Shown in pieces: positions 1 to 64,000 of a DNA stretch of 64,000 nucleotides. The stretch covers positions 1-64,000 of the forward strand of contig NZ_JAFEUS010000002.1 in NCBI RefSeq assembly GCF_027853335.1, written 5' to 3'. The first letter of the stretch is position 1. The number at the start of each line of letters is the position of its first letter. The stretch comes from Leucobacter sp. UCMA 4100. Its GTDB lineage: Bacteria; Actinomycetota; Actinomycetes; Actinomycetales; Microbacteriaceae. The notes under the pieces are model-generated. The model made no database searches. It had not been told where the DNA came from and worked only from the letters and a program-made list of their open reading frames with translations. Position numbers and translations under genes: made by a program.

Positions 1-1127
1 ACTGGGATCATGCCGTACCGGTTCAGACTCGTTCAGACCGTTTTAAGTCGACCAACGTTGCTGACTTTCCAGAGGTAAAGGGCCGCGAGGTCAACTGGAA
101 ATTCACGCCGATCGACACGATTAGCGAGCTGCTCACCGGCGAACTCACCGGCGGAGAGTTCGCCGTCGAGGTCTCGGAAGCCGAGGGCCTTCGTACCGAG
201 TGGATCCCGATGGAATCAGAACTCGTCGGGCGCGCAGGTATTCCTGAGGATCGCGCGGCAGCAAACGCGTGGGGCTCGGCGAAGGTCGCGCACCACCTCC
301 TGCTCACGAGCGAGGAGCACCAGACGGTCACCGTGAAGCGCTCGGCGCTCACCAACACTCCGACCGCGGCGCACGTTGTCATTGAGGCAGCACCGCACGC
401 ACGTGGCCTCGTGATTCTTGAGAACACCGGCGCAGCGAACCTCAGCGAGAGCGTTGAGATCGTTGTGGGTGACGCAGCAAACCTCACGGTCGTGTCAATT
501 CAGGAGTGGGACGACGAGGCAATCCACCTCGCTAGCCACCACGCCACGGTAGGCCGCGACGCCGAACTGCAGCACATCGTTGTTTCGCTCGGCGGCAAGC
601 TCGTTCGCGTGAACCCCTCGATTCACCTCGACAGCCAGGGCGCCAACGGCGAGAGCTACGGCGCATACTTTGCCGATGCGGGTCAGCACCTCGAGCACCA
701 GGTCTACATGGACCACAATGCACCAAACACTCGCAGCCGCGTTGCCTACAAGGGCGCGCTGCAGGGTGAGGGTGCGCACGCCGTGTGGATCGGTGACGTG
801 CTCATTCGTCGCGTCGCAAGCGGAACCGACAGCTACGAAGAGAACCGTAACCTCACGTTGACCGAGGGCACTCGTGCCGACTCGATCCCGAACCTGGAAA
901 TCCAGACCGGCGATATCGCCGGCGCTGGCCACGCATCAACCACCGGCCGCTTTGACGAAGAGCATATCTTCTACCTGCAAAGCCGTGGCATCTCTGAAGA
1001 CGAGGCACGCAAGCTCGTTGTACGCGGATTCCTCTTTGAGGTTATCCAGCGCATTGGCAACGAGCAGGTTGAGTCTCGCTTGCAGCAGGCGATTGACGCC
1101 GAGCTTGAACAGAGTGTGCTTGCGTAA
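1..1127 (+). CDS. sufD: Fe-S cluster assembly protein SufD (5' end cut off by window)
   Basis: Scaffold subunit of the SufBCD complex, which builds Fe-S clusters in the cytosol and works with the SufC ATPase. The frame is open from base 3, so the true start lies outside the window; 374 residues are visible. The C-terminal part has the beta-helix sequence of SufB/SufD proteins and ends with the typical helical tail (residues like RGISEDEARKLVVRGF, then FEVIQRI). The stop codon overlaps the ATG of the next gene (TAATG), indicating one operon with the Rieske gene, sufC and sufT. SufB/SufD are paralogues, but position before the Rieske gene and sufC and the short tail favour SufD. Confidence 0.93.
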   Translation, partial: WDHAVPVQTRSDRFKSTNVADFPEVKGREVNWKFTPIDTISELLTGELTGGEFAVEVSEAEGLRTEWIPMESELVGRAGIPEDRAAANAWGSAKVAHHLLLTSEEHQTVTVKRSALTNTPTAAHVVIEAAPHARGLVILENTGAANLSESVEIVVGDAANLTVVSIQEWDDEAIHLASHHATVGRDAELQHIVVSLGGKLVRVNPSIHLDSQGANGESYGAYFADAGQHLEHQVYMDHNAPNTRSRVAYKGALQGEGAHAVWIGDVLIRRVASGTDSYEENRNLTLTEGTRADSIPNLEIQTGDIAGAGHASTTGRFDEEHIFYLQSRGISEDEARKLVVRGFLFEVIQRIGNEQVESRLQQAIDAELEQSVLA

Positions 1128-1456
1128 TGGCTCGCGAATTTGCCATTGCAGTAGATGAGCTACAGCAAGACCAAGCGGTGCGCGTCGTGATCGACGGCGT
1201 ACCGGTAGCCATCGTCAAAGACGGGCAGGGAGAGATCCACGCTATCGGCGACACCTGCAGTCACGGCGCGGTCAGCCTGGCAGAGGGATTTGTAGAGGGT
1301 GACACCCTCGAGTGCTGGGCACACGGCTCAGCTTTCTCCCTGAAGACCGGTATTCCAGAAAACCTTCCGGCGTTCGAGCCGGTGCCAGTTTTCGTCGTAG
1401 AGATCGAAGACGGCAACGTATACATTGACCCCACAGTTACGAAAGTAGTGAAGTAA
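1127..1456 (+). CDS. Rieske [2Fe-2S] ferredoxin-like protein of the suf operon
   Basis: Small 109-aa Rieske protein. The cluster-binding pattern is visible as C-S-H (about residues 44-46) and C-W-A-H (about 64-67), the CxH...CxxH signature, in a single-domain protein of the non-haem oxygenase ferredoxin type. Its start overlaps the sufD stop and its stop overlaps the sufC start (TAATG at both joins), so it is translationally coupled within the suf operon. In actinobacteria such a gene is commonly set between sufD and sufC; electron donation during cluster assembly is the usual assumption, but the exact role is inference. Confidence 0.9.
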   Translation: MAREFAIAVDELQQDQAVRVVIDGVPVAIVKDGQGEIHAIGDTCSHGAVSLAEGFVEGDTLECWAHGSAFSLKTGIPENLPAFEPVPVFVVEIEDGNVYIDPTVTKVVK

Positions 1457-2211
1457 TGAGTTCAGTTCTTGAAATCAAAGATCTGCGCGTCAGCGTAGAT
1501 ACCGAGCAGGGCACCAAGCAGATTCTCAAGGGTGTAGACCTCACGCTCAAGCAGGGTGAGACTCACGCAATCATGGGCCCCAACGGTTCGGGCAAGTCGA
1601 CCCTCGCGTACGCAATCGCGGGTCACCCACGCTACAACGTTGAAGGCGGATCGGTTCTTCTCGACGGCGAAGAGGTTCTCGAGATGGACGTCGACGAGCG
1701 CGCACAGGCTCGCCTGTTCCTCGCGATGCAGTACCCCATCGAGATCCCTGGCGTGACGAACGCCAACTTCCTGCGCACCGCGAAGACCGCTATTGACGGC
1801 GAAGCACCTTCGATCCGCACCTGGATGAAAGAGGTTCAGGGTGCGATGGAGAACCTGCGCATGGACCCTTCGTTCGCGCAGCGTAACGTCAACGAGGGCT
1901 TCTCGGGTGGCGAGAAGAAGCGCAACGAGATTCTGCAGATGGAACTCCTGAAGCCGAAGTTCGCTGTTCTCGACGAGACCGACTCTGGCCTCGACGTTGA
2001 CGCACTGAAGATCGTTTCAGAGGGCGTCAACCGCGCGAAGGCAAACACCGGCGTTGGCATTATGCTTATCACCCACTACACGCGCATTCTGCAGTACATC
2101 AAGCCAGACTTCGTGCACGTGTTCGTGAACGGCCGCGTTGCAGAGCAGGGTGGCCCAGAACTCGCGAACCAGCTCGAAGCAGAAGGCTACGATCGCTTCG
2201 TGAACGCCTAG
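1456..2211 (+). CDS. sufC: Fe-S cluster assembly ATPase SufC
   Basis: ABC-type ATPase of the SufBCD scaffold; ATP binding drives the rearrangement of SufB-SufD during cluster building. At 251 aa it has the family length. The Walker A loop GPNGSGKST is near residue 41, the signature is FSGGEKKRNE near 151, and the Walker B region has the SufC-type LDETDSGLD with a distal ITHYTRIL switch region. The ATG overlaps the stop of the Rieske gene. No sufS or sufU follows within the window, so the sulfur donor genes must lie elsewhere or upstream. Confidence 0.96.
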   Translation: MSSVLEIKDLRVSVDTEQGTKQILKGVDLTLKQGETHAIMGPNGSGKSTLAYAIAGHPRYNVEGGSVLLDGEEVLEMDVDERAQARLFLAMQYPIEIPGVTNANFLRTAKTAIDGEAPSIRTWMKEVQGAMENLRMDPSFAQRNVNEGFSGGEKKRNEILQMELLKPKFAVLDETDSGLDVDALKIVSEGVNRAKANTGVGIMLITHYTRILQYIKPDFVHVFVNGRVAEQGGPELANQLEAEGYDRFVNA

Positions 2212-2231
2212 TCATCAGGTAGGTTAGAATT

Positions 2232-2570
2232 ATGAGTACGAACATCACTTCGCTTGAACCCGATTTTCGCGACCAAGCTATTGAAGCGCTGAAGAACGTC
2301 AGTGACCCCGAGCTCGGGGTCAACATCTACGACCTCGGACTCATTTATGACCTTGGCTTTGATGAAGAAAACGATGCGCTCGTGATCAGCATGACCCTGA
2401 CGAGTGCTGGCTGCCCGCTCACTGACGTGATCGAGAACGACATCGCTGAATCGCTTGACGGTTTGGTGACTGCGTTCCGCATCAACTGGGTGTGGATGCC
2501 GCCGTGGACCCCGGAACGCATCACCGACGATGGTCGTGACATGATGCGCGCCCTCGGGTTCAGCATCTAG
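2232..2570 (+). CDS. SufT-like metal-sulfur cluster assembly factor (MIP18/DUF59)
   Basis: 112-aa protein of the MIP18 family, implicated in maturation of Fe-S proteins. The family hallmarks are visible: an N-terminal helix, then DPELGVNIYDLGLIYD (about residues 24-39), and the conserved CPLTD (about 62-66) with its reactive cysteine. It lies 20 bp after sufC, preceded by an AGGT-rich stretch, and is the last gene of the suf operon, since a strong hairpin terminator follows. It is often annotated SufT or PaaD-like; the suf context favours the former. Confidence 0.9.
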   Translation: MSTNITSLEPDFRDQAIEALKNVSDPELGVNIYDLGLIYDLGFDEENDALVISMTLTSAGCPLTDVIENDIAESLDGLVTAFRINWVWMPPWTPERITDDGRDMMRALGFSI

Positions 2571-2646
2571 GGTTTCGCGCTGAGTTTTCAGGTCAAAACC
2601 GCGTTCTGGTTGGGTAAGTCCTGAAGGGAAGCGCGACCGCCTCACA

Positions 2647-2682
2647 GGAGAGCGGGTGGCATTGTCCACCCGCTCTCCTTGC
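2647..2682 (+). terminator. Rho-independent terminator after the suf operon
   Basis: A perfect 13-bp stem (2647-2659 with 2666-2678) around a 6-nt loop, about 75 bp after the sufT stop. It ends the suf operon before the ABC-F gene. Only a short T-rich tail follows, as is common in actinobacteria. Confidence 0.85.
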
Positions 2683-2775
2683 GTTTTCATGGCCTCTGCA
2701 CGTTTGTTCACGGGCTAGCGACTAGACTAGTGAGGTTGCCCAAGACGCGATCGACACATATTCAGGAGAATCCAC

Positions 2776-4374
2776 ATGATCACCGTGCAAGACCTCGCCA
2801 TTGACGTCGGCGCGCGCAGACTCATGGAGGGCGTGACCTTTCAGGTCTCAGCCGGCGATAAGATCGGCCTTGTGGGCCGCAACGGCGCTGGGAAAACCAC
2901 GCTGACGCGCACACTCTCTGGCGAGCTGCAGCCGGCAGAGGGCAACATCACGGTGCGAGGCGAACTCGGGTTCCTGCCGCAGGATCCGCGAACCGGCGAC
3001 CCTGAGCAGCTCGCGAGGCACCGTATTCTCGATGCGAGGGACCTCGGCACACTTACGAAGAACATTGAGCGTGCCAGCGAGGAAATGTCATCAGACGACC
3101 CCAAGCGTGCCGAGCGTGCCATGAAGAAGTTTGCCAACTTGAGCGATCGCTTTCAGACGCTCGGTGGCTACGCTGCCGAGGCCGAGGCGGCTTCAATCGC
3201 CCACAACCTCGGGCTGCCCGACCGCATTCTCGATCAGCCGCTGAAGACGCTCTCTGGCGGTCAGCGTCGCCGCATCGAGCTCGCGCGCATTCTCTTCTCT
3301 GACGCCGAGACCATGATTCTTGATGAGCCGACGAACCACCTCGACGCCGACTCGATCACTTGGCTTCGCGAGTTCCTGAAGACGTACAAGGGCGGGCTCA
3401 TCGTCATCTCGCACGATATCGACCTCGTGGGCGAGACTGTGAACAAGGTCTTTTACCTCGACGCGAACCGTCAAGTCATCGACGTCTACAACATGGGCTG
3501 GAAGCTGTACCTCAGGCAGCGCGCCGCCGATGAGGAGCGTCGCCGCAAGGAGCGCACGAACGTCGAAAAGAAGGCATCGCAGCTGAAAGAGCAGGCTGCC
3601 CGCTTTGGCGCAAAAGCCACGAAGGCCGCGGCCGCACACCAGATGGTCGCCCGTGCCGACAAGATGCTCTCGGGCCTCGACGAGGTGCGCCAGGTCGACC
3701 GCGTCGCAAAGCTCCGGTTCCCAGACCCATCGCCATGCGGCAAGACCCCGCTTATGGCCGAGGGGCTCTCGAAGTCGTTCGGCTCACTCGAGATCTTTGC
3801 CGGCGTTGATCTCGCCATTGATCGCGGATCAAAAGTGGTCGTCCTGGGCCTCAACGGTGCCGGTAAGACGACGCTCTTGCGGCTTCTCGCTGGCGTCGAC
3901 GAGCCCGATGCTGGTCACCTCATCAAGGGTCACGGTCTGAAGGTCGGCTACTACGCCCAGGAGCACGAGACGCTTGACGTCAAGGCCAGCGTGTTGCAAA
4001 ACATGGTTTCGGTATCGCAGCACCTCACTGAGACCGAGGCGCGTAAGATTCTCGGTTCGTTCCTCTTTACCGGCGATGATGTCTACAAGCCGGCTGGGGT
4101 GCTCTCGGGCGGCGAGAAGACCCGTCTCGCACTCGCGAAGCTCGTCGTGTCGAGCGCAAACGTGCTCCTGCTCGATGAGCCGACGAACAACCTCGACCCT
4201 GCGAGCCGAGAAGAGATTCTCGACGCGCTCGCGCACTTCTCGGGCGCCGTTGTACTCGTCTCGCACGACCCGGGCGCTGTCGAAGCCCTGAACCCCGAGC
4301 GCGTGCTCATCATGCCCGAGGGCACCGAAGACCACTGGTCGAAGGAGTACCTCGAGCTTATTGAGTTGGCCTAG
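2776..4374 (+). CDS. ABC-F family ATP-binding protein
   Basis: Soluble protein with two ABC ATPase domains and no membrane segments, the ABC-F layout of translation factors that act on the ribosomal E site (EttA/Uup type). Walker A loops are GRNGAGKTT (about residue 35) and GLNGAGKTT (about 357); signatures are LSGGQ and LSGGE; both Walker B motifs are followed by EPTNHLD or EPTNNLD. A charged linker rich in K/R/E (about 245-300) joins the domains, as expected of the P-site-tRNA interaction motif. The ATG is preceded by CAGGAG. Whether it is a housekeeping factor or gives antibiotic protection cannot be told; the conserved context suggests housekeeping. Confidence 0.93.
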   Translation: MITVQDLAIDVGARRLMEGVTFQVSAGDKIGLVGRNGAGKTTLTRTLSGELQPAEGNITVRGELGFLPQDPRTGDPEQLARHRILDARDLGTLTKNIERASEEMSSDDPKRAERAMKKFANLSDRFQTLGGYAAEAEAASIAHNLGLPDRILDQPLKTLSGGQRRRIELARILFSDAETMILDEPTNHLDADSITWLREFLKTYKGGLIVISHDIDLVGETVNKVFYLDANRQVIDVYNMGWKLYLRQRAADEERRRKERTNVEKKASQLKEQAARFGAKATKAAAAHQMVARADKMLSGLDEVRQVDRVAKLRFPDPSPCGKTPLMAEGLSKSFGSLEIFAGVDLAIDRGSKVVVLGLNGAGKTTLLRLLAGVDEPDAGHLIKGHGLKVGYYAQEHETLDVKASVLQNMVSVSQHLTETEARKILGSFLFTGDDVYKPAGVLSGGEKTRLALAKLVVSSANVLLLDEPTNNLDPASREEILDALAHFSGAVVLVSHDPGAVEALNPERVLIMPEGTEDHWSKEYLELIELA

Positions 4375-4392
4375 GGTTAGCGCTAGCCCTAG
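4371..4392. terminator. Near-palindrome between convergent genes, probable bidirectional terminator
   Basis: A 22-nt near-perfect palindrome overlaps the stop of the ABC-F gene and the end of the convergent gene at 4389. One mismatch pair breaks the symmetry. Its place between two convergent stops suggests a bidirectional terminator, but no T-tract is present. Confidence 0.45.
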
Positions 4393-5300
4393 GGCTGTGC
4401 AATCGCGATCTCGTGCAGTGCCTCATCAAGCGTGCACGTTTCGATCGCTCCAGCTTCGAGGCGACGGCATTCGACACCCGAATCCGTTGTGACGAGAAAC
4501 CAGTCACCGCCAAAGAGTAGTGCCGGCATCGTGAATTCGCTTCCGGGAACCCGCTCAACCCGCTGCTCATCGCCACGATAGACCGTTACCTCGACTTCAC
4601 CGTTGGCTGGATACTTGCCGAAGAGATCGAGAGGAATCTTGCCGCTTTCTCCGGGGCCGAGATTGAAGCTCACTGGAACCTCGGGGTTACGCTGCGCAGC
4701 CGTATCACCCTTCACGTTAACGTTCGTGGCAACGAGGTCGGGTCGGTCGGCAAGAAGCTTGCCGTAGAAGAGATCGCGCGCGGGAAAGCCTGCCGGGTCG
4801 CAGACCACGCGCATGAAGAGTTCGCCCCGTTCGGGTGGTTCAGGGGCCGTCGAACGGATGTCGTTGATCGCCAGCATTGAGCCAGTCGATGCGGTGTTGC
4901 GCAGGGTGAGCATGTAGTGCCGGTCAAGAGCAACCGCGTTGGCTTCGAGCCAGGCATGCTGTTCCGCGGTGCACCTTGCACCGGCGGGAAACGCATTTTC
5001 GGTGAGCTGAGCCGCAGTGACGGCCCACTCGCTCGTTTCATCGGTGACGGGTTCGAACGACATCTCGAGGTGTGAGAAGTTTGTGGTGTCGCGCGTCACG
5101 ATTTCAATGGCGGTGATGGTTCCGGTAATCGCGCCAACGACGGCGATCACCCCGCCCACGACCTTGTTGGTCGTACTCCACCCGCGCTTCGTTTTCTTCT
5201 TCGGCTCTTGGTGAGGTGCTTCGGACTGGGGAAGTGCTCGGTCAGCTTCTGAAGCTGGTCGAGTGCTGCCCGTGTGTTCTGCATACGCGTCTTTCGTCAC
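4389..5300 (-). CDS. Membrane-anchored hypothetical protein, paralogue of upstream neighbour
   Basis: 303-aa protein of unknown function. The GTG at 5300 is chosen because it forms a GTGA overlap with the stop of the upstream gene and is preceded by AGGAGG at the right distance; reading further upstream would place the start inside the neighbour. A basic stretch (KKKTKRG) precedes one membrane segment (VVGGVIAVVGAITGTITAI), then a large C-terminal domain that should be extracytoplasmic. It shares with the neighbour the pattern C-x-x-E-Q-x-A-W-L-E, LTLRN-x-A-x-TG and a later LGPGE/LAPGE. Two cysteine pairs could form disulfides. No known family was recognised. Confidence 0.75.
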   Translation of the reverse strand: MTKDAYAEHTGSTRPASEADRALPQSEAPHQEPKKKTKRGWSTTNKVVGGVIAVVGAITGTITAIEIVTRDTTNFSHLEMSFEPVTDETSEWAVTAAQLTENAFPAGARCTAEQHAWLEANAVALDRHYMLTLRNTASTGSMLAINDIRSTAPEPPERGELFMRVVCDPAGFPARDLFYGKLLADRPDLVATNVNVKGDTAAQRNPEVPVSFNLGPGESGKIPLDLFGKYPANGEVEVTVYRGDEQRVERVPGSEFTMPALLFGGDWFLVTTDSGVECRRLEAGAIETCTLDEALHEIAIAQP

Positions 5301-6358
5301 GATGCCTCCTGTTGAGCAATCAGTGCCGCCTCGGCCAGCATTTCTGCCACCTCCGCTGTGCTGCAAGCTCTTCGGTCGCTCTCGTCGAAGAAGCCATGTT
5401 CATTCGGCTCACCAACGGGGCGTATGCAAAGCATCGAGCCGGCTTCGCCTTCTGGAGCATTATCGACACCGATGTAGTGAATTTTGTAGCCGAGAACCTT
5501 TTGCCGTTGGAACACGACATCGTTCGCGAGAACGACGGTTTCATCGCTTCCGTCGAGCACGTCAGCAAGAAAACGCCCTTCATGATTGCGTTGCGTATTG
5601 ACGTTTCGATCGCGGGTCAGGACAAGCTCGGTAATCTCACCCGGCGCGAGGTTCACTGTGACGGGAGAGCCTTCTGGCTGTGCATCTTCGGCGTATGACG
5701 AGAGCACCTCTCCATACACTGCCTCGGTTCCGTCGATGTCGATGTACATCGGCTGCACGCCGCCCGCGGCACCGCGGCCCCCGATTGAGCATTCCAGCGC
5801 AACCCATGCCACGCTCTCGGTTTCGGCACCCTCGAAACGTAGGTTGCCGAGCGGCAGCGATCCGCCGGTGTTTGCCGAATTGCGCAGCGTGAGGTTGAAC
5901 GCGTTGCTGTCAGACATTGAGTCAAAAGGCTTTGCGTGTTCTTCGAGCCAAGCGAACTGTTCGTCGCTGCACTCAAGCCAGACCGACTCAGAATGCTCAG
6001 ACTGAACGAAATTCGTCGGGAAGGTTTCGAAGGGGGCATCGACCGGTATTTTCCAATCGATTGGCCTGGCGTGCGAAGGCGGTTCCTGAGTCTCGAGCTC
6101 ACCGACCACGATAGCGTCGGCATACGGGTCGGCAGGTTCGGCGGCCTCGACTGCGAGCGTCTCGCTTCGCGATTCGACACGGGTCGAACGATCGGCAAGG
6201 TCAAGAGCAACCGACGCTCCGCCGATAACCATGCCAACGGTCGCGAGGGTTGCGACCGAGATCGTGATGACGCGGGCTCGACGTGATGGCGGTTGCACCC
6301 CAAGGGCCGCAGCAACGTCTCGCTCTTCGCCCTGCGAAGGGGGTGGGGCATCGCTCAT
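5297..6358 (-). CDS. Membrane-anchored hypothetical protein, paralogue of downstream neighbour
   Basis: 353-aa protein of unknown function with a short cytoplasmic N-terminus, one membrane segment (about residues 29-52, VITISVATLATVGMVIGGAS) and a large outer domain. It shares C-S-D-E-Q-F-A-W-L-E-E-H-A, LTLRNSANTG and NLAPGE with the gene at 4389, so the two arose by duplication. They form a two-gene operon with a GTGA overlap. No enzyme motif is visible; the outer domain looks like a secreted beta-rich domain. The function is not known to me. Confidence 0.8.
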   Translation of the reverse strand: MSDAPPPSQGEERDVAAALGVQPPSRRARVITISVATLATVGMVIGGASVALDLADRSTRVESRSETLAVEAAEPADPYADAIVVGELETQEPPSHARPIDWKIPVDAPFETFPTNFVQSEHSESVWLECSDEQFAWLEEHAKPFDSMSDSNAFNLTLRNSANTGGSLPLGNLRFEGAETESVAWVALECSIGGRGAAGGVQPMYIDIDGTEAVYGEVLSSYAEDAQPEGSPVTVNLAPGEITELVLTRDRNVNTQRNHEGRFLADVLDGSDETVVLANDVVFQRQKVLGYKIHYIGVDNAPEGEAGSMLCIRPVGEPNEHGFFDESDRRACSTAEVAEMLAEAALIAQQEAS

Positions 6359-6446
6359 GGGCGCTCATTCTTTCGTCATCAACTGTCGACTACGAAACGA
6401 AGAGTATCACACGAAGAAGCCCTCGGCGAGGGGAAAGAAGGGGAGC

Positions 6447-7328
6447 CTAAGCGTCGAGAAACGCGTCTTCCTCTTCAGCGTCAGTGAGCTTGCCGGGCTT
6501 CTTTGAACCCTTGACCTCTTTACGCGGGTTCGGTTTGCGTTGCGCGTACCGCTGCTCGTGTGTTTCGGGGTTGAGCGAGCGGTGCTCAAGGGTCGCGGCG
6601 TACCATGCACCGCAGATCGCAATGAGAATGAAGACGTACCACTGCAGGGCGTACGAGAGGTGCGGGCCTTCGTCGCGTTCGGGGCGGGTGGGCAGCTCGC
6701 CGGTTTCTCCAGCGGGGCTTTCGCTCACCACCTGGCCGTATGCGCCGGTATAGGCGGGCTCTGAGAACTCTTTTGCGAGCTCTCCAAGGTCGAGGGAGCC
6801 CAGGGTGCGACCTTCGTTGCTGCGGTTCTCGAGTTGGGTTTCGCTTTGCCTGAGTCGAACCGTAACCTCAACGTGGCCGTCGTGAGGCAAGGGGAGAGCC
6901 TCAGGGATGCCCTCGCTCGCATTCACCGGGATCCACCCGCGGTCGATAAAGAAGAGGGTACCGTCGTCGAGCTTGAACGGGTGAACGAGAAGCGAGCCAA
7001 CACCGTCGGAGCCTGCGCGGTTGCGCGCGAGGTATGGTTCACCAAGATACTCGCCAGACATCGTGACCTGCTGCCACTTGTTCTCGTCAATGTCGAATGC
7101 ATCGAGGTCATCGAGCGCCTCGGTGAGCATGACCGGTGCGGCGTCGTAGTTCGCGTCAATGCGGTTAATCTCGGCGCGAGCCTGGTCCCTTCGGTCAAAC
7201 TGCCAGTTGCCGAGCAGCACGCAGGCAATCGAAAAGGCAATGATGAGTGCGTAGTAGCCGAGCCAGCGGCGGGAAGTGAGAAACGACCAGCCAGCCGGTT
7301 CTAACTCTGGGTTCATCTTCTGGGTCAC
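6447..7328 (-). CDS. SURF1 family cytochrome oxidase biogenesis protein
   Basis: 293-aa membrane protein of the SURF1 family, which helps haem a insertion and assembly of cytochrome c oxidase. The two family membrane segments are visible: an N-terminal one (WLGYYALIIAFSIACVLLGNWQ, ending with the typical GxWQ-type motif) and a C-terminal one (LQWYVFILIAICGAWYAA). Between them lies the outer domain with GEYL, LARNR and IDRGWIP motifs. The GTG at 7328 has an AGGAG box 6 nt upstream; an ATG 12 nt further in is the alternative. It fits the aa3 oxidase genes at 30-39 kb. Confidence 0.88.
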   Translation of the reverse strand: MTQKMNPELEPAGWSFLTSRRWLGYYALIIAFSIACVLLGNWQFDRRDQARAEINRIDANYDAAPVMLTEALDDLDAFDIDENKWQQVTMSGEYLGEPYLARNRAGSDGVGSLLVHPFKLDDGTLFFIDRGWIPVNASEGIPEALPLPHDGHVEVTVRLRQSETQLENRSNEGRTLGSLDLGELAKEFSEPAYTGAYGQVVSESPAGETGELPTRPERDEGPHLSYALQWYVFILIAICGAWYAATLEHRSLNPETHEQRYAQRKPNPRKEVKGSKKPGKLTDAEEEDAFLDA

Positions 7329-7336
7329 CGTGCTCC

Positions 7337-7558
7337 TCAGGCTCCCGTGAACGGTTCGGTTGAAACGGGAAAGTTTCTCGCGCGAAGGAACTCGGCAAGG
7401 TAGTCCTCGTGGTCGGCGCAGGCGAGCCACACCTTCGTTCGGGTTTCATCGTGAATCTTGGGGTTGCGCCACATGATGCGGGTCTGCGCAGGCAGCGTGC
7501 AGCCAGCCCGTGAACACTGAACAGTCGCCTCGGGATCGCCGAGCATCGAAAGAATCAC
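7337..7558 (-). CDS. Small zinc-ribbon-like hypothetical protein
   Basis: 73-aa protein with two potential metal-binding pairs, C-S-R-A-G-C (about residues 15-20) and C-A-D-H (about 47-50), suggesting a small zinc-binding fold. Its GTG start overlaps the TGA stop of the upstream DUF3099 gene (GTGA), and it ends 8 bp before the SURF1 start, so the three form one operon. Similar short proteins in this group are sometimes labelled acetone carboxylase, which I regard as a mis-transferred name. Function unknown. Confidence 0.72.
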   Translation of the reverse strand: MILSMLGDPEATVQCSRAGCTLPAQTRIMWRNPKIHDETRTKVWLACADHEDYLAEFLRARNFPVSTEPFTGA

Positions 7559-8037
7559 GACTCGCGCTCCTCGTCAGTGAGGGGTTCGCCGTTCACAGAG
7601 TCCTGTGCGTGATCATCCGCATTGCCGACCTCCTGGTCGGCTGCTTCATCGGTTTGGTCGGGTAAGGTGCCCTCGGTATCGCTTTGCGCGGGATCTTCGT
7701 GCGGGGTCGAGTGGGCGCGACGATCCGCTGGCTGATCAACGACGATGAGCCGAGGGACTACGGGCTCATCGGGGTCATTGTGCCCCGTGAGCTGTAGCTG
7801 GTCGGGCTGCTCTGGCTGCTTGCCGCGGGTATTTGCGGCTTCATTCGCGATGAGTACGGCAAAATACGGTAAGAAAATGGCGCCGACGGCGACGAGTAAA
7901 ACCCACCAACCGCGCACCCAGATGAGCGAGAGCACGCACGCGAGACGAATCGCCATCATAATGAAGTAGACCTTCATTCGATGGTTGCGATCTTGCTCAG
8001 CAGAGACCCCGGCTGACGTTACGTCAAAATCGCGCAC
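7555..8037 (-). CDS. DUF3099 domain membrane protein
   Basis: 160-aa protein with the DUF3099 layout: an N-terminal ITSA-like segment (VTSAGVSAEQD), R-M-K-V-Y-F, then two close membrane helices (about residues 24-65) and a long acidic, Pro/Asp/Glu-rich tail that is probably disordered and cytoplasmic. DUF3099 is restricted to actinobacteria; its function is not known. It is the first gene of the operon with the zinc-ribbon-like gene and SURF1, which may hint at a role in membrane or respiratory-chain biogenesis (inference only). It is divergent from fabG. Confidence 0.83.
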   Translation of the reverse strand: MRDFDVTSAGVSAEQDRNHRMKVYFIMMAIRLACVLSLIWVRGWWVLLVAVGAIFLPYFAVLIANEAANTRGKQPEQPDQLQLTGHNDPDEPVVPRLIVVDQPADRRAHSTPHEDPAQSDTEGTLPDQTDEAADQEVGNADDHAQDSVNGEPLTDEERES

Positions 8038-8148
8038 CAGAGCCGCCTTTCAGAGCAGAGAAGTAAGGGGATAAACATTCCTCTCTCAACTCTACGCCGA
8101 TAGGCTGGGCGTGCGCTTATGACCACACCACCAAGGAGTAAAAGCCCT

Positions 8149-8859
8149 ATGACTACACCCCGCACCGTTCTTGTTACGGGAGGCAACCGAGGCATCGGCT
8201 ACGCCATCGCTCAGCGCATGCTCGCCGAGGGACACCGTGTCGCCGTCACCGTGCGCAGTGGCGAAGGCCCAGCAGGCGCACTGACCGTGACAGCCGACAT
8301 GGGCGATGCCGAGTCGATCGATGCCGCCTTCACGAAGGTCGAGGCCGAGTACGGCCCAGTTGAGGTCGTCGTCGCTAACGCCGGCATCACGAAAGATACG
8401 CTCCTGCTTCGCATGTCAGAAGAAGAGTTCACGAGCGTGATCGACACGAACCTGACGGGCACCTTCCGCGTCGTAAAGCGCGCGTCGAAGGGACTCCTGA
8501 AGCAGCGCTTCGGGCGCGTTATTCTGCTCTCGAGCGTCGTTGGTCTCTATGGATCGGCCGGGCAGATCAACTATTCGTCGTCGAAGGCAGCCCTCGTTGG
8601 CTTTGCGCGCTCGCTCACTCGCGAGCTCGGGGGCAGGGGCATCACTGCGAACGTCATCGCTCCAGGCTTCATCGAGACCGACATGACCGCCGCTCTCCCA
8701 GAGGCGCAGCAGAAGCAGTACCTCTCATCGATTCCCGCGGCGCGCTTTGGCCAGGTTGAAGAGATCGCGGGCGTTGCCGCATGGCTCGCTGGCGATGACG
8801 CCGGCTACATCTCGGGCGCCGTCATTCCCGTCGATGGCGGCCTTGGCATGGGGCACTAG
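8149..8859 (+). CDS. fabG: 3-oxoacyl-ACP reductase FabG (SDR)
   Basis: Short-chain dehydrogenase that reduces 3-oxoacyl-ACP in fatty acid elongation. The cofactor loop TGGNRGIG is at about residues 10-17, NAG near 80, the catalytic Ser in LLSSVVG, and Y-S-S-S-K as the Tyr-Lys pair; the C-terminus ends VDGGLGMGH, as in actinobacterial FabG1/MabA. The ATG at 8149 is preferred because AAGGAG lies upstream; an in-frame ATG at 8119 lacks a ribosome site. No inhA/fabI follows, unlike in mycobacteria. A 21-bp hairpin ends the transcript. Confidence 0.9.
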   Translation: MTTPRTVLVTGGNRGIGYAIAQRMLAEGHRVAVTVRSGEGPAGALTVTADMGDAESIDAAFTKVEAEYGPVEVVVANAGITKDTLLLRMSEEEFTSVIDTNLTGTFRVVKRASKGLLKQRFGRVILLSSVVGLYGSAGQINYSSSKAALVGFARSLTRELGGRGITANVIAPGFIETDMTAALPEAQQKQYLSSIPAARFGQVEEIAGVAAWLAGDDAGYISGAVIPVDGGLGMGH

Positions 8860-8873
8860 CCCGTCGCGATCCA

Positions 8874-8924
8874 AACGCATGAGGCGTCCCGCATCTGTCT
8901 ACGATGCGGGACGCCTCATGCGTT
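8874..8924. terminator. Bidirectional hairpin terminator between fabG and serB
   Basis: A perfect 21-bp inverted repeat (8874-8894 with 8904-8924) around a 9-nt loop lies between the convergent fabG and serB stops. It is symmetrical enough to serve both genes. Confidence 0.88.
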
Positions 8925-8934
8925 GTGTGCTCGG

Positions 8935-9600
8935 TTACACGCGAGGCAAACGTTCAATAACCTTCGAGAGATCGTCGTCGATCTCGATATCGGCAAACTC
9001 ACGGACCTTCGGCTTGGCGTTAAAAGCGACCGAGAGGCCCGCGACGCCCATCATGGGAATATCGTTTGCGCCATCGCCGATTGCGACGGTGTTTTCGGGC
9101 GCCACACCGTGCGCCTCGGCCCACCGAGTGAGGTAGGCCGCCTTCGCGTTCCCGTCAATGATTTCACCCTCGGTTTCACCCGTGAGCACGCCGCCGTCAA
9201 CGACGAGGCGATTCGCGCGCCACTCGTCGAGGCCGAGCCGCTCGGCAAGCCCGTCGAGCACCTCATGAAAGCCGCCAGAAACGACACCGACCACGCCGCC
9301 CTGCTCGTGCACATGGGCGATGAGCTGCTCGACGCCGGGGGTGAGCCGTACCTGGTCGAGCACCCTCGCAAAAATGCTCTCGTCAACGCCACGCAACGTC
9401 GCAACGCGGTGTGTGAGGCTCTCGGCAAAGTCCAGCTCTCCACGCATCGCTCGCTCGGTCACCGCGGCAACCTCGTCACGCGTGCCAGCCGCGTCGGCGA
9501 TGAGCTCAATAACCTCGTCTTGAATAAGCGTCGAATCGCAGTCGAGTACAACGAGCATCGTGGCGGCAGGCGTAGAAAAGCCCTCTGAAGAAACGTTCAT
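8935..9600 (-). CDS. serB: Phosphoserine phosphatase SerB
   Basis: HAD-family phosphatase for the last step of serine synthesis. The nucleophile motif DCDST is near residues 20-24, the SGG of motif II near 109, a Lys of motif III in DGNAKA, and motif IV GDGANDIPM near 178-186. At 221 aa it is the short form without an N-terminal ACT domain. It is convergent with fabG and divergent from the ABC ATPase gene at 9691. Confidence 0.92.
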   Translation of the reverse strand: MNVSSEGFSTPAATMLVVLDCDSTLIQDEVIELIADAAGTRDEVAAVTERAMRGELDFAESLTHRVATLRGVDESIFARVLDQVRLTPGVEQLIAHVHEQGGVVGVVSGGFHEVLDGLAERLGLDEWRANRLVVDGGVLTGETEGEIIDGNAKAAYLTRWAEAHGVAPENTVAIGDGANDIPMMGVAGLSVAFNAKPKVREFADIEIDDDLSKVIERLPRV

Positions 9601-9677
9601 GCCATAAGCCTACTTCTCGTGGGAGTGCTTCTGCGCCACGCCATGAATTCCGAGCGTGCAGAGCACGCGAGAGGGGG

Positions 9678-9683
9678 TAGTCT
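9678..9683 (+). promoter_or_regulatory. -10 box TAGTCT, leaderless-type start for the ABC ATPase gene
   Basis: TAGTCT lies 7 nt before the ATG at 9691, the spacing at which transcription would begin at or next to the start codon. No convincing ribosome site lies between them. Confidence 0.5.
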
Positions 9684-9690
9684 TGAAGTC

Positions 9691-10479
9691 ATGAGTACAG
9701 TGCTGCAGTTTGACAACGTATCGTTTGTTCGAGACGGTCGCCCGATTCTCGACGAGGTCAACTGGAAGGTTGATGACTCTGAGCGCTGGGTCGTGCTCGG
9801 CTCGAATGGTGCGGGCAAAACGACGGCACTGAAGCTCGCAACCGGCCACGAATACCCCACGAAGGGCACCGTCGATATTCTCGATCAGCGGCTCGGTCGA
9901 GTCGATGTTTTTGAGCTCCGCACTCGCATTGGCTTCGCTGCCTCGGCTCAGGCCAGGCGCATTCCCGCCGGCGAGACGGTACTCAATACGGTGCTCACGG
10001 CCGCGTACGCGGTCGAGGGGCGCTGGAACGAGGAGTACGACGACCTCGATGTGCGCCAGGCACGTCGTGTGCTCGGCGAGTGGAATCTCGACCATCTCGC
10101 TGATCGTACGTTCGGCACGCTGAGCGATGGCGAGCGTAAGCGCGTACTCATCGCCCGGGCAACCATGACCGACCCGGAGCTGCTGCTGCTTGATGAGCCG
10201 AGCGCGAGTCTCGACCTTGGTTCACGCGAGAATCTCATCTCGATGCTCTCGGGCTACGCCCAGTCGCCCGTGTCGCCCGCGATGATCATGGTGACACACC
10301 ACGTCGAAGAGGTTCCACCAGGGTTCACGCACGTGCTCATGCTCAACGAGGGCAAGGTGACGGCCCAGGGGCCGATCGCCGAAACGCTCACGGCCGAGAA
10401 TCTCGAGGCAACGTTCGGCATGCCGTTCCTGCTTGCCGAGCTTCACGGTCGATACCACGCCGTGGCAAAACCGCATTAA
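9691..10479 (+). CDS. ABC transporter ATP-binding protein (ModF/YlmA-like)
   Basis: 262-aa single ABC ATPase with Walker A GSNGAGKTT (about residue 38), signature LSDGERKRV, Walker B LLLLDEPSASLDLG and H-loop MVTHHVEEV. The ASLD and HHVEE sequences are typical of ModF/YlmA-like ATPases that stand alone without permease genes. None is adjacent here, so the partner or role is unknown. The ATG at 9691 is chosen because homology to the ABC fold begins at VLQFDNVSF just after it; the upstream in-frame extension is unlikely. Confidence 0.87.
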   Translation: MSTVLQFDNVSFVRDGRPILDEVNWKVDDSERWVVLGSNGAGKTTALKLATGHEYPTKGTVDILDQRLGRVDVFELRTRIGFAASAQARRIPAGETVLNTVLTAAYAVEGRWNEEYDDLDVRQARRVLGEWNLDHLADRTFGTLSDGERKRVLIARATMTDPELLLLDEPSASLDLGSRENLISMLSGYAQSPVSPAMIMVTHHVEEVPPGFTHVLMLNEGKVTAQGPIAETLTAENLEATFGMPFLLAELHGRYHAVAKPH

Positions 10480-10563
10480 TGCAAGAAATCTGCTAGAGTA
10501 GGTTTTTGGCGAAATCGCAAGAGACTTTCTGCGCTCAGCAGTGACTAACTATTGAGGATCAAA

Positions 10564-10812
10564 ATGAAGACCGAAATCCACCCAGAGTACAAGGCAATCG
10601 TGTTCCGCGACCTCGCGTCAGGCACGACCTTTCTGACCCGCTCAACCCTGTCGAGCGACAAGACCATCGAACTTGACGGCGCAACCTACCCGGTCATCGA
10701 CGTTGAGATCTCGAGCGAGTCACACCCGTTCTACACGGGCAAGCAGCGCATCCTCGACTCGGCTGGCCGCGTCGAGAAGTTCAACAAGCGCTTCAAGGGC
10801 TTCGGCGCGTAA
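10564..10812 (+). CDS. rpmE2: 50S ribosomal protein L31 type B
   Basis: 82-aa ribosomal protein L31 of the B type. It starts MKTEIHPEY, carries the conserved [14 protein letters not shown] and ends with R-F-K-G-F. It lacks the CxxC zinc pairs of type A, the form that replaces the zinc-binding L31 under zinc limitation in many bacteria. No clear Zur-box palindrome is visible upstream, so expression may be constitutive. A TAGAGT -10-like box lies about 70 nt upstream, and GAGGATC precedes the ATG. Confidence 0.93.
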
Positions 10813-10829
10813 GTCACGCCCTCTGCGAT

Positions 10830-10870
10830 ACGAAAGGGGCCCGATCCACAGCGGATCGGGCCCCTTTCGT
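10830..10870 (+). terminator. Terminator after rpmE2
   Basis: A perfect 18-bp stem (10830-10847 with 10853-10870) with a 5-nt loop starts 17 bp after the rpmE2 stop. It also faces the end of the convergent exonuclease gene and may act both ways. Confidence 0.88.
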
Positions 10871-10892
10871 CTACCCTCGAGCCAGTCTATGG

Positions 10893-11591
10893 CTATCGTT
10901 GAAGAGGCCAGCGGCGATCTGCGGTAAAGCTTGGGTCACGCTTTGAACGCATGAACTGCTCGAAGTTCTCGGCCTGCGCTGCTGCCCACGAAACCTGATT
11001 CTGGTGCAGCGTATCGAGATCGTCGGGCAGGGAAGAGGCGTACTTCGACGCGATAGCCTGCATCACTTTGCCCGCCGCGATCGCGTCGGCGCCGGCATCG
11101 TGGGCCTGCGAGAGGTCAACGCCATAGTGCTCGCTTGCGGCGATCAGCGTGCGCTTGCCCTTTCTGTACCGGTCGAGCTGCTTATCGAGAATGAGCGGAT
11201 CGAGTACGGGAGTGATCGCCTCGGGAAACGCGATGCCATACCGCTCTGCCTCGTACGAGAGCAACGTCAGATCGTAGGGTGCGTTGAAAATGACGAGCGG
11301 AATGCCGCGCGAGAGCATCGCCTGGAGCTGCTCAATGATCTGGCGCACGCCAACGTCGGCCTGCGTGCCGCTTTCGCGCGCCATCTCGGTCGAGATACCG
11401 TGCACCTGAAACGCCGGGTCGGGAATCTCGACACCGGGGTCAAGCATCCAGTCGTAGCGCTCGACGACGTCTTCGCCGTTCAGAAGCCCGATGCTCGCGG
11501 TGACGATGCGCGAGTGCTGTGTAGAAACGCCAGTCGTCTCGGTGTCGAAAACGGCAATCTGTTCGGCCCAGAGGGGCAGGGAGTCGCGCAT
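10893..11591 (-). CDS. DnaQ-like 3'-5' exonuclease (DEDDh)
   Basis: 232-aa exonuclease of the DEDDh family. The acidic residues are visible as FDTETTG (about residues 15-21), NAPYD (about 103-107) and H-D-A-G-A-D (about 163-168), giving D, E, D, H and D. It is a stand-alone protein rather than a polymerase subunit, so a repair, RNA-processing or proofreading-like role is possible; the substrate cannot be predicted. It is divergent from the hydrolase gene at 11691. Confidence 0.88.
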   Translation of the reverse strand: MRDSLPLWAEQIAVFDTETTGVSTQHSRIVTASIGLLNGEDVVERYDWMLDPGVEIPDPAFQVHGISTEMARESGTQADVGVRQIIEQLQAMLSRGIPLVIFNAPYDLTLLSYEAERYGIAFPEAITPVLDPLILDKQLDRYRKGKRTLIAASEHYGVDLSQAHDAGADAIAAGKVMQAIASKYASSLPDDLDTLHQNQVSWAAAQAENFEQFMRSKRDPSFTADRRWPLQR

Positions 11592-11677
11592 GGCAGCCTT
11601 TCATGAGTGTGTCTCTAACGATGGTACAAGCAACGGGTGACAGACAGCGCTCACGGGTGTCGTTCGTGCGCGGCTTA

Positions 11678-11683
11678 TACAAT
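11678..11683 (+). promoter_or_regulatory. -10 box TACAAT, leaderless-type start for the hydrolase gene
   Basis: TACAAT (within TTATACAAT) lies 7 nt before the ATG at 11691. An in-frame ATG at 11685 would lie too close to the -10 to be on the transcript, so the box supports 11691. Confidence 0.55.
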
Positions 11684-11690
11684 AATGAGC

Positions 11691-12557
11691 ATGCTTTCTG
11701 GTGTGCGACACGACGTGACTCTGCGGGGGGTTGCGGGTGACCCTCGCACCACCGCCTACTGGGAGTACGGCGATCCCGACGGCGTGCCCCTGCTGCTCGT
11801 GCATGGCTTTCGTGGCGACCACCACGGTCTCGAGGGTATCGCGAAGGCGATCACCGGGGCCCGCGTCATCGTGCCCGATCTTCCTGGCTTCGGCGAGAGC
11901 GAACGCCTTCCAGTCGAACACGACCTTGCAGGCTACTCGCTCTGGCTGCGTGAGTTTCAGCGCGAGGTGCTGCCAGGCCCATTTGCGTTGCTCGGTCATT
12001 CGTTCGGTTCGCTCGTTGTTTCCCGTGCCGTGTCTGACGGGCTTGACCCCCAAACGCTCACCCTCGTGAACCCGATTAGCGCACCAGCGCTCGAGGGGCC
12101 GCGAGGCGTTCTGACGAAGCTTGCGATTTTCTACTACAAGGCGGGGGCAAAACTGCCGGCACCCATCGCCGACCAGCTCCTGCGCAACCCCATCATTGTT
12201 CGGGTTATGAGTGAGGCCATGGCGAAGACTCGCGATCGTGCACTGCGAGCGTGGATTCATGACCAGCACGCCCGCTATTTCAGCACCTACACCGATCGCG
12301 ACTCGCTGCTCGAATCGTTCACTGCATCGGTGAGCAACACCGTCACCTCGATGAGCGCCGCGTTCACCATGCCAACCCAAATCATCGCGGGCGAGATTGA
12401 CGACATCACGCCGCTCGAAGAGCAGTTGCGGCTCGCGAACTCGGTTGGGGCACGCGAGTTTCACGTCATCGCCAGAAGCGGTCACCTCGTGCACTACGAG
12501 GCGACGCAAGAAACCGCCGACCTCGTGTCGCGCTTCGTCGCGGGGGAGGCGGCATAA
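11691..12557 (+). CDS. Alpha/beta-hydrolase
   Basis: 288-aa alpha/beta-hydrolase. The oxyanion motif HGFRGDHHG lies near residue 41, the nucleophile elbow is GHSFGS, an acid residue is likely in AGEIDDITP and the catalytic His in RSGHLVHYE near the C-terminus. The substrate is not predictable; the fold is shared by esterases, lipases and haloperoxidases. Its stop is 1 bp before the methyltransferase ATG, so the two are cotranscribed. The start was chosen from the -10 box described separately. Confidence 0.85.
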   Translation: MLSGVRHDVTLRGVAGDPRTTAYWEYGDPDGVPLLLVHGFRGDHHGLEGIAKAITGARVIVPDLPGFGESERLPVEHDLAGYSLWLREFQREVLPGPFALLGHSFGSLVVSRAVSDGLDPQTLTLVNPISAPALEGPRGVLTKLAIFYYKAGAKLPAPIADQLLRNPIIVRVMSEAMAKTRDRALRAWIHDQHARYFSTYTDRDSLLESFTASVSNTVTSMSAAFTMPTQIIAGEIDDITPLEEQLRLANSVGAREFHVIARSGHLVHYEATQETADLVSRFVAGEAA

Positions 12558-12558
12558 C

Positions 12559-13395
12559 ATGCTCATTCACATTGACGATGCGAGCGACGAGCGCCTCAGC
12601 GATTACACCTCGCTCACCGATGTTGAGCTTCGCAAGTCACGCGAGGCCGATGAGGGGCTCTACCTGGCCGAGTCGCCCAAGGTGATTCGACGCGCTATCG
12701 CGGCGGGCCATCGGCCCCGCTCATTTCTCGTGACCGAGGCGTGGATCGACACGCTTTCCGACGAGATCGCCTTATTTCCTGACGTCCCCGTATACCGCGC
12801 GAACGAGGCGACGATCGAGACGCTCACTGGGTTTCATCTGCACCGCGGCGCGATGGTCTCGATGCATCGACCGGCTCCGCGCGATCCGCTCGAGGTCATG
12901 CGCGATGCCCGCACGGTCGTCGTGCTTGACGGCCTCGCTGACCACACAAACGTCGGAGCGATTTTTCGCTCGTGCGCATCGCTCGGAGCCGACGCGGTGC
13001 TGCTCTCGCCCTCGTGCGCCGATCCGCTGTATCGCCGCGCCGTGCGCGTGAGCATGGGAGCCGTGCTGCAGGTTCCGTGGGCGCGGCTGCCACGCTGGCA
13101 GGAGGCGGGCCCGATGCTGCGCGAGGCGGGCTTTCACATCGCGGCGCTCGGGCTCAACGACGATGCCGTCGACCTCAAAGACTTTTGCCGGGACCGGCCC
13201 GAGAAGCTCGCGCTCGTGTTCGGCGCCGAGGGGCCCGGGCTCAGCCGCCAGGCGCTTGGCGCGGCCGAGAGCGTCGTGACGATTCCGATGGATCACGGCG
13301 TCGATTCGCTGAACGTCGCGACGGCGGCCGCGATCACGCTATGGGCGGTTCGCTCGGCGGCTGGCGGCGAGGCTGGTGAGCCTCGGGCGCTGTAG
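12559..13395 (+). CDS. TrmH/SpoU family RNA 2'-O-methyltransferase
   Basis: 278-aa SPOUT methyltransferase that methylates ribose 2'-OH in tRNA or rRNA. The three SpoU motifs are visible: motif 1 NVGAIFRSCASLGAD, motif 2 LALVFGAEGPGLS and motif 3 IPMDHGVDSLNVATAAAI. The N-terminal 100 residues form the substrate-binding domain. The ATG at 12559 has a GGGGGAGG ribosome site overlapping the end of the hydrolase gene; reading the frame from further upstream would overlap that gene. Which RNA it modifies is not known. Confidence 0.9.
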   Translation: MLIHIDDASDERLSDYTSLTDVELRKSREADEGLYLAESPKVIRRAIAAGHRPRSFLVTEAWIDTLSDEIALFPDVPVYRANEATIETLTGFHLHRGAMVSMHRPAPRDPLEVMRDARTVVVLDGLADHTNVGAIFRSCASLGADAVLLSPSCADPLYRRAVRVSMGAVLQVPWARLPRWQEAGPMLREAGFHIAALGLNDDAVDLKDFCRDRPEKLALVFGAEGPGLSRQALGAAESVVTIPMDHGVDSLNVATAAAITLWAVRSAAGGEAGEPRAL

Positions 13396-13420
13396 GGGGT
13401 CGCCGTTTCGGCGCGCTCTT

Positions 13421-13480
13421 GGGGCTTCGCTGGCGTTCGTTCCAGGCTTGACCGACGTTTTGGGCTTCGCCTGCGTTCGT
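13421..13480. repeat. Direct repeat pair, 20 nt units spaced 40 nt
   Basis: GGGCTTCGC-N2-GCGTTCGT occurs twice, at about 13422-13440 and 13462-13480, in the gap between trmH and ilvD. The rest of this 150-bp gap shows no hairpin or frame. Confidence 0.6.
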
Positions 13481-13548
13481 GTTTGCTTTTCGTCAAGTAG
13501 AGCTGAAATTCACGAGCAACGGCCGGGAACCGGCAGCGGCACGCCCGC

Positions 13549-15399
13549 CTAGGGAACGATGCGCACCGCGCCCTTGTCGGCCGACTGCGCGAAGTGCGCG
13601 TAGGCGCGCAGCGCATCAGTGACGGGACGCTCGCGGTTCGCGGGCTTGTACCCACCTGAGGCTTCGAGCTCGGCGCGGCGGCGCTCGAGCTCAGCATTAT
13701 CGACGTCGAGCGTGAGTGAACGCGATGGAATGTCGATCGAGACGGTATCGCCGTCCTTTACGAGCGCGATGAGTCCGCCAGCGGCAGCCTCCGGTGAGAT
13801 GTGCCCGATCGAGAGCCCCGAGGTGCCGCCCGAGAAGCGACCATCGGTGATGAGCGCGCACTTCTTGCCGAGGCCGCGGCCCTTGAGGAACGAGGTCGGG
13901 TGCAGCATCTCTTGCATGCCGGGGCCACCCTTTGGTCCCTCGTAGCGAATGACGACAACGTCGCCCTCGCCGACCTGCTTGTTGAGGATCTTCTCGACCG
14001 CTTCTTCTTGGGAGTCGCACACGACGGCCGGGCCCGAAAACTTCCAGATTGATTCGTCAACGCCGGCGGTCTTCACGACCGCACCGTCGACGGCGATGTT
14101 GCCGCGCAGCACGGCGAGGCCGCCGTCTTTCGAGTAGGCGTGCTCGACGTCGTGAATGCAACCGCCCGCGACGTCGGTGTCGAGGGTCTCCCACCGCTCA
14201 GACTGCGAGAACGCGGTAGACGAGCGAATGCCGCCTGGAGCGGCGTGCCAGAGGTCGATGGCTTCTTCTGAGGCCGTGCCACCGCGCACATCCCACTCGT
14301 CAAGCCACTCGCCGAGTGTTTTCGAGTGGATCGTGTGCACGCCCTCGTTGAGCAGGCCTCCGCGACGCAACTCACCAAGCAGTGCGGGAATGCCGCCAGC
14401 ACGGTGCACGTCTTCCATGTAGTAGGTGCGGCCGTTGGCAACGTTCGGGGCGACCTTCGCGAGGCAAGGAACGCGCCGCGAGACGGCATCGATCTCGTTG
14501 AGACCGAAGGGAACCCCGGCCTCGTGCGCCGCTGCGAGCAGGTGCAGAATGGTGTTCGTTGATCCGCCCATGGCAATGTCGAGGGCCATCGCGTTCTCGA
14601 AGGCCTCCTGCGTCGCGATGTTGCGGGGAAGGAGTGAGTAGTCATCGTCGTCGTAGTGACGGCGCGTGATGTCAACGATGAGCTCGCCGGCCTTCTCATA
14701 GAGGGCGCGGCGGGCGGTGTGGGTCGCGAGCACCGAGCCGTTGCCGGGCAGCGCGAGACCAATCGCCTCGACGAGGCAGTTCATCGAGTTCGCGGTGAAC
14801 ATGCCAGAGCATGAGCCGCACGTGGGGCAGGCCGACTCTTCAATGCGCAAGAGATCTTCGTCTGAGATATTGTCGTTGACCGCGTCTGAGATCGCATCGA
14901 CGAGGTCGAGGGTGCGCACCATGCCGTTTGCGAGCGTTGCACGACCCGATTCCATGGGGCCGCCCGAGACGAACACCACGGGAATGTTGAGGCGCAACGC
15001 CGCGAGCAGCATACCCGGCGTGATCTTGTCGCAGTTCGAGATGCACACGATTGCGTCGGCGCAGTGCGCGTTGACCATGTACTCGACCGAGTCGGCAATG
15101 ATGTCGCGTGAGGGGAGCGAGTACAGCATGCCGCCGTGACCCATCGCGATGCCATCGTCGACCGCGATCGTGTTGAACTCGCGCGGAATACCGCCAGCCT
15201 TCGTGATCGCGTCAGAGACGATGCGGCCGACGGGGGCGAGGTGGGTGTGGCCGGGCACGAACTCGGTGAACGAGTTGGCGACTGCGATGATTGGCTTGCG
15301 GCCAATGTCGGCGCCGGGAACGCCGGCGGCACGCAGCAGTGCGCGGGCGCCAGCCATATTGCGGCCATGGGTAACGGTAAATGAGCGGTATGCAGGCAT
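13549..15399 (-). CDS. ilvD: Dihydroxy-acid dehydratase IlvD
   Basis: 616-aa Fe-S enzyme that dehydrates 2,3-dihydroxy acids in valine, leucine and isoleucine synthesis. The signatures [12 protein letters not shown] and [19 protein letters not shown] carry the cluster cysteines, and the second family motif [10 protein letters not shown]-like sequence ([15 protein letters not shown]) is near the C-terminus. Full family length. ATG at 15399 follows AGGTGG. The gene stands alone here, away from other ilv genes. A TTAAAT box 7 nt before the ATG suggests a promoter with little or no leader. Confidence 0.96.
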
Positions 15400-15406
15400 G
15401 CCACCT

Positions 15407-15412
15407 ATTTAA
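15407..15412 (-). promoter_or_regulatory. -10-like TTAAAT just before ilvD
   Basis: TTAAAT on the minus strand ends 7 nt before the ilvD ATG. The AGGTGG between them could be a ribosome site, so the leaderless reading is less sure here than elsewhere. Confidence 0.35.
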
Positions 15413-15428
15413 TCACCGAAATGGGCGC

Positions 15429-15454
15429 GAGAAGTGCAACAACGCGCACTTCTC
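15429..15454 (-). terminator. Hairpin between lipoprotein gene and ilvD
   Basis: A 9-bp stem (15429-15437 with 15446-15454) lies after the lipoprotein stop and just upstream of ilvD. It may be a weak terminator of the lipoprotein gene or a leader structure of ilvD; no T-run is present. Confidence 0.4.
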
Positions 15455-15483
15455 AGACAAGTTGCAGTGAGTGCCCCCGGCGA

Positions 15484-15936
15484 CTAATCAGCGAGGCGTG
15501 GGTTCTCGAGCGCGACCACGGTGCGGTCACCGAGTGGGGCATCGAGCTTCACGAGCATCGAGGCTTCGCGGCCAAGGTCTGGGCATGCTTCTGGGGCGTC
15601 AGGCAAATAGCCTTCGACGATTGCGATGTGCACCTCATCGTTACTTTCGGTGGTCTGCGCGTGGTAGCCGTAACACTCTTCGGTGCCGCCGAGATAAAAG
15701 ACACGAACGGTGTCGTCGTTCACTTTTTCGTAGCGCTCCCACTCCACAGCTCGCTGGTCGCTCGTGTCGGTGCGCTGCTCATCATCGGCGCCTGAAGCCG
15801 ACTGCGACGAGCCTGAGCTATTGGCATCGCTCGTGGCCGTGTCGTCACTGACCTGTTCGTGGCCGCACGCGGTGAGGGTGAGCCCGAGTGCGATCAGGGT
15901 GCTGAACATCATGAGGTGGGGCTGGCGCTTCTTCAT
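15484..15936 (-). CDS. Putative lipoprotein
   Basis: 150-aa exported protein. The N-terminus KKRQPH...MMFSTLIALGLTLTAC is a type II signal peptide with lipobox L-T-A-C, followed by a Ser/Asp/Thr-rich linker to about residue 60 and a small domain with two cysteines (EECYGY, EACPDL) that could pair. The gene is separated from ilvD by a small hairpin. No known family was recognised; function unknown. Confidence 0.8.
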   Translation of the reverse strand: MKKRQPHLMMFSTLIALGLTLTACGHEQVSDDTATSDANSSGSSQSASGADDEQRTDTSDQRAVEWERYEKVNDDTVRVFYLGGTEECYGYHAQTTESNDEVHIAIVEGYLPDAPEACPDLGREASMLVKLDAPLGDRTVVALENPRLAD

Positions 15937-16044
15937 GGTGCGAATGTACCAAGCTTCGGGGCTCCCAGCGCCTCCACGGGGTCTATTCCCAGGTCTAGCA
16001 CAGTGTTTTCTGAGGCGGATCGGGCCGCAAGCCCCGCACCTCGG

Positions 16045-16803
16045 TCATCTGCCGCCGGTCACCCCGATCGTCGTGCCGCTAATAAAACTTGCGCCGGGGG
16101 AGAGCGCGAATGCGACGGCAGCCGCGACCTCTTCGGGTTCGCCAACGCGGCCCATCGGGTGTCGCCCGGCAGCCCGCTCGAGGCGTCCCTCGTCGCCTGC
16201 GTCGGCGTGAATGCGAGTGTTCACGGTGCCGGGGGAGACGCCGACGACTCGCACGCCCTGTGGCGCAAGCTCTGCTGCGAGGCCCTTGGTGAGGGCGTCA
16301 ACGCCGGCCTTTGCCGCGGCATAGTGCACGTATTCGCCAGGAGCGCCGCTGAGCGCGGCAGCCGACGAAAGGTTGACGAGAACACCGCCCTCGACGAGCA
16401 CCTGCGCGGCACGCTTCGCGACGAGGAGGGCTGACGTGAGGTTCAGGTCGACAACTCGGCGAATGACGTCGGCCGGCGTATCTGCGAGCGGCCCAATGTG
16501 CAGCGTCGCGCCGGCGTTACTCACGACGGCGTCGATGGGGTTGCCACTCGCCACGCCAGCCGCCGCTGCCGCGTCAAAGAGAGCCTCGACCCCCTTGGTG
16601 CTCGTGACATCAGAGCGCACCGTCACACACGTTGCGCCAAATGCTTCGACCTCACGTTTCGTTGCGGCGGCTGCCTCATCATCACCGGCGTAACCGAGCA
16701 CGAGTGTTCTGCCGGGCTCAGCCATGCGAAGCGCGACGGCCCGGCCAATGCCGCGGGTTCCGCCGGTGATGATGATGGTGCGTGGTTGGGTGCTCGGGGT
16801 CAT
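16045..16803 (-). CDS. SDR family oxidoreductase
   Basis: 252-aa classical SDR. The cofactor loop TGGTRGIGRA is near residues 13-22, SNAGA near 87, the catalytic Ser in NLSSAAA, Y-A-A-A-K as the Tyr-Lys pair and the C-terminus FISGTTIGVTGGR. An NADPH preference is possible but cannot be settled. It resembles FabG-like reductases; the substrate is unknown. The ATG at 16803 is chosen because a TACAAT box sits 6 nt upstream, making the transcript leaderless. Confidence 0.86.
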   Translation of the reverse strand: MTPSTQPRTIIITGGTRGIGRAVALRMAEPGRTLVLGYAGDDEAAAATKREVEAFGATCVTVRSDVTSTKGVEALFDAAAAAGVASGNPIDAVVSNAGATLHIGPLADTPADVIRRVVDLNLTSALLVAKRAAQVLVEGGVLVNLSSAAALSGAPGEYVHYAAAKAGVDALTKGLAAELAPQGVRVVGVSPGTVNTRIHADAGDEGRLERAAGRHPMGRVGEPEEVAAAVAFALSPGASFISGTTIGVTGGR

Positions 16804-16809
16804 GGACCC

Positions 16810-16815
16810 ATTGTA
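16810..16815 (-). promoter_or_regulatory. -10 box TACAAT, leaderless start for the SDR gene
   Basis: TACAAT on the minus strand followed by 6 nt and the ATG at 16803. No ribosome site is present. Confidence 0.55.
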
Positions 16816-16885
16816 AGTCCTGCGCATTTATGGGCTGACGTAAGCAAGGGAAGAGCCGCAGGAGTGTTGCGCGAGACGATCTTTT

Positions 16886-16897
16886 GTGAACGTTCAC
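16886..16897. promoter_or_regulatory. Perfect 12-bp palindrome, candidate operator
   Basis: GTGAACGTTCAC is a perfect palindrome in the divergent region between the SDR (16803) and the membrane protein (17032). Its size and symmetry fit a dimeric repressor site of LacI or TetR type. A TTGTGA that could serve as -35 overlaps it. No regulator gene is adjacent. Confidence 0.45.
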
Positions 16898-16982
16898 CGT
16901 CCTGTACAAATCACCGTCGTGGGTTTATGCTCAAAACGCTGGGATGACACAACACTCAGCCGAGAACGGGGAAGCCGCCACT

Positions 16983-17001
16983 CTCACGGCGGCACCGTGA
17001 G
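16983..17001 (+). other. Small leader hairpin upstream of 17032
   Basis: A 7-bp stem (16983-16989 with 16995-17001) lies about 30 nt before the start of the membrane protein gene, in its probable 5' untranslated region. Confidence 0.35.
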
Positions 17002-17031
17002 GACACGAGCGCCCGCTCAGAAGGAACACCG

Positions 17032-17433
17032 ATGCCTGTTGCCGCACGTCGTCATTTCGTCACGATGAAAACCTGCGCACTGTATGTCGCAACGGGCCTC
17101 GCGATTGGCCTCGGTATTACCGGCGTTGTCTGGTTCACCGAACCAAGCGGTTTCATTGTCTGGGTTGCATTCATGTTGTCGGGCATCGGGGCAATATCAC
17201 TTGGGCTCGGCTGGGTCTGCGGCGCCGTCATCGCTTGGGCTGCAACGAAACTTGCGATGAATCTTCAGTTGGTGCTTGTTGCACTGACGAGCATCGTGGT
17301 TTCTGCCGCCACGGCATTCGCATTGCTCAGCGCGATCCCGTCGAGCCACACCGCGGCTCTCGTTGCCGCTTTTGGGGTTGCGGCGGCAGTGGTAGCGGCA
17401 GTGACGACGGTCCAGGCTGCTCGCGCCGAGTAG
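17032..17433 (+). CDS. Small integral membrane protein
   Basis: 133-aa protein with four predicted membrane helices (about residues 14-36, 42-68, 74-96 and 103-128) and very short loops. An AAGGAA ribosome site lies 6 nt before the ATG. There is no recognised family motif and no enzyme signature. It is divergent from the SDR gene, with the 12-bp palindrome between them. Function unknown. Confidence 0.72.
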   Translation: MPVAARRHFVTMKTCALYVATGLAIGLGITGVVWFTEPSGFIVWVAFMLSGIGAISLGLGWVCGAVIAWAATKLAMNLQLVLVALTSIVVSAATAFALLSAIPSSHTAALVAAFGVAAAVVAAVTTVQAARAE

Positions 17434-17517
17434 CGCGGCGTTTGAGCGCACCTTGCACGCGGTTGTAGGGCGACACCCTCTCCGGACGTATTCGTTGATA
17501 ATATATATTATGTCAGC

Positions 17518-18192
17518 TTGAGTGGATCGACCAGCCCGCCCCACGGCACCGGCCCTCCGATCCGCACCCGTCTTGCTGCGCTGTTCACCATCCCGAAACA
17601 TTGCCCCGCTACCGTGAGTCGCATGGAGGAAGCAATTGAACTCGGCAGGCAAACCGGCACCGAACGGCCGGTGCGGTTCGACGTGGCTCGTGACACGACT
17701 CAGGAAACGACCGCAGCACCGGCTGGCGTGTCGCCGGCCGTCAGCGATGTTCACTATCTGCACAAGCAATCGAGTCCAGCGTTCCCGCGTCCCAAAGCCG
17801 GCTTCGCACCATATGTTGCACTCGTGACCATCGGTTGCACGGTCGCAGCCTTCCTGTGGCTGCGCACGATTGACTCTGGCAGCGTGTGGCTTGCCTCGCT
17901 GATGGTGCCGATCGTGTTCGGAATCGTGAGCGTGTTCGTTCTTCCCCGGTTGCGCAGTTCACTCGACCGTGGCGGCAGATACCGTGGGATCGGTGCGGTA
18001 CTCATGACCGACCGCGCGGGCGTCGTGCTCGGCGAAGACGCTCAGCAGCGCGCCCTCATTGAGGTCGAAACGGGCGGCGAACGGTTTCTGCTCGTCGCGA
18101 CCCAGCACGGCCTGGCGCTTTCGCCTGGCATGCGCGTTGAGGTGAGTTGGTCACGGGAAAAGTCAGAGACCTGCTTCGTTCACCACGGCTGA
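17518..18192 (+). CDS. Hypothetical protein with two membrane helices
   Basis: 224 aa if read from the TTG at 17518, which follows the AT-rich TTGATAATATATATTATG stretch; 189 aa if it begins at the ATG at 17623. Neither start has a good ribosome site. After a hydrophilic N-terminal part come two membrane helices (FAPYVALVTIGCTVAAFLWL and WLASLMVPIVFGIVSVFVLP) and a C-terminal domain of about 80 residues with beta-strand character. Its 3' end overlaps the convergent gene by 30 bp. Function unknown. Confidence 0.65.
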   Translation: MSGSTSPPHGTGPPIRTRLAALFTIPKHCPATVSRMEEAIELGRQTGTERPVRFDVARDTTQETTAAPAGVSPAVSDVHYLHKQSSPAFPRPKAGFAPYVALVTIGCTVAAFLWLRTIDSGSVWLASLMVPIVFGIVSVFVLPRLRSSLDRGGRYRGIGAVLMTDRAGVVLGEDAQQRALIEVETGGERFLLVATQHGLALSPGMRVEVSWSREKSETCFVHHG

Positions 18193-18624
18193 TGACGGCC
18201 GCTCGGCCCGCCACTCAGCGAGCCTGCGCGTGAGCAGCGGCGTGATGCGTGCGTAATTCTGCCAGGTGTCGGCAACATGATAAATCGTCTCACCATCGTC
18301 CCAAAATACGTCGATGTAGTCGTCGAGGTATGACGGCCGCGTCTCGTCTCCGTCGTTGTCGTAGTAGTCCTCGGTGAACGCTTCGCCCTCGGTAGTGAGC
18401 AACGCGGCATCAACCGCCTCATTGCCCGCGTTCTCGGCAAACGCTGCCGGGGTGAGTCGTCGCTCAGAAAGGTCACGTGCGGTCTCCCCTGCCAACGGCC
18501 TACTAAGCCGCTGCTCAGCGCACCACGCGAGGTACATACCGATGTGCGTTGCCGCGCGTTCGGGCGCGAGATCGTCGGGGTAATCGCCCTCGCTGTGCCA
18601 CAGTGCTCTGTCGAAGATCGTCAT
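18163..18624 (-). CDS. Conserved hypothetical protein (DUF7832-like)
   Basis: 153-aa soluble protein starting MTIFDRALWHSEGDYP. The sequence from there, with D-D-L-x-P-E-R-A-A-T-H-I-G-M-Y-L-A-W and a later Y-L-D-D-Y, looks like the DUF7832 family, whose function is not known; this match is from memory and moderate. The ATG at 18624 is chosen because the family similarity begins there; the frame is open further upstream. Convergent with, and overlapping by 30 bp, the gene at 17518. Confidence 0.75.
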   Translation of the reverse strand: MTIFDRALWHSEGDYPDDLAPERAATHIGMYLAWCAEQRLSRPLAGETARDLSERRLTPAAFAENAGNEAVDAALLTTEGEAFTEDYYDNDGDETRPSYLDDYIDVFWDDGETIYHVADTWQNYARITPLLTRRLAEWRAERPSSAVVNEAGL

Positions 18625-18714
18625 ACACCGAGCATGGTCCCTCAAACTGTCGACTGCGTGACGGCAAAGCAACGAACCCATGACGCTTCCATGAAGCGCG
18701 GCTCCCCCACCCCG

Positions 18715-19260
18715 CTAGCGAGCGGATCGCCTCGTCGCCAGCGAAACAACGCCCCTCACGGTGACCACGATGATGACGAGCCACCAGAACGCTTGAATCG
18801 CAGCGAAGGCCCATGGCGCGATCACCGGAGCGGTCAAAAACGTGGCAAACGAGCCGACGAGAGCGAGGGCTGCCATTGTGAAACGCGTGTTGGCCGTTCC
18901 CGCCATGCCCGTCGACCCGGGGCTCATGATGAGCCAGAGGTTTGTGACAAAGAGAAACCCTACGGCAACGCCCCAGCCCGCGGTGAGCGGCCACCGTACG
19001 AGTGGCTGCGACACTCGGCGCCCCTGGTTCGACCAGTCGTAGGCATCGCGGCGGCCCAGGGTGGCGAGTGCCATGGTGAGTAAGGACACACTCGAGACCG
19101 CAAGCAATCCTACGCTCGCCGAGAGCAGCGGCGCGCGGGGCTCCCCTTGCCTCAGCAACGCATGGGTGATTTCGCAGAGGCCCGCGAGGGCGAGCGTGAG
19201 ACACGAGAGCGACAGTAGCGCCCACGCGGTCAGGTCGCGATCGCGGGCCAATACAGTCAT
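18715..19260 (-). CDS. Multi-pass membrane protein, unknown function
   Basis: 181-aa integral membrane protein with about five helices (residues 11-33, 45-67, 92-112, 126-146 and 149-172) and no charged domain of note. No signature of a transporter family was recognised. Its ATG at 19260 is 4 bp before the HPP stop at 19265, so it follows the HPP gene in one transcription unit. Confidence 0.72.
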   Translation of the reverse strand: MTVLARDRDLTAWALLSLSCLTLALAGLCEITHALLRQGEPRAPLLSASVGLLAVSSVSLLTMALATLGRRDAYDWSNQGRRVSQPLVRWPLTAGWGVAVGFLFVTNLWLIMSPGSTGMAGTANTRFTMAALALVGSFATFLTAPVIAPWAFAAIQAFWWLVIIVVTVRGVVSLATRRSAR

Positions 19261-19264
19261 GCGG

Positions 19265-19819
19265 CTATTCTACGGTGATCTTTGCGACGCGCGGCTGCTG
19301 GCAACGCTTCACGATGAATCGATACGCGAGGCCGCAGGCGCTCAAAACGACCGCACCGAGCAGCACGGGAACGAAGAGGTAGCTCCACCCCTCGTGGGTG
19401 AGCATGATCGCGATCGGGGTTCCGCCAGCCGGCGGGTGAATGAGTCGAGTCGTGGCCATGAGGGCCATCGCAAGCCCGACCGCGAGGCCGATGCTCCACC
19501 AGGCGGCCGGCAGTACCGAATGCATTGCGAGACCAGCCGCGGCGGCGATGCTGTGCCCACCAACGACGTTTGCTGGCTGTGAGAGTGGCGCTTCGGGAAG
19601 CAGAAAAATGAGCACGCACGACGACCCGAAGGCGGCAATGAGCAGCGGGATCTCCGCAACGTCGCCGGCTAGGCCCAGAATGCCGATCGTGAGTGAGCCC
19701 GCGAGCGACGCCGCGAGAATGGTGTGCCAGGGCAGTTTGGGTTGGGCGGCCCTGCGCGCCCACCGTTTTACGCCGGGAGTGGCCTGCTGCTGGTCGAAGT
19801 CGGTTGATGAAGAATGCAT
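19265..19819 (-). CDS. HPP family membrane protein
   Basis: 184-aa integral membrane protein of the HPP family, recognised by LIHPPAGGTP (about residues 125-134) between hydrophobic helices, and by SQPANVVGGHSI further upstream. Some members take part in nitrite transport into plastids, but the role in bacteria is not settled. The ATG at 19819 is preferred because the upstream extension would be an Arg/Ser/Thr-rich, low-quality sequence overlapping the formate dehydrogenase terminator. A gene for an unknown membrane protein follows by 4 bp. Confidence 0.82.
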   Translation of the reverse strand: MHSSSTDFDQQQATPGVKRWARRAAQPKLPWHTILAASLAGSLTIGILGLAGDVAEIPLLIAAFGSSCVLIFLLPEAPLSQPANVVGGHSIAAAAGLAMHSVLPAAWWSIGLAVGLAMALMATTRLIHPPAGGTPIAIMLTHEGWSYLFVPVLLGAVVLSACGLAYRFIVKRCQQPRVAKITVE

Positions 19820-19843
19820 GAGACTTTCTTGCGTTTGTACGGC

Positions 19844-19883
19844 TGGGCCCCGGCGCCGAGCTCGCTCAGCTGCCGGGGCCCAA
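19844..19883 (-). terminator. Hairpin after formate dehydrogenase gene
   Basis: An 11-bp GC stem (19844-19854 with 19872-19882) lies 10 bp after the stop of the formate dehydrogenase gene and before the HPP gene. Confidence 0.7.
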
Positions 19884-19892
19884 GACGCATTG

Positions 19893-21071
19893 TTACTGTT
19901 CGGTGTAGTGGGTCGGCTTGGCAGCGTACGAGTGCGCGCCCGTGCCGCGGTAGTTGCCGCCCTCGATGATGATGTATTCGTCACGCAGCGGTTTGCCGTC
20001 AAACCACGACTCGAGAATTTCACGGGTGCCTGCCGCGTAGCGAGCCTGCGCCGAAAGCGAGGTTCCTGAAGTGTGGGTCGTCATCGCGTTGTGTGGCATG
20101 GTGCGCCACGGGTGGTCGGCCGGAGCCGGCTGCGGATCCCACACGTCGCCCGCGTACCCGGCCAATTGCCCGCTCTCAAGCGCGTTGACGATCGCGTCTC
20201 GATCGGCGATTGCGCCACGCGCCGGGTTCACGATGTATGCCCCGCGCGGCATGGTTGCGAGCAGTTCGGCATTCAGGAGCCCTCGGGTCTCATCGGTGAG
20301 CGGCGCGTGTACCGTGAGCACGTCGACCTGCGTGACGAGTTCTTTGATGCTCTCGACGTAGGTGAGACCGTACTGCTTCTCGTACTCGGCGGGCAAGCGA
20401 AAACGGTCGGTGTAGCTGAGCTTGACGCCGAACGGCGCGAGGCGCTCGATCACTGCCCTGCCGATGCGGCCAGCGGCGAAGATGCCCACTCGCATGCCCT
20501 CGAGATCGTATGAGCGCGAGACGGCGTCGGCGATGTTCCAGCCGCCGTTTGCCGCGATCTCGTGTTGCTTGACGAAGTCACGCACAAGCACGAGTACCTG
20601 CATGACCGTGTGCTCTGCGACGCTGATGCTGTTACTGTAGGTGACCTCGGCAACGGTGATGCCTCGGGCGTTGGCGGCGGCGAGGTCGGTGTGGTCTGAG
20701 CCGATGCCCGCGGTGATGACGAGGCTCAGCTTGTCTGCGCGTGCGATGCGTTCTTCGGTGAGGTACGCGGGCCAGAATGGCTGTGAGATCACGATGTCGG
20801 TGTCGGGCAGTTCGCGCTCAAACACCGAGTCGGCGCCCTCCTTGTCGGTCGTCACGACGACGGTGTGCCCCTCGCGCTCAAGCCAGTCGGTCAACCCGAG
20901 GTTGCCAGAAACGCTACCGACGAGCTCACCCGCAACGAAGTCGATGGCCTTGGGGCTTGGCAGCGTTGCTCCGCCCGGGTAGCTTTCGATGACGGGCACG
21001 GTGTCGCGTGCGTACTGTGGCGGGTAGCCGGTCTCTGGATCCGGGTACAAAACGATGAGAATCTTAGCCAT
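19893..21071 (-). CDS. fdh: NAD-dependent formate dehydrogenase
   Basis: 392-aa D-2-hydroxyacid dehydrogenase superfamily enzyme that oxidises formate to CO2 with NAD+ (EC 1.17.1.9). FDH-specific features are the substrate loop QPFWPAYLT, the Rossmann motif AAGRIG, Y-T-D-R-F with Asp marking NAD preference, the N-P-A-R-G-A region with catalytic Arg, and the H-T-S-G-T-S-L-S-A-Q-A-R-Y motif with catalytic His. The length fits the bacterial enzyme of Pseudomonas type. It is divergent from a LysR gene that may control it. Possible roles are formate detoxification or NADH supply from C1 compounds. Confidence 0.94.
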   Translation of the reverse strand: MAKILIVLYPDPETGYPPQYARDTVPVIESYPGGATLPSPKAIDFVAGELVGSVSGNLGLTDWLEREGHTVVVTTDKEGADSVFERELPDTDIVISQPFWPAYLTEERIARADKLSLVITAGIGSDHTDLAAANARGITVAEVTYSNSISVAEHTVMQVLVLVRDFVKQHEIAANGGWNIADAVSRSYDLEGMRVGIFAAGRIGRAVIERLAPFGVKLSYTDRFRLPAEYEKQYGLTYVESIKELVTQVDVLTVHAPLTDETRGLLNAELLATMPRGAYIVNPARGAIADRDAIVNALESGQLAGYAGDVWDPQPAPADHPWRTMPHNAMTTHTSGTSLSAQARYAAGTREILESWFDGKPLRDEYIIIEGGNYRGTGAHSYAAKPTHYTEQ

Positions 21072-21167
21072 GATGACTCCATTTCTTCACGGGGCGTATG
21101 CCGTTGCAAGGCCCTCATACTCACTGTAGGAAGCGCTCAAAGCCTCAACAACGAACCATCACTTGCC

Positions 21168-21189
21168 CCACAACAATCAAAGCTTGTGG
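21168..21189. promoter_or_regulatory. Inverted repeat CCACAA-N10-TTGTGG, candidate LysR operator
   Basis: Six-base arms (21168-21173 and 21184-21189) with 10 nt between them lie in the fdh/lysR divergent region, directly beside the lysR -10 box. This is the size and place of a LysR autoregulatory site. Confidence 0.45.
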
Positions 21190-21190
21190 C

Positions 21191-21196
21191 TAGAAT
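21191..21196 (+). promoter_or_regulatory. -10 box TAGAAT, leaderless-type start of lysR
   Basis: TAGAAT followed by 6 nt and the GTG at 21203. The inverted repeat at 21168-21189 abuts it, so binding there would block this promoter. Confidence 0.5.
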
Positions 21197-21202
21197 GAGA
21201 GG

Positions 21203-22141
21203 GTGCTGAGCGACTCCCTTCCCGACCTTCGGGCCCTCGAGCTGCTCGAAGCGGTCGAGCGCACGAGTTCACTCACGCTCGCGGCAGCCGAACTCGGTGT
21301 CACGCAACAGGCGGTGTCGCTGCGCCTACGACGACTCGAACAGCGACTCGGTCGTAGTCTCGTTCTTCGTTCATCGCGCTCGTCACACCTCACGCCCGCC
21401 GGTGAGGAGCTCATGGCGCTCGCCCGCCCCGTACTCGAGGCAGCCCGCGCGATGGATCGCGACGTGACGGCCTGGCTCGCAGCCGACACCAGGCTTGAAC
21501 TCGCAGCGAGCCTCACGATCGCCGAATACTTCTTACCGACGTGGATCAGCGCCTTCGTGAAAGCCGGCCACGACTCGCAACACCTGAGATCGCGTGCCAC
21601 GAACACGCGTGAGGTGATCCGCCTCGTCTCAGATGAAGAGGTGCAACTGGGCTTCGTCGAGGGCGCGGCTCCCCCACCCGGTCTCAGGTATCGCTTTCTC
21701 GCCGACGACGAGCTCTCGGTGTATGTCTCGCCTGATCACCCCTGGGCCGAATCGCGACGCATCAGCGGATGGACCCTCGCGAAGACCCCGCTCGTGACCC
21801 GCGAAGAAGGTTCGGGCTGTAGAGCGGTGGTTGCCCGCGCGCTCACCGAACATGGCGTCGATCGCACGCTCCTCGTGCAGCCAGCTCTCGAACTCGCGAG
21901 CAATACCGCCGTGCTCGAGTCGGCAGCGGCGAACGTTGCCCCTGCGGTCATCAGCACCTGCACAGCGGTTGGCTACCTCGAGAAAAGACGGCTCGTGCGG
22001 GTGCGAGTCGATCGAGTGAGTTTTCGCCGGCAGCTCGGTGCGATCTGGAAACAGGGTTCGCAGCCACCCGGTTTTGCCGCGAGAGCGTTTCTCGAGACCG
22101 CGCGAAGCATCGAAAAAGCCCCGGCTGCTCAGCTTCACTGA
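21203..22141 (+). CDS. LysR family transcriptional regulator
   Basis: 312-aa LysR regulator. The N-terminal winged helix-turn-helix is visible (LTLAAAELGVTQQAVSLRLRRLEQRLG, about residues 24-50), followed by a linker helix and a periplasmic-binding-like effector domain. The GTG start sits 6 nt after a TAGAAT box. It is divergent from formate dehydrogenase, the classical LysR target arrangement, so control of fdh is likely but inferred. CbbR-like or CysB-like assignment cannot be made. Confidence 0.87.
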   Translation: MLSDSLPDLRALELLEAVERTSSLTLAAAELGVTQQAVSLRLRRLEQRLGRSLVLRSSRSSHLTPAGEELMALARPVLEAARAMDRDVTAWLAADTRLELAASLTIAEYFLPTWISAFVKAGHDSQHLRSRATNTREVIRLVSDEEVQLGFVEGAAPPPGLRYRFLADDELSVYVSPDHPWAESRRISGWTLAKTPLVTREEGSGCRAVVARALTEHGVDRTLLVQPALELASNTAVLESAAANVAPAVISTCTAVGYLEKRRLVRVRVDRVSFRRQLGAIWKQGSQPPGFAARAFLETARSIEKAPAAQLH

Positions 22142-22170
22142 AAACAGGCCGGGCTCCCTCGGTACATCGT

Positions 22171-23403
22171 TTACGGCAGGGTGACTCTGCCGCGCAGCTC
22201 TGAGACGTTTTGCGCGCCCATGAGTTGCATGGTGCGCACCGCCTCTGCCCGCATGATGTCAAACATCTTGTCGACCCCGCGCTCTCCCCCGGCCATGAGC
22301 CCGTAGAGGTACGCACGACCGACCATCGCGGCGGTCGCTCCGAGGCCTACCGCCGCAAGCACGTCGGCACCAGAGAGAATGCCGGTGTCGATGTAGATCT
22401 CGGCACGCTCGTTGACCGCCTCTGCGACGTATGGCAGCAGTTCGAGCGGTGTTGGTGCGCGGTCGAGCTGACGCCCGCCATGGTTCGAGACGACCATGCC
22501 GTCGACGCCCAAATCGAGCACGCGACGTGCGTCTTCGACCGACTGGATGCCCTTGATGACGAGCTTGCCCTCCCACTCATCGCGTAGCCACTGAACGTCG
22601 TTCATGCTGAGCGCTGGGTCGAACATCTGCCCCACAAGCTCAGCGACGGTGCCGTTGAACGAACGGAACGAGGCAAACTCGATCGGTTCGGTCGTGAGCA
22701 CATTGCCCCACCACTGCGGGTAGAGCGCGAAGTCGATCATCGTCTTGAGGCTGAGCGTCGGCGGAATCGTGAGGCCGTTACGCTCGTCACGCAGGCGGTT
22801 GCCAGCGACGGGGGTATCGACGGTGAGCACGAGCGTGTCGTAGCCCGCCTTTCGCACCTCGTCGATGAGCTGGCGCGATGCTTCGCGATCCTTCCAGAGG
22901 TAGAGCTGGAACCAGTTGTTGCCGTCGGGCACCTCGGTGACGAGCTCTGCCGGTGAGGTCGTGCCCATCGTTGAGAGCGAGTACGGAACCCCTGCCCTGG
23001 CCGCTGAGCGAGCGACCGCGACCTCTCCCTCGTGCTGCATCATGCGGGTGAACCCGGTTGGCGCGAGGATGAGCGGGAACGCGGCAGGCTTGCCGAGAAT
23101 GGTCGTTTCGGTGCTCACGTCAGAGACGTCGTGCAGCACCCGCGGCATAAATTCGACCTTTTGAAACGTGGATCGGGCGCGAGCAATACTGACCTCGCCC
23201 TCGGCGGCGCCGTGCACGTAGTCGAATACCGAGCGTGGCGTGCGGCGGCGTGCGATCTTAGCGAGGTCCTTGACCGTGAGCGCCTGGCTGAGGCGACGCT
23301 CGGTCGCGTTGAACTTTGGCTTCTTGAACTCGAGATACGACGAGATATCGCTCCACTTGGGAACGCTGCGGCGAATGTTGCGTGGAGACTGGCTGCCAGT
23401 CAT
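22171..23403 (-). CDS. lldD: FMN-dependent L-lactate/2-hydroxyacid dehydrogenase
   Basis: 410-aa flavoenzyme that oxidises L-lactate or related 2-hydroxy acids at the membrane or in the cytosol, passing electrons to quinone or O2. The active-site motif SNHGGRQLDRAPT (about residues 299-311, with His, Arg and the flavin base region), the PTGF loop and the W-F-Q-L-Y motif are all seen. Its ATG overlaps the LivF stop (ATGA), so it is the last gene of the Liv transporter operon. The N-terminal extension of about 40 residues before the FMN domain is common in actinobacterial LldD2. Confidence 0.9.
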   Translation of the reverse strand: MTGSQSPRNIRRSVPKWSDISSYLEFKKPKFNATERRLSQALTVKDLAKIARRRTPRSVFDYVHGAAEGEVSIARARSTFQKVEFMPRVLHDVSDVSTETTILGKPAAFPLILAPTGFTRMMQHEGEVAVARSAARAGVPYSLSTMGTTSPAELVTEVPDGNNWFQLYLWKDREASRQLIDEVRKAGYDTLVLTVDTPVAGNRLRDERNGLTIPPTLSLKTMIDFALYPQWWGNVLTTEPIEFASFRSFNGTVAELVGQMFDPALSMNDVQWLRDEWEGKLVIKGIQSVEDARRVLDLGVDGMVVSNHGGRQLDRAPTPLELLPYVAEAVNERAEIYIDTGILSGADVLAAVGLGATAAMVGRAYLYGLMAGGERGVDKMFDIMRAEAVRTMQLMGAQNVSELRGRVTLP

Positions 23404-24128
23404 GATGCGGTGGTACCTCCCGTACCGAGATATGCCTGAATGATGCTGTCGTCGGCGAGTAGGTCTCGGGCCGAGCCCGAACGAACGACCTCGCCGTTTT
23501 GCAGAATGTGGCCGTCGTTTGCCGCCTGCAGCGCCCTTCGGGCGTTCTGCTCGACGAGCACCACGGTCGAACCCGAGGCTCGAATCTCTTCGATCACCTT
23601 GAACACCTCGTCGACGATTTTTGGAGCGAGACCCATCGAGGGCTCGTCCATGAGAATGAGGTGCGGCTTCGTGAGCATGGCTCGCGCGATCGCGAGCATC
23701 TGCTGCTCGCCTCCCGAGAGTGATCCGGCTGCGAGGTGACGGCGTTCGCCGAGCACCGGGAAGCGCTCGAACATCTCGCCGATGGCCTGTGCCGAGCCCT
23801 TACGGTGGTTCTTCGCACCAAGCTGCATGTTCTCTTCGATCGTGAGGGTGCTGAGAATCTGACGACCTTCTGGTACCTGCACGAGCCCCTGCTTCACGAG
23901 CTTGTGGGCGGAGGTGCGAGTGATGTTGCGCCCCTCGAAGGTGATGCTGCCGCCCGAGGGCTTCAGCATGCCGGTGATGGCGTTGATGATTGACGATTTG
24001 CCGGCGCCGTTGGCACCAACGAGCGTCACGAGGGTGCCCTCGGCAACGTCGAACGAGACGCCGCGCACGGCCTGCACCTTGCCGTATGAAACGGCGAGGT
24101 CTTTCACACTGAGAATCGGTTCGCTCAT
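23400..24128 (-). CDS. livF: ABC transporter ATP-binding protein LivF
   Basis: 242-aa ATPase of a branched-chain amino acid type importer. Walker A is GANGAGKSS (about residue 38), signature LSGGEQQMLAIARA, Walker B LILMDEPSMGLAPK, and the LivF-typical V-V-L-V-E-Q-N-A-R switch. It overlaps livMG (ATGA) and lldD (ATGA) by 4 nt on both sides, so translation is coupled. Together with the fused LivM-LivG, LivH and the binding protein it makes one importer. Confidence 0.93.
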   Translation of the reverse strand: MSEPILSVKDLAVSYGKVQAVRGVSFDVAEGTLVTLVGANGAGKSSIINAITGMLKPSGGSITFEGRNITRTSAHKLVKQGLVQVPEGRQILSTLTIEENMQLGAKNHRKGSAQAIGEMFERFPVLGERRHLAAGSLSGGEQQMLAIARAMLTKPHLILMDEPSMGLAPKIVDEVFKVIEEIRASGSTVVLVEQNARRALQAANDGHILQNGEVVRSGSARDLLADDSIIQAYLGTGGTTAS

Positions 24129-25837
24129 TCTGAGACCGCCTCCCCACTTTCCTGCTTAGCGTCATCGTCTTCGGTTGCTGCGCCGAGGTACGCCTCGATC
24201 ACACGCTCGTCGGCGGCGATCTCTTCTGGAGTGCCGCTCGCGAGCATCTTGCCGAAGTTGAGCACGGCGATGTGGTTACAGGTACCGAGCACCATGCCCA
24301 CGTTGTGCTCAATGAAGATGACCGTGAGGCCGTCTGCCGCAAGCTGCGTGATGAGTGCCGAGAGTCCCTCGGCCTCAACGTGGTTCATCCCGGCGGCGGG
24401 CTCGTCAAGAATGAGTACCGATGGATCGGCCGCGAGAGCGCGGGCGATCTCGAGGCGACGCTGATCGCCGTACGAGAGTGCCCCGGCTTCGACGTTGGCC
24501 TTGTCGAGCAGACCGACCTTGTCGAGGCAACGTGCTGCGTGAGCGAGAGCAATCTGCTCGTCGCGCTTCGCCGACGGCAGCCAGATGAGGCGGCGCAGGA
24601 AAGTCGGTTTAGCGATGAGGTGCGTACCGATCAGCACGTTCTCGAGCGCGCTCAACCGGTTGAACAGTTTCGAGTGCTGGAACGTCCGGGTAAGGCCTGC
24701 AGCAGCAACCTTGTGCACCGGGGTCTTCGAGATGTCGACGCCGAGCACCGTAGCGGTGCCAGAGGTCGGTGGAATAAGGCCCGAAATCATGTTCACGAGC
24801 GTCGTCTTGCCAGCGCCGTTGGGGCCAATAAGGCCCACGACGTCGCCGCTTCGCACCGTGAGGTCAACGCCCTGCACGGCGTGAACGCCGCCGTACTCTT
24901 TGGCAAGGCCCTTCAGCTCGATGACGGTCTCACCGGCCTTGGGGTGCTCGCGAAGTGCGAGGCCCTCGGCGTTGATGGTCTTGAGAGCCTCGACGTCGAT
25001 CTTCTGCTTACGGCGCGGCACGAGGCTCGCGATGCCGCCTGGCAGGTACAGGATGACGATGAGCAGGAGCAAGCCCGAGATAAACGGCCTGATCCACCCC
25101 GCATCGATGCCGATCATGCGCTGCACCTCTGGCAGCATCGTCTGGAAACCGCTGCCGAGCAGCGGGCCGAAGAAGTTCGTGGTGCCGCCAACGACCGCCG
25201 TCACGAGGCCGTCAATTGCGGTGCTGAACCCAAAGTCTTCTGGGGCTACGAGGCGCATGTAGAAGGCCCAGAGCACGCCGTAGAGGCCCGCGATCGCGCC
25301 TGCGGCGATGAAGGCCGAGAGACGGTGACGACCAACGTCGATGCCAATAGCGCGGGCAGCGAGTTCGTCTTCACGAATCGCCTCGAGTGCGCGCCCGTAG
25401 CGCGAGCGGCCCTGGCGCCAGAACCAGTATGCAACGAGTGCGAGGATGACCCAAGCGATGGTCGGGGTAAGGATCTTGGGCACCTGGATGCCCTGTGCAC
25501 CGCCTGTCCACTCCTGGTTCAGGATGAAGATACGAATGGCCTCGGCAAAGCCGAGAGTAGCGATCGCGAGGAAGACCCCGCGCAAGTGCATCGTGGGAAG
25601 GCCGAGAATGGTTGCCGCGAGTGCGCCAACGACCATGCCCACGGCGATGGCAAAGAGGAGCGTCGGGATGGTTCCCCACGTCGTGGGAGCAGGCGTAATC
25701 GCGGCCGCCGTGAAGGCAGCGATGCCCGCGAAGCCCGCCTGGCCGAGGCTCAGCTGGCCGGCAACGAGCACGGCGTAGAACGAGAAGGCAAAGATCGCGT
25801 TGAGCGCGATGAAAACGAGAACTGATTCGCTGATCAT
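24125..25837 (-). CDS. livM/livG: Fused permease-ATPase LivM-LivG
   Basis: 570-aa fusion of the LivM permease (about residues 1-290, eight or so membrane helices) with a LivG ATPase (about 305-570: Walker A GPNGAGKTT, signature LSYGDQRRLEIARAL, Walker B LILDEPAAGMNH, switch V-I-F-I-E-H-N). A Lys/Arg-rich linker joins the two. The fusion is known in some actinobacterial and other Liv operons. It begins one base before the livH stop and forms one operon with LivF and lldD. Confidence 0.93.
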   Translation of the reverse strand: MISESVLVFIALNAIFAFSFYAVLVAGQLSLGQAGFAGIAAFTAAAITPAPTTWGTIPTLLFAIAVGMVVGALAATILGLPTMHLRGVFLAIATLGFAEAIRIFILNQEWTGGAQGIQVPKILTPTIAWVILALVAYWFWRQGRSRYGRALEAIREDELAARAIGIDVGRHRLSAFIAAGAIAGLYGVLWAFYMRLVAPEDFGFSTAIDGLVTAVVGGTTNFFGPLLGSGFQTMLPEVQRMIGIDAGWIRPFISGLLLLIVILYLPGGIASLVPRRKQKIDVEALKTINAEGLALREHPKAGETVIELKGLAKEYGGVHAVQGVDLTVRSGDVVGLIGPNGAGKTTLVNMISGLIPPTSGTATVLGVDISKTPVHKVAAAGLTRTFQHSKLFNRLSALENVLIGTHLIAKPTFLRRLIWLPSAKRDEQIALAHAARCLDKVGLLDKANVEAGALSYGDQRRLEIARALAADPSVLILDEPAAGMNHVEAEGLSALITQLAADGLTVIFIEHNVGMVLGTCNHIAVLNFGKMLASGTPEEIAADERVIEAYLGAATEDDDAKQESGEAVSE

Positions 25838-26712
25838 TAGACTTCACGCACCTTCTTCTTGCCGAACAGCCCCTGCGGGCGCAGGAGAAGAATGATGAAG
25901 AGCAACGCGAAGGCAATGAGGTCGCGCCAGCTCGAACCGAAGTACTGAATCGCAAACACCTCGGCGATGCCGAGAATGAGACCACCGGCGAGAGCGCCAG
26001 GCAGCGATCCCATGCCACCAAGAATGATCACGGCGAGCCCCTTGAGCTCGATTGAGCTGCCCATTGAGAGCTGGGCACTGTTGACGTTGAGTGCGAAGAG
26101 CACACCAGCAACTGCACCGAGTGCCGACGAGATGGCGAAGGTGGTCGCGGTGACGCGGTCGACGCTGATGCCGAGCACGCGTGCCGCGGTCGGGTTCTCG
26201 GCGACCGCGCGCATTGAGCGCCCGAGTGATGAACGCTGCACGAGAATCGTGAGCGCGATCACGAGGCCAATCGAGATCGCAAGGATCGCGATTTGAAGGT
26301 AGGTCGCGCTCGCCCCAAACACCTCGATGCTGCCCTCAGGGACTGTGCCCTGAGGAAAGCGCCGGGTGTTTGGGCCGAACACGGCCTGCAGCAGTGCGAC
26401 GATCATGCCGCTCATGGCGATTGACGCGATGAGGCCGGCGAAGTGGGCGTCGGCTCGGTTTTTGAGGGGCCGAAACGCGAAGCGTTCAATGATGAGGCCG
26501 AGAATGGCGCCGAACACGAACACGATAAGCATGATGACCCAAATAGAGAGTTCAAGCTTTTCGGCGATGCCGATGCCCACGAATGCCGAGGCGGCAAAGA
26601 CGGCTGGGTGTGCCAGGTTCAGTCGATCCAGGATGCCAAACACCAGGGTAAACCCAATGGCAAAGAGCGCATAGATCGAGCCGATAAACACACCGTTTAA
26701 CAGCTGCTGCAT
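25837..26712 (-). CDS. livH: Branched-chain amino acid-type ABC permease LivH
   Basis: 291-aa integral membrane permease with about eight helices and the LivH hallmarks: N-terminal LLNGVFIGSIYALFAIGFTL, then F-G-I-L-D-R-L-N-L-A-H and the cytoplasmic loop A-V-A-E-N-P-T-A-A-R-V-L-G-I, which couples to the ATPase. The adjoining partner is the LivM half of the fused protein. It follows the binding protein gene by 28 bp. Confidence 0.92.
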   Translation of the reverse strand: MQQLLNGVFIGSIYALFAIGFTLVFGILDRLNLAHPAVFAASAFVGIGIAEKLELSIWVIMLIVFVFGAILGLIIERFAFRPLKNRADAHFAGLIASIAMSGMIVALLQAVFGPNTRRFPQGTVPEGSIEVFGASATYLQIAILAISIGLVIALTILVQRSSLGRSMRAVAENPTAARVLGISVDRVTATTFAISSALGAVAGVLFALNVNSAQLSMGSSIELKGLAVIILGGMGSLPGALAGGLILGIAEVFAIQYFGSSWRDLIAFALLFIILLLRPQGLFGKKKVREV

Positions 26713-26740
26713 GAGAAGTAGATTCCTAGGTAGTGAAGGG

Positions 26741-27910
26741 TTAGTTCAACACCGCAAACGTGCCGTCTTTGACGATCTGCACGACGGCTGGGTGCTCTGC
26801 ATCGCGATTCGCGTTGAAGCTCACCTCACCGAGAGGGGTTGAAACGTTCTTGAGTGCGCCGAGGCTCTGCTGAAGGGTGTCGCGCTCGGCCGAGCACTCG
26901 CTACGAATTGCAGCGTCATAGAGCTTCAGGCCGGTGTATGCCTGTGCCGCAAACTGGTCTGGCTGGTGGCCAAACTTTGCTTCGAACGCTGCGAGGAACT
27001 CTTGGTTTTCAGGGGTATCTGAAGCCGAGTTCCAAGCCGCACCTACAATAACACCCTCGGCAGCCTCGCCGCCGTCCTGCATGAGCAGTGGGTTGTTGAA
27101 GCCGTTGCCACCGACGATCGGTGCATCGATGCCTGCCTCGCGTGCCTGAGTGACGAGCGGAATTGCGGCCTCGATGAGCGCCGAAACGATGAGCGCGTCG
27201 GGCTTTTCGGCCTGGGCTGCCGTGAGCAGGCTCCTAAAGTCGGTATCGTTCGCCGAGAAAGTGAGGGTGTCGAGCACCTCGATGCCCTGATCTTCGAGCG
27301 CCTCGGCCATGACCTTGTAGCCCGACTCAGTGAAGGCGTCGTCGTTGCTGTACATGACAACGACCTTCTTGATGTCGTTTTCAGCAACCGCTGCCTCGAT
27401 GGTCTGCGGAATAACCTGTGCCTCGGTGAGCGAATCACGGAACACGTACTCGCCCATGTCGGTTACGCCCGAAGCCGTGGTCGATATGCCCATAACTGGC
27501 ATGCCCGCGTCCTGAGCCACTGGCATCGCCTGGAATGCGGTGTTCGAAAGTGTTGGGCCGAGAACGCCGCTGGCGCCCTTCTTGACGAGGTCTTCCATGA
27601 CGCTAATCGCCTGGCGTGGCTCGCTCGCGTCGTCTTCAATCTCAACCTTGTAATCGATGCCACCCTGCTCGGTGAGCTCTTCAAGGGCGAGATCAATGCC
27701 CTTCTTCTGCGACTCGCCGTAGCTCGCTGCTCCGCCGGTGAGGCTGAGCGCTGCGCCAAGGGTCACGGGAGCGTCAATCGTGCACTGGTCTCCGCTGCCG
27801 GTACCAACGAGCTCGCCTGAGCCAGCCGTGTCGTTTGAGCTGCTGCAACCAGAAAGCACGAGCGCTGCGGCAGAAGCCAAAGCGACCGTGCGAAGGGTGT
27901 TTTTCATCAT
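26741..27910 (-). CDS. livJ: Liv-type ABC substrate-binding lipoprotein
   Basis: 389-aa binding protein with a type II signal peptide (KNTLRTVALASAAALVLSGC, lipobox L-S-G-C) and a periplasmic-binding type I fold beginning APVTLGAALSLTGG. The ATG at 27910 has a GGAG box upstream and is the first of two tandem ATGs. It heads the operon livJ-livH-livMG-livF-lldD. The co-transcribed FMN hydroxyacid dehydrogenase suggests that the ligand may be a 2-hydroxy acid rather than an amino acid, which is inference. Confidence 0.88.
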   Translation of the reverse strand: MMKNTLRTVALASAAALVLSGCSSSNDTAGSGELVGTGSGDQCTIDAPVTLGAALSLTGGAASYGESQKKGIDLALEELTEQGGIDYKVEIEDDASEPRQAISVMEDLVKKGASGVLGPTLSNTAFQAMPVAQDAGMPVMGISTTASGVTDMGEYVFRDSLTEAQVIPQTIEAAVAENDIKKVVVMYSNDDAFTESGYKVMAEALEDQGIEVLDTLTFSANDTDFRSLLTAAQAEKPDALIVSALIEAAIPLVTQAREAGIDAPIVGGNGFNNPLLMQDGGEAAEGVIVGAAWNSASDTPENQEFLAAFEAKFGHQPDQFAAQAYTGLKLYDAAIRSECSAERDTLQQSLGALKNVSTPLGEVSFNANRDAEHPAVVQIVKDGTFAVLN

Positions 27911-28111
27911 AATGATCTCCGTTGAAATGGGTTTCTTTTGTGGATCTTCGTTGGTCCTCAGACAAATTGTTCCACAGTTGTGCACCACTCACAATTTCTC
28001 TTTTCGGTCATTGGCGCGTCGTGCGCAACACCCGGAGGGCATCAAGCCGTGCGAGTATGGTGACGAACAAACGGCAGAATGGCCGTTACCGTCACTTGAG
28101 AAGGGGCCAGC

Positions 28112-28603
28112 GTGATCGCACAGCAGCACTCATTCACGACCGAAGTTCGTTGGCAAGGCGCCCCCATGCGAGCCTCTGAACGGCGATTCTCGCGCAAGCA
28201 CGTTATAGAAGCCGAGGGCTTGGACTCGATCGAAGCGTCAGCTGCACGGGTGTTTCACGGAGATGCCGATCGCTGGAACCCAGAGCTGCTCCTCATCTCG
28301 GCCGTGGCCGAGTGTCACATGATGACCTTCTTGTTTCTCGCGAAACGTGAGGGGCTCGAGATAGTCGACTACCAGTGCCGCGCCGAGGGCACCCTCTCGA
28401 TCGATCCCGATGGAGTGGGTGGCGAGTTCGCCGAGATCGCCCTCTTCCCCGTCGTGAGCTTTAGAGATCGAGCAGAAGCTGGCACGGGCGATGAAGCAAC
28501 GATCATCGGGCTCCACACCGAGGTCGAGAAGTACTGTTTCATCGCCCGCTCGGTGAAGGCTCCCATCACCGTTCATCCTTCGCAGCGAGCGGTCGCCGAA
28601 TAG
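28112..28603 (+). CDS. OsmC family protein
   Basis: 163-aa OsmC/Ohr-like protein, a peroxidase family whose members use two cysteines. One cysteine is in the conserved A-V-A-E-C-H-M helix start (about residue 69); the second OsmC cysteine may be that in VEKYCFIARS (about 143), also conserved in position in one subgroup. The GTG start is preceded by AAGGGG. It stands alone, divergent from the Liv operon. Organic hydroperoxide reduction is likely but the substrate is open. Confidence 0.85.
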   Translation: MIAQQHSFTTEVRWQGAPMRASERRFSRKHVIEAEGLDSIEASAARVFHGDADRWNPELLLISAVAECHMMTFLFLAKREGLEIVDYQCRAEGTLSIDPDGVGGEFAEIALFPVVSFRDRAEAGTGDEATIIGLHTEVEKYCFIARSVKAPITVHPSQRAVAE

Positions 28604-28642
28604 CAGAGCGCTCCCGCCCCTTGGGGCTTCACTCCCTCGGGT

Positions 28643-29134
28643 TTAGCTCGTGAGTGATGCGCTCACCGCTCCGGCTGCTTTGAGGAGCGCGTCGGGCGCG
28701 ATCTCAAGGTCGAGCCCCCTCCTGCCTCCTGAGACAAATACGGTTGGCCAGTCGTTCGCGCTCTCGTCGACCACGATTCGCATGGGCTGCCGATGCCCGA
28801 AAGGGCTCACGCCACCGAGAACGTAACCGCTTCGACGCTCGGCATCGGCGGACGCGGCGAGATCCGCCTTCTTTGCTCCGAGCGCAGCGGCAACCTTCTT
28901 GAATACGGCTTTATTCGAGACCGGAATGACGACGACGGCAAACTCGCCATCAGCCTGCACCACGAGCGTCTTGAACACGCGTGCCTCGTCGACCCCGAGC
29001 TGCTCGGCGCACTCACGACCAAAGTCGGTGTTGCGCGGGTCGTGCGTGTACTCGTGCAACGAGTAGCTCACGCCGAGCGCGTCAAGCGCCTGAGTTGCCG
29101 GCGTCGTAACGGCTTTCGCCTTCTTCTTGGCCAC
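28643..29134 (-). CDS. ybaK: YbaK/EbsC-type aminoacyl-tRNA deacylase
   Basis: 163-aa protein of the YbaK/ProX editing family, which hydrolyses mischarged Cys-tRNA(Pro) or similar. It has the family core from FKTLVVQADGEFAVVVIPVSNKAV through the motif SGYVLGGVSPFGHR to the C-terminal VFVSGGRRGLDLEIAP. The GTG at 29134 (VAKKKAKAV) is chosen because it follows the trpD stop by 10 bp; the frame is open far upstream only because it overlaps trpD. It is cotranscribed with trpD, although no functional link is obvious. Confidence 0.88.
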   Translation of the reverse strand: MAKKKAKAVTTPATQALDALGVSYSLHEYTHDPRNTDFGRECAEQLGVDEARVFKTLVVQADGEFAVVVIPVSNKAVFKKVAAALGAKKADLAASADAERRSGYVLGGVSPFGHRQPMRIVVDESANDWPTVFVSGGRRGLDLEIAPDALLKAAGAVSASLTS

Positions 29135-29144
29135 CCTGCCTCGC

Positions 29145-30206
29145 TTATGCCCCTGCTGGGTGCGTCGCTTTCGACCAGCGAGCGAGCTGATCAAGCGCTT
29201 TGCCAGAATCGACGGCTTCTGCCGCGATCTCAATCTTCGACTGCAGTCGTTGGTGCATGCCAAGTTCGGCCGTTGCTGGGTCTTTGTAGAGGTCGTACGC
29301 AACCATGCCCGCGGCGGCGTTGAGTAGCGCGATATCGCGAGCTGGCCCGTGCTCACCCTCGAGAATACGGCGGATCGTCACAGCGTTCTCTGCTGGCGTT
29401 CCCCCGACAAGATCGGCGATCTTTGCCACCGGAAGCCCAACGTCACGGGGGTCGATGTCGTGCTCGGTGATCGAGCCACGGCTCACCTCCCAGATGTGGG
29501 AGTGGCCCGTGGTCGAAAGCTCGTCAAGCCCGTCGTCACCGCGGAAGACGAGTGCTGAAGCGCCCCTGAACTGGAAAACACCAGCAAGCAACGGTGCCTG
29601 ACGAATGTCAGCGACGCCAACCGCGTTCGCTTCAGGGCGCACAGGGTTGCAGAGCGGTCCGAGGAAATTAAAGACGGTCGGAATGCCGAGATCTGCCCGA
29701 GCGGTTGCGACGTGCCTAAACCCGCTCAAGAACTTCGCAGCCCAGACAAACGAGATATTCGTTTCGTCAAAGACCTCGGTGATGTTGTCTGACTGGTAAT
29801 CGAGATCGACCCCGAGTTCGGTGAGAACGTCAGAGGCTCCTGACTTAGAGCTGACCGCCCTATTGCCATGCTTAACAACGGGCACGCCGGTTGCCGCGGT
29901 AATGATCGACGCGGTCGTCGAGACGTTGAAGGTACCGAAACGGTCGCCGCCGGTGCCGACAATGTCGACGCAGTCGGGCTCGAGCCCCACGGGCATTGCC
30001 GTGTCGAGAATCGCATCACGGAAGCCCACGATCTCGTTAACCGAGACACCCTTAGCCGCGAGAAGCGTGAGGAAGCCGCCAATCTGTGCGTCAGACGCGT
30101 TACCGGTGATGATTTCGTTCATCGCCCAAGCCGCCTGCGCCATGCTGAGCTCTTCAGCTCCGAGCAGTTGATCAAGGACATTCGGCCAGGTGTGCGTAAT
30201 TTCCAT
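29145..30206 (-). CDS. trpD: Anthranilate phosphoribosyltransferase TrpD
   Basis: 353-aa enzyme that joins anthranilate with PRPP in tryptophan synthesis. The PRPP motif VDIVGTGGDRFGTFNVST (about residues 85-102), the KHGNRAVSSKSGASD motif and NFLGPLCNPVRP are diagnostic. The ATG at 30206 lies 7 nt after TAGACT, so the transcript is probably leaderless. The gene stands apart from other trp genes and is divergent from ctaE, an arrangement seen in actinobacteria. Confidence 0.95.
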   Translation of the reverse strand: MEITHTWPNVLDQLLGAEELSMAQAAWAMNEIITGNASDAQIGGFLTLLAAKGVSVNEIVGFRDAILDTAMPVGLEPDCVDIVGTGGDRFGTFNVSTTASIITAATGVPVVKHGNRAVSSKSGASDVLTELGVDLDYQSDNITEVFDETNISFVWAAKFLSGFRHVATARADLGIPTVFNFLGPLCNPVRPEANAVGVADIRQAPLLAGVFQFRGASALVFRGDDGLDELSTTGHSHIWEVSRGSITEHDIDPRDVGLPVAKIADLVGGTPAENAVTIRRILEGEHGPARDIALLNAAAGMVAYDLYKDPATAELGMHQRLQSKIEIAAEAVDSGKALDQLARWSKATHPAGA

Positions 30207-30213
30207 GACCTCA

Positions 30214-30219
30214 AGTCTA
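30214..30219 (-). promoter_or_regulatory. -10 box TAGACT, leaderless-type start for trpD
   Basis: TAGACT on the minus strand followed by 7 nt and the ATG at 30206. The following TGAGGTC is nearly the same as the TGAAGTC after the -10 at 9678. Confidence 0.5.
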
Positions 30220-30229
30220 GTTGTTCGCG

Positions 30230-30259
30230 GTTTTTCACAAACAACACGCCGTGAAAAAC
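30230..30259. promoter_or_regulatory. Inverted repeat GTTTTTCAC-N12-GTGAAAAAC between trpD and ctaE
   Basis: A perfect 9-bp inverted repeat (30230-30238 and 30251-30259) lies just upstream of the trpD -10 box, in the trpD/ctaE divergent region. It may be an operator for either gene. Confidence 0.4.
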
Positions 30260-30383
30260 GCCAAATACGGCGCGCGCTCACAGCTTGTCATCAGGATTCA
30301 AAAAGTGAGGTAAAGTGGATGAGATATTGGTCAAATTTGTGCCACGCCGAGAGCAGTTGGAAAACACACACCAAATTTTCAGC

Positions 30384-30389
30384 CATAAT
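30384..30389 (+). promoter_or_regulatory. -10 box CATAAT, leaderless-type start for ctaE
   Basis: CATAAT followed by 6 nt and the GTG at 30396. The GGAGGA between them is too close to the start to act as a normal ribosome site. Confidence 0.45.
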
Positions 30390-30395
30390 GGAGGA

Positions 30396-31025
30396 GTGAC
30401 GAAGAGCACTATGAATACCAAAACAGCAGCGGCTTCCGTGAAGAGGCCTAATACCGTTGCCGTAGGCACCATCGTGTGGCTTGGCAGCGAGGTGATGTTC
30501 TTCGCGGGTCTTTTTGCCATTTACTTCACCCTCCGCGCCATGGCGCCAGAGTTGTGGGAGTACCAGACCGCGAAGCACAACTTCCCGTTCTCGCTGACCA
30601 TTACGGCCATCCTCGTTCTGTCTTCATTCACCTGCCAGGCAGGTGTCTTTGCGGCAGAGCGGATGCAGCCACGACGCACGAGCTGGGCTCTGAAGGATTG
30701 GGGTGCCATCGAATGGTTCTACCTCACCTTCGCCCTCGGCGCGATCTTCGTGGCCGGGCAGACCTGGGAGTATGCACAGTTCGTTGAGCACGGCATTACC
30801 CTTCCTGCCGACGCTTACGGTGCAGCCTTCTACATGACCACAGGGTTCCACGGCATTCACGTTGCCCTCGGTCTCGTAGCATTTTTGTTCGTTATTGGCC
30901 GTATGTACGCCGTGAAGAACTTCACCCACAAAGAAGCGACCAGCGCCATGGCAGTCTCGTACTACTGGCACTTCGTCGACGTCGTGTGGGTCGGCCTGTT
31001 CTTTGTCATTTACATCTTGAAGTAG
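30396..31025 (+). CDS. ctaE: Cytochrome c oxidase subunit III CtaE
   Basis: 209-aa subunit III of the aa3 oxidase, an integral membrane protein with five helices, as in other actinobacteria. Conserved features are WLGSEVMFFAGLF, the W-E-Y-A-Q-F segment and TGFHGIHV with H-F-V-D-V-V-W near the end. It is the first gene of the ctaE-qcrC-qcrA-qcrB operon, which couples oxidase and bc1 genes. The GTG at 30396 is preferred because of the -10 box; ATG at 30411 is the alternative. Confidence 0.93.
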   Translation: MTKSTMNTKTAAASVKRPNTVAVGTIVWLGSEVMFFAGLFAIYFTLRAMAPELWEYQTAKHNFPFSLTITAILVLSSFTCQAGVFAAERMQPRRTSWALKDWGAIEWFYLTFALGAIFVAGQTWEYAQFVEHGITLPADAYGAAFYMTTGFHGIHVALGLVAFLFVIGRMYAVKNFTHKEATSAMAVSYYWHFVDVVWVGLFFVIYILK

Positions 31026-31042
31026 CTCAGGAGATATTGATT

Positions 31043-31861
31043 ATGGCTCGCGCCAATAAAAACGTACGCAAATCAGGGCGTCGACACCCACTTGCAACCG
31101 CTGCTCTGGTGATCACCGGTCTGTTGATCACCGGTGCCGCCTACACGGGTTTCACCTCAACCGCTGCAACCGCAGAGGTTTCGCTTGACTCGCAAGAGGC
31201 AATCGATGAGGGCCAGAAGCTCTTCGCGGCAAACTGTGCAACTTGCCACGGTATGAACGCAGAGGGCATCCAGGAGTCATCTGGCAAGATGAGCGGCCCT
31301 TCACTCATCGGTGCTGGTGCTGCATCAGTTCACTTCCAGGTAGGCACCGGTCGTATGCCGCTCGCTTTCCAGGGCCCCCAGGGCATCGTGAAGCCGAAGC
31401 AGTTCACCGAGGAGCAGACGCTGCAGCTCGCGGCTTTTGTCGCTTCGCTGGCCCCCGGACCCGCATTGCCTGATCAGAAATACCTTCAGGCCGACGGTGA
31501 CGCAGCAAACGGTGGCGTTCTGTTCCGCATTAACTGCGCAATGTGCCACAACGTTTCAGCCGCCGGTGGTGCGCTGACGCAGGGCAAGTACGCTCCCCCA
31601 CTCGGTGGCGTGCCCGAGACGCACATTTACTCAGCAATGATCACGGGCCCGCAGAACATGCCCGTCTTCAACGATGCAAACCTCACCCCTCAGGACAAAG
31701 CTGACATCATCACTTACCTGAAGCTCATTGAGAACGAGCCTGCTGTCGGCGGTCTTTCACTCGGCTCAATCGGCCCGGTTTCAGAGGGTCTCTTCATCTG
31801 GATCATTGGTCTTGGCAGCATCATTGCGCTCACCGTTTGGGTGACTGCAAAGTCAAACTAA
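31043..31861 (+). CDS. qcrC: Dihaem cytochrome c subunit QcrC
   Basis: 272-aa membrane-anchored cytochrome c of the actinobacterial bc1 complex. An N-terminal helix (residues 16-38), two haem motifs C-A-T-C-H and C-A-M-C-H, and a C-terminal anchor helix (FIWIIGLGSIIALTVWVT) are visible. Two haem sites in one subunit let QcrC pass electrons directly to the aa3 oxidase without soluble cytochrome c, as in mycobacteria. The ATG has an AGGAG site upstream. Next gene qcrA. Confidence 0.94.
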   Translation: MARANKNVRKSGRRHPLATAALVITGLLITGAAYTGFTSTAATAEVSLDSQEAIDEGQKLFAANCATCHGMNAEGIQESSGKMSGPSLIGAGAASVHFQVGTGRMPLAFQGPQGIVKPKQFTEEQTLQLAAFVASLAPGPALPDQKYLQADGDAANGGVLFRINCAMCHNVSAAGGALTQGKYAPPLGGVPETHIYSAMITGPQNMPVFNDANLTPQDKADIITYLKLIENEPAVGGLSLGSIGPVSEGLFIWIIGLGSIIALTVWVTAKSN

Positions 31862-31908
31862 CTCGGTCTGCTCACTTAGACGACATCAGTCATTAATCAA
31901 GGAGAAAC

Positions 31909-32979
31909 ATGGCGAAGGAAGCGAACAGCGGCAACGATAATGCCGTTATCGCAGCTCAGGGCCAGCAATCGTCGGAGCTCGTCGGCACAGCCGTCATTGC
32001 GCCCGACGCAGTGCAAAACCCTGGGTTACCACCTCATGGTCGTCGAGTCACAGACCTCGACGAGAAGAAAAACAAGTCTGCTGAGCGAGTTGTCTACTCA
32101 CTCTTCTACGTGTCGCTCGCCGGAAGCCTCGCTGCCGTGCTTGCCTACATGTACTTCCCCATCGAATCTGGCGATGCAATGGACATCCGCTTGCACACCA
32201 TGTTCGTTGGTGCAGCGATGGCCCTCGCACTGCTGTCACTCGGTATCGGCGCTGTTCACTGGGGCAAGGCCCTCATGTCAGACCACGAGTCGATCGACGT
32301 GCGCCACCCGATTCCCAGCAGCCCAGAGGTGCGTAAGGACGCAGCTGAGATCTTCGAGATCGCTGACGAAGAGTCAGGCTTCAGCCGCCGTACGCTCGTG
32401 CGCAACAGCCTCATCGGCGCGCTTGTAGCGTTCCCGCTGCCCGGCATCGTTCTGCTGCGTGGCCTCGGCCCCCAGGACGTTGATCCCGTCGAGGTCTTCG
32501 GCCACACCATGTGGGAGAAGGGCACTCGTCTTGCCCGCGACCCATCCGGCGTAGCCATCAAGGCCACCGACGTTCAGATCGGCTCGGTTTTCCACGTGAT
32601 CCCCGAGAACCTGCACGAGGCCGAAAACCACCTCAACGAAAAAGCGAAGGCTATCGTTCTTCTCATGCGCCTTGACCCCAAGGAGCTCATCGAAGAAGAA
32701 CAGCGCAAGTCGTGGTCGTACGACGGCATCGTCGCTTATTCGAAGGTCTGCACCCACGTTGGTTGCCCCGTTGCTCTCTACGAGCAGCACACGCACCACC
32801 TGCTCTGCCCCTGCCACCAGTCGCAGTTCGACGTTTCTGAGGGTGCGAAGGTTGTCTTCGGTCCCGCAAAGCGCCCGCTGCCGCAGCTTCCGATTACGGT
32901 CGACGATGAGGGCTACCTCATCGCGCAGAGCGACTTTCAAGAACCTGTTGGACCGAGCTACTGGGAGCGTCTCAAGTGA
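31909..32979 (+). CDS. qcrA: Rieske Fe-S subunit QcrA
   Basis: 356-aa Rieske protein of the bc1 complex with an actinobacterial N-terminal extension and three membrane helices (about residues 65-85, 100-122 and 160-183). The [2Fe-2S] motifs C-T-H-V-G-C and C-P-C-H-Q-S are present, with the disulfide cysteines. Its stop overlaps the qcrB GTG (GTGA), so translation is coupled. ATG at 31909 follows AAGGAG. Confidence 0.95.
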   Translation: MAKEANSGNDNAVIAAQGQQSSELVGTAVIAPDAVQNPGLPPHGRRVTDLDEKKNKSAERVVYSLFYVSLAGSLAAVLAYMYFPIESGDAMDIRLHTMFVGAAMALALLSLGIGAVHWGKALMSDHESIDVRHPIPSSPEVRKDAAEIFEIADEESGFSRRTLVRNSLIGALVAFPLPGIVLLRGLGPQDVDPVEVFGHTMWEKGTRLARDPSGVAIKATDVQIGSVFHVIPENLHEAENHLNEKAKAIVLLMRLDPKELIEEEQRKSWSYDGIVAYSKVCTHVGCPVALYEQHTHHLLCPCHQSQFDVSEGAKVVFGPAKRPLPQLPITVDDEGYLIAQSDFQEPVGPSYWERLK

Positions 32980-34586
32980 GTACAAAGGTAAGCCAAGAAA
33001 CTACCTCAGCTGCCGGCGCAAGCACCTTTACGTCACGTGCAGCGACGTACCTCGACGACCGTACCAAGGTAGGCGTCGTCGTCAAGGAATTCGGCCGTAA
33101 GGTCTTCCCCGACCACTGGTCATTCCTCCTCGGTGAAGTTGCTCTGTACAGCTTCGTCGTGATCCTGCTCTCAGGTACCTTCCTGACCCTGTTCTTCCAG
33201 GCGTCAATGGCCGAGGTTATCTACGACGGCCCGTACGTGCCGATGAAGGGCATCGAAATGTCGGCGGCTATGGCCTCGACGATGGACATCTCATTCTCGG
33301 TTCGCGGCGGCCTGCTTATGCGCCACGTGCACCACTGGGCTGCCCTGCTCTTTGTTGCTTCAATCGGTCTGCACATGCTGCGCATCTTCTTCACTGGTGC
33401 GTTCCGCAAGCCCCGTGAGCTCAACTGGGTTATCGGCTTCCTCCTCTTCATCCTCGCGATGGCTGAGGGCTTCACCGGTTACTCACTCCCTGACGATGTT
33501 CTCTCAGGTAACGGTCTTCGCATTATTGACGGCCTCATGAAGTCGTTCCCCGTTGTGGGCACCTACACCTCATGGCTCTTCTTTGGTGGCGAATTCCCGG
33601 GCACAGACATTGTCGGTCGCCTCTACATGCTGCACATCATGGTCCTGCCGGCGCTGGTGATTCTGTTCGTCGCACTGCACCTCGTGTTCGTTGTCGTGCA
33701 CAAGCACGCACAGTTCCCTGGCGCAGGCCGCACCCAGCAGAACGTTGTTGGCTACCCCATCCTTCCTGTGTACGCAGCGAAGGCCGGCGGTTTCTTCTTC
33801 ATCGTCTTCGGTGTCATCATGCTTATCGCTTCGTTCGTAGGCATCAACGGCGTGTGGGCATACGGCCCATATGACCCCTCACCGGTTTCTGCTGGTACTC
33901 AGCCTGACTGGTACATCGGTTTTGCTGACGGTATGCTGCGTCTCATCCCACCGGGCTGGGAGACCGAATGGTTCGGCTACACCTGGTCATGGAACATGCT
34001 TGTTCCCGTGATCATCATGGGTGGCTTCCTCGTTCTCGTTGCGATCTACCCCTTCATCGAAGCTTGGGTGACCGGCGACAAGCGCGAGCACCACATCCTT
34101 GACCGCCCACGTAACGCTCCTACTCGTACCGCTATCGGTGCTGCAGGTGTCACGTTCTACGCGGTGATGTGGGCCGGAGCAAGCTCTGACCTCATGGCAA
34201 CCCACTTCCAGCTCTCGATGGAAGGCGTGATTCACGCCCTGCAGTTCTGCCTCATCGTTGCTCCGATCGTTGCTTACAACGTGACGAAGCGCATCGCAAT
34301 TGCTCTTCAGAAGAAGGACAAGTCGATCGCACTGCACGGCTACGAGACAGGACGCATTGTTCGCCTCCAGGGCGGCGAGTTCGTCGAGGTGCACAAGCCC
34401 GTCGATGAGTACGAGCTCTGGAACCTCGTGAGCTACCACGATTACGCGCCGCTCATGCTGCGCCCCGATGCTGACGGTCGCATCCCGTTCTCGAAGCGCC
34501 TGCGTGCTGGCTTCAGCCGCTGGTTCTACGAAGATCGCGTTGTTCCTCCTACGCAGAAGGAAATCGAGTCGGGCGAAGACCACTAG
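32976..34586 (+). CDS. qcrB: Cytochrome b subunit QcrB
   Basis: 536-aa cytochrome b of the bc1 complex with eight membrane helices and a C-terminal extension of about 120 residues, as in actinobacteria. The haem b histidine pairs fall in the helices containing RHVHHWAAL and LHIMVLPALVILFVALH; the Qo-site P-P-E-W motif of mitochondria appears as the actinobacterial variant near DWYIGFADG. The GTG at 32976 overlaps the qcrA stop. A strong hairpin terminator ends the operon. Confidence 0.95.
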   Translation: MSTKVSQETTSAAGASTFTSRAATYLDDRTKVGVVVKEFGRKVFPDHWSFLLGEVALYSFVVILLSGTFLTLFFQASMAEVIYDGPYVPMKGIEMSAAMASTMDISFSVRGGLLMRHVHHWAALLFVASIGLHMLRIFFTGAFRKPRELNWVIGFLLFILAMAEGFTGYSLPDDVLSGNGLRIIDGLMKSFPVVGTYTSWLFFGGEFPGTDIVGRLYMLHIMVLPALVILFVALHLVFVVVHKHAQFPGAGRTQQNVVGYPILPVYAAKAGGFFFIVFGVIMLIASFVGINGVWAYGPYDPSPVSAGTQPDWYIGFADGMLRLIPPGWETEWFGYTWSWNMLVPVIIMGGFLVLVAIYPFIEAWVTGDKREHHILDRPRNAPTRTAIGAAGVTFYAVMWAGASSDLMATHFQLSMEGVIHALQFCLIVAPIVAYNVTKRIAIALQKKDKSIALHGYETGRIVRLQGGEFVEVHKPVDEYELWNLVSYHDYAPLMLRPDADGRIPFSKRLRAGFSRWFYEDRVVPPTQKEIESGEDH

Positions 34587-34604
34587 TCCTTCCCCGCCAG
34601 TCTC

Positions 34605-34639
34605 AAGCCCCGCACCACTTTCGTGGTGCGGGGCTTTTG
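34605..34639 (+). terminator. Terminator after ctaE-qcrCAB
   Basis: A perfect 14-bp stem (34605-34618 with 34623-34636) with a TTTC loop and TTTT in its 3' flank, 19 bp after the qcrB stop. Confidence 0.93.
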
Positions 34640-35040
34640 CGTTGCGCCACGGGCTCCACGTGCATGCGTATGTGTGAAGAGCGTCACTGCTTTAACCCTC
34701 GGTAACTCGAGCAGCAAACACGTCACTGTGCAGAACCCACCATCTTTCATGCACCTGAGCACTTTCAACGCGGCCGGCAGGCGGAGACGGTGCCCCTTTG
34801 AGAGCTACACCTTTGCGCACGGTAAACATTGCTCTTAGCACGCTCTTCTCGATACACCGGCCCATTAGGTCGTTCATTTTCACTCGGCACGTGCCCCGCG
34901 ATCCACGTGGCGTCGACACATCGTTGTGACTGGACGCCGCAGTGCCCCGCACGACCGCGACACGCAATGGTCGTGAAGCTCAGAACCTGCCCCAGGGGCT
35001 AGCCTCCTTCTCGTGATGAGACGAAGGGGTGAGTTCCCTC

Positions 35041-35080
35041 AGAAGCTTTCTGAAGCGTTCTGGAGCATACTGAAGCGTTC
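35041..35080. repeat. Four consecutive 10-bp repeats
   Basis: AGAAGCTTTC, TGAAGCGTTC, TGGAGCATAC and TGAAGCGTTC follow each other without a gap. Units two and four are identical, and the others differ at three positions each. The 10-bp period equals about one turn of DNA. Confidence 0.7.
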
Positions 35081-35508
35081 TCAAGGACACGAGCATGCTA
35101 GCAAGGCTCTTCTCAAAGGCGCCTGGTTCTGACCGAGACCACTCAACGCTCGGTAACCATTCGAGTGCAACAGACTGTACGAGCTCGCAGCAGAGTTTCC
35201 AGCGCTGCTGCCGCGACAGATCTAGGGTGCAAACGTTCCGGCTACTGGGACGGTGGACCTGTCAAGAGTGAGCCCAGCGCACCACGATGAGGGTACAAGT
35301 TTCGGAGAAGAGATACCGCGAATAGGAGACGATGGTGAGGGCGTCACGGGTGTTGGCGGCCGGAAGCGTCGCTAACACTCCGTCGTGACTTTGAGAGCAC
35401 GTTGCTGCGGCACCCGGGTGACCGTCAAGCGGCGCCATCATCGCTGACATCTGGGTGTTCACCGGTGTTGAACGGTATCGCGGCTACAGTGCTTCTCAGC
35501 TGGTACAG

Positions 35509-35539
35509 GCATGCTGGGCCTCCAGAAGGCCCAGCATGC
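35509..35539 (+). terminator. Strong hairpin in the gene-free region
   Basis: A perfect 13-bp stem (35509-35521 with 35527-35539) around a 5-nt loop, followed by CTCTTC. It looks like a terminator, but no gene runs into it on the plus strand; its meaning is open. Confidence 0.6.
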
Positions 35540-35688
35540 CTCTTCACCAACGAAGCGATCCACTGTATTGCCCCGTTTGTGGAATGACTGGTCGGGGCGA
35601 TTTTACGCTCTACGAGCTGGCCGTGAGATTCACTGCGCCGTTACGAGGCGAGTGACGATGGCCCTGCGATCTCGTCACAGCACGGGAC

Positions 35689-35738
35689 AGAGAGGGCCAG
35701 AAACAACTGTGGGCCCTCTCTCACGAGAAGGCCCACAG
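35689..35738 (-). terminator. Overlapping stem-loops after the GNAT gene
   Basis: Two stems share the segment around 35711-35720: 35689-35698 pairs with 35712-35721, and 35707-35715 pairs with 35730-35738. The second begins 17 bp after the GNAT stop and is the probable terminator for the ctaC-ctaD-ctaF-GNAT unit; the first cannot form at the same time. Confidence 0.65.
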
Positions 35739-35754
35739 AAGGATTCACGAGCGA

Positions 35755-36261
35755 CTAGCCGTGGTCGAGTACCTTACGGTAGTGCTCGCCAACAGGCTGG
35801 TAGCCGATGTGGTTAAAGAACGAACCAATGCGTGCGGTCGATGCTGAGATCTGTTGAACTCCACGGACATTGCAGTAGCGTTCGTTGACCTGCATCAGAC
35901 GCTCACCGACACCCTGGCCACGAACGCCCTGGTCGACCACAATCTCTTGGATGTGGGCGGTGAGGCCCGAAGCATGCAGGAGACGAGAAACCGTCATGAG
36001 GGTGTAGCCGACGACTTTGTTGCGCATCTCTGGCTCATCACCCTTAGAGACAAGCCCATCGAGTGAACGAACCGGCACCTTCTCATCTGAGTAGGCCACG
36101 AAAAGAACGTTCGTCTCTTGGTCGCGGTACTTGAGAACGTTATCAAGCGTAACGATGAAATCGTCTTTGCTAATAGCCGTTCTTCCGGTCGTGTATTGAC
36201 GCGCGAGCGCGAAGAGCTCGTAAGCATCTTCGCGCTCGGCACGTCTGGTGTGAATAATCAT
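35755..36261 (-). CDS. GNAT family N-acetyltransferase
   Basis: 168-aa acetyltransferase. The acetyl-CoA loop V-R-G-Q-G-V-G-E-R-L-M (about residues 121-131, the Q/RxxGxG/A motif) and the preceding beta strand I-Q-E-I-V-V-D are visible, as is the C-terminal F-F-N-H-I-G-Y. The ATG at 36261 starts 2 bp after the ctaF stop, so it is cotranscribed with the oxidase genes. The acceptor substrate is unknown. Confidence 0.83.
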   Translation of the reverse strand: MIIHTRRAEREDAYELFALARQYTTGRTAISKDDFIVTLDNVLKYRDQETNVLFVAYSDEKVPVRSLDGLVSKGDEPEMRNKVVGYTLMTVSRLLHASGLTAHIQEIVVDQGVRGQGVGERLMQVNERYCNVRGVQQISASTARIGSFFNHIGYQPVGEHYRKVLDHG

Positions 36262-36263
36262 GC

Positions 36264-36686
36264 TTAGCGAGCGTGCATTCCACGGTAGTGCTCGTACACC
36301 CACCCGATGGCGCCAACAACGAGAATTGGCGCTGCGAAGAAGATGACGAAGAAGTTACCGTTGAGCGCGAAGCCGAACACGACTGCTGAGCCACCGAAGG
36401 CGAACACGATGGGCCACCAGCTCCAAGGAGCGAAGTGACCGATCTCTGGATCGCCATCGTCGATATCAGCGTCATCGAGGTCTTCGTGCAGCGTGCCGCC
36501 CTGGTTTTTCACGACCAGGCCGAGGTAGAACGCAATCATGGCCGAGAGTGCACCCGAGAGAATGAGGGCGGTGGTACCGACCCACTCGAGGCTGTCGTGG
36601 TCAATGAAGTTCCAAACCGAGTACACGACTGCGAGCACCCAGCAGTAGGTCGCGAGCGACCAGAAGATGATGATATTACTCTTCAT
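36264..36686 (-). CDS. ctaF: Cytochrome c oxidase subunit IV CtaF
   Basis: 140-aa membrane subunit found in actinobacterial aa3 oxidases, with four helices (about residues 4-26, 37-57, 92-113 and 115-131) and an acidic loop rich in Asp/Glu (about 65-85). It lies 14 bp downstream of ctaD. It has no cofactor and probably stabilises the complex. Confidence 0.92.
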   Translation of the reverse strand: MKSNIIIFWSLATYCWVLAVVYSVWNFIDHDSLEWVGTTALILSGALSAMIAFYLGLVVKNQGGTLHEDLDDADIDDGDPEIGHFAPWSWWPIVFAFGGSAVVFGFALNGNFFVIFFAAPILVVGAIGWVYEHYRGMHAR

Positions 36687-36700
36687 GTGTGAGCCCTTCC

Positions 36701-38359
36701 CTACTTACTATCGCCAGCAAGTTCATGCTGTTCTTTGACGGGGTATTCAACCTGCTTCACGCCGGTAACCTCGGGGTGGTTGAGGTCAAATGCGGGAGAT
36801 TCTGAGCGGATGCGCGGAATCGAGGTGAAGTTGTGACGTGGGGGCGGGCAGCTTGTTGCCCACTCGAGTGAGCGGCTGAAGCCCCATGGGTCGTTGACGG
36901 TAACCTTCGGCGCATTGCGGTGCGTCAGGTATACGTTCAGGAGGAACGGAAGCATCGAAGCACCGAGAATCATCGAACCAACGGTCGAGATCTGGTTCAT
37001 CCAGGTGATGCCATCCTCTGGCAGGTAGGTGTGGTAACGACGTGGCATCGCGACAACACCGATCCAGTGCTGAATGAGGAAGGTCATGTGGAAGCCGATG
37101 AACAGCGTCCAGAAGTGGATCTTGCCGAGGCTCTCGTTGAGCATCTTGCCAGTCCACTTTGGCCACCAGAAGTAGAAGCCTGCGAACATGGCGAACACCA
37201 CGGTACCGAACACAACGTAGTGGAAGTGAGCGATCACGAAGTAGGTGTCTGAGATGTGGAAGTCAAGCGCCGGTGAAGCAAGGATCACACCGGTGAGGCC
37301 ACCGAAGACGAAGGTCACGAGGAAGCCGAGTGACCAGAGCATCGGGGTTTCAAAGGTGATGGAACCGCGCCACATCGTACCGAGCCAGTTGTAGATCTTC
37401 ACACCGGTTGGCACGGCGATGAGCATCGTCATGAGGGCGAAGAACGGCAGGAGTACTGAACCGGTGACGTACATGTGGTGAGCCCACACCGTCATCGAGA
37501 GTGCAGCAATCGAAATCGTTGCGATAACGAGGGTCTTGTAACCGAAGATCGGCTTGCGGCTGAACACCGGGAAGATCTCTGAAACGATACCGAAGAACGG
37601 AAGCGCGATGACGTACACCTCTGGGTGTCCGAAGAACCAGAAGAGGTGCTGCCAGAGAATCGGACCACCTGTTTCAACCCCGTAAACGTGCGCACCGAAG
37701 ATACGGTCTGCGGCGAGGCCGAAGAAGGCCGCTGCCAGGATCGGGAAGATGAGGATCACGATGATCGAGGTGATCAAGGTGTTCCAGGTGAAGATCGACA
37801 TGCGCCACATGGTCATGCCAGGAGCACGCATCGTGAGGATCGTGGTGATGAAGTTCACGCCACCGAGAATCGTGCCGAAGCCACCGATACCGAGACCGAG
37901 CACCCAGAGGTTACCGCCCACACCGGGCGAGAAGGTCTGGTCAGAAAGCGGCGTGTATGCGAACCAACCGAATGATGCCGCACCCTGTGGGGTGAGGAAG
38001 CCTGCAACCGCGATGGTTGAACCGAAGGTGTAGAGCCAGAATGCGAAGGCATTGAGGCGCGGGAACGCAACGTCAGGAGCACCGATCTGCAGTGGCATGA
38101 GAACGTTTGCGAAGCCTGCGAACAGTGGCGTTGCAAACATGAGCAGCATGATCGTGCCGTGCATCGTGAAGAGCTGGTTGTACTGCTCACGCGTGGCGAC
38201 GATTTCGAGGCCAGGCTGGAACAGCTGTGCGCGGATAATCAGGGCCATGAGGCCACCGATCAAGAACCACGCAAACGAGCTGATCAGGTACATATACCCA
38301 ATCACCTTGTGGTCGGTGGATGTGATCCACGAGACGACCATATTACCTTTTTTAGACAT
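36701..38359 (-). CDS. ctaD: Cytochrome c oxidase subunit I CtaD
   Basis: 552-aa catalytic subunit of the aa3 oxidase with twelve membrane helices. The haem a and a3-CuB ligands are visible in [26 protein letters not shown] (His-Tyr cross-link), VWAHHMY and H-F-H-Y-V-V. Proton-pathway residues of the K channel and the glutamate of HPEVY are present. It lies in the ctaC-ctaD-ctaF operon and pairs with ctaE of the facing operon. Confidence 0.97.
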
Positions 38360-38373
38360 AGATATCTCTCGCC

Positions 38374-39249
38374 TTAACCTTCTTGGCTCACTTCGTCAGC
38401 TGGCACGCCAGCGCCAGGCAGGTTCTGGTTCGGGTTGTAGTCGACGCCCAAGAAGCCGTGGTTATCTGGATCCTTCTTGAGGTCGGCGATGTACGCGTCG
38501 TACTCGTCTTGCTCAACAACACGCAGCTCGAAGAGCATCATCGAGTGGTATTCGCCACAGAGCTCGGCACACTTACCCATGTAGGTACCGGTCTTCTCCG
38601 GGGTGAAGCTCATGTAGTTGCTCTTGCCGGGGATCATGTCCTTCTTGTAGAGGTACTCAACAACCCAGAACGAGTGAATCACGTCACGTGACTCAAGCTT
38701 GATCTCAGTGGTCTTGCCAACTGGCAAGTAGAGCACTGGCATGGTCTCGGGGAGGGCCGAGCCATTCTCATCGGTCTGCACCTGCACACCTGAGAAGTGG
38801 ACACCCTCATCGAGGTAGTTAAAGTCCCACGCCCAACGCTTGCCGACGACCTCAATTTTGGTCTCAGGCGCATCGTAACGGGCTTCAATCTTGGCCTGCT
38901 CCTGTGCGGTGAAGGCGAAGAACCCGAGTACGAGCATCACTGGAACCGCAGTGAAGAACGTCTCAATTGGCATGTTGTAACGGATTTGGGCTGGAACACC
39001 CGTCTGCCCCTTACGGCGACGGTACGCGATGGTTGCCCAGATAATGAGCCCCCATGTAATCGCGCCAACCAGGAGCAAGACGATCCATGAGGTCACCCAG
39101 AGACCGGCAATGCCATCCCAGTGGTTCGTGACACCCGACTCTCCAGGGAGGAACCCCTGTTTTTGCTCTTGTGTGCAGGCAGAGAGCACCAGCACGGAAG
39201 CCAAAGCTACCGGGGCTGCTACCCACTTCATTCGACGATTGGAACGCAC
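38374..39249 (-). CDS. ctaC: Cytochrome c oxidase subunit II CtaC
   Basis: 291-aa subunit II with an N-terminal type II signal sequence (lipobox L-S-A-C), two membrane helices (about residues 51-73 and 93-113) and an outer cupredoxin domain. The CuA motif [12 protein letters not shown], with two Cys, Glu, His and Met, is seen near residues 229-240, with the other CuA histidine in V-I-H-S-F-W. GTG start with AAAGG upstream. It heads the operon to ctaD. Confidence 0.95.
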
Positions 39250-39398
39250 CGCATACCTTTCGAAAGTGAATTATTTGTAATGTCGTAAAGCTGATTACTC
39301 CCTGATAGCTTAGCGTGAATCTGCTGATGCTCGTGACACACGCCGTGCTTTTAGGGTAATCATGACGATTTCGTGCTTATTTAACGGATTTTGAGTGA

Positions 39399-39767
39399 TT
39401 AGCTGAAGCTATCGCCGCAAGCGCAGCTTCCAGCAGCATTCGGATTGTCGATCGTGAAGCCCTGTTTCTCAATGGTGTCTGAGAAATCGATCGACGCGCC
39501 GTTGAGATATGGAACGCTCATGTTGTCAACCACGACGTCTACGCCATCGAAATCGACAATCGCGTCGTTCTCGAGTTCGCGCTCGTCAAAGAAGAGCTGG
39601 TAAATGAGACCTGAGCACCCACCCGGCTGAACCGCAATGCGAAGCCGCAAATCGTCACGCCCCTCTTGGCGTAGCAAGGCCTTCACCTTCTGCTGTGCTT
39701 CGTCGCTCAGAGTGACCCCGTGAGCCGGGGTATTCGTGGCCTCTGCCACTGCTTGTTCAACAGACAT
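39399..39767 (-). CDS. erpA: IscA/ErpA-type Fe-S insertion protein
   Basis: 122-aa A-type carrier for Fe-S clusters. The three conserved cysteines are in GGCSG (about residue 51) and CACGDSF (about 115-117). The ATG at 39767 is chosen because a GAGGAG box lies 10 nt upstream; a start four codons earlier is possible. It is adjacent to no other Fe-S gene; the name ErpA or IscA is family-level. It sits between ctaC and DUF3043 genes. Confidence 0.9.
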   Translation of the reverse strand: MSVEQAVAEATNTPAHGVTLSDEAQQKVKALLRQEGRDDLRLRIAVQPGGCSGLIYQLFFDERELENDAIVDFDGVDVVVDNMSVPYLNGASIDFSDTIEKQGFTIDNPNAAGSCACGDSFS

Positions 39768-39910
39768 AATGCTGCACACTCCTCACACGCGTTTATGGCA
39801 AACGCAATCGGTATCCAGTGTACTCCACCTTTAAGCACATGCCAGACTTGGTAGGCTTACTGGGTACTAATTTCTTGACGACTGTGTATTGAATATGTGA
39901 GGCAGGAACA

Positions 39911-40492
39911 GTGGCAGAACCCGCTGACAAAGGCGAAAGCACCCAGAACGAACAGCGCGAGTCGAAGCAGACCGCGCCGAAGGGGCGCCCCACCCCATCG
40001 CGAAAGGCTGCTCAGGCAGCAAACGCAAGGCCGCTGGTGCCAGGCAAGATGGACAAAGACGCCCAGCGCCAAGCAAAGCTCGCCGAGCGCGAGGCCCGTG
40101 AGAAGGCCCGTGTCGGCGCGATGATGGGTGACGAGAAGTACCTCCCCGCGCGCGACCAAGGCCCGCAGCGCAAGCTGGTGCGCGATTTTGTCGACTCACG
40201 ACTGAACTTCGGCGAGTGGATGATTCCGCTCATGGTTGTCGTGTTGCTGCTCACGCTCATTCCGAACGACGGCCTACAGCTCATCTTCCTGAGCGCCATC
40301 TGGGGCTACGTTGCACTCTCGGTCGTTGACGCCTGGTTGTGCGGTCGTAAGGCCTACAAGCTCGTCGCAGAGCGATTCGGTGCGGATCGGGTCCAGTCTG
40401 GCACCAAGATGTACGCTGCCATGCGTTCACTGCAAATGCGCATGCTGCGCATGCCAAAGGCTCAGGTCAAGCGCGGCCACAAGCTCCAGTAA
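39911..40492 (+). CDS. DUF3043 domain membrane protein
   Basis: 193-aa protein of the actinobacterial DUF3043 family. A hydrophilic Lys/Arg/Gln-rich N-terminal part (with PTPSRKAAQAANARPLV) is followed by G-D-E-K-Y-L-P-A-R-D-Q-G-P, R-D-F-V-D-S-R and two membrane helices (about residues 104-122 and 124-142). Function unknown. The GTG start lies close to the divergent erpA gene. Confidence 0.87.
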   Translation: MAEPADKGESTQNEQRESKQTAPKGRPTPSRKAAQAANARPLVPGKMDKDAQRQAKLAEREAREKARVGAMMGDEKYLPARDQGPQRKLVRDFVDSRLNFGEWMIPLMVVVLLLTLIPNDGLQLIFLSAIWGYVALSVVDAWLCGRKAYKLVAERFGADRVQSGTKMYAAMRSLQMRMLRMPKAQVKRGHKLQ

Positions 40493-40507
40493 GCGCACTA
40501 AGCCAGT

Positions 40508-40553
40508 AACAGCTCGGCCCCCTCTCTCACAGAGATGAGGGGGCCGAGCTGTT
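40508..40553. terminator. Bidirectional terminator between DUF3043 gene and pyrD
   Basis: A perfect 17-bp inverted repeat (40508-40524 with 40537-40553) with a 12-nt loop lies between the convergent stops at 40492 and 40558. Confidence 0.88.
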
Positions 40554-40557
40554 TGCG

Positions 40558-41607
40558 CTAGCGCTTGGTGCTTGGCTGCCGCCAGCCTCGTTTGCGAAGA
40601 CCACGGTTAATGCTTCGAGCCCAGAGGGGCCCCTCATAAAGGAACGCGGTGAAGCCCTGCACAAGGGTTGCCCCGGCGTCGAGCCGCTCGATGACATCGT
40701 CTGCGGTGGTAATGCCGCCGACAGAGATGACGCAGAGCTCTTCGGGTGCTCGGGAGCGAATGCGCTTCAGTACTTCGAGGGCACGTTCTGCGAGCGGTTC
40801 TCCTGAGAGCCCGCCATCGCCGATTCGCGTGAGCTCCTGCGGAGCGGCCTTAAGCCCTTCCCTTGAAATAGTTGTGTTCGTCGCAATAATGCCGTCGAGG
40901 CCGAGCTTGACGATGAGGTCAACGATTGCGTCAATCTGCTCATCGTGCATGTCGGGAGCGATTTTCACGAGCACCGGGGTGCCCGCGGCATGTTCAAGGA
41001 CGCTTGCGAGCAATGGCTCGAGAGACTCGAGTTCTTGCAGACCACGGAGCCCTGGCGTGTTCGGCGAACTCACGTTGACGGCTAGGTAGTCGGCCACGGG
41101 GGCGAGACGCTGTGTGCTGATGACGTAGTCGTCAGTCGCCTGTTCGACCGGTGTTGAGCGGTTCTTGCCAATGTTTGCACCGATGATTGGGCGCTTCGTA
41201 CGTTTGGCTGCCTGCGAGATGCGCGTTTCGGCAAGCCACGAGCCTTTATTGTTGAAGCCCATTCGGTTGACGACGCCTCGGTCATCGACGAGCCTGAAGA
41301 GGCGGGGCTTGGGGTTTCCCGGCTGCCCCACCGGGGTCACCGTGCCGATCTCAACGTGCCCGAAGCCGATGGCGCCAAGGCCGTCAATGCCCTCGGCGTT
41401 TTTATCGAAGCCGGCAGCGATACCGAATGGACTCTCAAAGGTGAGGCCAAGCGTTTCGACCTTGAGGCTCGGGTCAGGCTTGCAGAACCAACGCACGGGC
41501 GAACGAAAGGCGCCGAACACCTTAATCGCCGCGAATGCGAGGTGGTGCGCCGTCTCAGGGTCCATACGGCAGAAGACGTGCTTGAACAGTGTCGGGTACA
41601 GGCGCAT
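40558..41607 (-). CDS. pyrD: Dihydroorotate dehydrogenase (quinone) PyrD
   Basis: 349-aa class 2 dihydroorotate dehydrogenase of pyrimidine synthesis, membrane-associated and quinone-linked. It has the N-terminal helical extension of class 2, the FMN motif P-F-G-I-A-A-G-F-D-K-N, the catalytic Ser in N-V-S-S-P-N-T-P-G-L-R and the C-terminal G-G-I-T-T-A-D-D. It ends facing DUF3043 and follows nrdR by 3 bp, so the two are cotranscribed. Confidence 0.95.
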   Translation of the reverse strand: MRLYPTLFKHVFCRMDPETAHHLAFAAIKVFGAFRSPVRWFCKPDPSLKVETLGLTFESPFGIAAGFDKNAEGIDGLGAIGFGHVEIGTVTPVGQPGNPKPRLFRLVDDRGVVNRMGFNNKGSWLAETRISQAAKRTKRPIIGANIGKNRSTPVEQATDDYVISTQRLAPVADYLAVNVSSPNTPGLRGLQELESLEPLLASVLEHAAGTPVLVKIAPDMHDEQIDAIVDLIVKLGLDGIIATNTTISREGLKAAPQELTRIGDGGLSGEPLAERALEVLKRIRSRAPEELCVISVGGITTADDVIERLDAGATLVQGFTAFLYEGPLWARSINRGLRKRGWRQPSTKR

Positions 41608-41610
41608 GGC

Positions 41611-42066
41611 TTAGCTTTCTGAGGTGGTTTGACGAAGGTCGGCGATCGCTGCCTCGAAGTCATCGAGCGAATCAAAACCTTGGTAGACACTCGCGAAGCG
41701 GAGGTACGCGACTTCGTCAAGGGTACGCAAGTGTGGCAGTACTGCGAGACCGATATCGTTTGCGTCGAACTGTGAGCTTCCGCTCTGTCGCAGGCTTTCT
41801 TCAACGTTCTGCGCGAGCTTTGCGAGGTCTGTGTCGGTGACGGGCCTTCCCTGACACGCCTTACGCACGCCCGTCACGACCTTGTCGCGGCTGAAGGCCT
41901 CAATGACCCCACTGCGCTTAATCACCATGAGGCTGGCCGACTCGAGCGTGTTGAACCGCCCGCCGCACTTTGGGCACTGCCTACGGCGACGAATCGAAGC
42001 GCCATCATCAGAGGTGCGTGAATCGATAACGCGCGAGTCTGAGTTGCGACAGAACGGACAGTGCAC
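41611..42066 (-). CDS. nrdR: Transcriptional repressor NrdR
   Basis: 151-aa repressor of ribonucleotide reductase genes. The zinc ribbon uses C3, C6, C31 and C34 (MHCPFC...CPKCGGRF), followed by the ATP-cone domain (about residues 46-136) with [11 protein letters not shown] and R-D-K-V-V-T-G. Full family length. No NrdR box was searched; target nrd genes are not in the window. Confidence 0.95.
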
Positions 42067-42172
42067 GGGGTGCTCCTTGGGTTTCAGGGTACGACTTCAC
42101 CGAGGTCGGCGCTCGCGCAGAGGGTACCGTCTCACGAATGCGAACGCCCTACCCCATGAGCGACCTCTCTCG

Positions 42173-43036
42173 TTACGTCAATTCTAGCTGGTGCTGAGGC
42201 GCCGAGTCTTCGAGGAGACCCCGCGCAATGAAGTCTCGCGCTACTCTTGCCGCTTCGAGACGTGCGTCATCGGTCGCGACATCGAGTAACTCGGCGAGAG
42301 CACCGGCAATTTCACCGAGCGTGAGGTCGCCATCGCAGGCTCCCAGCATTGCGCTCGTGAAGGTGTCGACCGACTCGAAGCGTTCGATACCGTCACGCAA
42401 CACAAATGAGATGCTCGTGATTTCTTCGGTGCCAGGCACAAGCGTGCGCACCTCTTCAACACCATCGCAAAGCGAGTAGTGCTTATCGAGGAGTGCGTCG
42501 TCGCTCAGTTGCGTCGCGGCTGCGTGCTCAGCGAAGGCTGCAGACCAAGCCGAACCAAAATGCGTCTCGCCGCCCAACTGCCCTGCGACGCGCTCAGCGT
42601 GCACGAACGCGCGTTCGCCGCTTGCCACCTTGCGCAACATCACGTAACCAAAGCACACTCGTGAAACGTTACGGCTGGTGAGATCGGCGATCCACTCTGA
42701 TAAACGGGTGTGGTATCGAGTCTCGTGCTCGCGCAGCCCGCCGTCGCGCAACCACAGCGAGGCGTACTCGAGCGGGGTCTGCCTGCCGCGCTCGATGAGC
42801 CATGCCGAGCATGTGTCACCCGCCTCAGGAACGAGCGAGGCGAGCGCCTGCTCACCGTCTTCGCTGCCCCACACGAACTCCCAGTTCGCGAGGGTGACGA
42901 GGCATGCACCTTCGTTGAGCACGGCAGGAACCTCAGCGAGCAGCCGCCTGAGCAGCCGATCACCCGGTTCGTTTGACGAGCGGTAGACGAACTGTTTCTC
43001 CGCATCGGTGTGTTGTGGCGAAATCACGAATGGCGG
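42173..43036 (-). pseudogene. C-terminal half of a methyltransferase gene split by the island
   Basis: In-frame remainder of a class I SAM methyltransferase, beginning P-P-F-V-I-S-P at the NPPF motif IV and running about 287 residues to the original stop. The matching N-terminal half is at 54482-55171. The reading frame continues into the island, where an ATG at 43123 could give a 316-aa fusion protein with 29 extra residues, but without the SAM-binding half it should be inactive. Together the halves make about 517 aa, the length of the actinobacterial DUF7059/DUF7782 methyltransferases, an identification made from memory. Confidence 0.85.
43028..43036. repeat. Left junction of the island (att-like repeat copy)
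   Basis: GAATGGCGG, matching 8 of 9 bases with GAAGGGCGG at the right junction. It encodes PPF of the methyltransferase on the minus strand. The core of recombination is presumably inside it. Confidence 0.65.
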
Positions 43037-43393
43037 TTCCCTGCATTGTTCGCATGTGTTGTAACTTGACTCTTCGACCGGCCTGACCGCTACTTTGAAA
43101 AGTAACCATCTGTCCCTAAGCATCCGCGCGTCAGAGTCAGGATGTCTGTACTTCCCTCTTTACGCACCCCAGAGCGCCCGGACGAAAATCGAATCGTCTC
43201 CGCGATCGGGGCGCTAACAGTTGCAAGACACCCCCCATGATTTTTCTCCGCATGGACATAGCACGAGACTGTAGACAGGTTGTCCTCGCCATCAGCTGGG
43301 TAGTCGGCAAAAGGAGTGCGTAACCATCAATCGAATGTAAAGAATCTGATACATTGAAGAATAGATTAACTTGCACCTAATTCACGAGGATCA
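43037..43393. promoter_or_regulatory. Left end of island, leader of the defence operon
   Basis: About 357 bp without a convincing gene. The last 80 bp are A/T-rich (GAATGTAAAGAATCTGATAC nearby) and should carry the operon's promoter; CACGAGG precedes the ATG at 43394. It may also hold recombinase-binding sites, which I cannot identify. Confidence 0.5.
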
Positions 43394-44053
43394 ATGACAG
43401 CACTGACACCAGATGAGCAACTCATCAAGTCGCGCCATCGAGTGAGAGCGCATGGTGAGGTATTCACCCCAAGGTCGATGGTCAATCGGATGCTTGACCT
43501 CGTGAAGCCAGAGTTAGAAACCGGCCCTAACTTCGTAGACAAGACGTTCTTCGAGCCTGCCGCTGGCGACGGAAACTTCCTGATCGCCATACTTCGCCGG
43601 AAGCTGCACGCCATCGAGAAGCGCTACCAGCCGACAGTGTGGCAGACCGAATCCTTGTTTGCCCTCGCTTCGATCTACGCTATCGAGCTCCTCGAAGACA
43701 ATCACCGGGCAGCGCAAGAATCGCTTCTAGACATTTTCGTCGAGTTCCACCAACGCGCCGGAAACTCCTGTGGACCACGCACGAACCTCTACCGTTCGGC
43801 AGCCAAGCTTATCGAGCGCAACATTCTCCAGGGCAACACCCTCACAGGTCTTGATGCCGCTGGTGCAGAGATTCAATTCTCGTGGTGGCATCGCGTGCTC
43901 AACGAACCAGGCATGGTCCAGCGAGAACCATTCTCTCTTTCATCATTGCGAAACTCATCTACTGGCATAGGGATGTTCGATTTTGCGATCTACGACTCCT
44001 ACGCAGTCTGCCGCGTCGAGCACGTCTACAAAGAAGTGAAGGCTAATGTCTAA
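43394..44053 (+). CDS. Partial N6-adenine DNA methylase-like protein
   Basis: 219-aa protein with the N-terminal features of a DNA adenine methylase: G-E-V-F-T-P-R-S-M-V-N-R-M-L-D (residues 21-35, motif X) and F-F-E-P-A-A-G-D-G-N-F-L (52-63, motif I for SAM binding). The usual NPPY motif IV is not found; at the expected place near residue 200 the sequence is F-D-F-A-I-Y-D-S-Y. It ends 8 nt into the next gene (frames overlap), so the operon is tightly coupled. It could be a SAM-binding helper subunit of the system, or a truncated methylase. Confidence 0.8.
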   Translation: MTALTPDEQLIKSRHRVRAHGEVFTPRSMVNRMLDLVKPELETGPNFVDKTFFEPAAGDGNFLIAILRRKLHAIEKRYQPTVWQTESLFALASIYAIELLEDNHRAAQESLLDIFVEFHQRAGNSCGPRTNLYRSAAKLIERNILQGNTLTGLDAAGAEIQFSWWHRVLNEPGMVQREPFSLSSLRNSSTGIGMFDFAIYDSYAVCRVEHVYKEVKANV

Positions 44054-47000
44054 CCCGAAGATCAGCACTTTCCACGAAGTCACTCCGTACGTATACTCGT
44101 GGACTACCCCCGACATTCCCAAGTACGCAGGTTGGGAGAAAATCGGATACACCGAGCAGGCCGGCGGCCCAGATGTACGCATCGCGCAGCAGGCATCCCA
44201 ACTGTCCGTGCGCAAGGAAAAGTTGTGGGCGCTGCGGGCTTTTTTCCAGACTGAACGCGGTGGACGATTCACCGACAAGGACTTCCATACCTACTTGAAG
44301 CAGCAGGGCATTGAGCGGGAATACAACCCCGATGCCCAGCCAAAGCGCACCGAGTGGCATCACTTCGCCGACGCTCCGAGAACCTCCAAGGATTACTTCC
44401 TTCAGTTCGCCAGCCAGGATGAAGTCGATATGCAGCGCGTGGGCACTGATGAGTACAGCCTACGCCCCGAACAGGAAGCTGCGGTCAAACAGGCGCTGGA
44501 AGCGTTCGCTGCTGGACATGACGAAGTGCTCTGGAATGCCAAGCCACGTTTCGGCAAGACCCTGACAACCTACGACCTTATGCGCCACCTTGAGGCTCGC
44601 AAGGTCCTCATCGTGACCAACCGTCCTGCTATCGCCAACTCATGGTTCGACGATTTCACCCGCTTCATCGGGCATCAGACTTCCTATGTTTTCGTCTCAG
44701 AATCAGCATCGCTGGCTGGCCGCGAGACAATGACCCGTGAGGACTGGCGCAAGTACTCTGCCCAGAATCAGGACGAGGACCCTCGCGTTGTGGAGTTCCT
44801 TTCGCTGCAGGACCTCAAGGGTTCCCAGTACTTCGGCGGCCACCACAAGAAGCTGAAGCACATCGCCGATTTCGAGTGGGACCTGCTGGTCATCGACGAA
44901 GCCCACGAGGGCATCGACACCACGAAAACCGACATCGCGTTTGACAACATCACTCGCACGCAGACGCTGCACCTGTCCGGCACCCCGTTCAAGGCCTTGG
45001 CCTCAGGGAAGTTCGATCAGGAACAGATCTTCAACTGGACCTACGAAGACGAACAGACTGCTCGCGAAGAGTGGTCGGATGAGTCGCGGGACAATCCTTA
45101 CGCATCCCTGCCTACGCTGAACATGTTCACGTACCAGATTTCGCGCATGATCACCGATCGTCTTGCCCAGGGCGTAGCGATCTCCGAAGACGCGGCCAAC
45201 ATTGATTATGCCTTCGACCTCAACGAGTTCTTCACGACCAAGGACAACGGCGTTTTCGAGCACCGCGAGGACATCCTCAAGTTCTTGGACTGCCTGACAC
45301 ACAATGAGAAGTACCCGTTCTCCACGCCTGAACTACGCGAAGAAATCCGGCACTCCTTTTGGCTGCTGGACCGTGTCGCTTCGGCCAAGGCGCTCGAAAA
45401 GCTGTTGAAGCAACACGAGGTGTTCAAGGACTACACGATCATTCTCGCTGCTGGCGATGGCAAGAGCCACGACAGCATGGACACGGCGGTTTCCGAGAAG
45501 TCGCTGGACAAGGTGCGAAAGACTATCGCTGAAGCCGAGAAGAACGGCGGCAAGACGATCACTCTTTCTGTCGGGCAGCTGACCACCGGAGTCACCGTGC
45601 CGGAGTGGACAGCGGTGCTGATGCTGTCGAACCTTTCCTCGCCGGCACTGTACATGCAGGCAGCTTTTCGTGCTCAGAATCCCCATACCTTCATGCGGGG
45701 CGAACATGTGTTGCAGAAGAAGAACGCCTACATCTTCGACTTTGCACCCGAGCGAACCCTCACGATTTTTGACGAGTTCGCCAACAATCTGCGCTCCAAC
45801 CAATCCGGCAGCCCGGAGGCGCGTCAAGACAACATCCGCCGCCTACTGAACTTCTTCCCGGTCATTGGTGAAGACTCAGAAGGCCGGATGGTGGAGCTTG
45901 ACGCCGCCCAGGTGCTCACCATTCCGCAGGTTTTCAAGGCCAAGGAGGTGGTGCGACGTGGGTTCCTCTCGAATCTGTTGTTCGATAACGTGGCCGGAAT
46001 CTTCCGCTACTCGGAGCACGTCAAGAAGATTCTTGAGAAGCTCCCGGAAGCCAAAGAAGGCAAGCTCAAGAGCGGCACTACGATCTCCCTTGATGAACCA
46101 GTACCTTCAACCGACCGCGAAGGCAACGTCCAGGTTGATGTTGACACGGTCATCAACCCGAAGGTTGCTGAACTTGGCGCTCCTGTGTGGAGCAAGGAAG
46201 AAGCGCCTGCCATCAATCCAGCGAAGCCACCGACTAAGTTAGCCAAAGAGCTCGCCAGCTTCGTCACTGAGAAGACTAAAGACATTCGTGAGAGACTCAA
46301 AAACGAATACGGCCTGACTGCCGCCCAGGTGAACCGGGACATCAAGCAGACTGAAGCCAAGGTGGAGACTGCTGTTGAGCGTGCCATCGTCGAAAAGAAC
46401 ATTGCTGAGAAGCACCTCGACGACGAACGGGAGAAGGCCACCACTGACGAAGAAGTGGCAGCTGTCGAAAAAAAGAAGGCCGAAAATGATTCTGTGTTTG
46501 AGACAGAGCTCATGGCCATTCTGAAGAAATCTTCCGAGGACGTGGCAATGGAAACCGTTACCCGTGAAGAGACCAAGAAGGAGCAGAAACGTGCCAACAC
46601 CACGATGGACGATGCTCGCTCCCATCTGCGCGGTTTTGCACGCACCATCCCTCTGTTCCTGATGGCATATGGACGCGAGGACATGCGTCTGGCAAACTTC
46701 GATGACCACACCCCAGATGAGGTCTTCAAGGAAATCACCGGTATCAGCGAATCCGAGTTCCGCATCCTCCGGGACGGCCAGGAAATAGTCGAAGAAGACG
46801 GGAAGGTAGTCCAGATCCCTGGTTTCTTCGATGAGGCTGTATTCGATCAGTCAATCCAGGAGTTCCTTGCAAAGAAGAAAGAACTCGCTGATTACTTTGA
46901 CAACTCGCTCACCGAGAACATCTTTGCCTACATTCCACGGCAGAAGTCGTCACTGGTGTTCACGCCACAGGCTGTGGTGAACCAAATGGTTGACTTGCTT

Positions 47001-47348
47001 GAACAGGAAAACCCAGGAATCTTTGAGGATCCGTCAAAGACCTTTATCGATCCTTTCTCAACGGCAGGTCTGTTCATCATGGAACTGGTTCGTCGCCTGG
47101 ATTCGGGGCTTGCTACTACGATCCCTGATCAGCACCAGCGGCTCAAGCACATCTTGACGAAGCAAGTCTTCGAGATGAGCCATAACCAGATTCTCCATGA
47201 CATCACCATCGAAGCTGTCTCTGGCGGCCTGGAAGAACGCAAAGAGTGGATGACGGAATCAGGCCATTTCCGGGTGCAGAACGTCACCGAAATGAGCACA
47301 GCAGAACTCGCGAAGCTTGTCGATAACATGCTTACCGAAAGGAACTAA
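44046..47348 (+). CDS. GIY-YIG-like nuclease, DEAH helicase and methylase SAM-binding half
   Basis: 1100-aa multidomain protein. Residues 15-110 resemble a GIY-YIG (T5orf172-like) nuclease: Y-V-Y (15-17), K-I-G-Y-T (32-36), R45 and E103 of T-E-W. Then come SF2 helicase motifs: P-E-Q near 141, Walker A-like A-K-P-R-F-G-K-T (165-172), D-E-A-H (284-287), S-G-T-P (311-314) and Q-A-A-F-R (538-542). A Glu/Lys-rich helical region (about 740-870) follows. The end has methylase motif X F-T-P-Q-A-V-V-N-Q near 972 and motif I F-I-D-P-F-S-T-A-G-L-F near 1000-1010, but no NPPY. The following gene supplies NPPY. The order nuclease-helicase-linker-methylase is that of Type ISP enzymes. Confidence 0.85.
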   Translation: MSNPKISTFHEVTPYVYSWTTPDIPKYAGWEKIGYTEQAGGPDVRIAQQASQLSVRKEKLWALRAFFQTERGGRFTDKDFHTYLKQQGIEREYNPDAQPKRTEWHHFADAPRTSKDYFLQFASQDEVDMQRVGTDEYSLRPEQEAAVKQALEAFAAGHDEVLWNAKPRFGKTLTTYDLMRHLEARKVLIVTNRPAIANSWFDDFTRFIGHQTSYVFVSESASLAGRETMTREDWRKYSAQNQDEDPRVVEFLSLQDLKGSQYFGGHHKKLKHIADFEWDLLVIDEAHEGIDTTKTDIAFDNITRTQTLHLSGTPFKALASGKFDQEQIFNWTYEDEQTAREEWSDESRDNPYASLPTLNMFTYQISRMITDRLAQGVAISEDAANIDYAFDLNEFFTTKDNGVFEHREDILKFLDCLTHNEKYPFSTPELREEIRHSFWLLDRVASAKALEKLLKQHEVFKDYTIILAAGDGKSHDSMDTAVSEKSLDKVRKTIAEAEKNGGKTITLSVGQLTTGVTVPEWTAVLMLSNLSSPALYMQAAFRAQNPHTFMRGEHVLQKKNAYIFDFAPERTLTIFDEFANNLRSNQSGSPEARQDNIRRLLNFFPVIGEDSEGRMVELDAAQVLTIPQVFKAKEVVRRGFLSNLLFDNVAGIFRYSEHVKKILEKLPEAKEGKLKSGTTISLDEPVPSTDREGNVQVDVDTVINPKVAELGAPVWSKEEAPAINPAKPPTKLAKELASFVTEKTKDIRERLKNEYGLTAAQVNRDIKQTEAKVETAVERAIVEKNIAEKHLDDEREKATTDEEVAAVEKKKAENDSVFETELMAILKKSSEDVAMETVTREETKKEQKRANTTMDDARSHLRGFARTIPLFLMAYGREDMRLANFDDHTPDEVFKEITGISESEFRILRDGQEIVEEDGKVVQIPGFFDEAVFDQSIQEFLAKKKELADYFDNSLTENIFAYIPRQKSSLVFTPQAVVNQMVDLLEQENPGIFEDPSKTFIDPFSTAGLFIMELVRRLDSGLATTIPDQHQRLKHILTKQVFEMSHNQILHDITIEAVSGGLEERKEWMTESGHFRVQNVTEMSTAELAKLVDNMLTERN

Positions 47349-47350
47349 TC

Positions 47351-48385
47351 ATGACCAAGAAGTTCGATGTAGTCATCGGAAACCCACCATATCAAGATGA
47401 AGCTGTGGGCGGTGCCACCAGTGCGCCGCCTATCTATCCGCAATTCATGGATGCGGCATACGAAATCGGCTCGAAAGCAGTTCTGATTACACCCGCCCGT
47501 TTCCTGTTCAACGCGGGCTACACAACGAAGACATGGAACCAGAAAATGCTCGATGACAAACATCTGAGTGTCCCGGTCTACGTACCAAATAGCAATACAC
47601 TGTTCCCAGGAACGGACATCAAGGGAGGCGTCGCTGTCACTTATCGCGATTCTGAGCAAAATTTGGGTCCACTTGGAGTCTTCACCAAGCACGAAGAGCT
47701 CACTAGCATCATGCGAAAAGTTACTTCATTCGGTGGAACTTCATTTGCGAGTCTCGTGACCAAGCGGGATGCCTACAAATACACGCACAAAATGCACGAG
47801 GAACATCCAGAAGCGTCGGAAGCTATGTCGCATTCTGCCCAGCACATCGTGATTGCTAACGCTTTCGAAAAGCTCCCTTTCCTATTTACCGCTGGTAAGC
47901 CGGATTCGAGTGATAAATATGTACGGATTATGGGTCTATCGGGCAATAAGAGGGAAATTCGCTGGGTTCGTCGTGATTTCATCACAGGGCCAAAAAGCTT
48001 TGAACATTTCAAAGTGGCCGTCGCAAAAGCTAATGGTTCTGGGAATTTTGGCGAAGCTCTTTCCACCCCAGTTGTACTCGAGCCGCAAGTCGCGACTACT
48101 CAGACATTCCTGACTGTTGGAAGCTTTGAGAAGTCTGAAGAGGCTTCTGCTTGTCTCAACTACATCCGAACGAAGTTTGCTCGTGCACTTCTTGGCGTGT
48201 TAAAGATTACGCAAGATAATCCGTCTCGTGTCTGGGAGCATGTCCCGGCACAGGACTTTTCGTCCGAGTCTGATATCGATTGGTCGAAGTCAATCCCCGA
48301 AATTGACCAGCAGCTGTACAAGAAATATAATCTCAGCGCTTCGGAAATGGACTTCATCGAAACCAATGTCAAAGCAATGAGTTGA
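47351..48385 (+). CDS. Eco57I-type adenine methylase catalytic half (NPPY)
   Basis: 344-aa protein starting M-T-K-K-F-D-V-V-I-G-N-P-P-Y-Q, with motif IV NPPY at residues 11-14 and no upstream motif I, which is in the preceding protein. The rest resembles the C-terminal part of Eco57I-like methylases, including target-recognition sequence and a tail with D-I-D-W-S-K-S-I-P-E-I-D-Q-Q-L-Y-K-K-Y. It is 2 bp after the helicase gene, with AAGGAAC before the ATG. The two should associate to form a working methylase; this is inferred from complementing motifs. Confidence 0.85.
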   Translation: MTKKFDVVIGNPPYQDEAVGGATSAPPIYPQFMDAAYEIGSKAVLITPARFLFNAGYTTKTWNQKMLDDKHLSVPVYVPNSNTLFPGTDIKGGVAVTYRDSEQNLGPLGVFTKHEELTSIMRKVTSFGGTSFASLVTKRDAYKYTHKMHEEHPEASEAMSHSAQHIVIANAFEKLPFLFTAGKPDSSDKYVRIMGLSGNKREIRWVRRDFITGPKSFEHFKVAVAKANGSGNFGEALSTPVVLEPQVATTQTFLTVGSFEKSEEASACLNYIRTKFARALLGVLKITQDNPSRVWEHVPAQDFSSESDIDWSKSIPEIDQQLYKKYNLSASEMDFIETNVKAMS

Positions 48386-48396
48386 GCACGACAGTC

Positions 48397-48630
48397 ATGG
48401 CTGAAACCGATTCAACCGCCATGTCTGGGATCGCCATGCAGGTCTGTGTTGCGCGCAAAGACCTCGGGTGGTCTCAGGGCCTACTCGCTGCGAAGGCGGG
48501 TGTATCCCGCCCGTCGGTGGCACGAGTCGAAGCAAGTGACGCTGTCAGCACGGATACGTTGAGCAAGATTTCCGAGGTGCTGGGCCTTAAGCTTACCCTC
48601 GCTGAGGTGCCACCCGACGACGATCAGTAG
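48397..48630 (+). CDS. Small helix-turn-helix (XRE-like) protein
   Basis: 77-aa protein from the ATG at 48397 (or 82 aa from TTG 48382, which overlaps the methylase stop). A helix-turn-helix of XRE type is plain: A-R-K-D-L-G-W-S-Q-G-L-L-A-A-K-A-G-V-S-R-P-S-V-A-R-V-E. It may be a controller protein of the restriction-modification operon, since such small XRE proteins time expression of the nuclease. It ends 4 bp before the convergent coiled-coil gene. Confidence 0.78.
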   Translation: MAETDSTAMSGIAMQVCVARKDLGWSQGLLAAKAGVSRPSVARVEASDAVSTDTLSKISEVLGLKLTLAEVPPDDDQ

Positions 48631-48634
48631 ACCG

Positions 48635-49033
48635 TCAGCTACCGTCTTTCGGCCGCCGGATGCCAACCACCTTGGACTTGTCCGTCCTACCATGCTGTTG
48701 CTCCAGTGACAGCACGTTGATAACACGCTCCAGCTGCTGCCGGTCGTTGGTCAGCTCGCGGATCTCTGCTCTGAGCCGCGTGATCGTCTCGTCGCGTTCT
48801 TTGAGCTGTTCGCGTAGCTTGACCACCACGGCAGGTTCGCCGCCAGTGAGCTCCATGCGGACCTTGAACTCGTCTTGCAGGTCGGTGAACTTGTGGGTCA
48901 GCAGCCAGCGTTTGACCCCGGCTTCGTTCGCGAGTGACTTGATGGTGAGCTTGCCGTCTGAGCGCAGTGGCTTCCCCTCGACCAGCCTGGTCATGGCATC
49001 ACGGATTGCCTGGCGCTGAGTTTCGTCAGTCAT
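48635..49033 (-). CDS. Small coiled-coil protein of the recombinase group (TnpC-like)
   Basis: 132-aa protein with a wing-like N-terminal part (L-T-I-K-S-L-A-N-E-A-G-V-K-R-W-L) and a coiled coil of heptad type (about residues 67-110, LREQLKERDETITRLRAEIR). In Tn554-type elements a small protein, TnpC, accompanies the two recombinases and affects the orientation of insertion. It overlaps the third recombinase by ATGA. The TnpC parallel rests on size, place and coiled-coil content only. Confidence 0.7.
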   Translation of the reverse strand: MTDETQRQAIRDAMTRLVEGKPLRSDGKLTIKSLANEAGVKRWLLTHKFTDLQDEFKVRMELTGGEPAVVVKLREQLKERDETITRLRAEIRELTNDRQQLERVINVLSLEQQHGRTDKSKVVGIRRPKDGS

Positions 49034-51126
49034 AGCTCCACCCCTGTTTCATCGTGGGCCTGTACCAGTGCCTCCAGCAAGCTGACGCGCTGCTTCGAAC
49101 GCTCACGCAATGGCAATGGCACCGCCTCGGATTCTGCTTCCCGCTTGGACTCGTCAATCAGCTGCTGGATGCGTTCGATGTGCTCATCGGTCCGCGCAAT
49201 GTTGGCACACCGTGAGTCGCAGGCTGTCGCGTCCGGGCTCTGCCCTACAGACGTGCTCACTTTCCGGTCTGGGTGGCACAGGGCCTTGGCGGGGTCGTAA
49301 CAGCAGGCGAGAATCTGCGGCCCGTTGTCGTAGATACGCAATGCCGGATTCCGCATCAAGGATGCGGCTTGTTTAGCGTTCATGACCTTGCCAGAGTACA
49401 CATCCCGGTATTCTTCCACCGCACGCTTGTACCGTTCGGCAGCAGGTCCGCTGACGTGGCTCCCGTTGTCAGCGGCATCCACTGCACGGGCCAGCCCATC
49501 TGACACGCTCAGGGCTTCCTCCATGGGAAACAGATCGCGTAACCCTGCCGATACCCTGGAACCGTAGCCATCAGTGGTGTAGCTGTGCAGATGCCCGTAC
49601 TGGACACCCAACGCGACCCGGCCACCTGGCAGTCGGTAGATGAACCAGGCCAGGGTACGCCGGAACCGACGGAGGACAACCAGGCCGGCCGGGTCTTCTG
49701 GGATGATTTCGTGTTCGCGTTCCAGCCGCTCGGCCTGCTCGTTGCACCAGTCGATGAGCCAGCCGACATTCGCCTTAGCACTCTGGTTACTGACGCTGGT
49801 TCCTCTTGTTGCTGAAGGCCTAGATATGACGTTAAATTCGCTCTGCGGGAAGAGCAATTCTTGACCGTGCAGTCGTTCAGCAATATGAATAGCATGAGCG
49901 ACAGGTCCGATCACAGTCCACGGAACCTCTCGGGTCTTGCCTCCAGGAATGAGATTCCCATGCTCATTAGTAGCGGATTTGAAAGTCTGACCCTCGATAC
50001 GGAAACTCGTCGATCCGTCGTCGTCTGTGATTTCCGTGCAGCATCCTCGTTTGAGCGCTCTGACTTCTTCACCTCTCATCCCGCTCAGATAGCAGACGAC
50101 CACTAAGCAGGCAGTAAGCACCAGCCGCTTCAGGCGGGTAGCTTCGTAGTAGTCGATTGAATCAGTCCATGGTTTGCCGTCGATAGTTCCCATCGGCTTG
50201 TAGGGCAGTGGAGCAGAGGCTTCGTTGGATACCTCGTATTTGTGGTGAATCCCTTTCAGGGCGAACTGGGGTACGCCTAGTGTCGCGGAGAGGTATTCAG
50301 CTGCTACAGCTGTGCTTCTTCCTTGCCGTCGATTCCTTACGATCGTTGCTGGTAACTTCTGTCCAGTTAGCTGGAGTTCTCGGATATATGAATTGATGAT
50401 TTCCAACCCGTTCGATGGCTGTTCCTTGGGGATTGAGGACTTCATCTTGTCTCGCACCGAGGAGGCTTCGATGACATCGGTGGACAGATCGTTGACCAGT
50501 CGTTGACACCAGATCAACAGTGGCGACATGGTGGCTGGATGAATTGGCTCAGTCTTGTTTTCCGCAGTCCAGTCAGAGGCCCCCACGATGTCTTCGAGGT
50601 TTCCCAGCCGCTCCCAGGGCGGGGACACAAGTCGGTAGTGGGCAGGCAGAAATGGACTAAGCAACCAGACGCGGCTCACCGCCAGTAACTGCCGCCGCTT
50701 GGGGTTGTAGGAGACCTTGCTGTCAGCAATGAGATCCGCGTACTGGTCCAGCGCTTCCGGGGTCAGATCCGACAGGTTCCGTTCTTTACTAAACTCAAAC
50801 CATCTCAGGAACGGTAATATGTCGTGGTAGGTTGTCCGCACGCTCTGCACCGATAACCGGCTGCGAATCGAATGCTTGCGGTTCATCTGGTTAATTGGCG
50901 TTTCCTCATTCAGAAGCAACCAGAGGAAATGCTTACAAAAGTCCCTAGTCCTAGGTGGCACGTTCGCAAAATGAAAGTTGATCAATGGGGCCGTTGACTT
51001 CTGCCGGCTGACATCAAGCGTCCACACGCCGTCGCTAAAGACCGAGTCTGACAGCTCCGGATGGACTTTCGTGTGCCCCTGGATAGGCAAACGTTGGGCG
51101 ACCTCAGCGTGCCTTTGCGTAGTCAT
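49030..51126 (-). CDS. Tyrosine recombinase-type protein, third of the trio
   Basis: 698-aa protein. The recombinase core is visible as S-G-M-R-G-E-E-V (R351), F-R-R-T (R486 and R489, with Arg at the usual His of HxxR), G-H (H512) and a Y521 in T-T-D-G-Y-G. The N-terminal part has the core-binding domain (V-R-T-T-Y-H-D-I-L-P-F-L-R-W-F). It overlaps its neighbours by ATGA at both ends. The changed H-to-R site is also seen in some large Tn554 TnpB-like proteins, to my recollection. Confidence 0.8.
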   Translation of the reverse strand: MTTQRHAEVAQRLPIQGHTKVHPELSDSVFSDGVWTLDVSRQKSTAPLINFHFANVPPRTRDFCKHFLWLLLNEETPINQMNRKHSIRSRLSVQSVRTTYHDILPFLRWFEFSKERNLSDLTPEALDQYADLIADSKVSYNPKRRQLLAVSRVWLLSPFLPAHYRLVSPPWERLGNLEDIVGASDWTAENKTEPIHPATMSPLLIWCQRLVNDLSTDVIEASSVRDKMKSSIPKEQPSNGLEIINSYIRELQLTGQKLPATIVRNRRQGRSTAVAAEYLSATLGVPQFALKGIHHKYEVSNEASAPLPYKPMGTIDGKPWTDSIDYYEATRLKRLVLTACLVVVCYLSGMRGEEVRALKRGCCTEITDDDGSTSFRIEGQTFKSATNEHGNLIPGGKTREVPWTVIGPVAHAIHIAERLHGQELLFPQSEFNVISRPSATRGTSVSNQSAKANVGWLIDWCNEQAERLEREHEIIPEDPAGLVVLRRFRRTLAWFIYRLPGGRVALGVQYGHLHSYTTDGYGSRVSAGLRDLFPMEEALSVSDGLARAVDAADNGSHVSGPAAERYKRAVEEYRDVYSGKVMNAKQAASLMRNPALRIYDNGPQILACCYDPAKALCHPDRKVSTSVGQSPDATACDSRCANIARTDEHIERIQQLIDESKREAESEAVPLPLRERSKQRVSLLEALVQAHDETGVEL

Positions 51127-52955
51127 GCGTCTAGCTCCCTTCCGATGAGTCGAGAAATCAAATCCTCAGTTTCCGTTGTCTTCTGCAACCGTGCTCCAGC
51201 GATCTCTGCCTTGGTGGCAAGCCGAGACAAGAGGTTCCGCAGCCTTGCCTGGTGCATTGCAAACTCCCGGTTCCACCGCTCTTCGCTGACCGTGGACGAG
51301 ATGGACTGCAAGGCATCAAATAGCACCACAAGCTGGGGCAAGTGCCGTGGAGTGGCAACAGCGTTGTCACAGCCGAGGCACATCATGAAGGAAGCCGCAC
51401 AGGCACCGTTCTGGTCTGTATCGAAGGGGCTGTGGAAGAAGTCAGTGCAGGCGGCAGTAGCCGTATCCAGTGCCCCGTTGAGCAGCGACTGGGCTGCCTC
51501 CTGGCCGATACCCAGCCGTGCGGACAGCGCTTCCACATGGGCTCCGTCCGCCGGCAGCTCTTGTGTGGTGACGGTGCGGATTTCGACAAACCTCTGTGCG
51601 TGCTGGAGAGCTTCTTGCTGCCCTTGCAAGAGCACCGGTACCGCTTGCTTGACAGTCGCTGGCTCGGACCGCCGGTAGATTTCCTCGCTTACCGTCTCGG
51701 AGTTCTGCCGGCTCCTCTGGCTGTGTACCTGCTCGGTCAGCCGGAGACGGCGAAGATTCAGGTGAAGTGGAGTACCGTCGTCACCGAGCACTGGAGCCAG
51801 CTTCTCCAAGGACTTCACAAAGTAACCGCTCGTTGACCAGTCCGTAATGAAAATCCCGGAAGGATGCCTGGTCGTGTGTGTGCCCAAAGCAATAAGCAAC
51901 TGGTTTGTGGGGAACCCTAATTGCTCAAGTGTGTAGCGAGCTGGCTGGGTCATCCGAATAGCCCGCTCCATGAGACGGGATTCGTTTCCCGCGAAGTTGC
52001 TGGTGAAATACCTTTTGGCTGGACCACGCCGGGGTTTGTCCAAATGGGCCGTATACACCGATCCGCTGGACTTGATGGGGATCCCAGACGCCAACTCGGG
52101 AACTTCCATGCCGAACACTACCGACGAGTTGTAACCCCGCTCGCAAATGAACAGCACTACCAGGGCCAAGATTTCCGCAGGACTTGGAAACAGCAAATTC
52201 CTCGACCGTTGATGAGGTTCAAGACCGAAGTGCTCTTTCAAACCTGAATGGTGCGGAAACTTCTCCATGACCTTCGGTATCTCACCGGTGGTCAGCAGAT
52301 GGTCAAGAATCTGGCCTTTGCTCCAATCCTTCCATCTCGCCCTATACGGTTTATCCTCAGGATCTTCTACTCCGTTCCAGTAGTCGATCAGGGTCTTCAC
52401 GTTGGACGTAATGCGCTTCTCAGCCTCCATCACGTAGCCCGTATACACACGCTTGATCCGGGCAAACTCTTCACGGGAATAGGCGTTGTAATCACGGGAC
52501 TTTGGCTTCGGTGCCCTGGTTCGTAGCACCAGTTGGGTAGCCTCGGGAAGACCTTCAACGTCAGCAAGCAAGGATCTGCTCAGATTGATCTGTCCTGGCC
52601 ATTTCACCCGGCTCTCAAGGTCGGCACGCCAGGAATTCCAGACCTCCGGTGTAATGCCCTCAATGCTCTCTACATCTGGGTGATTTGCTTCCACGAACTT
52701 CAGGAATGTACCAATCACGCTCTGCCCTGCCGCGCAGCTTCCAGCACGCCTCCAGCGCCCACCCGAGCTGGTGGCTTTGATGAACGCAAGGATCAGAGAC
52801 TGCCGAAGCGTCCCGACTAATGGGTACCGGCTGAAGTCGAAAGAACCCAGCGACTCACCGTTCTCACCAACAACAGTAACCACAGTTTCTTTGCTGTCCG
52901 TCCTCTTCGGGCGACGATACGCCTCGGACGGAAACTCAGCTCTGAGTCGTGGCAT
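51123..52955 (-). CDS. Recombinase-like protein of the trio, degenerate catalytic site
   Basis: 610-aa protein in the middle of the recombinase set. It has a core-binding-like N-terminal region and a L-R-R-L-R-L-T segment that echoes the R-R-F-R-R-T of its partner, but no plain R-HxxR-H-Y set was found. A cysteine cluster (C-A-A-S-F-M-M-C-L-G-C, about residues 509-519) suggests metal binding. It begins 1 bp after the first recombinase ends. It is probably an architectural or targeting partner rather than the catalyst. Confidence 0.72.
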   Translation of the reverse strand: MPRLRAEFPSEAYRRPKRTDSKETVVTVVGENGESLGSFDFSRYPLVGTLRQSLILAFIKATSSGGRWRRAGSCAAGQSVIGTFLKFVEANHPDVESIEGITPEVWNSWRADLESRVKWPGQINLSRSLLADVEGLPEATQLVLRTRAPKPKSRDYNAYSREEFARIKRVYTGYVMEAEKRITSNVKTLIDYWNGVEDPEDKPYRARWKDWSKGQILDHLLTTGEIPKVMEKFPHHSGLKEHFGLEPHQRSRNLLFPSPAEILALVVLFICERGYNSSVVFGMEVPELASGIPIKSSGSVYTAHLDKPRRGPAKRYFTSNFAGNESRLMERAIRMTQPARYTLEQLGFPTNQLLIALGTHTTRHPSGIFITDWSTSGYFVKSLEKLAPVLGDDGTPLHLNLRRLRLTEQVHSQRSRQNSETVSEEIYRRSEPATVKQAVPVLLQGQQEALQHAQRFVEIRTVTTQELPADGAHVEALSARLGIGQEAAQSLLNGALDTATAACTDFFHSPFDTDQNGACAASFMMCLGCDNAVATPRHLPQLVVLFDALQSISSTVSEERWNREFAMHQARLRNLLSRLATKAEIAGARLQKTTETEDLISRLIGRELDA

Positions 52956-52956
52956 G

Positions 52957-54444
52957 CTAACGAACTCCCTTGTTGACTAGAGGTGAGGACAGGATTTCTC
53001 TGGACAGTACAGCCGAGAAGTCGTGCTCGTCGTTTTCGCCGGCGTTGAGGAACAAGTCAACCTGCAATCCCTGGACCGGTTCCAAGTACACTTGCCTGGT
53101 TATTTCGACGTTCACATGACCGAGCATGGTCTGTACCAGAACCCATGGGTCTCCAAAGAGCATCCGGTACTCGCGCCGTTCCTCCGGCGTGATGCCAAGC
53201 CGGGTATCGGTGGCGTGGATGAGCGACACCAGCATTCTCAAAGCGAATGAGTGACGCAGCATGTGCGGAGTGCAGGCTATCGGAACCGACTGGGACCGAC
53301 AGCGTTGTGAAGCTGTACTGAACACCATCTCCCAGGTCATGTACTTCATCGGCAGACCCGATTCAGCCAGCCAGACCATTGCTGGCTCAAGCCCCGCATC
53401 GCCTTGGATGAACAGGCGTTCGCGTTCTTCGGCGTAGAGGTCGTCCAGCGAGCAAGCGGTCACGCGGCCGTTGTCATCGATGAGCTTGGCTCGGCGGTTT
53501 GCGTCCACGGACTGAAGCACCAGTTTGCCAGAAAGATTGTCGTACCGCCCCTCCTTCTGGGCCCGTGAAACAGCTTCTGCGCGAGTGGTCAACTTGTAGG
53601 CCCCGAGGCCTTGCAAGGCTGCCCTCGACACCCAGAAGTTACGACCTCGGCCTTTCGCCACTGCGGTCGCCAGCCGCGCCTGGTGGAAGTTCGTACGTTC
53701 TTGGAGTGCAGGGACCTCGCACCACAGCAGCGTTGCGCCTTCACGGAGCCGGAGCCCGGAATCCCAGAGCAGGTCGGCGAAACAGATGTTGCGGTCTTCG
53801 TTCCTCCCGCGCCAGTTGTGCCTCTGCCGGCCTTCCAAGTTGTAGCCGGACAAACCAACATGCTTCCACTGGCGGTAGGCCTCGGGGGTGAGCCACTTGA
53901 CCCGGTTGTTCCGGGCGTTCTTGGGCATCAGCGGTACAGATACACCGGCCCGGTTCGAGGAGCTGTCATCAGTGAACGTTTGAATGGGAGAGATGCGGAT
54001 GGTGCCGCGTCTAGCGTGCCACTCGTAGAATCGGCGGCAGGCTGCAAGCTCTCTGCTGAATTTGGCCCCAGAGATCCTGGAGGGATTCCGTTCATCGCGG
54101 CGACGCCAGTATTCGTAATCTTCAAATAGTTCGACTGTGCATTCTCGCCAGCCAATGTGCTGGCTGTACAGGAAGTTGAAGTGTGTGCGCAGATCCTTGG
54201 CGTAGGAAACTTGTGTCGCGCGGGATAGACGGCGGAACGACCGGTCGTGCAGATAGGCACTAACATCTAGGTCCGGGTAGCCATCGGGCTTGAGGAGGAA
54301 GAGCTCGTCGTTGCGAAGCCCCGCTTCCTCTTCTCGCTGGGCGAGATTCAGGAAATCTTCAGGCAGCCAGCTGGAAGGAGTGTCTGGTCGGCGTGGCCGG
54401 GCGCTGCGTAGTCTCCATCCGGCAATCTCGTCGTTGCTCGTCAT
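52957..54444 (-). CDS. Tyrosine recombinase, catalytic member of the trio
   Basis: 495-aa tyrosine recombinase with all catalytic residues: R232 in S-G-L-R-L-R, H394 and R397 in P-H-M-L-R-H, H443 in L-G-H and the nucleophile Y453. The N-terminal domain holds a SAM-like core-binding part (Y-A-K-D-L-R-T-H-F-N-F-L). It is the first gene of the set and starts 38 bp inside the right junction, on the same strand as the interrupted methyltransferase. AGGG precedes the ATG at modest distance. Confidence 0.88.
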   Translation of the reverse strand: MTSNDEIAGWRLRSARPRRPDTPSSWLPEDFLNLAQREEEAGLRNDELFLLKPDGYPDLDVSAYLHDRSFRRLSRATQVSYAKDLRTHFNFLYSQHIGWRECTVELFEDYEYWRRRDERNPSRISGAKFSRELAACRRFYEWHARRGTIRISPIQTFTDDSSSNRAGVSVPLMPKNARNNRVKWLTPEAYRQWKHVGLSGYNLEGRQRHNWRGRNEDRNICFADLLWDSGLRLREGATLLWCEVPALQERTNFHQARLATAVAKGRGRNFWVSRAALQGLGAYKLTTRAEAVSRAQKEGRYDNLSGKLVLQSVDANRRAKLIDDNGRVTACSLDDLYAEERERLFIQGDAGLEPAMVWLAESGLPMKYMTWEMVFSTASQRCRSQSVPIACTPHMLRHSFALRMLVSLIHATDTRLGITPEERREYRMLFGDPWVLVQTMLGHVNVEITRQVYLEPVQGLQVDLFLNAGENDEHDFSAVLSREILSSPLVNKGVR

Positions 54445-54481
54445 GGCAGCACCCTACACCCCAACACGGACATTTTGGAGG

Positions 54482-54490
54482 GAAGGGCGG
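54482..54490. repeat. Right junction of the island (att-like repeat copy)
   Basis: GAAGGGCGG, 8 of 9 bases shared with the left junction repeat. It lies in the PPF codons of the N-terminal methyltransferase half. Confidence 0.65.
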
Positions 54491-55171
54491 GTTGGTGACC
54501 ACGAGATCGAAGGTTTCGCCCGCGACCGGGTCGAAGAGATCGCCGAGGCGTACCTCGATGTTTTCGACCTCATTGAGCACCGCATTAGCGCGAGCAAACA
54601 TGATGGCACGCTCTGAGACGTCGGTTGCGACGACTTGGTCTGCGTGCTGAGCCACAATGAGGGCCACGACTCCGCAACCGGTACCGATTTCAAGCGCACT
54701 GGCAACGGCATGGTGCGGGATGGCTTCAATGAGCGAGCGAGTCGCCCCACCAACGCCCATGACGTGATCGGGACGAGCTTCGGCCTGTCGCAGATGGTCG
54801 TCGAGATCGGAAAGAATAAACCACGACCCGAAGGGTGTGAGGCTCACGGCAGCACGTACGGTCGAATCGTTGCGACCGGTGCTCACAAGCCCGAGCGTCT
54901 CAGCTCCCTCGAGACCGAGCGAAGAGAAAGCCTCTGAAGCTTCAGTGCGCGACACGTCGAGCCCAAGCGCGAATAACCTCATGAGCGTGAGCGTCGCGGC
55001 ATCGATCTGCCCCGCGTGCTCGCGATCAGCGAGTTCGCGCTGCGCAGGAAAAACGATTCCCCTGCGCAGCGCGTCGCGAGCGTCGGCAGCGACGAACGCT
55101 TCAAACTGTTCAGCCGTGTATGAAGACCGCAGAAGGTCTTCGCGAAGACGGTTCAGCGCTGCTGGCTGCAC
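54482..55171 (-). pseudogene. N-terminal half of the methyltransferase split by the island
   Basis: About 230 residues of a class I SAM methyltransferase: a GTG start at 55171 (V-Q-P-A-A-L-N-R-L, 5 nt after the SDR stop), an N-terminal helical domain, SAM motif I A-L-E-I-G-T-G-C-G-V-V-A-L and motif IV D-L-V-V-T-N-P-P-F. Then the frame enters the island and stops at 54359 after about 41 foreign residues. With the fragment at 42173-43036 the original would have N-P-P-F-V-I-S-P. The frame open upstream of 55171 overlaps the SDR gene and is not used. Confidence 0.88.
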
Positions 55172-55175
55172 GAGG

Positions 55176-55946
55176 CTACTTCGCGACGGGAGCGAAGCCC
55201 GAGACGTCACCGACGTAGCGGGTGTTGTTCTCGGCGATGGGCTCGACCGCCGCGAGAGCGACCTCGGCGGCGAACTCAGCGACGTTGTACAGCTTGCCGG
55301 CCGACTCGCGGCGCTCTGAGATCGCACCGGGGTTCGAACGCTCGAGCAGGGTCGCGGTGATCGTGCCCTCAATCATGTCACCTGAGACGACAACGAACTC
55401 AATGCCGCGCTCGGCGAGGCCCGGGATTCGCTCGCGCAGAGCGTCTTCACCGGCACGTTTCGAGAGCGCTACTGGTTCGTACTCGGGCATCGTTGGGGTC
55501 GTGTGAATGAAGTGTGCCTGGTGGCTCGTGACGAACACAACGCGTGAGCCCTCGTGCATGAGCGGTAGCGCCGCGTCGAGCATGGCGAGCTGTGCATCAC
55601 GGTTGAGCTTGAGCGCGTAGTCTTCAGCCATGCCGCCCTCCATGCCTCCGGAGGCGTTGAGCACGAGCACATCGAGCTGGCCGTACTGGGCCTTGACCTC
55701 GGCCATCATGCCGCCAACCGATTCAGGGTCAGTGAGGTCGGCACCGATCACGAGTGCCTCGACGCCTTTCTCACGAAGGCTGCTCGCGAGCTTCTCGGCG
55801 CGCGCAGCCTTGTTGCGGTAGTTGATAACGACGTTCGCGCCAGCCTCGGCAAAGTATGTGGTCGTGTCGGCGCCGATGCCACGCGATGAACCGGTTACAA
55901 GAACGTTTTTACCGGCGAGCTGGCCAGGCGCGAGAGGGTTAGTCAC
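55176..55946 (-). CDS. SDR family oxidoreductase with altered active site
   Basis: 256-aa SDR protein. The cofactor loop T-G-S-S-R-G-I-G is near residues 18-25 and N-A-S-G-G replaces the usual NAG. The Lys in L-S-K-R-A-G-E is present, but the Tyr four residues before it is Val (V-A-L-S-K), and the nearest Tyr is in E-Y-E-P three residues earlier. Catalysis may be changed or lost. It lies between lnt and the split methyltransferase on the same strand. I recall related actinobacterial proteins with the same Y-E-P-V-A motif, unverified. Confidence 0.8.
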   Translation of the reverse strand: MTNPLAPGQLAGKNVLVTGSSRGIGADTTTYFAEAGANVVINYRNKAARAEKLASSLREKGVEALVIGADLTDPESVGGMMAEVKAQYGQLDVLVLNASGGMEGGMAEDYALKLNRDAQLAMLDAALPLMHEGSRVVFVTSHQAHFIHTTPTMPEYEPVALSKRAGEDALRERIPGLAERGIEFVVVSGDMIEGTITATLLERSNPGAISERRESAGKLYNVAEFAAEVALAAVEPIAENNTRYVGDVSGFAPVAK

Positions 55947-55961
55947 AGTTGTCTCCTGAGG

Positions 55962-57509
55962 TTATTTCGAATTCTTCAATCGTATCAGCGTGCATGCCAG
56001 CGAGAGCATGCCAAGGGTGATGAACAGGCCAGCGATGGGTGTGCCGAGCCGCACGGCGGGGGTCGTGCCAGTCACGAGAGGCACTGCGGCTTCCATGGCA
56101 CCGGGTTGCCAAGGCTCAACCGATGCCAGAACGCTGCCGTCGGGCGCGATGATCTCGCTCGTTGCAACGGTCGAGATATTCACGACGGCGCGTCCCGTCT
56201 CTACGGCACGCAACCGTGCAATAAATACCTGTTGCTCGCTCTGATCAGTCGTGCCGAAATCGGCGTTGTTCGTTTGCGCGAAGATGACCTGGGCCCCCTC
56301 GCCCACCATCATGCGCGCCATGTCGTCAAAAACAATGTCAAAGCAGATTGCGATGCCCGCCTGCAATGAGCCCACTGGCAGTACCGTTTCGGTTGCGCCG
56401 TGCTGGTACTCGAGCTGCACCATATCGACGAGGTCGGGAACGATCGCGTGATAAAACGCACGGTTGGGCATGTACTCGGCGAAGGGAACGGGGTGACGCT
56501 TGTCAAAGCGCGGCATCGCTCTCGAATCGGGTTCAACGACGAGCGACGAGTTCGTGTAGGTGCGCTCGCTTTGCGGCCCCTCACCGAGAATTGTTCCAGC
56601 AACAATAGGCGCATCGGCAAGGCGAGCAAGAGCGCGCACGCGCTGGAGGTTGCGCGGGTTGTCGATGAGCCCGTATTCGGCGCTGTTTTCTGGCCATACA
56701 ACCGCGTCAACCGGCGTGTTCGAGGTCTCGAGCCAACGCTGTGTCTCACGAATGTGGTCGGCGATGACGTCGCCGTTCTCACGGTCGTCGAACACGCCAG
56801 AGCGAGAATTGCCCTGAATGCCCACGATGCGGGCGGTATCGGTCACCTCAAGCGCGGCTGGCGGCACGAACGATGCCGCACCAATGGTAGCCGCCACGGC
56901 CACGAGAGCCACGGGAGCATGGAACACGCGCGGACGCGCAAAAAAGACGGCAACGGGAACCGCCATGAACATCACGATGAGCCCCGTGAGCCCGGCAAAG
57001 CCTACGTATGAGACGAGTGAGAGCAACGGCCCCTCAGCCTGGGTGTGTGCGAGTCGACCCCAGGCGAAGCCGCCGTACGGGAACGTCGACTGAACGCCTT
57101 CGCGAGCGACCCAAAGACCGGCAACGCTCACCACCTGCAGCGTCACCGTCATGAGCACGCTAAAGCCACGTTGCGAAAGACTACTCGTGACCCGCGAGAT
57201 CGCTCCGCCCATGAGCACGAACCAGAGCACCATCGCACCGCTCAGCGCCGCCCAGGGAATAAGCCCCAAGTACAGTGTGAGCCAATCGATGAGCGGCAGC
57301 CACAGGGCCGCCCCAGCAATAAGACCGAGCCAGAGCCCATGGCGACCCTTCTGGTTCCAGAGGGCGGCAAGAGTCGCGAGTACCCCGGCGAAGGCGCTGA
57401 TCCACAGCGAATGGCCCGGGTAAGAGAGCATGATGAGCAGCCCTCCCGCAGCCGCGAGCGGCGCGGCAAAGATGAGCGGTACCCGGCGAAGGGTGGGCTT
57501 TTCGGTCAC
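55962..57509 (-). CDS. lnt: Apolipoprotein N-acyltransferase Lnt
   Basis: 515-aa membrane enzyme that N-acylates the first cysteine of lipoproteins. The catalytic triad of the nitrilase domain is present: Glu in W-P-E-N-S, Lys in F-D-K-R-H-P-V-P-F-A-E-Y and Cys in I-C-F-D-I-V-F. About six to eight helices precede it, and one follows (about residues 490-508). In actinobacteria Lnt may be fused to a mannosyltransferase; here it stands alone. It overlaps helY by 4 nt. Confidence 0.92.
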   Translation of the reverse strand: MTEKPTLRRVPLIFAAPLAAAGGLLIMLSYPGHSLWISAFAGVLATLAALWNQKGRHGLWLGLIAGAALWLPLIDWLTLYLGLIPWAALSGAMVLWFVLMGGAISRVTSSLSQRGFSVLMTVTLQVVSVAGLWVAREGVQSTFPYGGFAWGRLAHTQAEGPLLSLVSYVGFAGLTGLIVMFMAVPVAVFFARPRVFHAPVALVAVAATIGAASFVPPAALEVTDTARIVGIQGNSRSGVFDDRENGDVIADHIRETQRWLETSNTPVDAVVWPENSAEYGLIDNPRNLQRVRALARLADAPIVAGTILGEGPQSERTYTNSSLVVEPDSRAMPRFDKRHPVPFAEYMPNRAFYHAIVPDLVDMVQLEYQHGATETVLPVGSLQAGIAICFDIVFDDMARMMVGEGAQVIFAQTNNADFGTTDQSEQQVFIARLRAVETGRAVVNISTVATSEIIAPDGSVLASVEPWQPGAMEAAVPLVTGTTPAVRLGTPIAGLFITLGMLSLACTLIRLKNSK

Positions 57510-59704
57510 GCCGTGGCCTTTGACGAAGCGATGATGCCCCTATCGATGAGGTTTCTGGCTTCGCGTGCGCGCTCTGCGAGCGGGTGGTCGAGGCCTGCAA
57601 TCTGATCGAGCAGGTCGATGGTCTGTTTCGTCACGCGAACCATGTCACCAGGGATCAGGTGGGTGCGCTCGAGCGTTTCTTCCATCGTGCGGCCTGAGGC
57701 CCACACGTGCATGGCCTGCATGAGGCCTGGGTGTGGCCGCTCTTTGAGGGGCAGGTGATGCTGTTCTTCGAGCCCGTCGAGCCTCGCCCAGTGATCGAGC
57801 GTGTCGGCATAGGCATTGCGCAGGGCCTCGCCGGGAATGCGCGGCTCCCACCCCTCGTCTTCGCGTCGCGGCTCGTACACGACGCCCGCGGCGAGTGAGG
57901 CAAGCTGTGGCGGTGTGAGTGCGTTCCACACGCCATAGCGCAGGCACTCGGCAACGAGCAGGTCGCGCTCGCCATAGAGCCGACGCAGCAGCTCGCCGTG
58001 CTGCGTCGGCTTCAGTGTTTCGCCCGTGTCGTCGAGATAGCCGAGACTCTCGAGCACGAGGGTCACGCGGTCGAATACCCGCGCAATCGTGCTCGTTCGA
58101 CGGCTGACCTGGCGCACCTTGCGGTCGGTCTCGCGCTTGAGCTTCGCGTAGCGGCGCTTCCACCGTTCGCGATCGGCTCCCTTGGCCCGTTGCATCGCCC
58201 GCTCGTAGCCCGCGAGCGACTTCTGCTGGTCCTGCGCCTCTTGCGCGAGCGTCACCATGTCTTTGTCGGCCTGGAACTGCGCGAACGATCGCTCGAGCGT
58301 CTCGCGTACCTGTTCGACGGTGTCGCGTTCGAGCAGGTTGACGGCCATGTTGTAGGTGGGCCGAAAGCTCGACTTCAGCGGGTAGAGGCGCTTCGACGCG
58401 AGGCCCGCGATGACGTCGAGGTCTTGCCTGCTCTCCCACGAGATGATCGCGTGGCCCTCGGTATCGATGCCACGTCGGCCAGCGCGGCCCGTGAGCTGCG
58501 TGTACTCACCCGGCGTGAGCGGAACACGCGTCTCGCCGTTGAACTTATCGAGCTGCTCGATCGTGACGCTCTTCGCCGGCATGTTGATACCGAGCGCGAG
58601 GGTCTCGGTCGCAAAGACGAGCTTCACGAGCCGCGACTGGAAAAGCGTTTCGACGATCGACTTAAACTGCGGGATGAGCCCGGCGTGGTGCGCCGCGACG
58701 CCACGCTCAAGGCCCGAGAGCCAGGCGTTGTATCCGAGAACCGAGAGGTCGTCGCGCGAAAAGCCACGTAGCTCATGCTTGACGATGCGGCGGATCGCGT
58801 CGCGCTCCTCCTTCGTCGTGAGCCTCACGCCGTCTTGCAGGCAGCGCATGACCGCCATGTCGCAACCTTTGCGGCTGAAGATGAAGACGATGCCCGGCAA
58901 GAGTTTTGCCTCGTCGAGCATGTGGGCGAGTCTGCCGTGCTGAATGCGGTTGCGTCTCGTGAAGCTACCCCGGCCTCCCCCACGTCGATCGCTTTCGCTG
59001 CCACGCTCCATGCGCACGAGCTCACGGTTGAGTTTGCCGCGCTGTGCGAGCTCGCCATCGCGGTCGACAAAGAGCGGGTACATCGTGTCTTTGACCATGA
59101 CGTGCTGAAAGAGCGGAACGGGCCGGTGCTCAGAAACGATGACCTCGGTGTTGCCGCGCACGGTGTGCAGCCAGTCACCAAACTCCTCGGCGTTCGAGAC
59201 CGTCGCCGAGAGTGAGACGAGCTTCACGTGCGGGGGCAGGTGCAAAATGACCTCTTCCCAAACCGCGCCACGAAAACGGTCGGCGAGGTAGTGCACCTCA
59301 TCGAGAATCACGTATGCGAGATCGTCGAGGTCTTTCGAGCCCTCGTAAATCATGTTGCGCAGCACCTCGGTCGTCATGACCGTGATGGGCGCGTTGCCAC
59401 GAAGGTTCGTGTCTCCCGTGAGCAGGCCTACCTCGTCGTCGCCGTACTCGGCGCGAAGCTCATGAAACTTCTGGTTCGAGAGCGCCTTAATTGGGGCCGT
59501 GTAGAACACGCGCCCCTGTTCCCTGCCCCGAGCGAGCCAGATCGCGAACTCGGCGATGGTCGTCTTCCCGGCGCCGGTCGGTGCTGCGACGAGCACGCTC
59601 TTGCCGCGGTCGAGTGACTCGCAGGCGGCGAGCTGAAACGCATCGAGCGGGTACTTCAGTCGTTCTTGGAACTCGGTGAGGTCGTGGCTCAGTGGCTCAG
59701 TCAT
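57506..59704 (-). CDS. helY: Ski2-like DEAD/DEAH helicase HelY
   Basis: 732-aa SF2 helicase of the Ski2/Mtr4 group. Walker A is A-A-P-T-G-A-G-K-T-T (about residue 41), the DEVH box in I-L-D-E-V-H-Y-L-A-D near 138, S-A-T near 168 and motif VI Q-L-T-G-R-A-G-R-R-G near 412. A DSHCT-like C-terminal part follows (Y-A-D-T-L-D-H-W region). It is shorter than the roughly 900-aa mycobacterial form. It overlaps tatC and lnt by 4 nt on both sides. Confidence 0.92.
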   Translation of the reverse strand: MTEPLSHDLTEFQERLKYPLDAFQLAACESLDRGKSVLVAAPTGAGKTTIAEFAIWLARGREQGRVFYTAPIKALSNQKFHELRAEYGDDEVGLLTGDTNLRGNAPITVMTTEVLRNMIYEGSKDLDDLAYVILDEVHYLADRFRGAVWEEVILHLPPHVKLVSLSATVSNAEEFGDWLHTVRGNTEVIVSEHRPVPLFQHVMVKDTMYPLFVDRDGELAQRGKLNRELVRMERGSESDRRGGGRGSFTRRNRIQHGRLAHMLDEAKLLPGIVFIFSRKGCDMAVMRCLQDGVRLTTKEERDAIRRIVKHELRGFSRDDLSVLGYNAWLSGLERGVAAHHAGLIPQFKSIVETLFQSRLVKLVFATETLALGINMPAKSVTIEQLDKFNGETRVPLTPGEYTQLTGRAGRRGIDTEGHAIISWESRQDLDVIAGLASKRLYPLKSSFRPTYNMAVNLLERDTVEQVRETLERSFAQFQADKDMVTLAQEAQDQQKSLAGYERAMQRAKGADRERWKRRYAKLKRETDRKVRQVSRRTSTIARVFDRVTLVLESLGYLDDTGETLKPTQHGELLRRLYGERDLLVAECLRYGVWNALTPPQLASLAAGVVYEPRREDEGWEPRIPGEALRNAYADTLDHWARLDGLEEQHHLPLKERPHPGLMQAMHVWASGRTMEETLERTHLIPGDMVRVTKQTIDLLDQIAGLDHPLAERAREARNLIDRGIIASSKATA

Positions 59705-60495
59705 AGGTCGTACTCGGCAAACTCTTCGGTCATGCGTTTCTCGTGCCTTCGATCGTGAATGTACGCGATCAACGCTGCAATGAAGTACAGCAAGATCATG
59801 GGAACCGCGAGCAAGAACATGCTCACGAGGTCAGCAGCTGGCGTCGTGATACCAGCGAAGAGAATGATCGCGAGAATGGCGACTCGCCAGGATTTAATGA
59901 TCGACTTGGCCGAAAACACGCCGATGAAGTTGAGAAGCACGATAAACACGGGCATAACGAAGCCGATACCCACCGCGAGCATGAGTTTGAAGGCGAGGTC
60001 AAGGTACGAGCGCGCCGTCAGCAGTGCAGGGTCTTCGGCGGGTGCGAAGCTGATGAGCAGGCGCACAATGTTCGGGAACACGAGCCAGCCCGCGTAAATG
60101 CCGGCGAGAAAGAGCGGAATGGCCGAGCCGAAGAAACCCACGGTGTAGAGCTTCTCGCGCTTCGTAAGGCCTGGAGCAAAGAAGGCCCAGATCTGGTAGA
60201 GCCATACGGGCGAGGCAATGATGACCGCGATGAAGAGCGCGATCTGCACCTGCAGATCAAAGGCGCTCGTCACATCGCCGTAGTTGATCGCGGCGAGCCT
60301 TCCGGTCGATTCCTCAATATCTTTGATCGGCCGGCGCAGCACGTCCCAGACATACATCTTGAGGAACCAGCCAGCGATCAGGCCCACCATGATCGCGATC
60401 GCCGAAATGAGCAGCCGTTTGCGAAGCTCTAAAAAGTGCTCGGCAAGGCTCATGCGGGCTTCCCCGCGCCCCCTTTTTCGTTTCGTTTTGGCCAC
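59701..60495 (-). CDS. tatC: Twin-arginine translocase subunit TatC
   Basis: 264-aa receptor subunit of the Tat export pathway with six helices. The N-terminal H-F-L-E-L-R-K-R-L and the conserved Glu in F-K-L-M-L-A-V-G-I-G-F-V-M-P region are as in TatC, and a Lys/Arg-rich tail ends the protein. The GTG at 60495 lies 6 nt after TACACT, so a leaderless start; an internal ATG at 60453 would remove the basic N-terminus. No tatA gene precedes it here, as would be usual. Confidence 0.93.
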   Translation of the reverse strand: MAKTKRKRGRGEARMSLAEHFLELRKRLLISAIAIMVGLIAGWFLKMYVWDVLRRPIKDIEESTGRLAAINYGDVTSAFDLQVQIALFIAVIIASPVWLYQIWAFFAPGLTKREKLYTVGFFGSAIPLFLAGIYAGWLVFPNIVRLLISFAPAEDPALLTARSYLDLAFKLMLAVGIGFVMPVFIVLLNFIGVFSAKSIIKSWRVAILAIILFAGITTPAADLVSMFLLAVPMILLYFIAALIAYIHDRRHEKRMTEEFAEYDL

Positions 60496-60499
60496 CGGT

Positions 60500-61504
60500 T
60501 TAGTGTACCGAATCTTTTGCCGTGCCAGCCTGAGGCCACGCTCCGCCTGCGGCACGAGCAACCTGGGTGGCCCAGTCGGCGACGAGTCTGCGCAGCTGCG
60601 GAGGCTGCGTGAGTTCAATGAGGCCTGGAGCAAGGCTCACAAGCGTAATCGCCCTTGCTTCGTGCATGAGTGACACTCGTACGCGTGCCCTGCCGTCGGC
60701 TTCGGTGCCGAGCATCTCGGGATCCCACGGGGTCAGTCGATACAGCACGGTTTCATCGACGAGCACCTCGGCCTCGATTCCAGCCTCGGTCGCCTCGCGT
60801 GTGAGGCCTTCGTGCTCGATCGGGTGTGTCTGCGGCGCCTCGAGCACTTCAAGCCCCATCGCGAGGTCGACCCGGAATGTGCGCATGGCTTCTCGGTCGT
60901 GACACCAACCCTCGAAGCACCAGGCGCCCTGCAGCTGAAACAGTCGGTGCACGTCGATGATGCGTTCAGAAGCGACATCGTTTGCGCCGCGGTACGAAAA
61001 CGCGAGCTGCTTACCAGCCACGATCGCTTCGTCGGCGACCGCGAGTCGATCAGCAAGCGGATCATCGCCGGTGCTCACCGAGAGCGTCGTCGGCTCTGCG
61101 GTGGTTGCGAGCCGCAGTTTCTCCTCGGCAGATTTGGCGATTTCTCGTTGCTCAGGCGTCAGCAGTGCTTTCATCGAGTGCAAGCCGGCAAGAATCGCAG
61201 ACGCCTGAGTCGAGGTAAACCGTGGCGTTCCATCAACACCGACGACGTGCTTCAGATGCACAATACCGTCGAGTTCAAGAGCGTCCCAGTCAAGGTCATA
61301 GAGGTCCTGGTGCTGGTAGGTCGCCGATTCACCGGGTATCCCGGCGGTGCCGATGAACTCGACGAGTCTCCGTACCTGCTTTTCGGATACGCCGAAGTGC
61401 TGCGCGAGGTCGCCGAGCTCGGTCGGACCGTTCGCCCTGAGGTATGCGATGAGGTTCAGCAACAGCGAAACCTTCTCTGGAGTCGTCCAGGCGGTGGTCG
61501 TCAC
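60500..61504 (-). CDS. pafC: WYL-domain transcriptional regulator PafC
   Basis: 334-aa WYL-domain regulator with an N-terminal HTH (E-L-G-D-L-A-Q-H-F-G-V-S-E-K-Q-V-R-R-L) and a middle WYL domain (R-L-F-Q-L-Q-G-A-W-C-F-E-G-W). It pairs with PafB, whose ATGA overlap puts it in one operon. PafBC activates DNA-damage genes in mycobacteria independently of LexA. Ends 5 nt upstream of the tatC start, with no room for tatA. Confidence 0.9.
   Translation of the reverse strand: MTTTAWTTPEKVSLLLNLIAYLRANGPTELGDLAQHFGVSEKQVRRLVEFIGTAGIPGESATYQHQDLYDLDWDALELDGIVHLKHVVGVDGTPRFTSTQASAILAGLHSMKALLTPEQREIAKSAEEKLRLATTAEPTTLSVSTGDDPLADRLAVADEAIVAGKQLAFSYRGANDVASERIIDVHRLFQLQGAWCFEGWCHDREAMRTFRVDLAMGLEVLEAPQTHPIEHEGLTREATEAGIEAEVLVDETVLYRLTPWDPEMLGTEADGRARVRVSLMHEARAITLVSLAPGLIELTQPPQLRRLVADWATQVARAAGGAWPQAGTAKDSVH
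60502..60507 (-). promoter_or_regulatory. -10 box TACACT, leaderless-type start for tatC
   Basis: TACACT on the minus strand lies 6 nt before the tatC GTG and overlaps the end of pafC, so tatC may have its own promoter inside the operon. Confidence 0.5.
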
Positions 61505-62490
61505 GATGCGCTCCCCTCGTGGAGCGTGGCGACCGCTGCCGCGAGCCGGCGCACATGGTCGATGAGTGCGCTCGGTTCGAGAACGGTCACGTCGGCTCCA
61601 TAACCGATGAGTTCTTCGGCGAGAGCGACGTAGTCGAGCGTGGTGAGGGTGAGCGAGCCGGTAGCGTCGTCGCGCCGCACGGCACGGGCACTCAGCGCAT
61701 GGTCGGCCCGTGACCCTGGCGTCACGACGAGCGTTGCTTCTCGTGACGCCTCGAGCTCTGCGAGTTCGCGCTCAACGGCGGAAGCGCCCTCGCCGAGCGC
61801 CTCGTCAAAGGAGCTCGGCAGTATGGTGATCTCGCCCACGATCCGCGAAAGGAGGAAGGTACGGTAGTCATCACGATCGTGGTCGTAAGCGATGAGGTGC
61901 CATCGGCGGTCGGCGCGGTGCAGCCGCAGCGGTGCCACGGTTCTCCGCTTCCCTGCTTCGCCGGGCTTGCGGTACTCGAAGGCGATGTCTCGCCCGGCGA
62001 CCATCGCCTCACGAACGCCTGCAACCGAGGGCTCGGCGATCGTGAGCACCGGGCCAACCGTTACCGGTTCGTTCACGAGCGGGCCCGAGAGTGAGCCCAG
62101 CTTCATGATCGCCCTGCGAGACTCAACGCTCAGGCTGCCCTCCTGCCACACGAGGGCAGCAGCGTTGAGCATGCGAAGCTCATCATCGCTGAAGGTGAGC
62201 GTCTCAGGAACCTGCAGCACCTGTTTGCGTATGCGATAGTGCGTTTCTTGGTTATTACCGCTCGAGTCGTAGGGTGTGAACGTTTCGAGCGGAATCCCGA
62301 GTTCGCGAAGCTGATCTTTGTCTCGCTCGAACTTTCGTTCAAGCGAAGCGTTGCCGCCACCCCGCCGGTAGCTCTCAGCGTAGCCGTACACCGTCGAGAG
62401 TAACGCCTGTTTCGTCGATCCGCGATCGCCCGTGGTTAAGAGGGCGAGAATCAGACTCAACACACGCTGTTCAGCGCTTGCCTCAGCCAC
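61501..62490 (-). CDS. pafB: WYL-domain transcriptional regulator PafB
   Basis: 329-aa WYL regulator, partner of PafC. It has the N-terminal winged HTH (R-V-L-S-L-I-L-A-L-L-T-T) and, near residues 175-230, the WYL domain with R-W-H-L-I-A-Y-D. Its stop overlaps the pafC ATG. The Paf genes usually neighbour proteasome accessory genes in mycobacteria; here the proteasome genes are absent from the window. Confidence 0.9.
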   Translation of the reverse strand: MAEASAEQRVLSLILALLTTGDRGSTKQALLSTVYGYAESYRRGGGNASLERKFERDKDQLRELGIPLETFTPYDSSGNNQETHYRIRKQVLQVPETLTFSDDELRMLNAAALVWQEGSLSVESRRAIMKLGSLSGPLVNEPVTVGPVLTIAEPSVAGVREAMVAGRDIAFEYRKPGEAGKRRTVAPLRLHRADRRWHLIAYDHDRDDYRTFLLSRIVGEITILPSSFDEALGEGASAVERELAELEASREATLVVTPGSRADHALSARAVRRDDATGSLTLTTLDYVALAEELIGYGADVTVLEPSALIDHVRRLAAAVATLHEGSAS

Positions 62491-62507
62491 GAAAACGCAC
62501 TCCTTGA

Positions 62508-63473
62508 CTAGACCCCTGAGAGAATATCGACGACGTAAATGGTTGCGCCGTACTCGTCATCGGGAACGATAACGACCACCTGTGAGCCAACCTTTGCACC
62601 GGTCAACGCCGCGCGAACGGGCTCCTGGTTTTGCGCTTCCGAGCCGATCTCAACCGGCCCCTGCTCGGCGAAGGTGTTGATGAGCGGGGTACGAGTGCGC
62701 GATCCGCCCTCATCACGCCAGCCGTCCCACGTCACCTGCATCATGTTGACGACGGCCGAGGTCTCTGCGGTGATCTCGTCACCGTCACCCTCGATGCGAG
62801 TCGCCTTGCGCACCTCGGTCGGCGCTTCTGCTGGGGTCGCGATAACGCCGGGCTGACCGTCTTCGTTCGAGACGACCCCGGGGAATCCAGCCGGTAGGTC
62901 TTTCGCCTTGCCATCGAGCGCGATGGGCTGAACGTCGTGCACGTCAACGACCACGGCGTACGCCGCGTCGGGGTTGCCTGACTGGCCAGGCTGGCCTCCC
63001 GAGAGCATCTCGGCCTCTTCGGGCGAGAGCGTCAGCACGACACGATCGCCAGGGGCGGCACAGATGAGGCCGCCGGGCAGTACCGCCTGCTCGGCGTCGG
63101 GCACAACCGCCATGAGTTCATACCCGCGGTCATCGGTAAATGACTGGCTCTTCATGAGTGGTTCGGGGTTGCCCGCCTCGAACACGGCGTAATTAATCGA
63201 TACGAACGACGGCTCGGTGATCGCATTCTCGCGGTTCGCAGCCTTCTGCACTGTGTACGACTGTGCCGAACTGTAGGTGAAGCCCTCGGGAACGTTCACC
63301 ACCGGGTCAGAGCCGAAATCGCCAAGCACCGAAACGTTCTTCGACAGAGCGCCCGAGGCATACGGGGCCTCACAGGTTTCGGCGGCCGAGGCCTGCTGCG
63401 AGCAGCCGGTAAGCAAGCCAGCCCCGAGAAGGGCGGCCCCTGCGAGGGCGATCTGAGCCTTGGTGGTACGCAT
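62508..63473 (-). CDS. FKBP-type peptidyl-prolyl isomerase-like lipoprotein
   Basis: 321-aa lipoprotein. The signal peptide (MRTTKAQIALAGAALLGAG, lipobox L-T-G-C) is followed by two FKBP-like domains of about 120 residues; the second ends with V-G-S-Q-V-V-V-I-V-P-D-D-E-Y-G, typical of the fold's core. Several FKBP active-site aromatics are not conserved, so isomerase activity is uncertain. The ATG at 63473 has an AAAGGA site. It lies before pafB on the same strand. Confidence 0.85.
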   Translation of the reverse strand: MRTTKAQIALAGAALLGAGLLTGCSQQASAAETCEAPYASGALSKNVSVLGDFGSDPVVNVPEGFTYSSAQSYTVQKAANRENAITEPSFVSINYAVFEAGNPEPLMKSQSFTDDRGYELMAVVPDAEQAVLPGGLICAAPGDRVVLTLSPEEAEMLSGGQPGQSGNPDAAYAVVVDVHDVQPIALDGKAKDLPAGFPGVVSNEDGQPGVIATPAEAPTEVRKATRIEGDGDEITAETSAVVNMMQVTWDGWRDEGGSRTRTPLINTFAEQGPVEIGSEAQNQEPVRAALTGAKVGSQVVVIVPDDEYGATIYVVDILSGV

Positions 63474-63533
63474 GAAATCCTTTCGAGCCGCGACTCGCGC
63501 GTCAGTGGTGAACCGCTTCATATTCTATGTCAC

Positions 63534-64000
<467 letters not shown>

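Follow-up and report, generated by a model that had tools for sequence, protein, structure and literature searches.

Which of two SAM-binding halves serves a single catalytic half when an adenine methylase is apparently distributed over three genes? The question is raised by an operon of four genes, here designated A to D, in Leucobacter sp. UCMA 4100. It lies in the stretch of DNA analysed as a whole, 64 kb in length and hereafter referred to as the window, with the following layout:

43394-48630, forward strand: operon A-B-C-D
43394-44053, forward strand: gene A, 219 aa, predicted SAM-binding half of an adenine methylase
44046-47348, forward strand: gene B, 1100 aa, predicted nuclease, SF2 helicase, linker and degenerate SAM half
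47351-48385, forward strand: gene C, 344 aa, predicted catalytic half (NPPYQ) and target-recognition region of an adenine methylase
48382-48630, forward strand: gene D, 82 aa, HTH_3 protein (Pfam HTH_3, E 2.3e-11)

All four genes are real, intact open reading frames. A and B share 8 bp, a gap of 2 bp separates B from C, and C in turn overlaps D. Homologues of D are located directly 3' of C in three other loci, and judging from its sequence, D is a possible controller of the operon. A simple promoter and terminator scan performed at chance level. A sequencing frameshift at the border between B and C was considered and ruled out: the genome carries two identical copies, the same break is found in other genera (Arthrobacter and about 18 other actinobacterial loci), and the ATG of C is preceded by a Shine-Dalgarno-like sequence of its own, AAAGGAA. 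In PADLOC, B and C map to different parts of one 1359-residue profile, REase_MTase_IIG, so that fused relatives have already been recorded.

The product of gene B is predicted to consist of four parts:

B residues 14-107: GIY-YIG (T5orf172-type) nuclease domain, from profile matches of relatives and conserved residues
B residues 137 to about 600: SF2 helicase, from a ResIII match at residues 137-315 (Pfam, E 4.5e-17)
B residues about 740-860: putative helical linker, a helix-rich sequence judged by eye
B residues about 860-1065: degenerate SAM half, from the sequence and the alignment of relatives

A DEAH helicase had been proposed for this protein in the original prediction, and the ResIII/SF2 match bears this out. 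The same holds for the GIY-YIG-like N-terminus, for which the evidence comes mainly from the family. The window protein matched T5orf172 and MUG113 marginally, just below the Pfam cut-offs (E 0.0035 and 0.0019, respectively), and by itself gave no GIY-YIG match above the cut-off in Pfam, NCBIfam or PHROGs, so that relatives were needed; T5orf172 was matched by 12 of 13 family members, with a best E value of 1.5e-11. The conserved Y, KIG and R and the two acids of the GIY-YIG superfamily, in their T5orf172/MUG113 form, are all present in B, namely as Y17, K32-I33-G34, R45, D77 and E103. Across 151 relatives, R45 is conserved in 99%, D77 in 100% and E103 in 99%, and for Y17, K32, G34 and T36 the figure is 95%, with gaps accounting for all remaining sequences; the helicase is conserved as well. 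The helix acid of GIY-YIG domains is usually Glu; throughout the B family, it is the Asp at position 77. Pfam detected no Mrr match in the N-terminus, and PDB sequence searches with B, C and the nuclease alignment returned nothing useful, including no relative of the nuclease alignment. From this conservation, we take the N-terminal domain of B to be a GIY-YIG-type nuclease that is probably active.

Gene C begins with MTKKFDVVIGNPPYQ, matches Pfam Eco57I (E 3.2e-15) and aligns over its full length with the PADLOC profile MTase_II PDLC03375 (E 2.3e-31); the (N/D)PP(Y/F) motif is kept in 142 of its 148 relatives. Gene A displays the complementary set of motifs, including X (EVFTP), I (FFEPAAGDGNFL), II (YAIELLEDN) and III (NILQGNTL), and is devoid of motif IV. 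It has weak matches to Pfam MmeI_Mtase and N6_Mtase and to PADLOC MTase_II, and is found in almost all complete loci. Among 136 relatives of A, motif I and the motif II acid are each kept in 134. Motif IV occurs in the ORF of A exclusively in A-C fusions, with 22 such fusions called, L156 among them being a class V gene called in error (see below), against none of the 114 other cases. As a separate observation, C and A match the 383-aa phage family phrog_11371 in PHROGs at positions 191-259 and 283-367, respectively, which hints at a phage protein with the methylase halves in permuted order.

The C-terminus of B carries a second sequence of the same kind, VFTP...FIDPFSTAGLF, and profile cross-hits with E values down to 3e-12 relate it to A. 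The Asp of motif I is retained in this half. However, the first glycine of motif I is replaced in all 134 readable cases, by Lys in 115 and by Thr in 19, and the motif II acid is found in none of the 115 readable cases. The half has a strongly kept signature of its own instead, with KSG or TAG followed by GxAPT, GIAIT or EMSHN. Because the first motif I glycine and the motif II acid are lost, the half in B does not appear to be a normal SAM site, and only A looks competent for SAM. These results recast the original prediction in part. The gene following B indeed starts with NPPY, as the opening of C and its Eco57I match confirm. The SAM-binding methylase half that had been placed in B does resemble a motif I half, yet it is degenerate, the canonical one being gene A. 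Likewise, the break of the methylase at the B/C border is real but is not a simple cut, considering that the only canonical SAM half resides in A. Gene A itself, although included in the interval described, had been given no role, and is identified here as the intact SAM half by the 134 of 136 relatives keeping its motifs.

To place the operon in its family, a six-sequence alignment of B was run over GTDB genomes and viral contigs. This gave more than 550 related places in the former and 64 loci in the latter, and plasmids carrying B-family genes were found in Arthrobacter, Enterococcus, Lactobacillales, Bifidobacterium and Variovorax. In one of these, the conjugative resistance plasmid pE1123 of Enterococcus (L013, 39910-55170), a fused-class copy adjoins optrA and fexA, and in Bifidobacterium longum plasmid p1 (L014), an IS256 transposase gene separates the A and C genes. 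AbiR of the lactococcal plasmid pKR223 was considered as a possible older designation of this family. The loci were scanned with five profiles, one each for the nuclease, the helicase, the C-terminal half of B, A and C, and layout classes were counted over 140 rows. Because resemblance to B was the basis on which loci were collected, the following counts are biased and do not represent natural frequencies:

Class I, A / B / C: 27 rows, among which are the window and 19 mostly actinobacterial rows forming a block
Class II, A / B-C fused: 11 rows
Class III, A-C fused / B: 22 rows, among them the miscalled class V gene L156
Class IV, A / C / B: 36 rows
Class V, A / half-C fused / nuclease-helicase: 37 rows
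Class VI, A / nuclease-helicase-C: 7 rows

Thus, C is found free, fused to A or fused to the half from B. The class V half-C proteins (L117, L120 and others) contain, in addition, a Cys-rich insert (C..C, YCGAS) between the SAM half and NPPY, which from its sequence is possibly zinc-binding. In a tree of the helicase, no fewer than 10 changes along well-supported branches are needed to account for the A-C fusion label, and the A-C fusion L082 clusters among systems with C joined to B; single placements in this tree are unsure owing to its long branches. The tree indicates that A-C fusions arose repeatedly.

The natural fusions allowed both pairings to be modelled with AlphaFold2 as single chains, which represent proteins of the relatives rather than those of the window. 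In the model of the A-C fusion L082 (585 aa, pLDDT 73, pTM 0.67), the strands of A are followed by those of C in methylase order, yielding a full methylase with a recognition domain, at moderate confidence (pLDDT 73) and with an 88-residue disordered linker. Its comparison with CamA gave a Z score of 19.1 (392 residues, 4.8 A, over residues 20-569), followed by LlaGI (18.6), LlaBIII (17.9) and TaqI (15.9). The B-half-C fusion L117 (529 aa, pLDDT 83.5, pTM 0.82) was likewise modelled as a complete fold, with Z scores of 22.4 for CamA, 19.3 for LlaGI and 18.2 for TaqI. Hence, in the models, A-C and B-half-C fusions of relatives are both complete m6A-methylase folds. Since C occurs free or fused to either partner, and both kinds of fusion model as complete folds, the methylase is best described, on present predictions, as two rival SAM halves, A and the half in B, and one catalytic and target-recognition half, C. 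The known fold offers the catalytic half space for a single SAM-half partner, and therefore A and the half in B should exclude each other on one C.

The same models bear on the opposite assignment, in which the functional methylase would consist of the half in B and C, by analogy with the fused proteins of class II, and A would be an accessory or decaying copy. Classes II and V contain the two parts as a fusion in canonical order, the fused parts are predicted to fold into one domain, and the half in B keeps the Asp of motif I; because the B-half-C model is complete, B may have a non-canonical SAM site. Nevertheless, we regard this assignment as unlikely, given that the half in B lacks the first motif I glycine and the motif II acid family-wide, that A keeps both and accompanies nearly every complete locus, and that fusions of A to C have arisen again and again. 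Both models also resemble BrxX/PglX (Z 16-20), the methylase of a non-cutting system, which would suit a BREX-like or abortive defence with a helicase and a methylase sensing phage DNA and no sequence-specific cutting. Such a function is hard to reconcile with the near-invariance of the GIY-YIG-type residues in the 151 relatives. Furthermore, BREX combines PglX with BrxC, PglZ and partners, and PADLOC found no BREX component among the eight element proteins scanned, from A to TnpA. We therefore consider it rather improbable.

The reading that we favour, and consider reasonably likely, is that of a mobile, ATP-dependent R-M system with one target-recognition unit, in which A and C would form the methylase and B would be a restriction arm that docks C. 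It builds on the genes, the motifs, the loss of SAM motifs in the half of B, the interchangeable fusions and the folds in relatives, all of which are sequence- or model-based. From these we infer that A associates with C in the Leucobacter strain itself, with C contributing target recognition as well as the catalytic half with NPPY; because A would supply the SAM-binding half to C, the two would constitute an m6A methylase marking host DNA. The SAM-deficient half-fold at the C-terminus of B would hold C beside the SF2 translocase and the GIY-YIG nuclease. The helicase of B would then act as the motor and the GIY-YIG domain would cut unmodified DNA after translocation, so that cutting would need both ATP and translocation.

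How does such a system compare with those already described? The original prediction had noted the domain order of Type ISP enzymes with a nuclease other than Mrr, and this comparison survives in the T5orf172-type N-terminus, the helicase and the methylase parts. As in LlaGI and LlaBIII, the predicted order is nuclease, SF2 helicase, a putative linker in the place of the helical coupler, gamma-type m6A methylase and recognition domain, and the models of relatives match the corresponding parts of these enzymes with Z scores of about 18-19. However, Type ISP enzymes have an N-terminal Mrr-type PD-(D/E)XK nuclease and are single polypeptides, whereas here the nuclease is of the GIY-YIG type, three genes are involved and there is an extra SAM half, A, which even the fused B-C relatives still carry as a separate gene. 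Thus, the window system is not Type ISP, differing in both nuclease type and chain number. In Type IIG systems, one recognition unit serves both activities, and by the fold of the relatives, C would here be the only gene with a recognition region; unlike in Type IIG, the chain is split in the window, although it is fused in the class II relatives.

A further parallel is OspHL35III, described as a system with a translocase, a GIY-YIG nuclease and an m6A methylase and called Type IIG-like (Blow et al. 2016, PMC4752239, S4 Fig). It likewise combines an m6A methylase/recognition protein, the single recognition unit, with a translocase and a GIY-YIG nuclease, but its methylase is complete and MmeI-like, and its translocase and nuclease are separate proteins (PMC4752239). 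In the window, one chain contains both nuclease and translocase, and it is the methylase that is divided into halves. In contrast to the Rhodococcus locus L180, Pfam detected no MmeI_TRD in C and only a weak MmeI_Mtase match in A; the window system, lacking an MmeI-type recognition domain, is not OspHL35III-like. B and C, as well as A proteins from relatives, are recognised by the PADLOC profiles REase_MTase_IIG PDLC03626 and MTase_II PDLC03375 and PDLC03390, which means that portions of the family have already been catalogued, albeit as separate or single-chain methylases with no model for a three-part one. The suggestion that this layout belongs to no named class and may be a new R-M subtype is accordingly not upheld: the fused homologues correspond to PDLC03626, the pieces to PDLC03375 and PDLC03390, and OspHL35III has been described. 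The family is large, partly filed already, and not a new class. A three-part methylase is not described in the literature searched, which mostly left out subscription papers and is thus weak evidence.

The operon is part of a mobile element that the original prediction did not notice and that was revealed by blastn as a second copy in the same genome, at C2:1229825-1241286 (L016/L017), with 99.98% identity. The element in the window and its surroundings are as follows:

43032-54493, no strand: mobile element of 11,462 bp, with the R-M operon as cargo beside a recombinase module of four genes
48635-49033, reverse strand: tnpD, 132 aa, with a coiled-coil C-terminus, in the Srap/GinD position
49030-51126, reverse strand: tnpC, 698 aa, recombinase-like (RxxR, GH...Y), in the IntB position
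51123-52955, reverse strand: tnpB, 610 aa, in which a motif scan did not find GH...Y, in the Tfp position
52957-54444, reverse strand: tnpA, 495 aa, tyrosine recombinase (Phage_integrase E 1.6e-07; HxxR, GH...Y), in the IntA position
54494-55372, reverse strand: N-terminal part (DUF7059-MTS) of the interrupted methyltransferase, broken at NPPF
42173-43031, reverse strand: C-terminal part (DUF7782) of the interrupted methyltransferase

The two copies differ at two positions, both at the recombinase-side end. When the flanks of the window site are joined, they restore an in-frame DUF7059-MTS-DUF7782 methyltransferase (VVTNPPFVIS). The second copy lies inside a Type I hsdM, between hsdR and hsdS, and joining its flanks gives a complete HsdM (N6_Mtase E 1.8e-60, TMNPPYGGTE). 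In both cases, then, the insertion point falls on the NPP(F/Y) codons of a methyltransferase gene. Such a motif, damaged in one case, also adjoins the element in five plasmid relatives (L178, L179, L180, L181 and L182), whose TnpA is 46-53% identical: NPPF in Rhodococcus PE41, Rhodococcus Y6 and Mycolicibacterium, DPPF in Gordonia, and NPCS, the damaged form, in Ornithinimicrobium. No NPP motif was found at the element end in six plasmid relatives with 40-45% identity or in 13 genome loci with 34-39%, and accordingly the motif IV target is a trait of the close recombinase subfamily. In viral contigs, TnpA had one weak partial match.

The order tnpA-D, the protein sizes and the motif scan agree with IntA-Tfp-IntB-Srap, and the element is SE/GInt-like, placed beside these elements by gene order and not by sequence. 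Elements of this type have a four-gene module of two RHRY recombinases, an RHRY-less recombinase-like protein and a small coiled-coil protein, and a 6-bp footprint is copied from the recombinase side of the donor to the far side of the new site; SEs have been reported only from Gammaproteobacteria and GInts from gamma- and betaproteobacteria (Idola et al. 2023, PMC10214605). The present element apparently shares the succession of recombinase, Tfp-like protein, recombinase and small coiled-coil protein, and may share the footprint pattern, whereas it is actinobacterial, carries R-M cargo and has methyltransferase genes, at their NPP(F/Y) codons, as its target. In copy 2, the hexamer on the far side, CCGCCC, is identical to the one on the recombinase side of copy 1. 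The SE rule would predict this with copy 1 as the donor, but the match is weak because the proline codons leave only about 16 possible hexamers. Streptococcal ICEs with serine-integrase triplets also insert in hsdM (PMC4701971) and similarly disrupt a Type I methylase gene, but do so with serine integrases, unlike the tyrosine recombinases here, which are aimed at motif IV of several kinds of methyltransferases. An element targeting methylase motif IV is not described in the literature covered, mostly without subscription papers, so that this too is weak evidence.

Since the element that carries it occurs in two genomic copies, the operon could be a selfish addiction module that keeps the element in place and has little effect on phages. 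Relatives of the element carry other R-M genes, such as an MmeI-type methylase and a helicase near the module in Rhodococcus Y6 and a PLD-nuclease helicase and a methylase in Gordonia. However, an addiction role does not exclude restriction, and the operon is also found on plasmids where this recombinase module does not adjoin it; as an account of the operon, we consider this one highly improbable.

The preferred reading, an R-M system with A and C as the methylase and B as the restriction arm, can be extended, with more tentativeness, to a scenario that is possible but doubtful. C would be a shared specificity subunit that swaps partners, forming a methylase with A and, with the SAM-deficient half of B, the recognition part of a nuclease-translocase. 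In that case, the modifying and the restricting complex would be alternatives that compete for C, and the carrier, by aiming at motif IV codons, would disable resident methylases, including that of a Type I R-M system, while bringing its own system.

We found no report of an adenine methylase with its SAM and catalytic halves as separate, re-shuffled gene pieces in combination with a second, degenerate SAM half tied to the restriction motor. Owing to the repeated natural fusions, the choice of partner is open to test by simple deletions and single mutants. The carrier, in turn, provides a recombinase with an unusual conserved target, and an R-M-carrying element landing on the near-invariant motif IV codons would show one route of R-M replacement.
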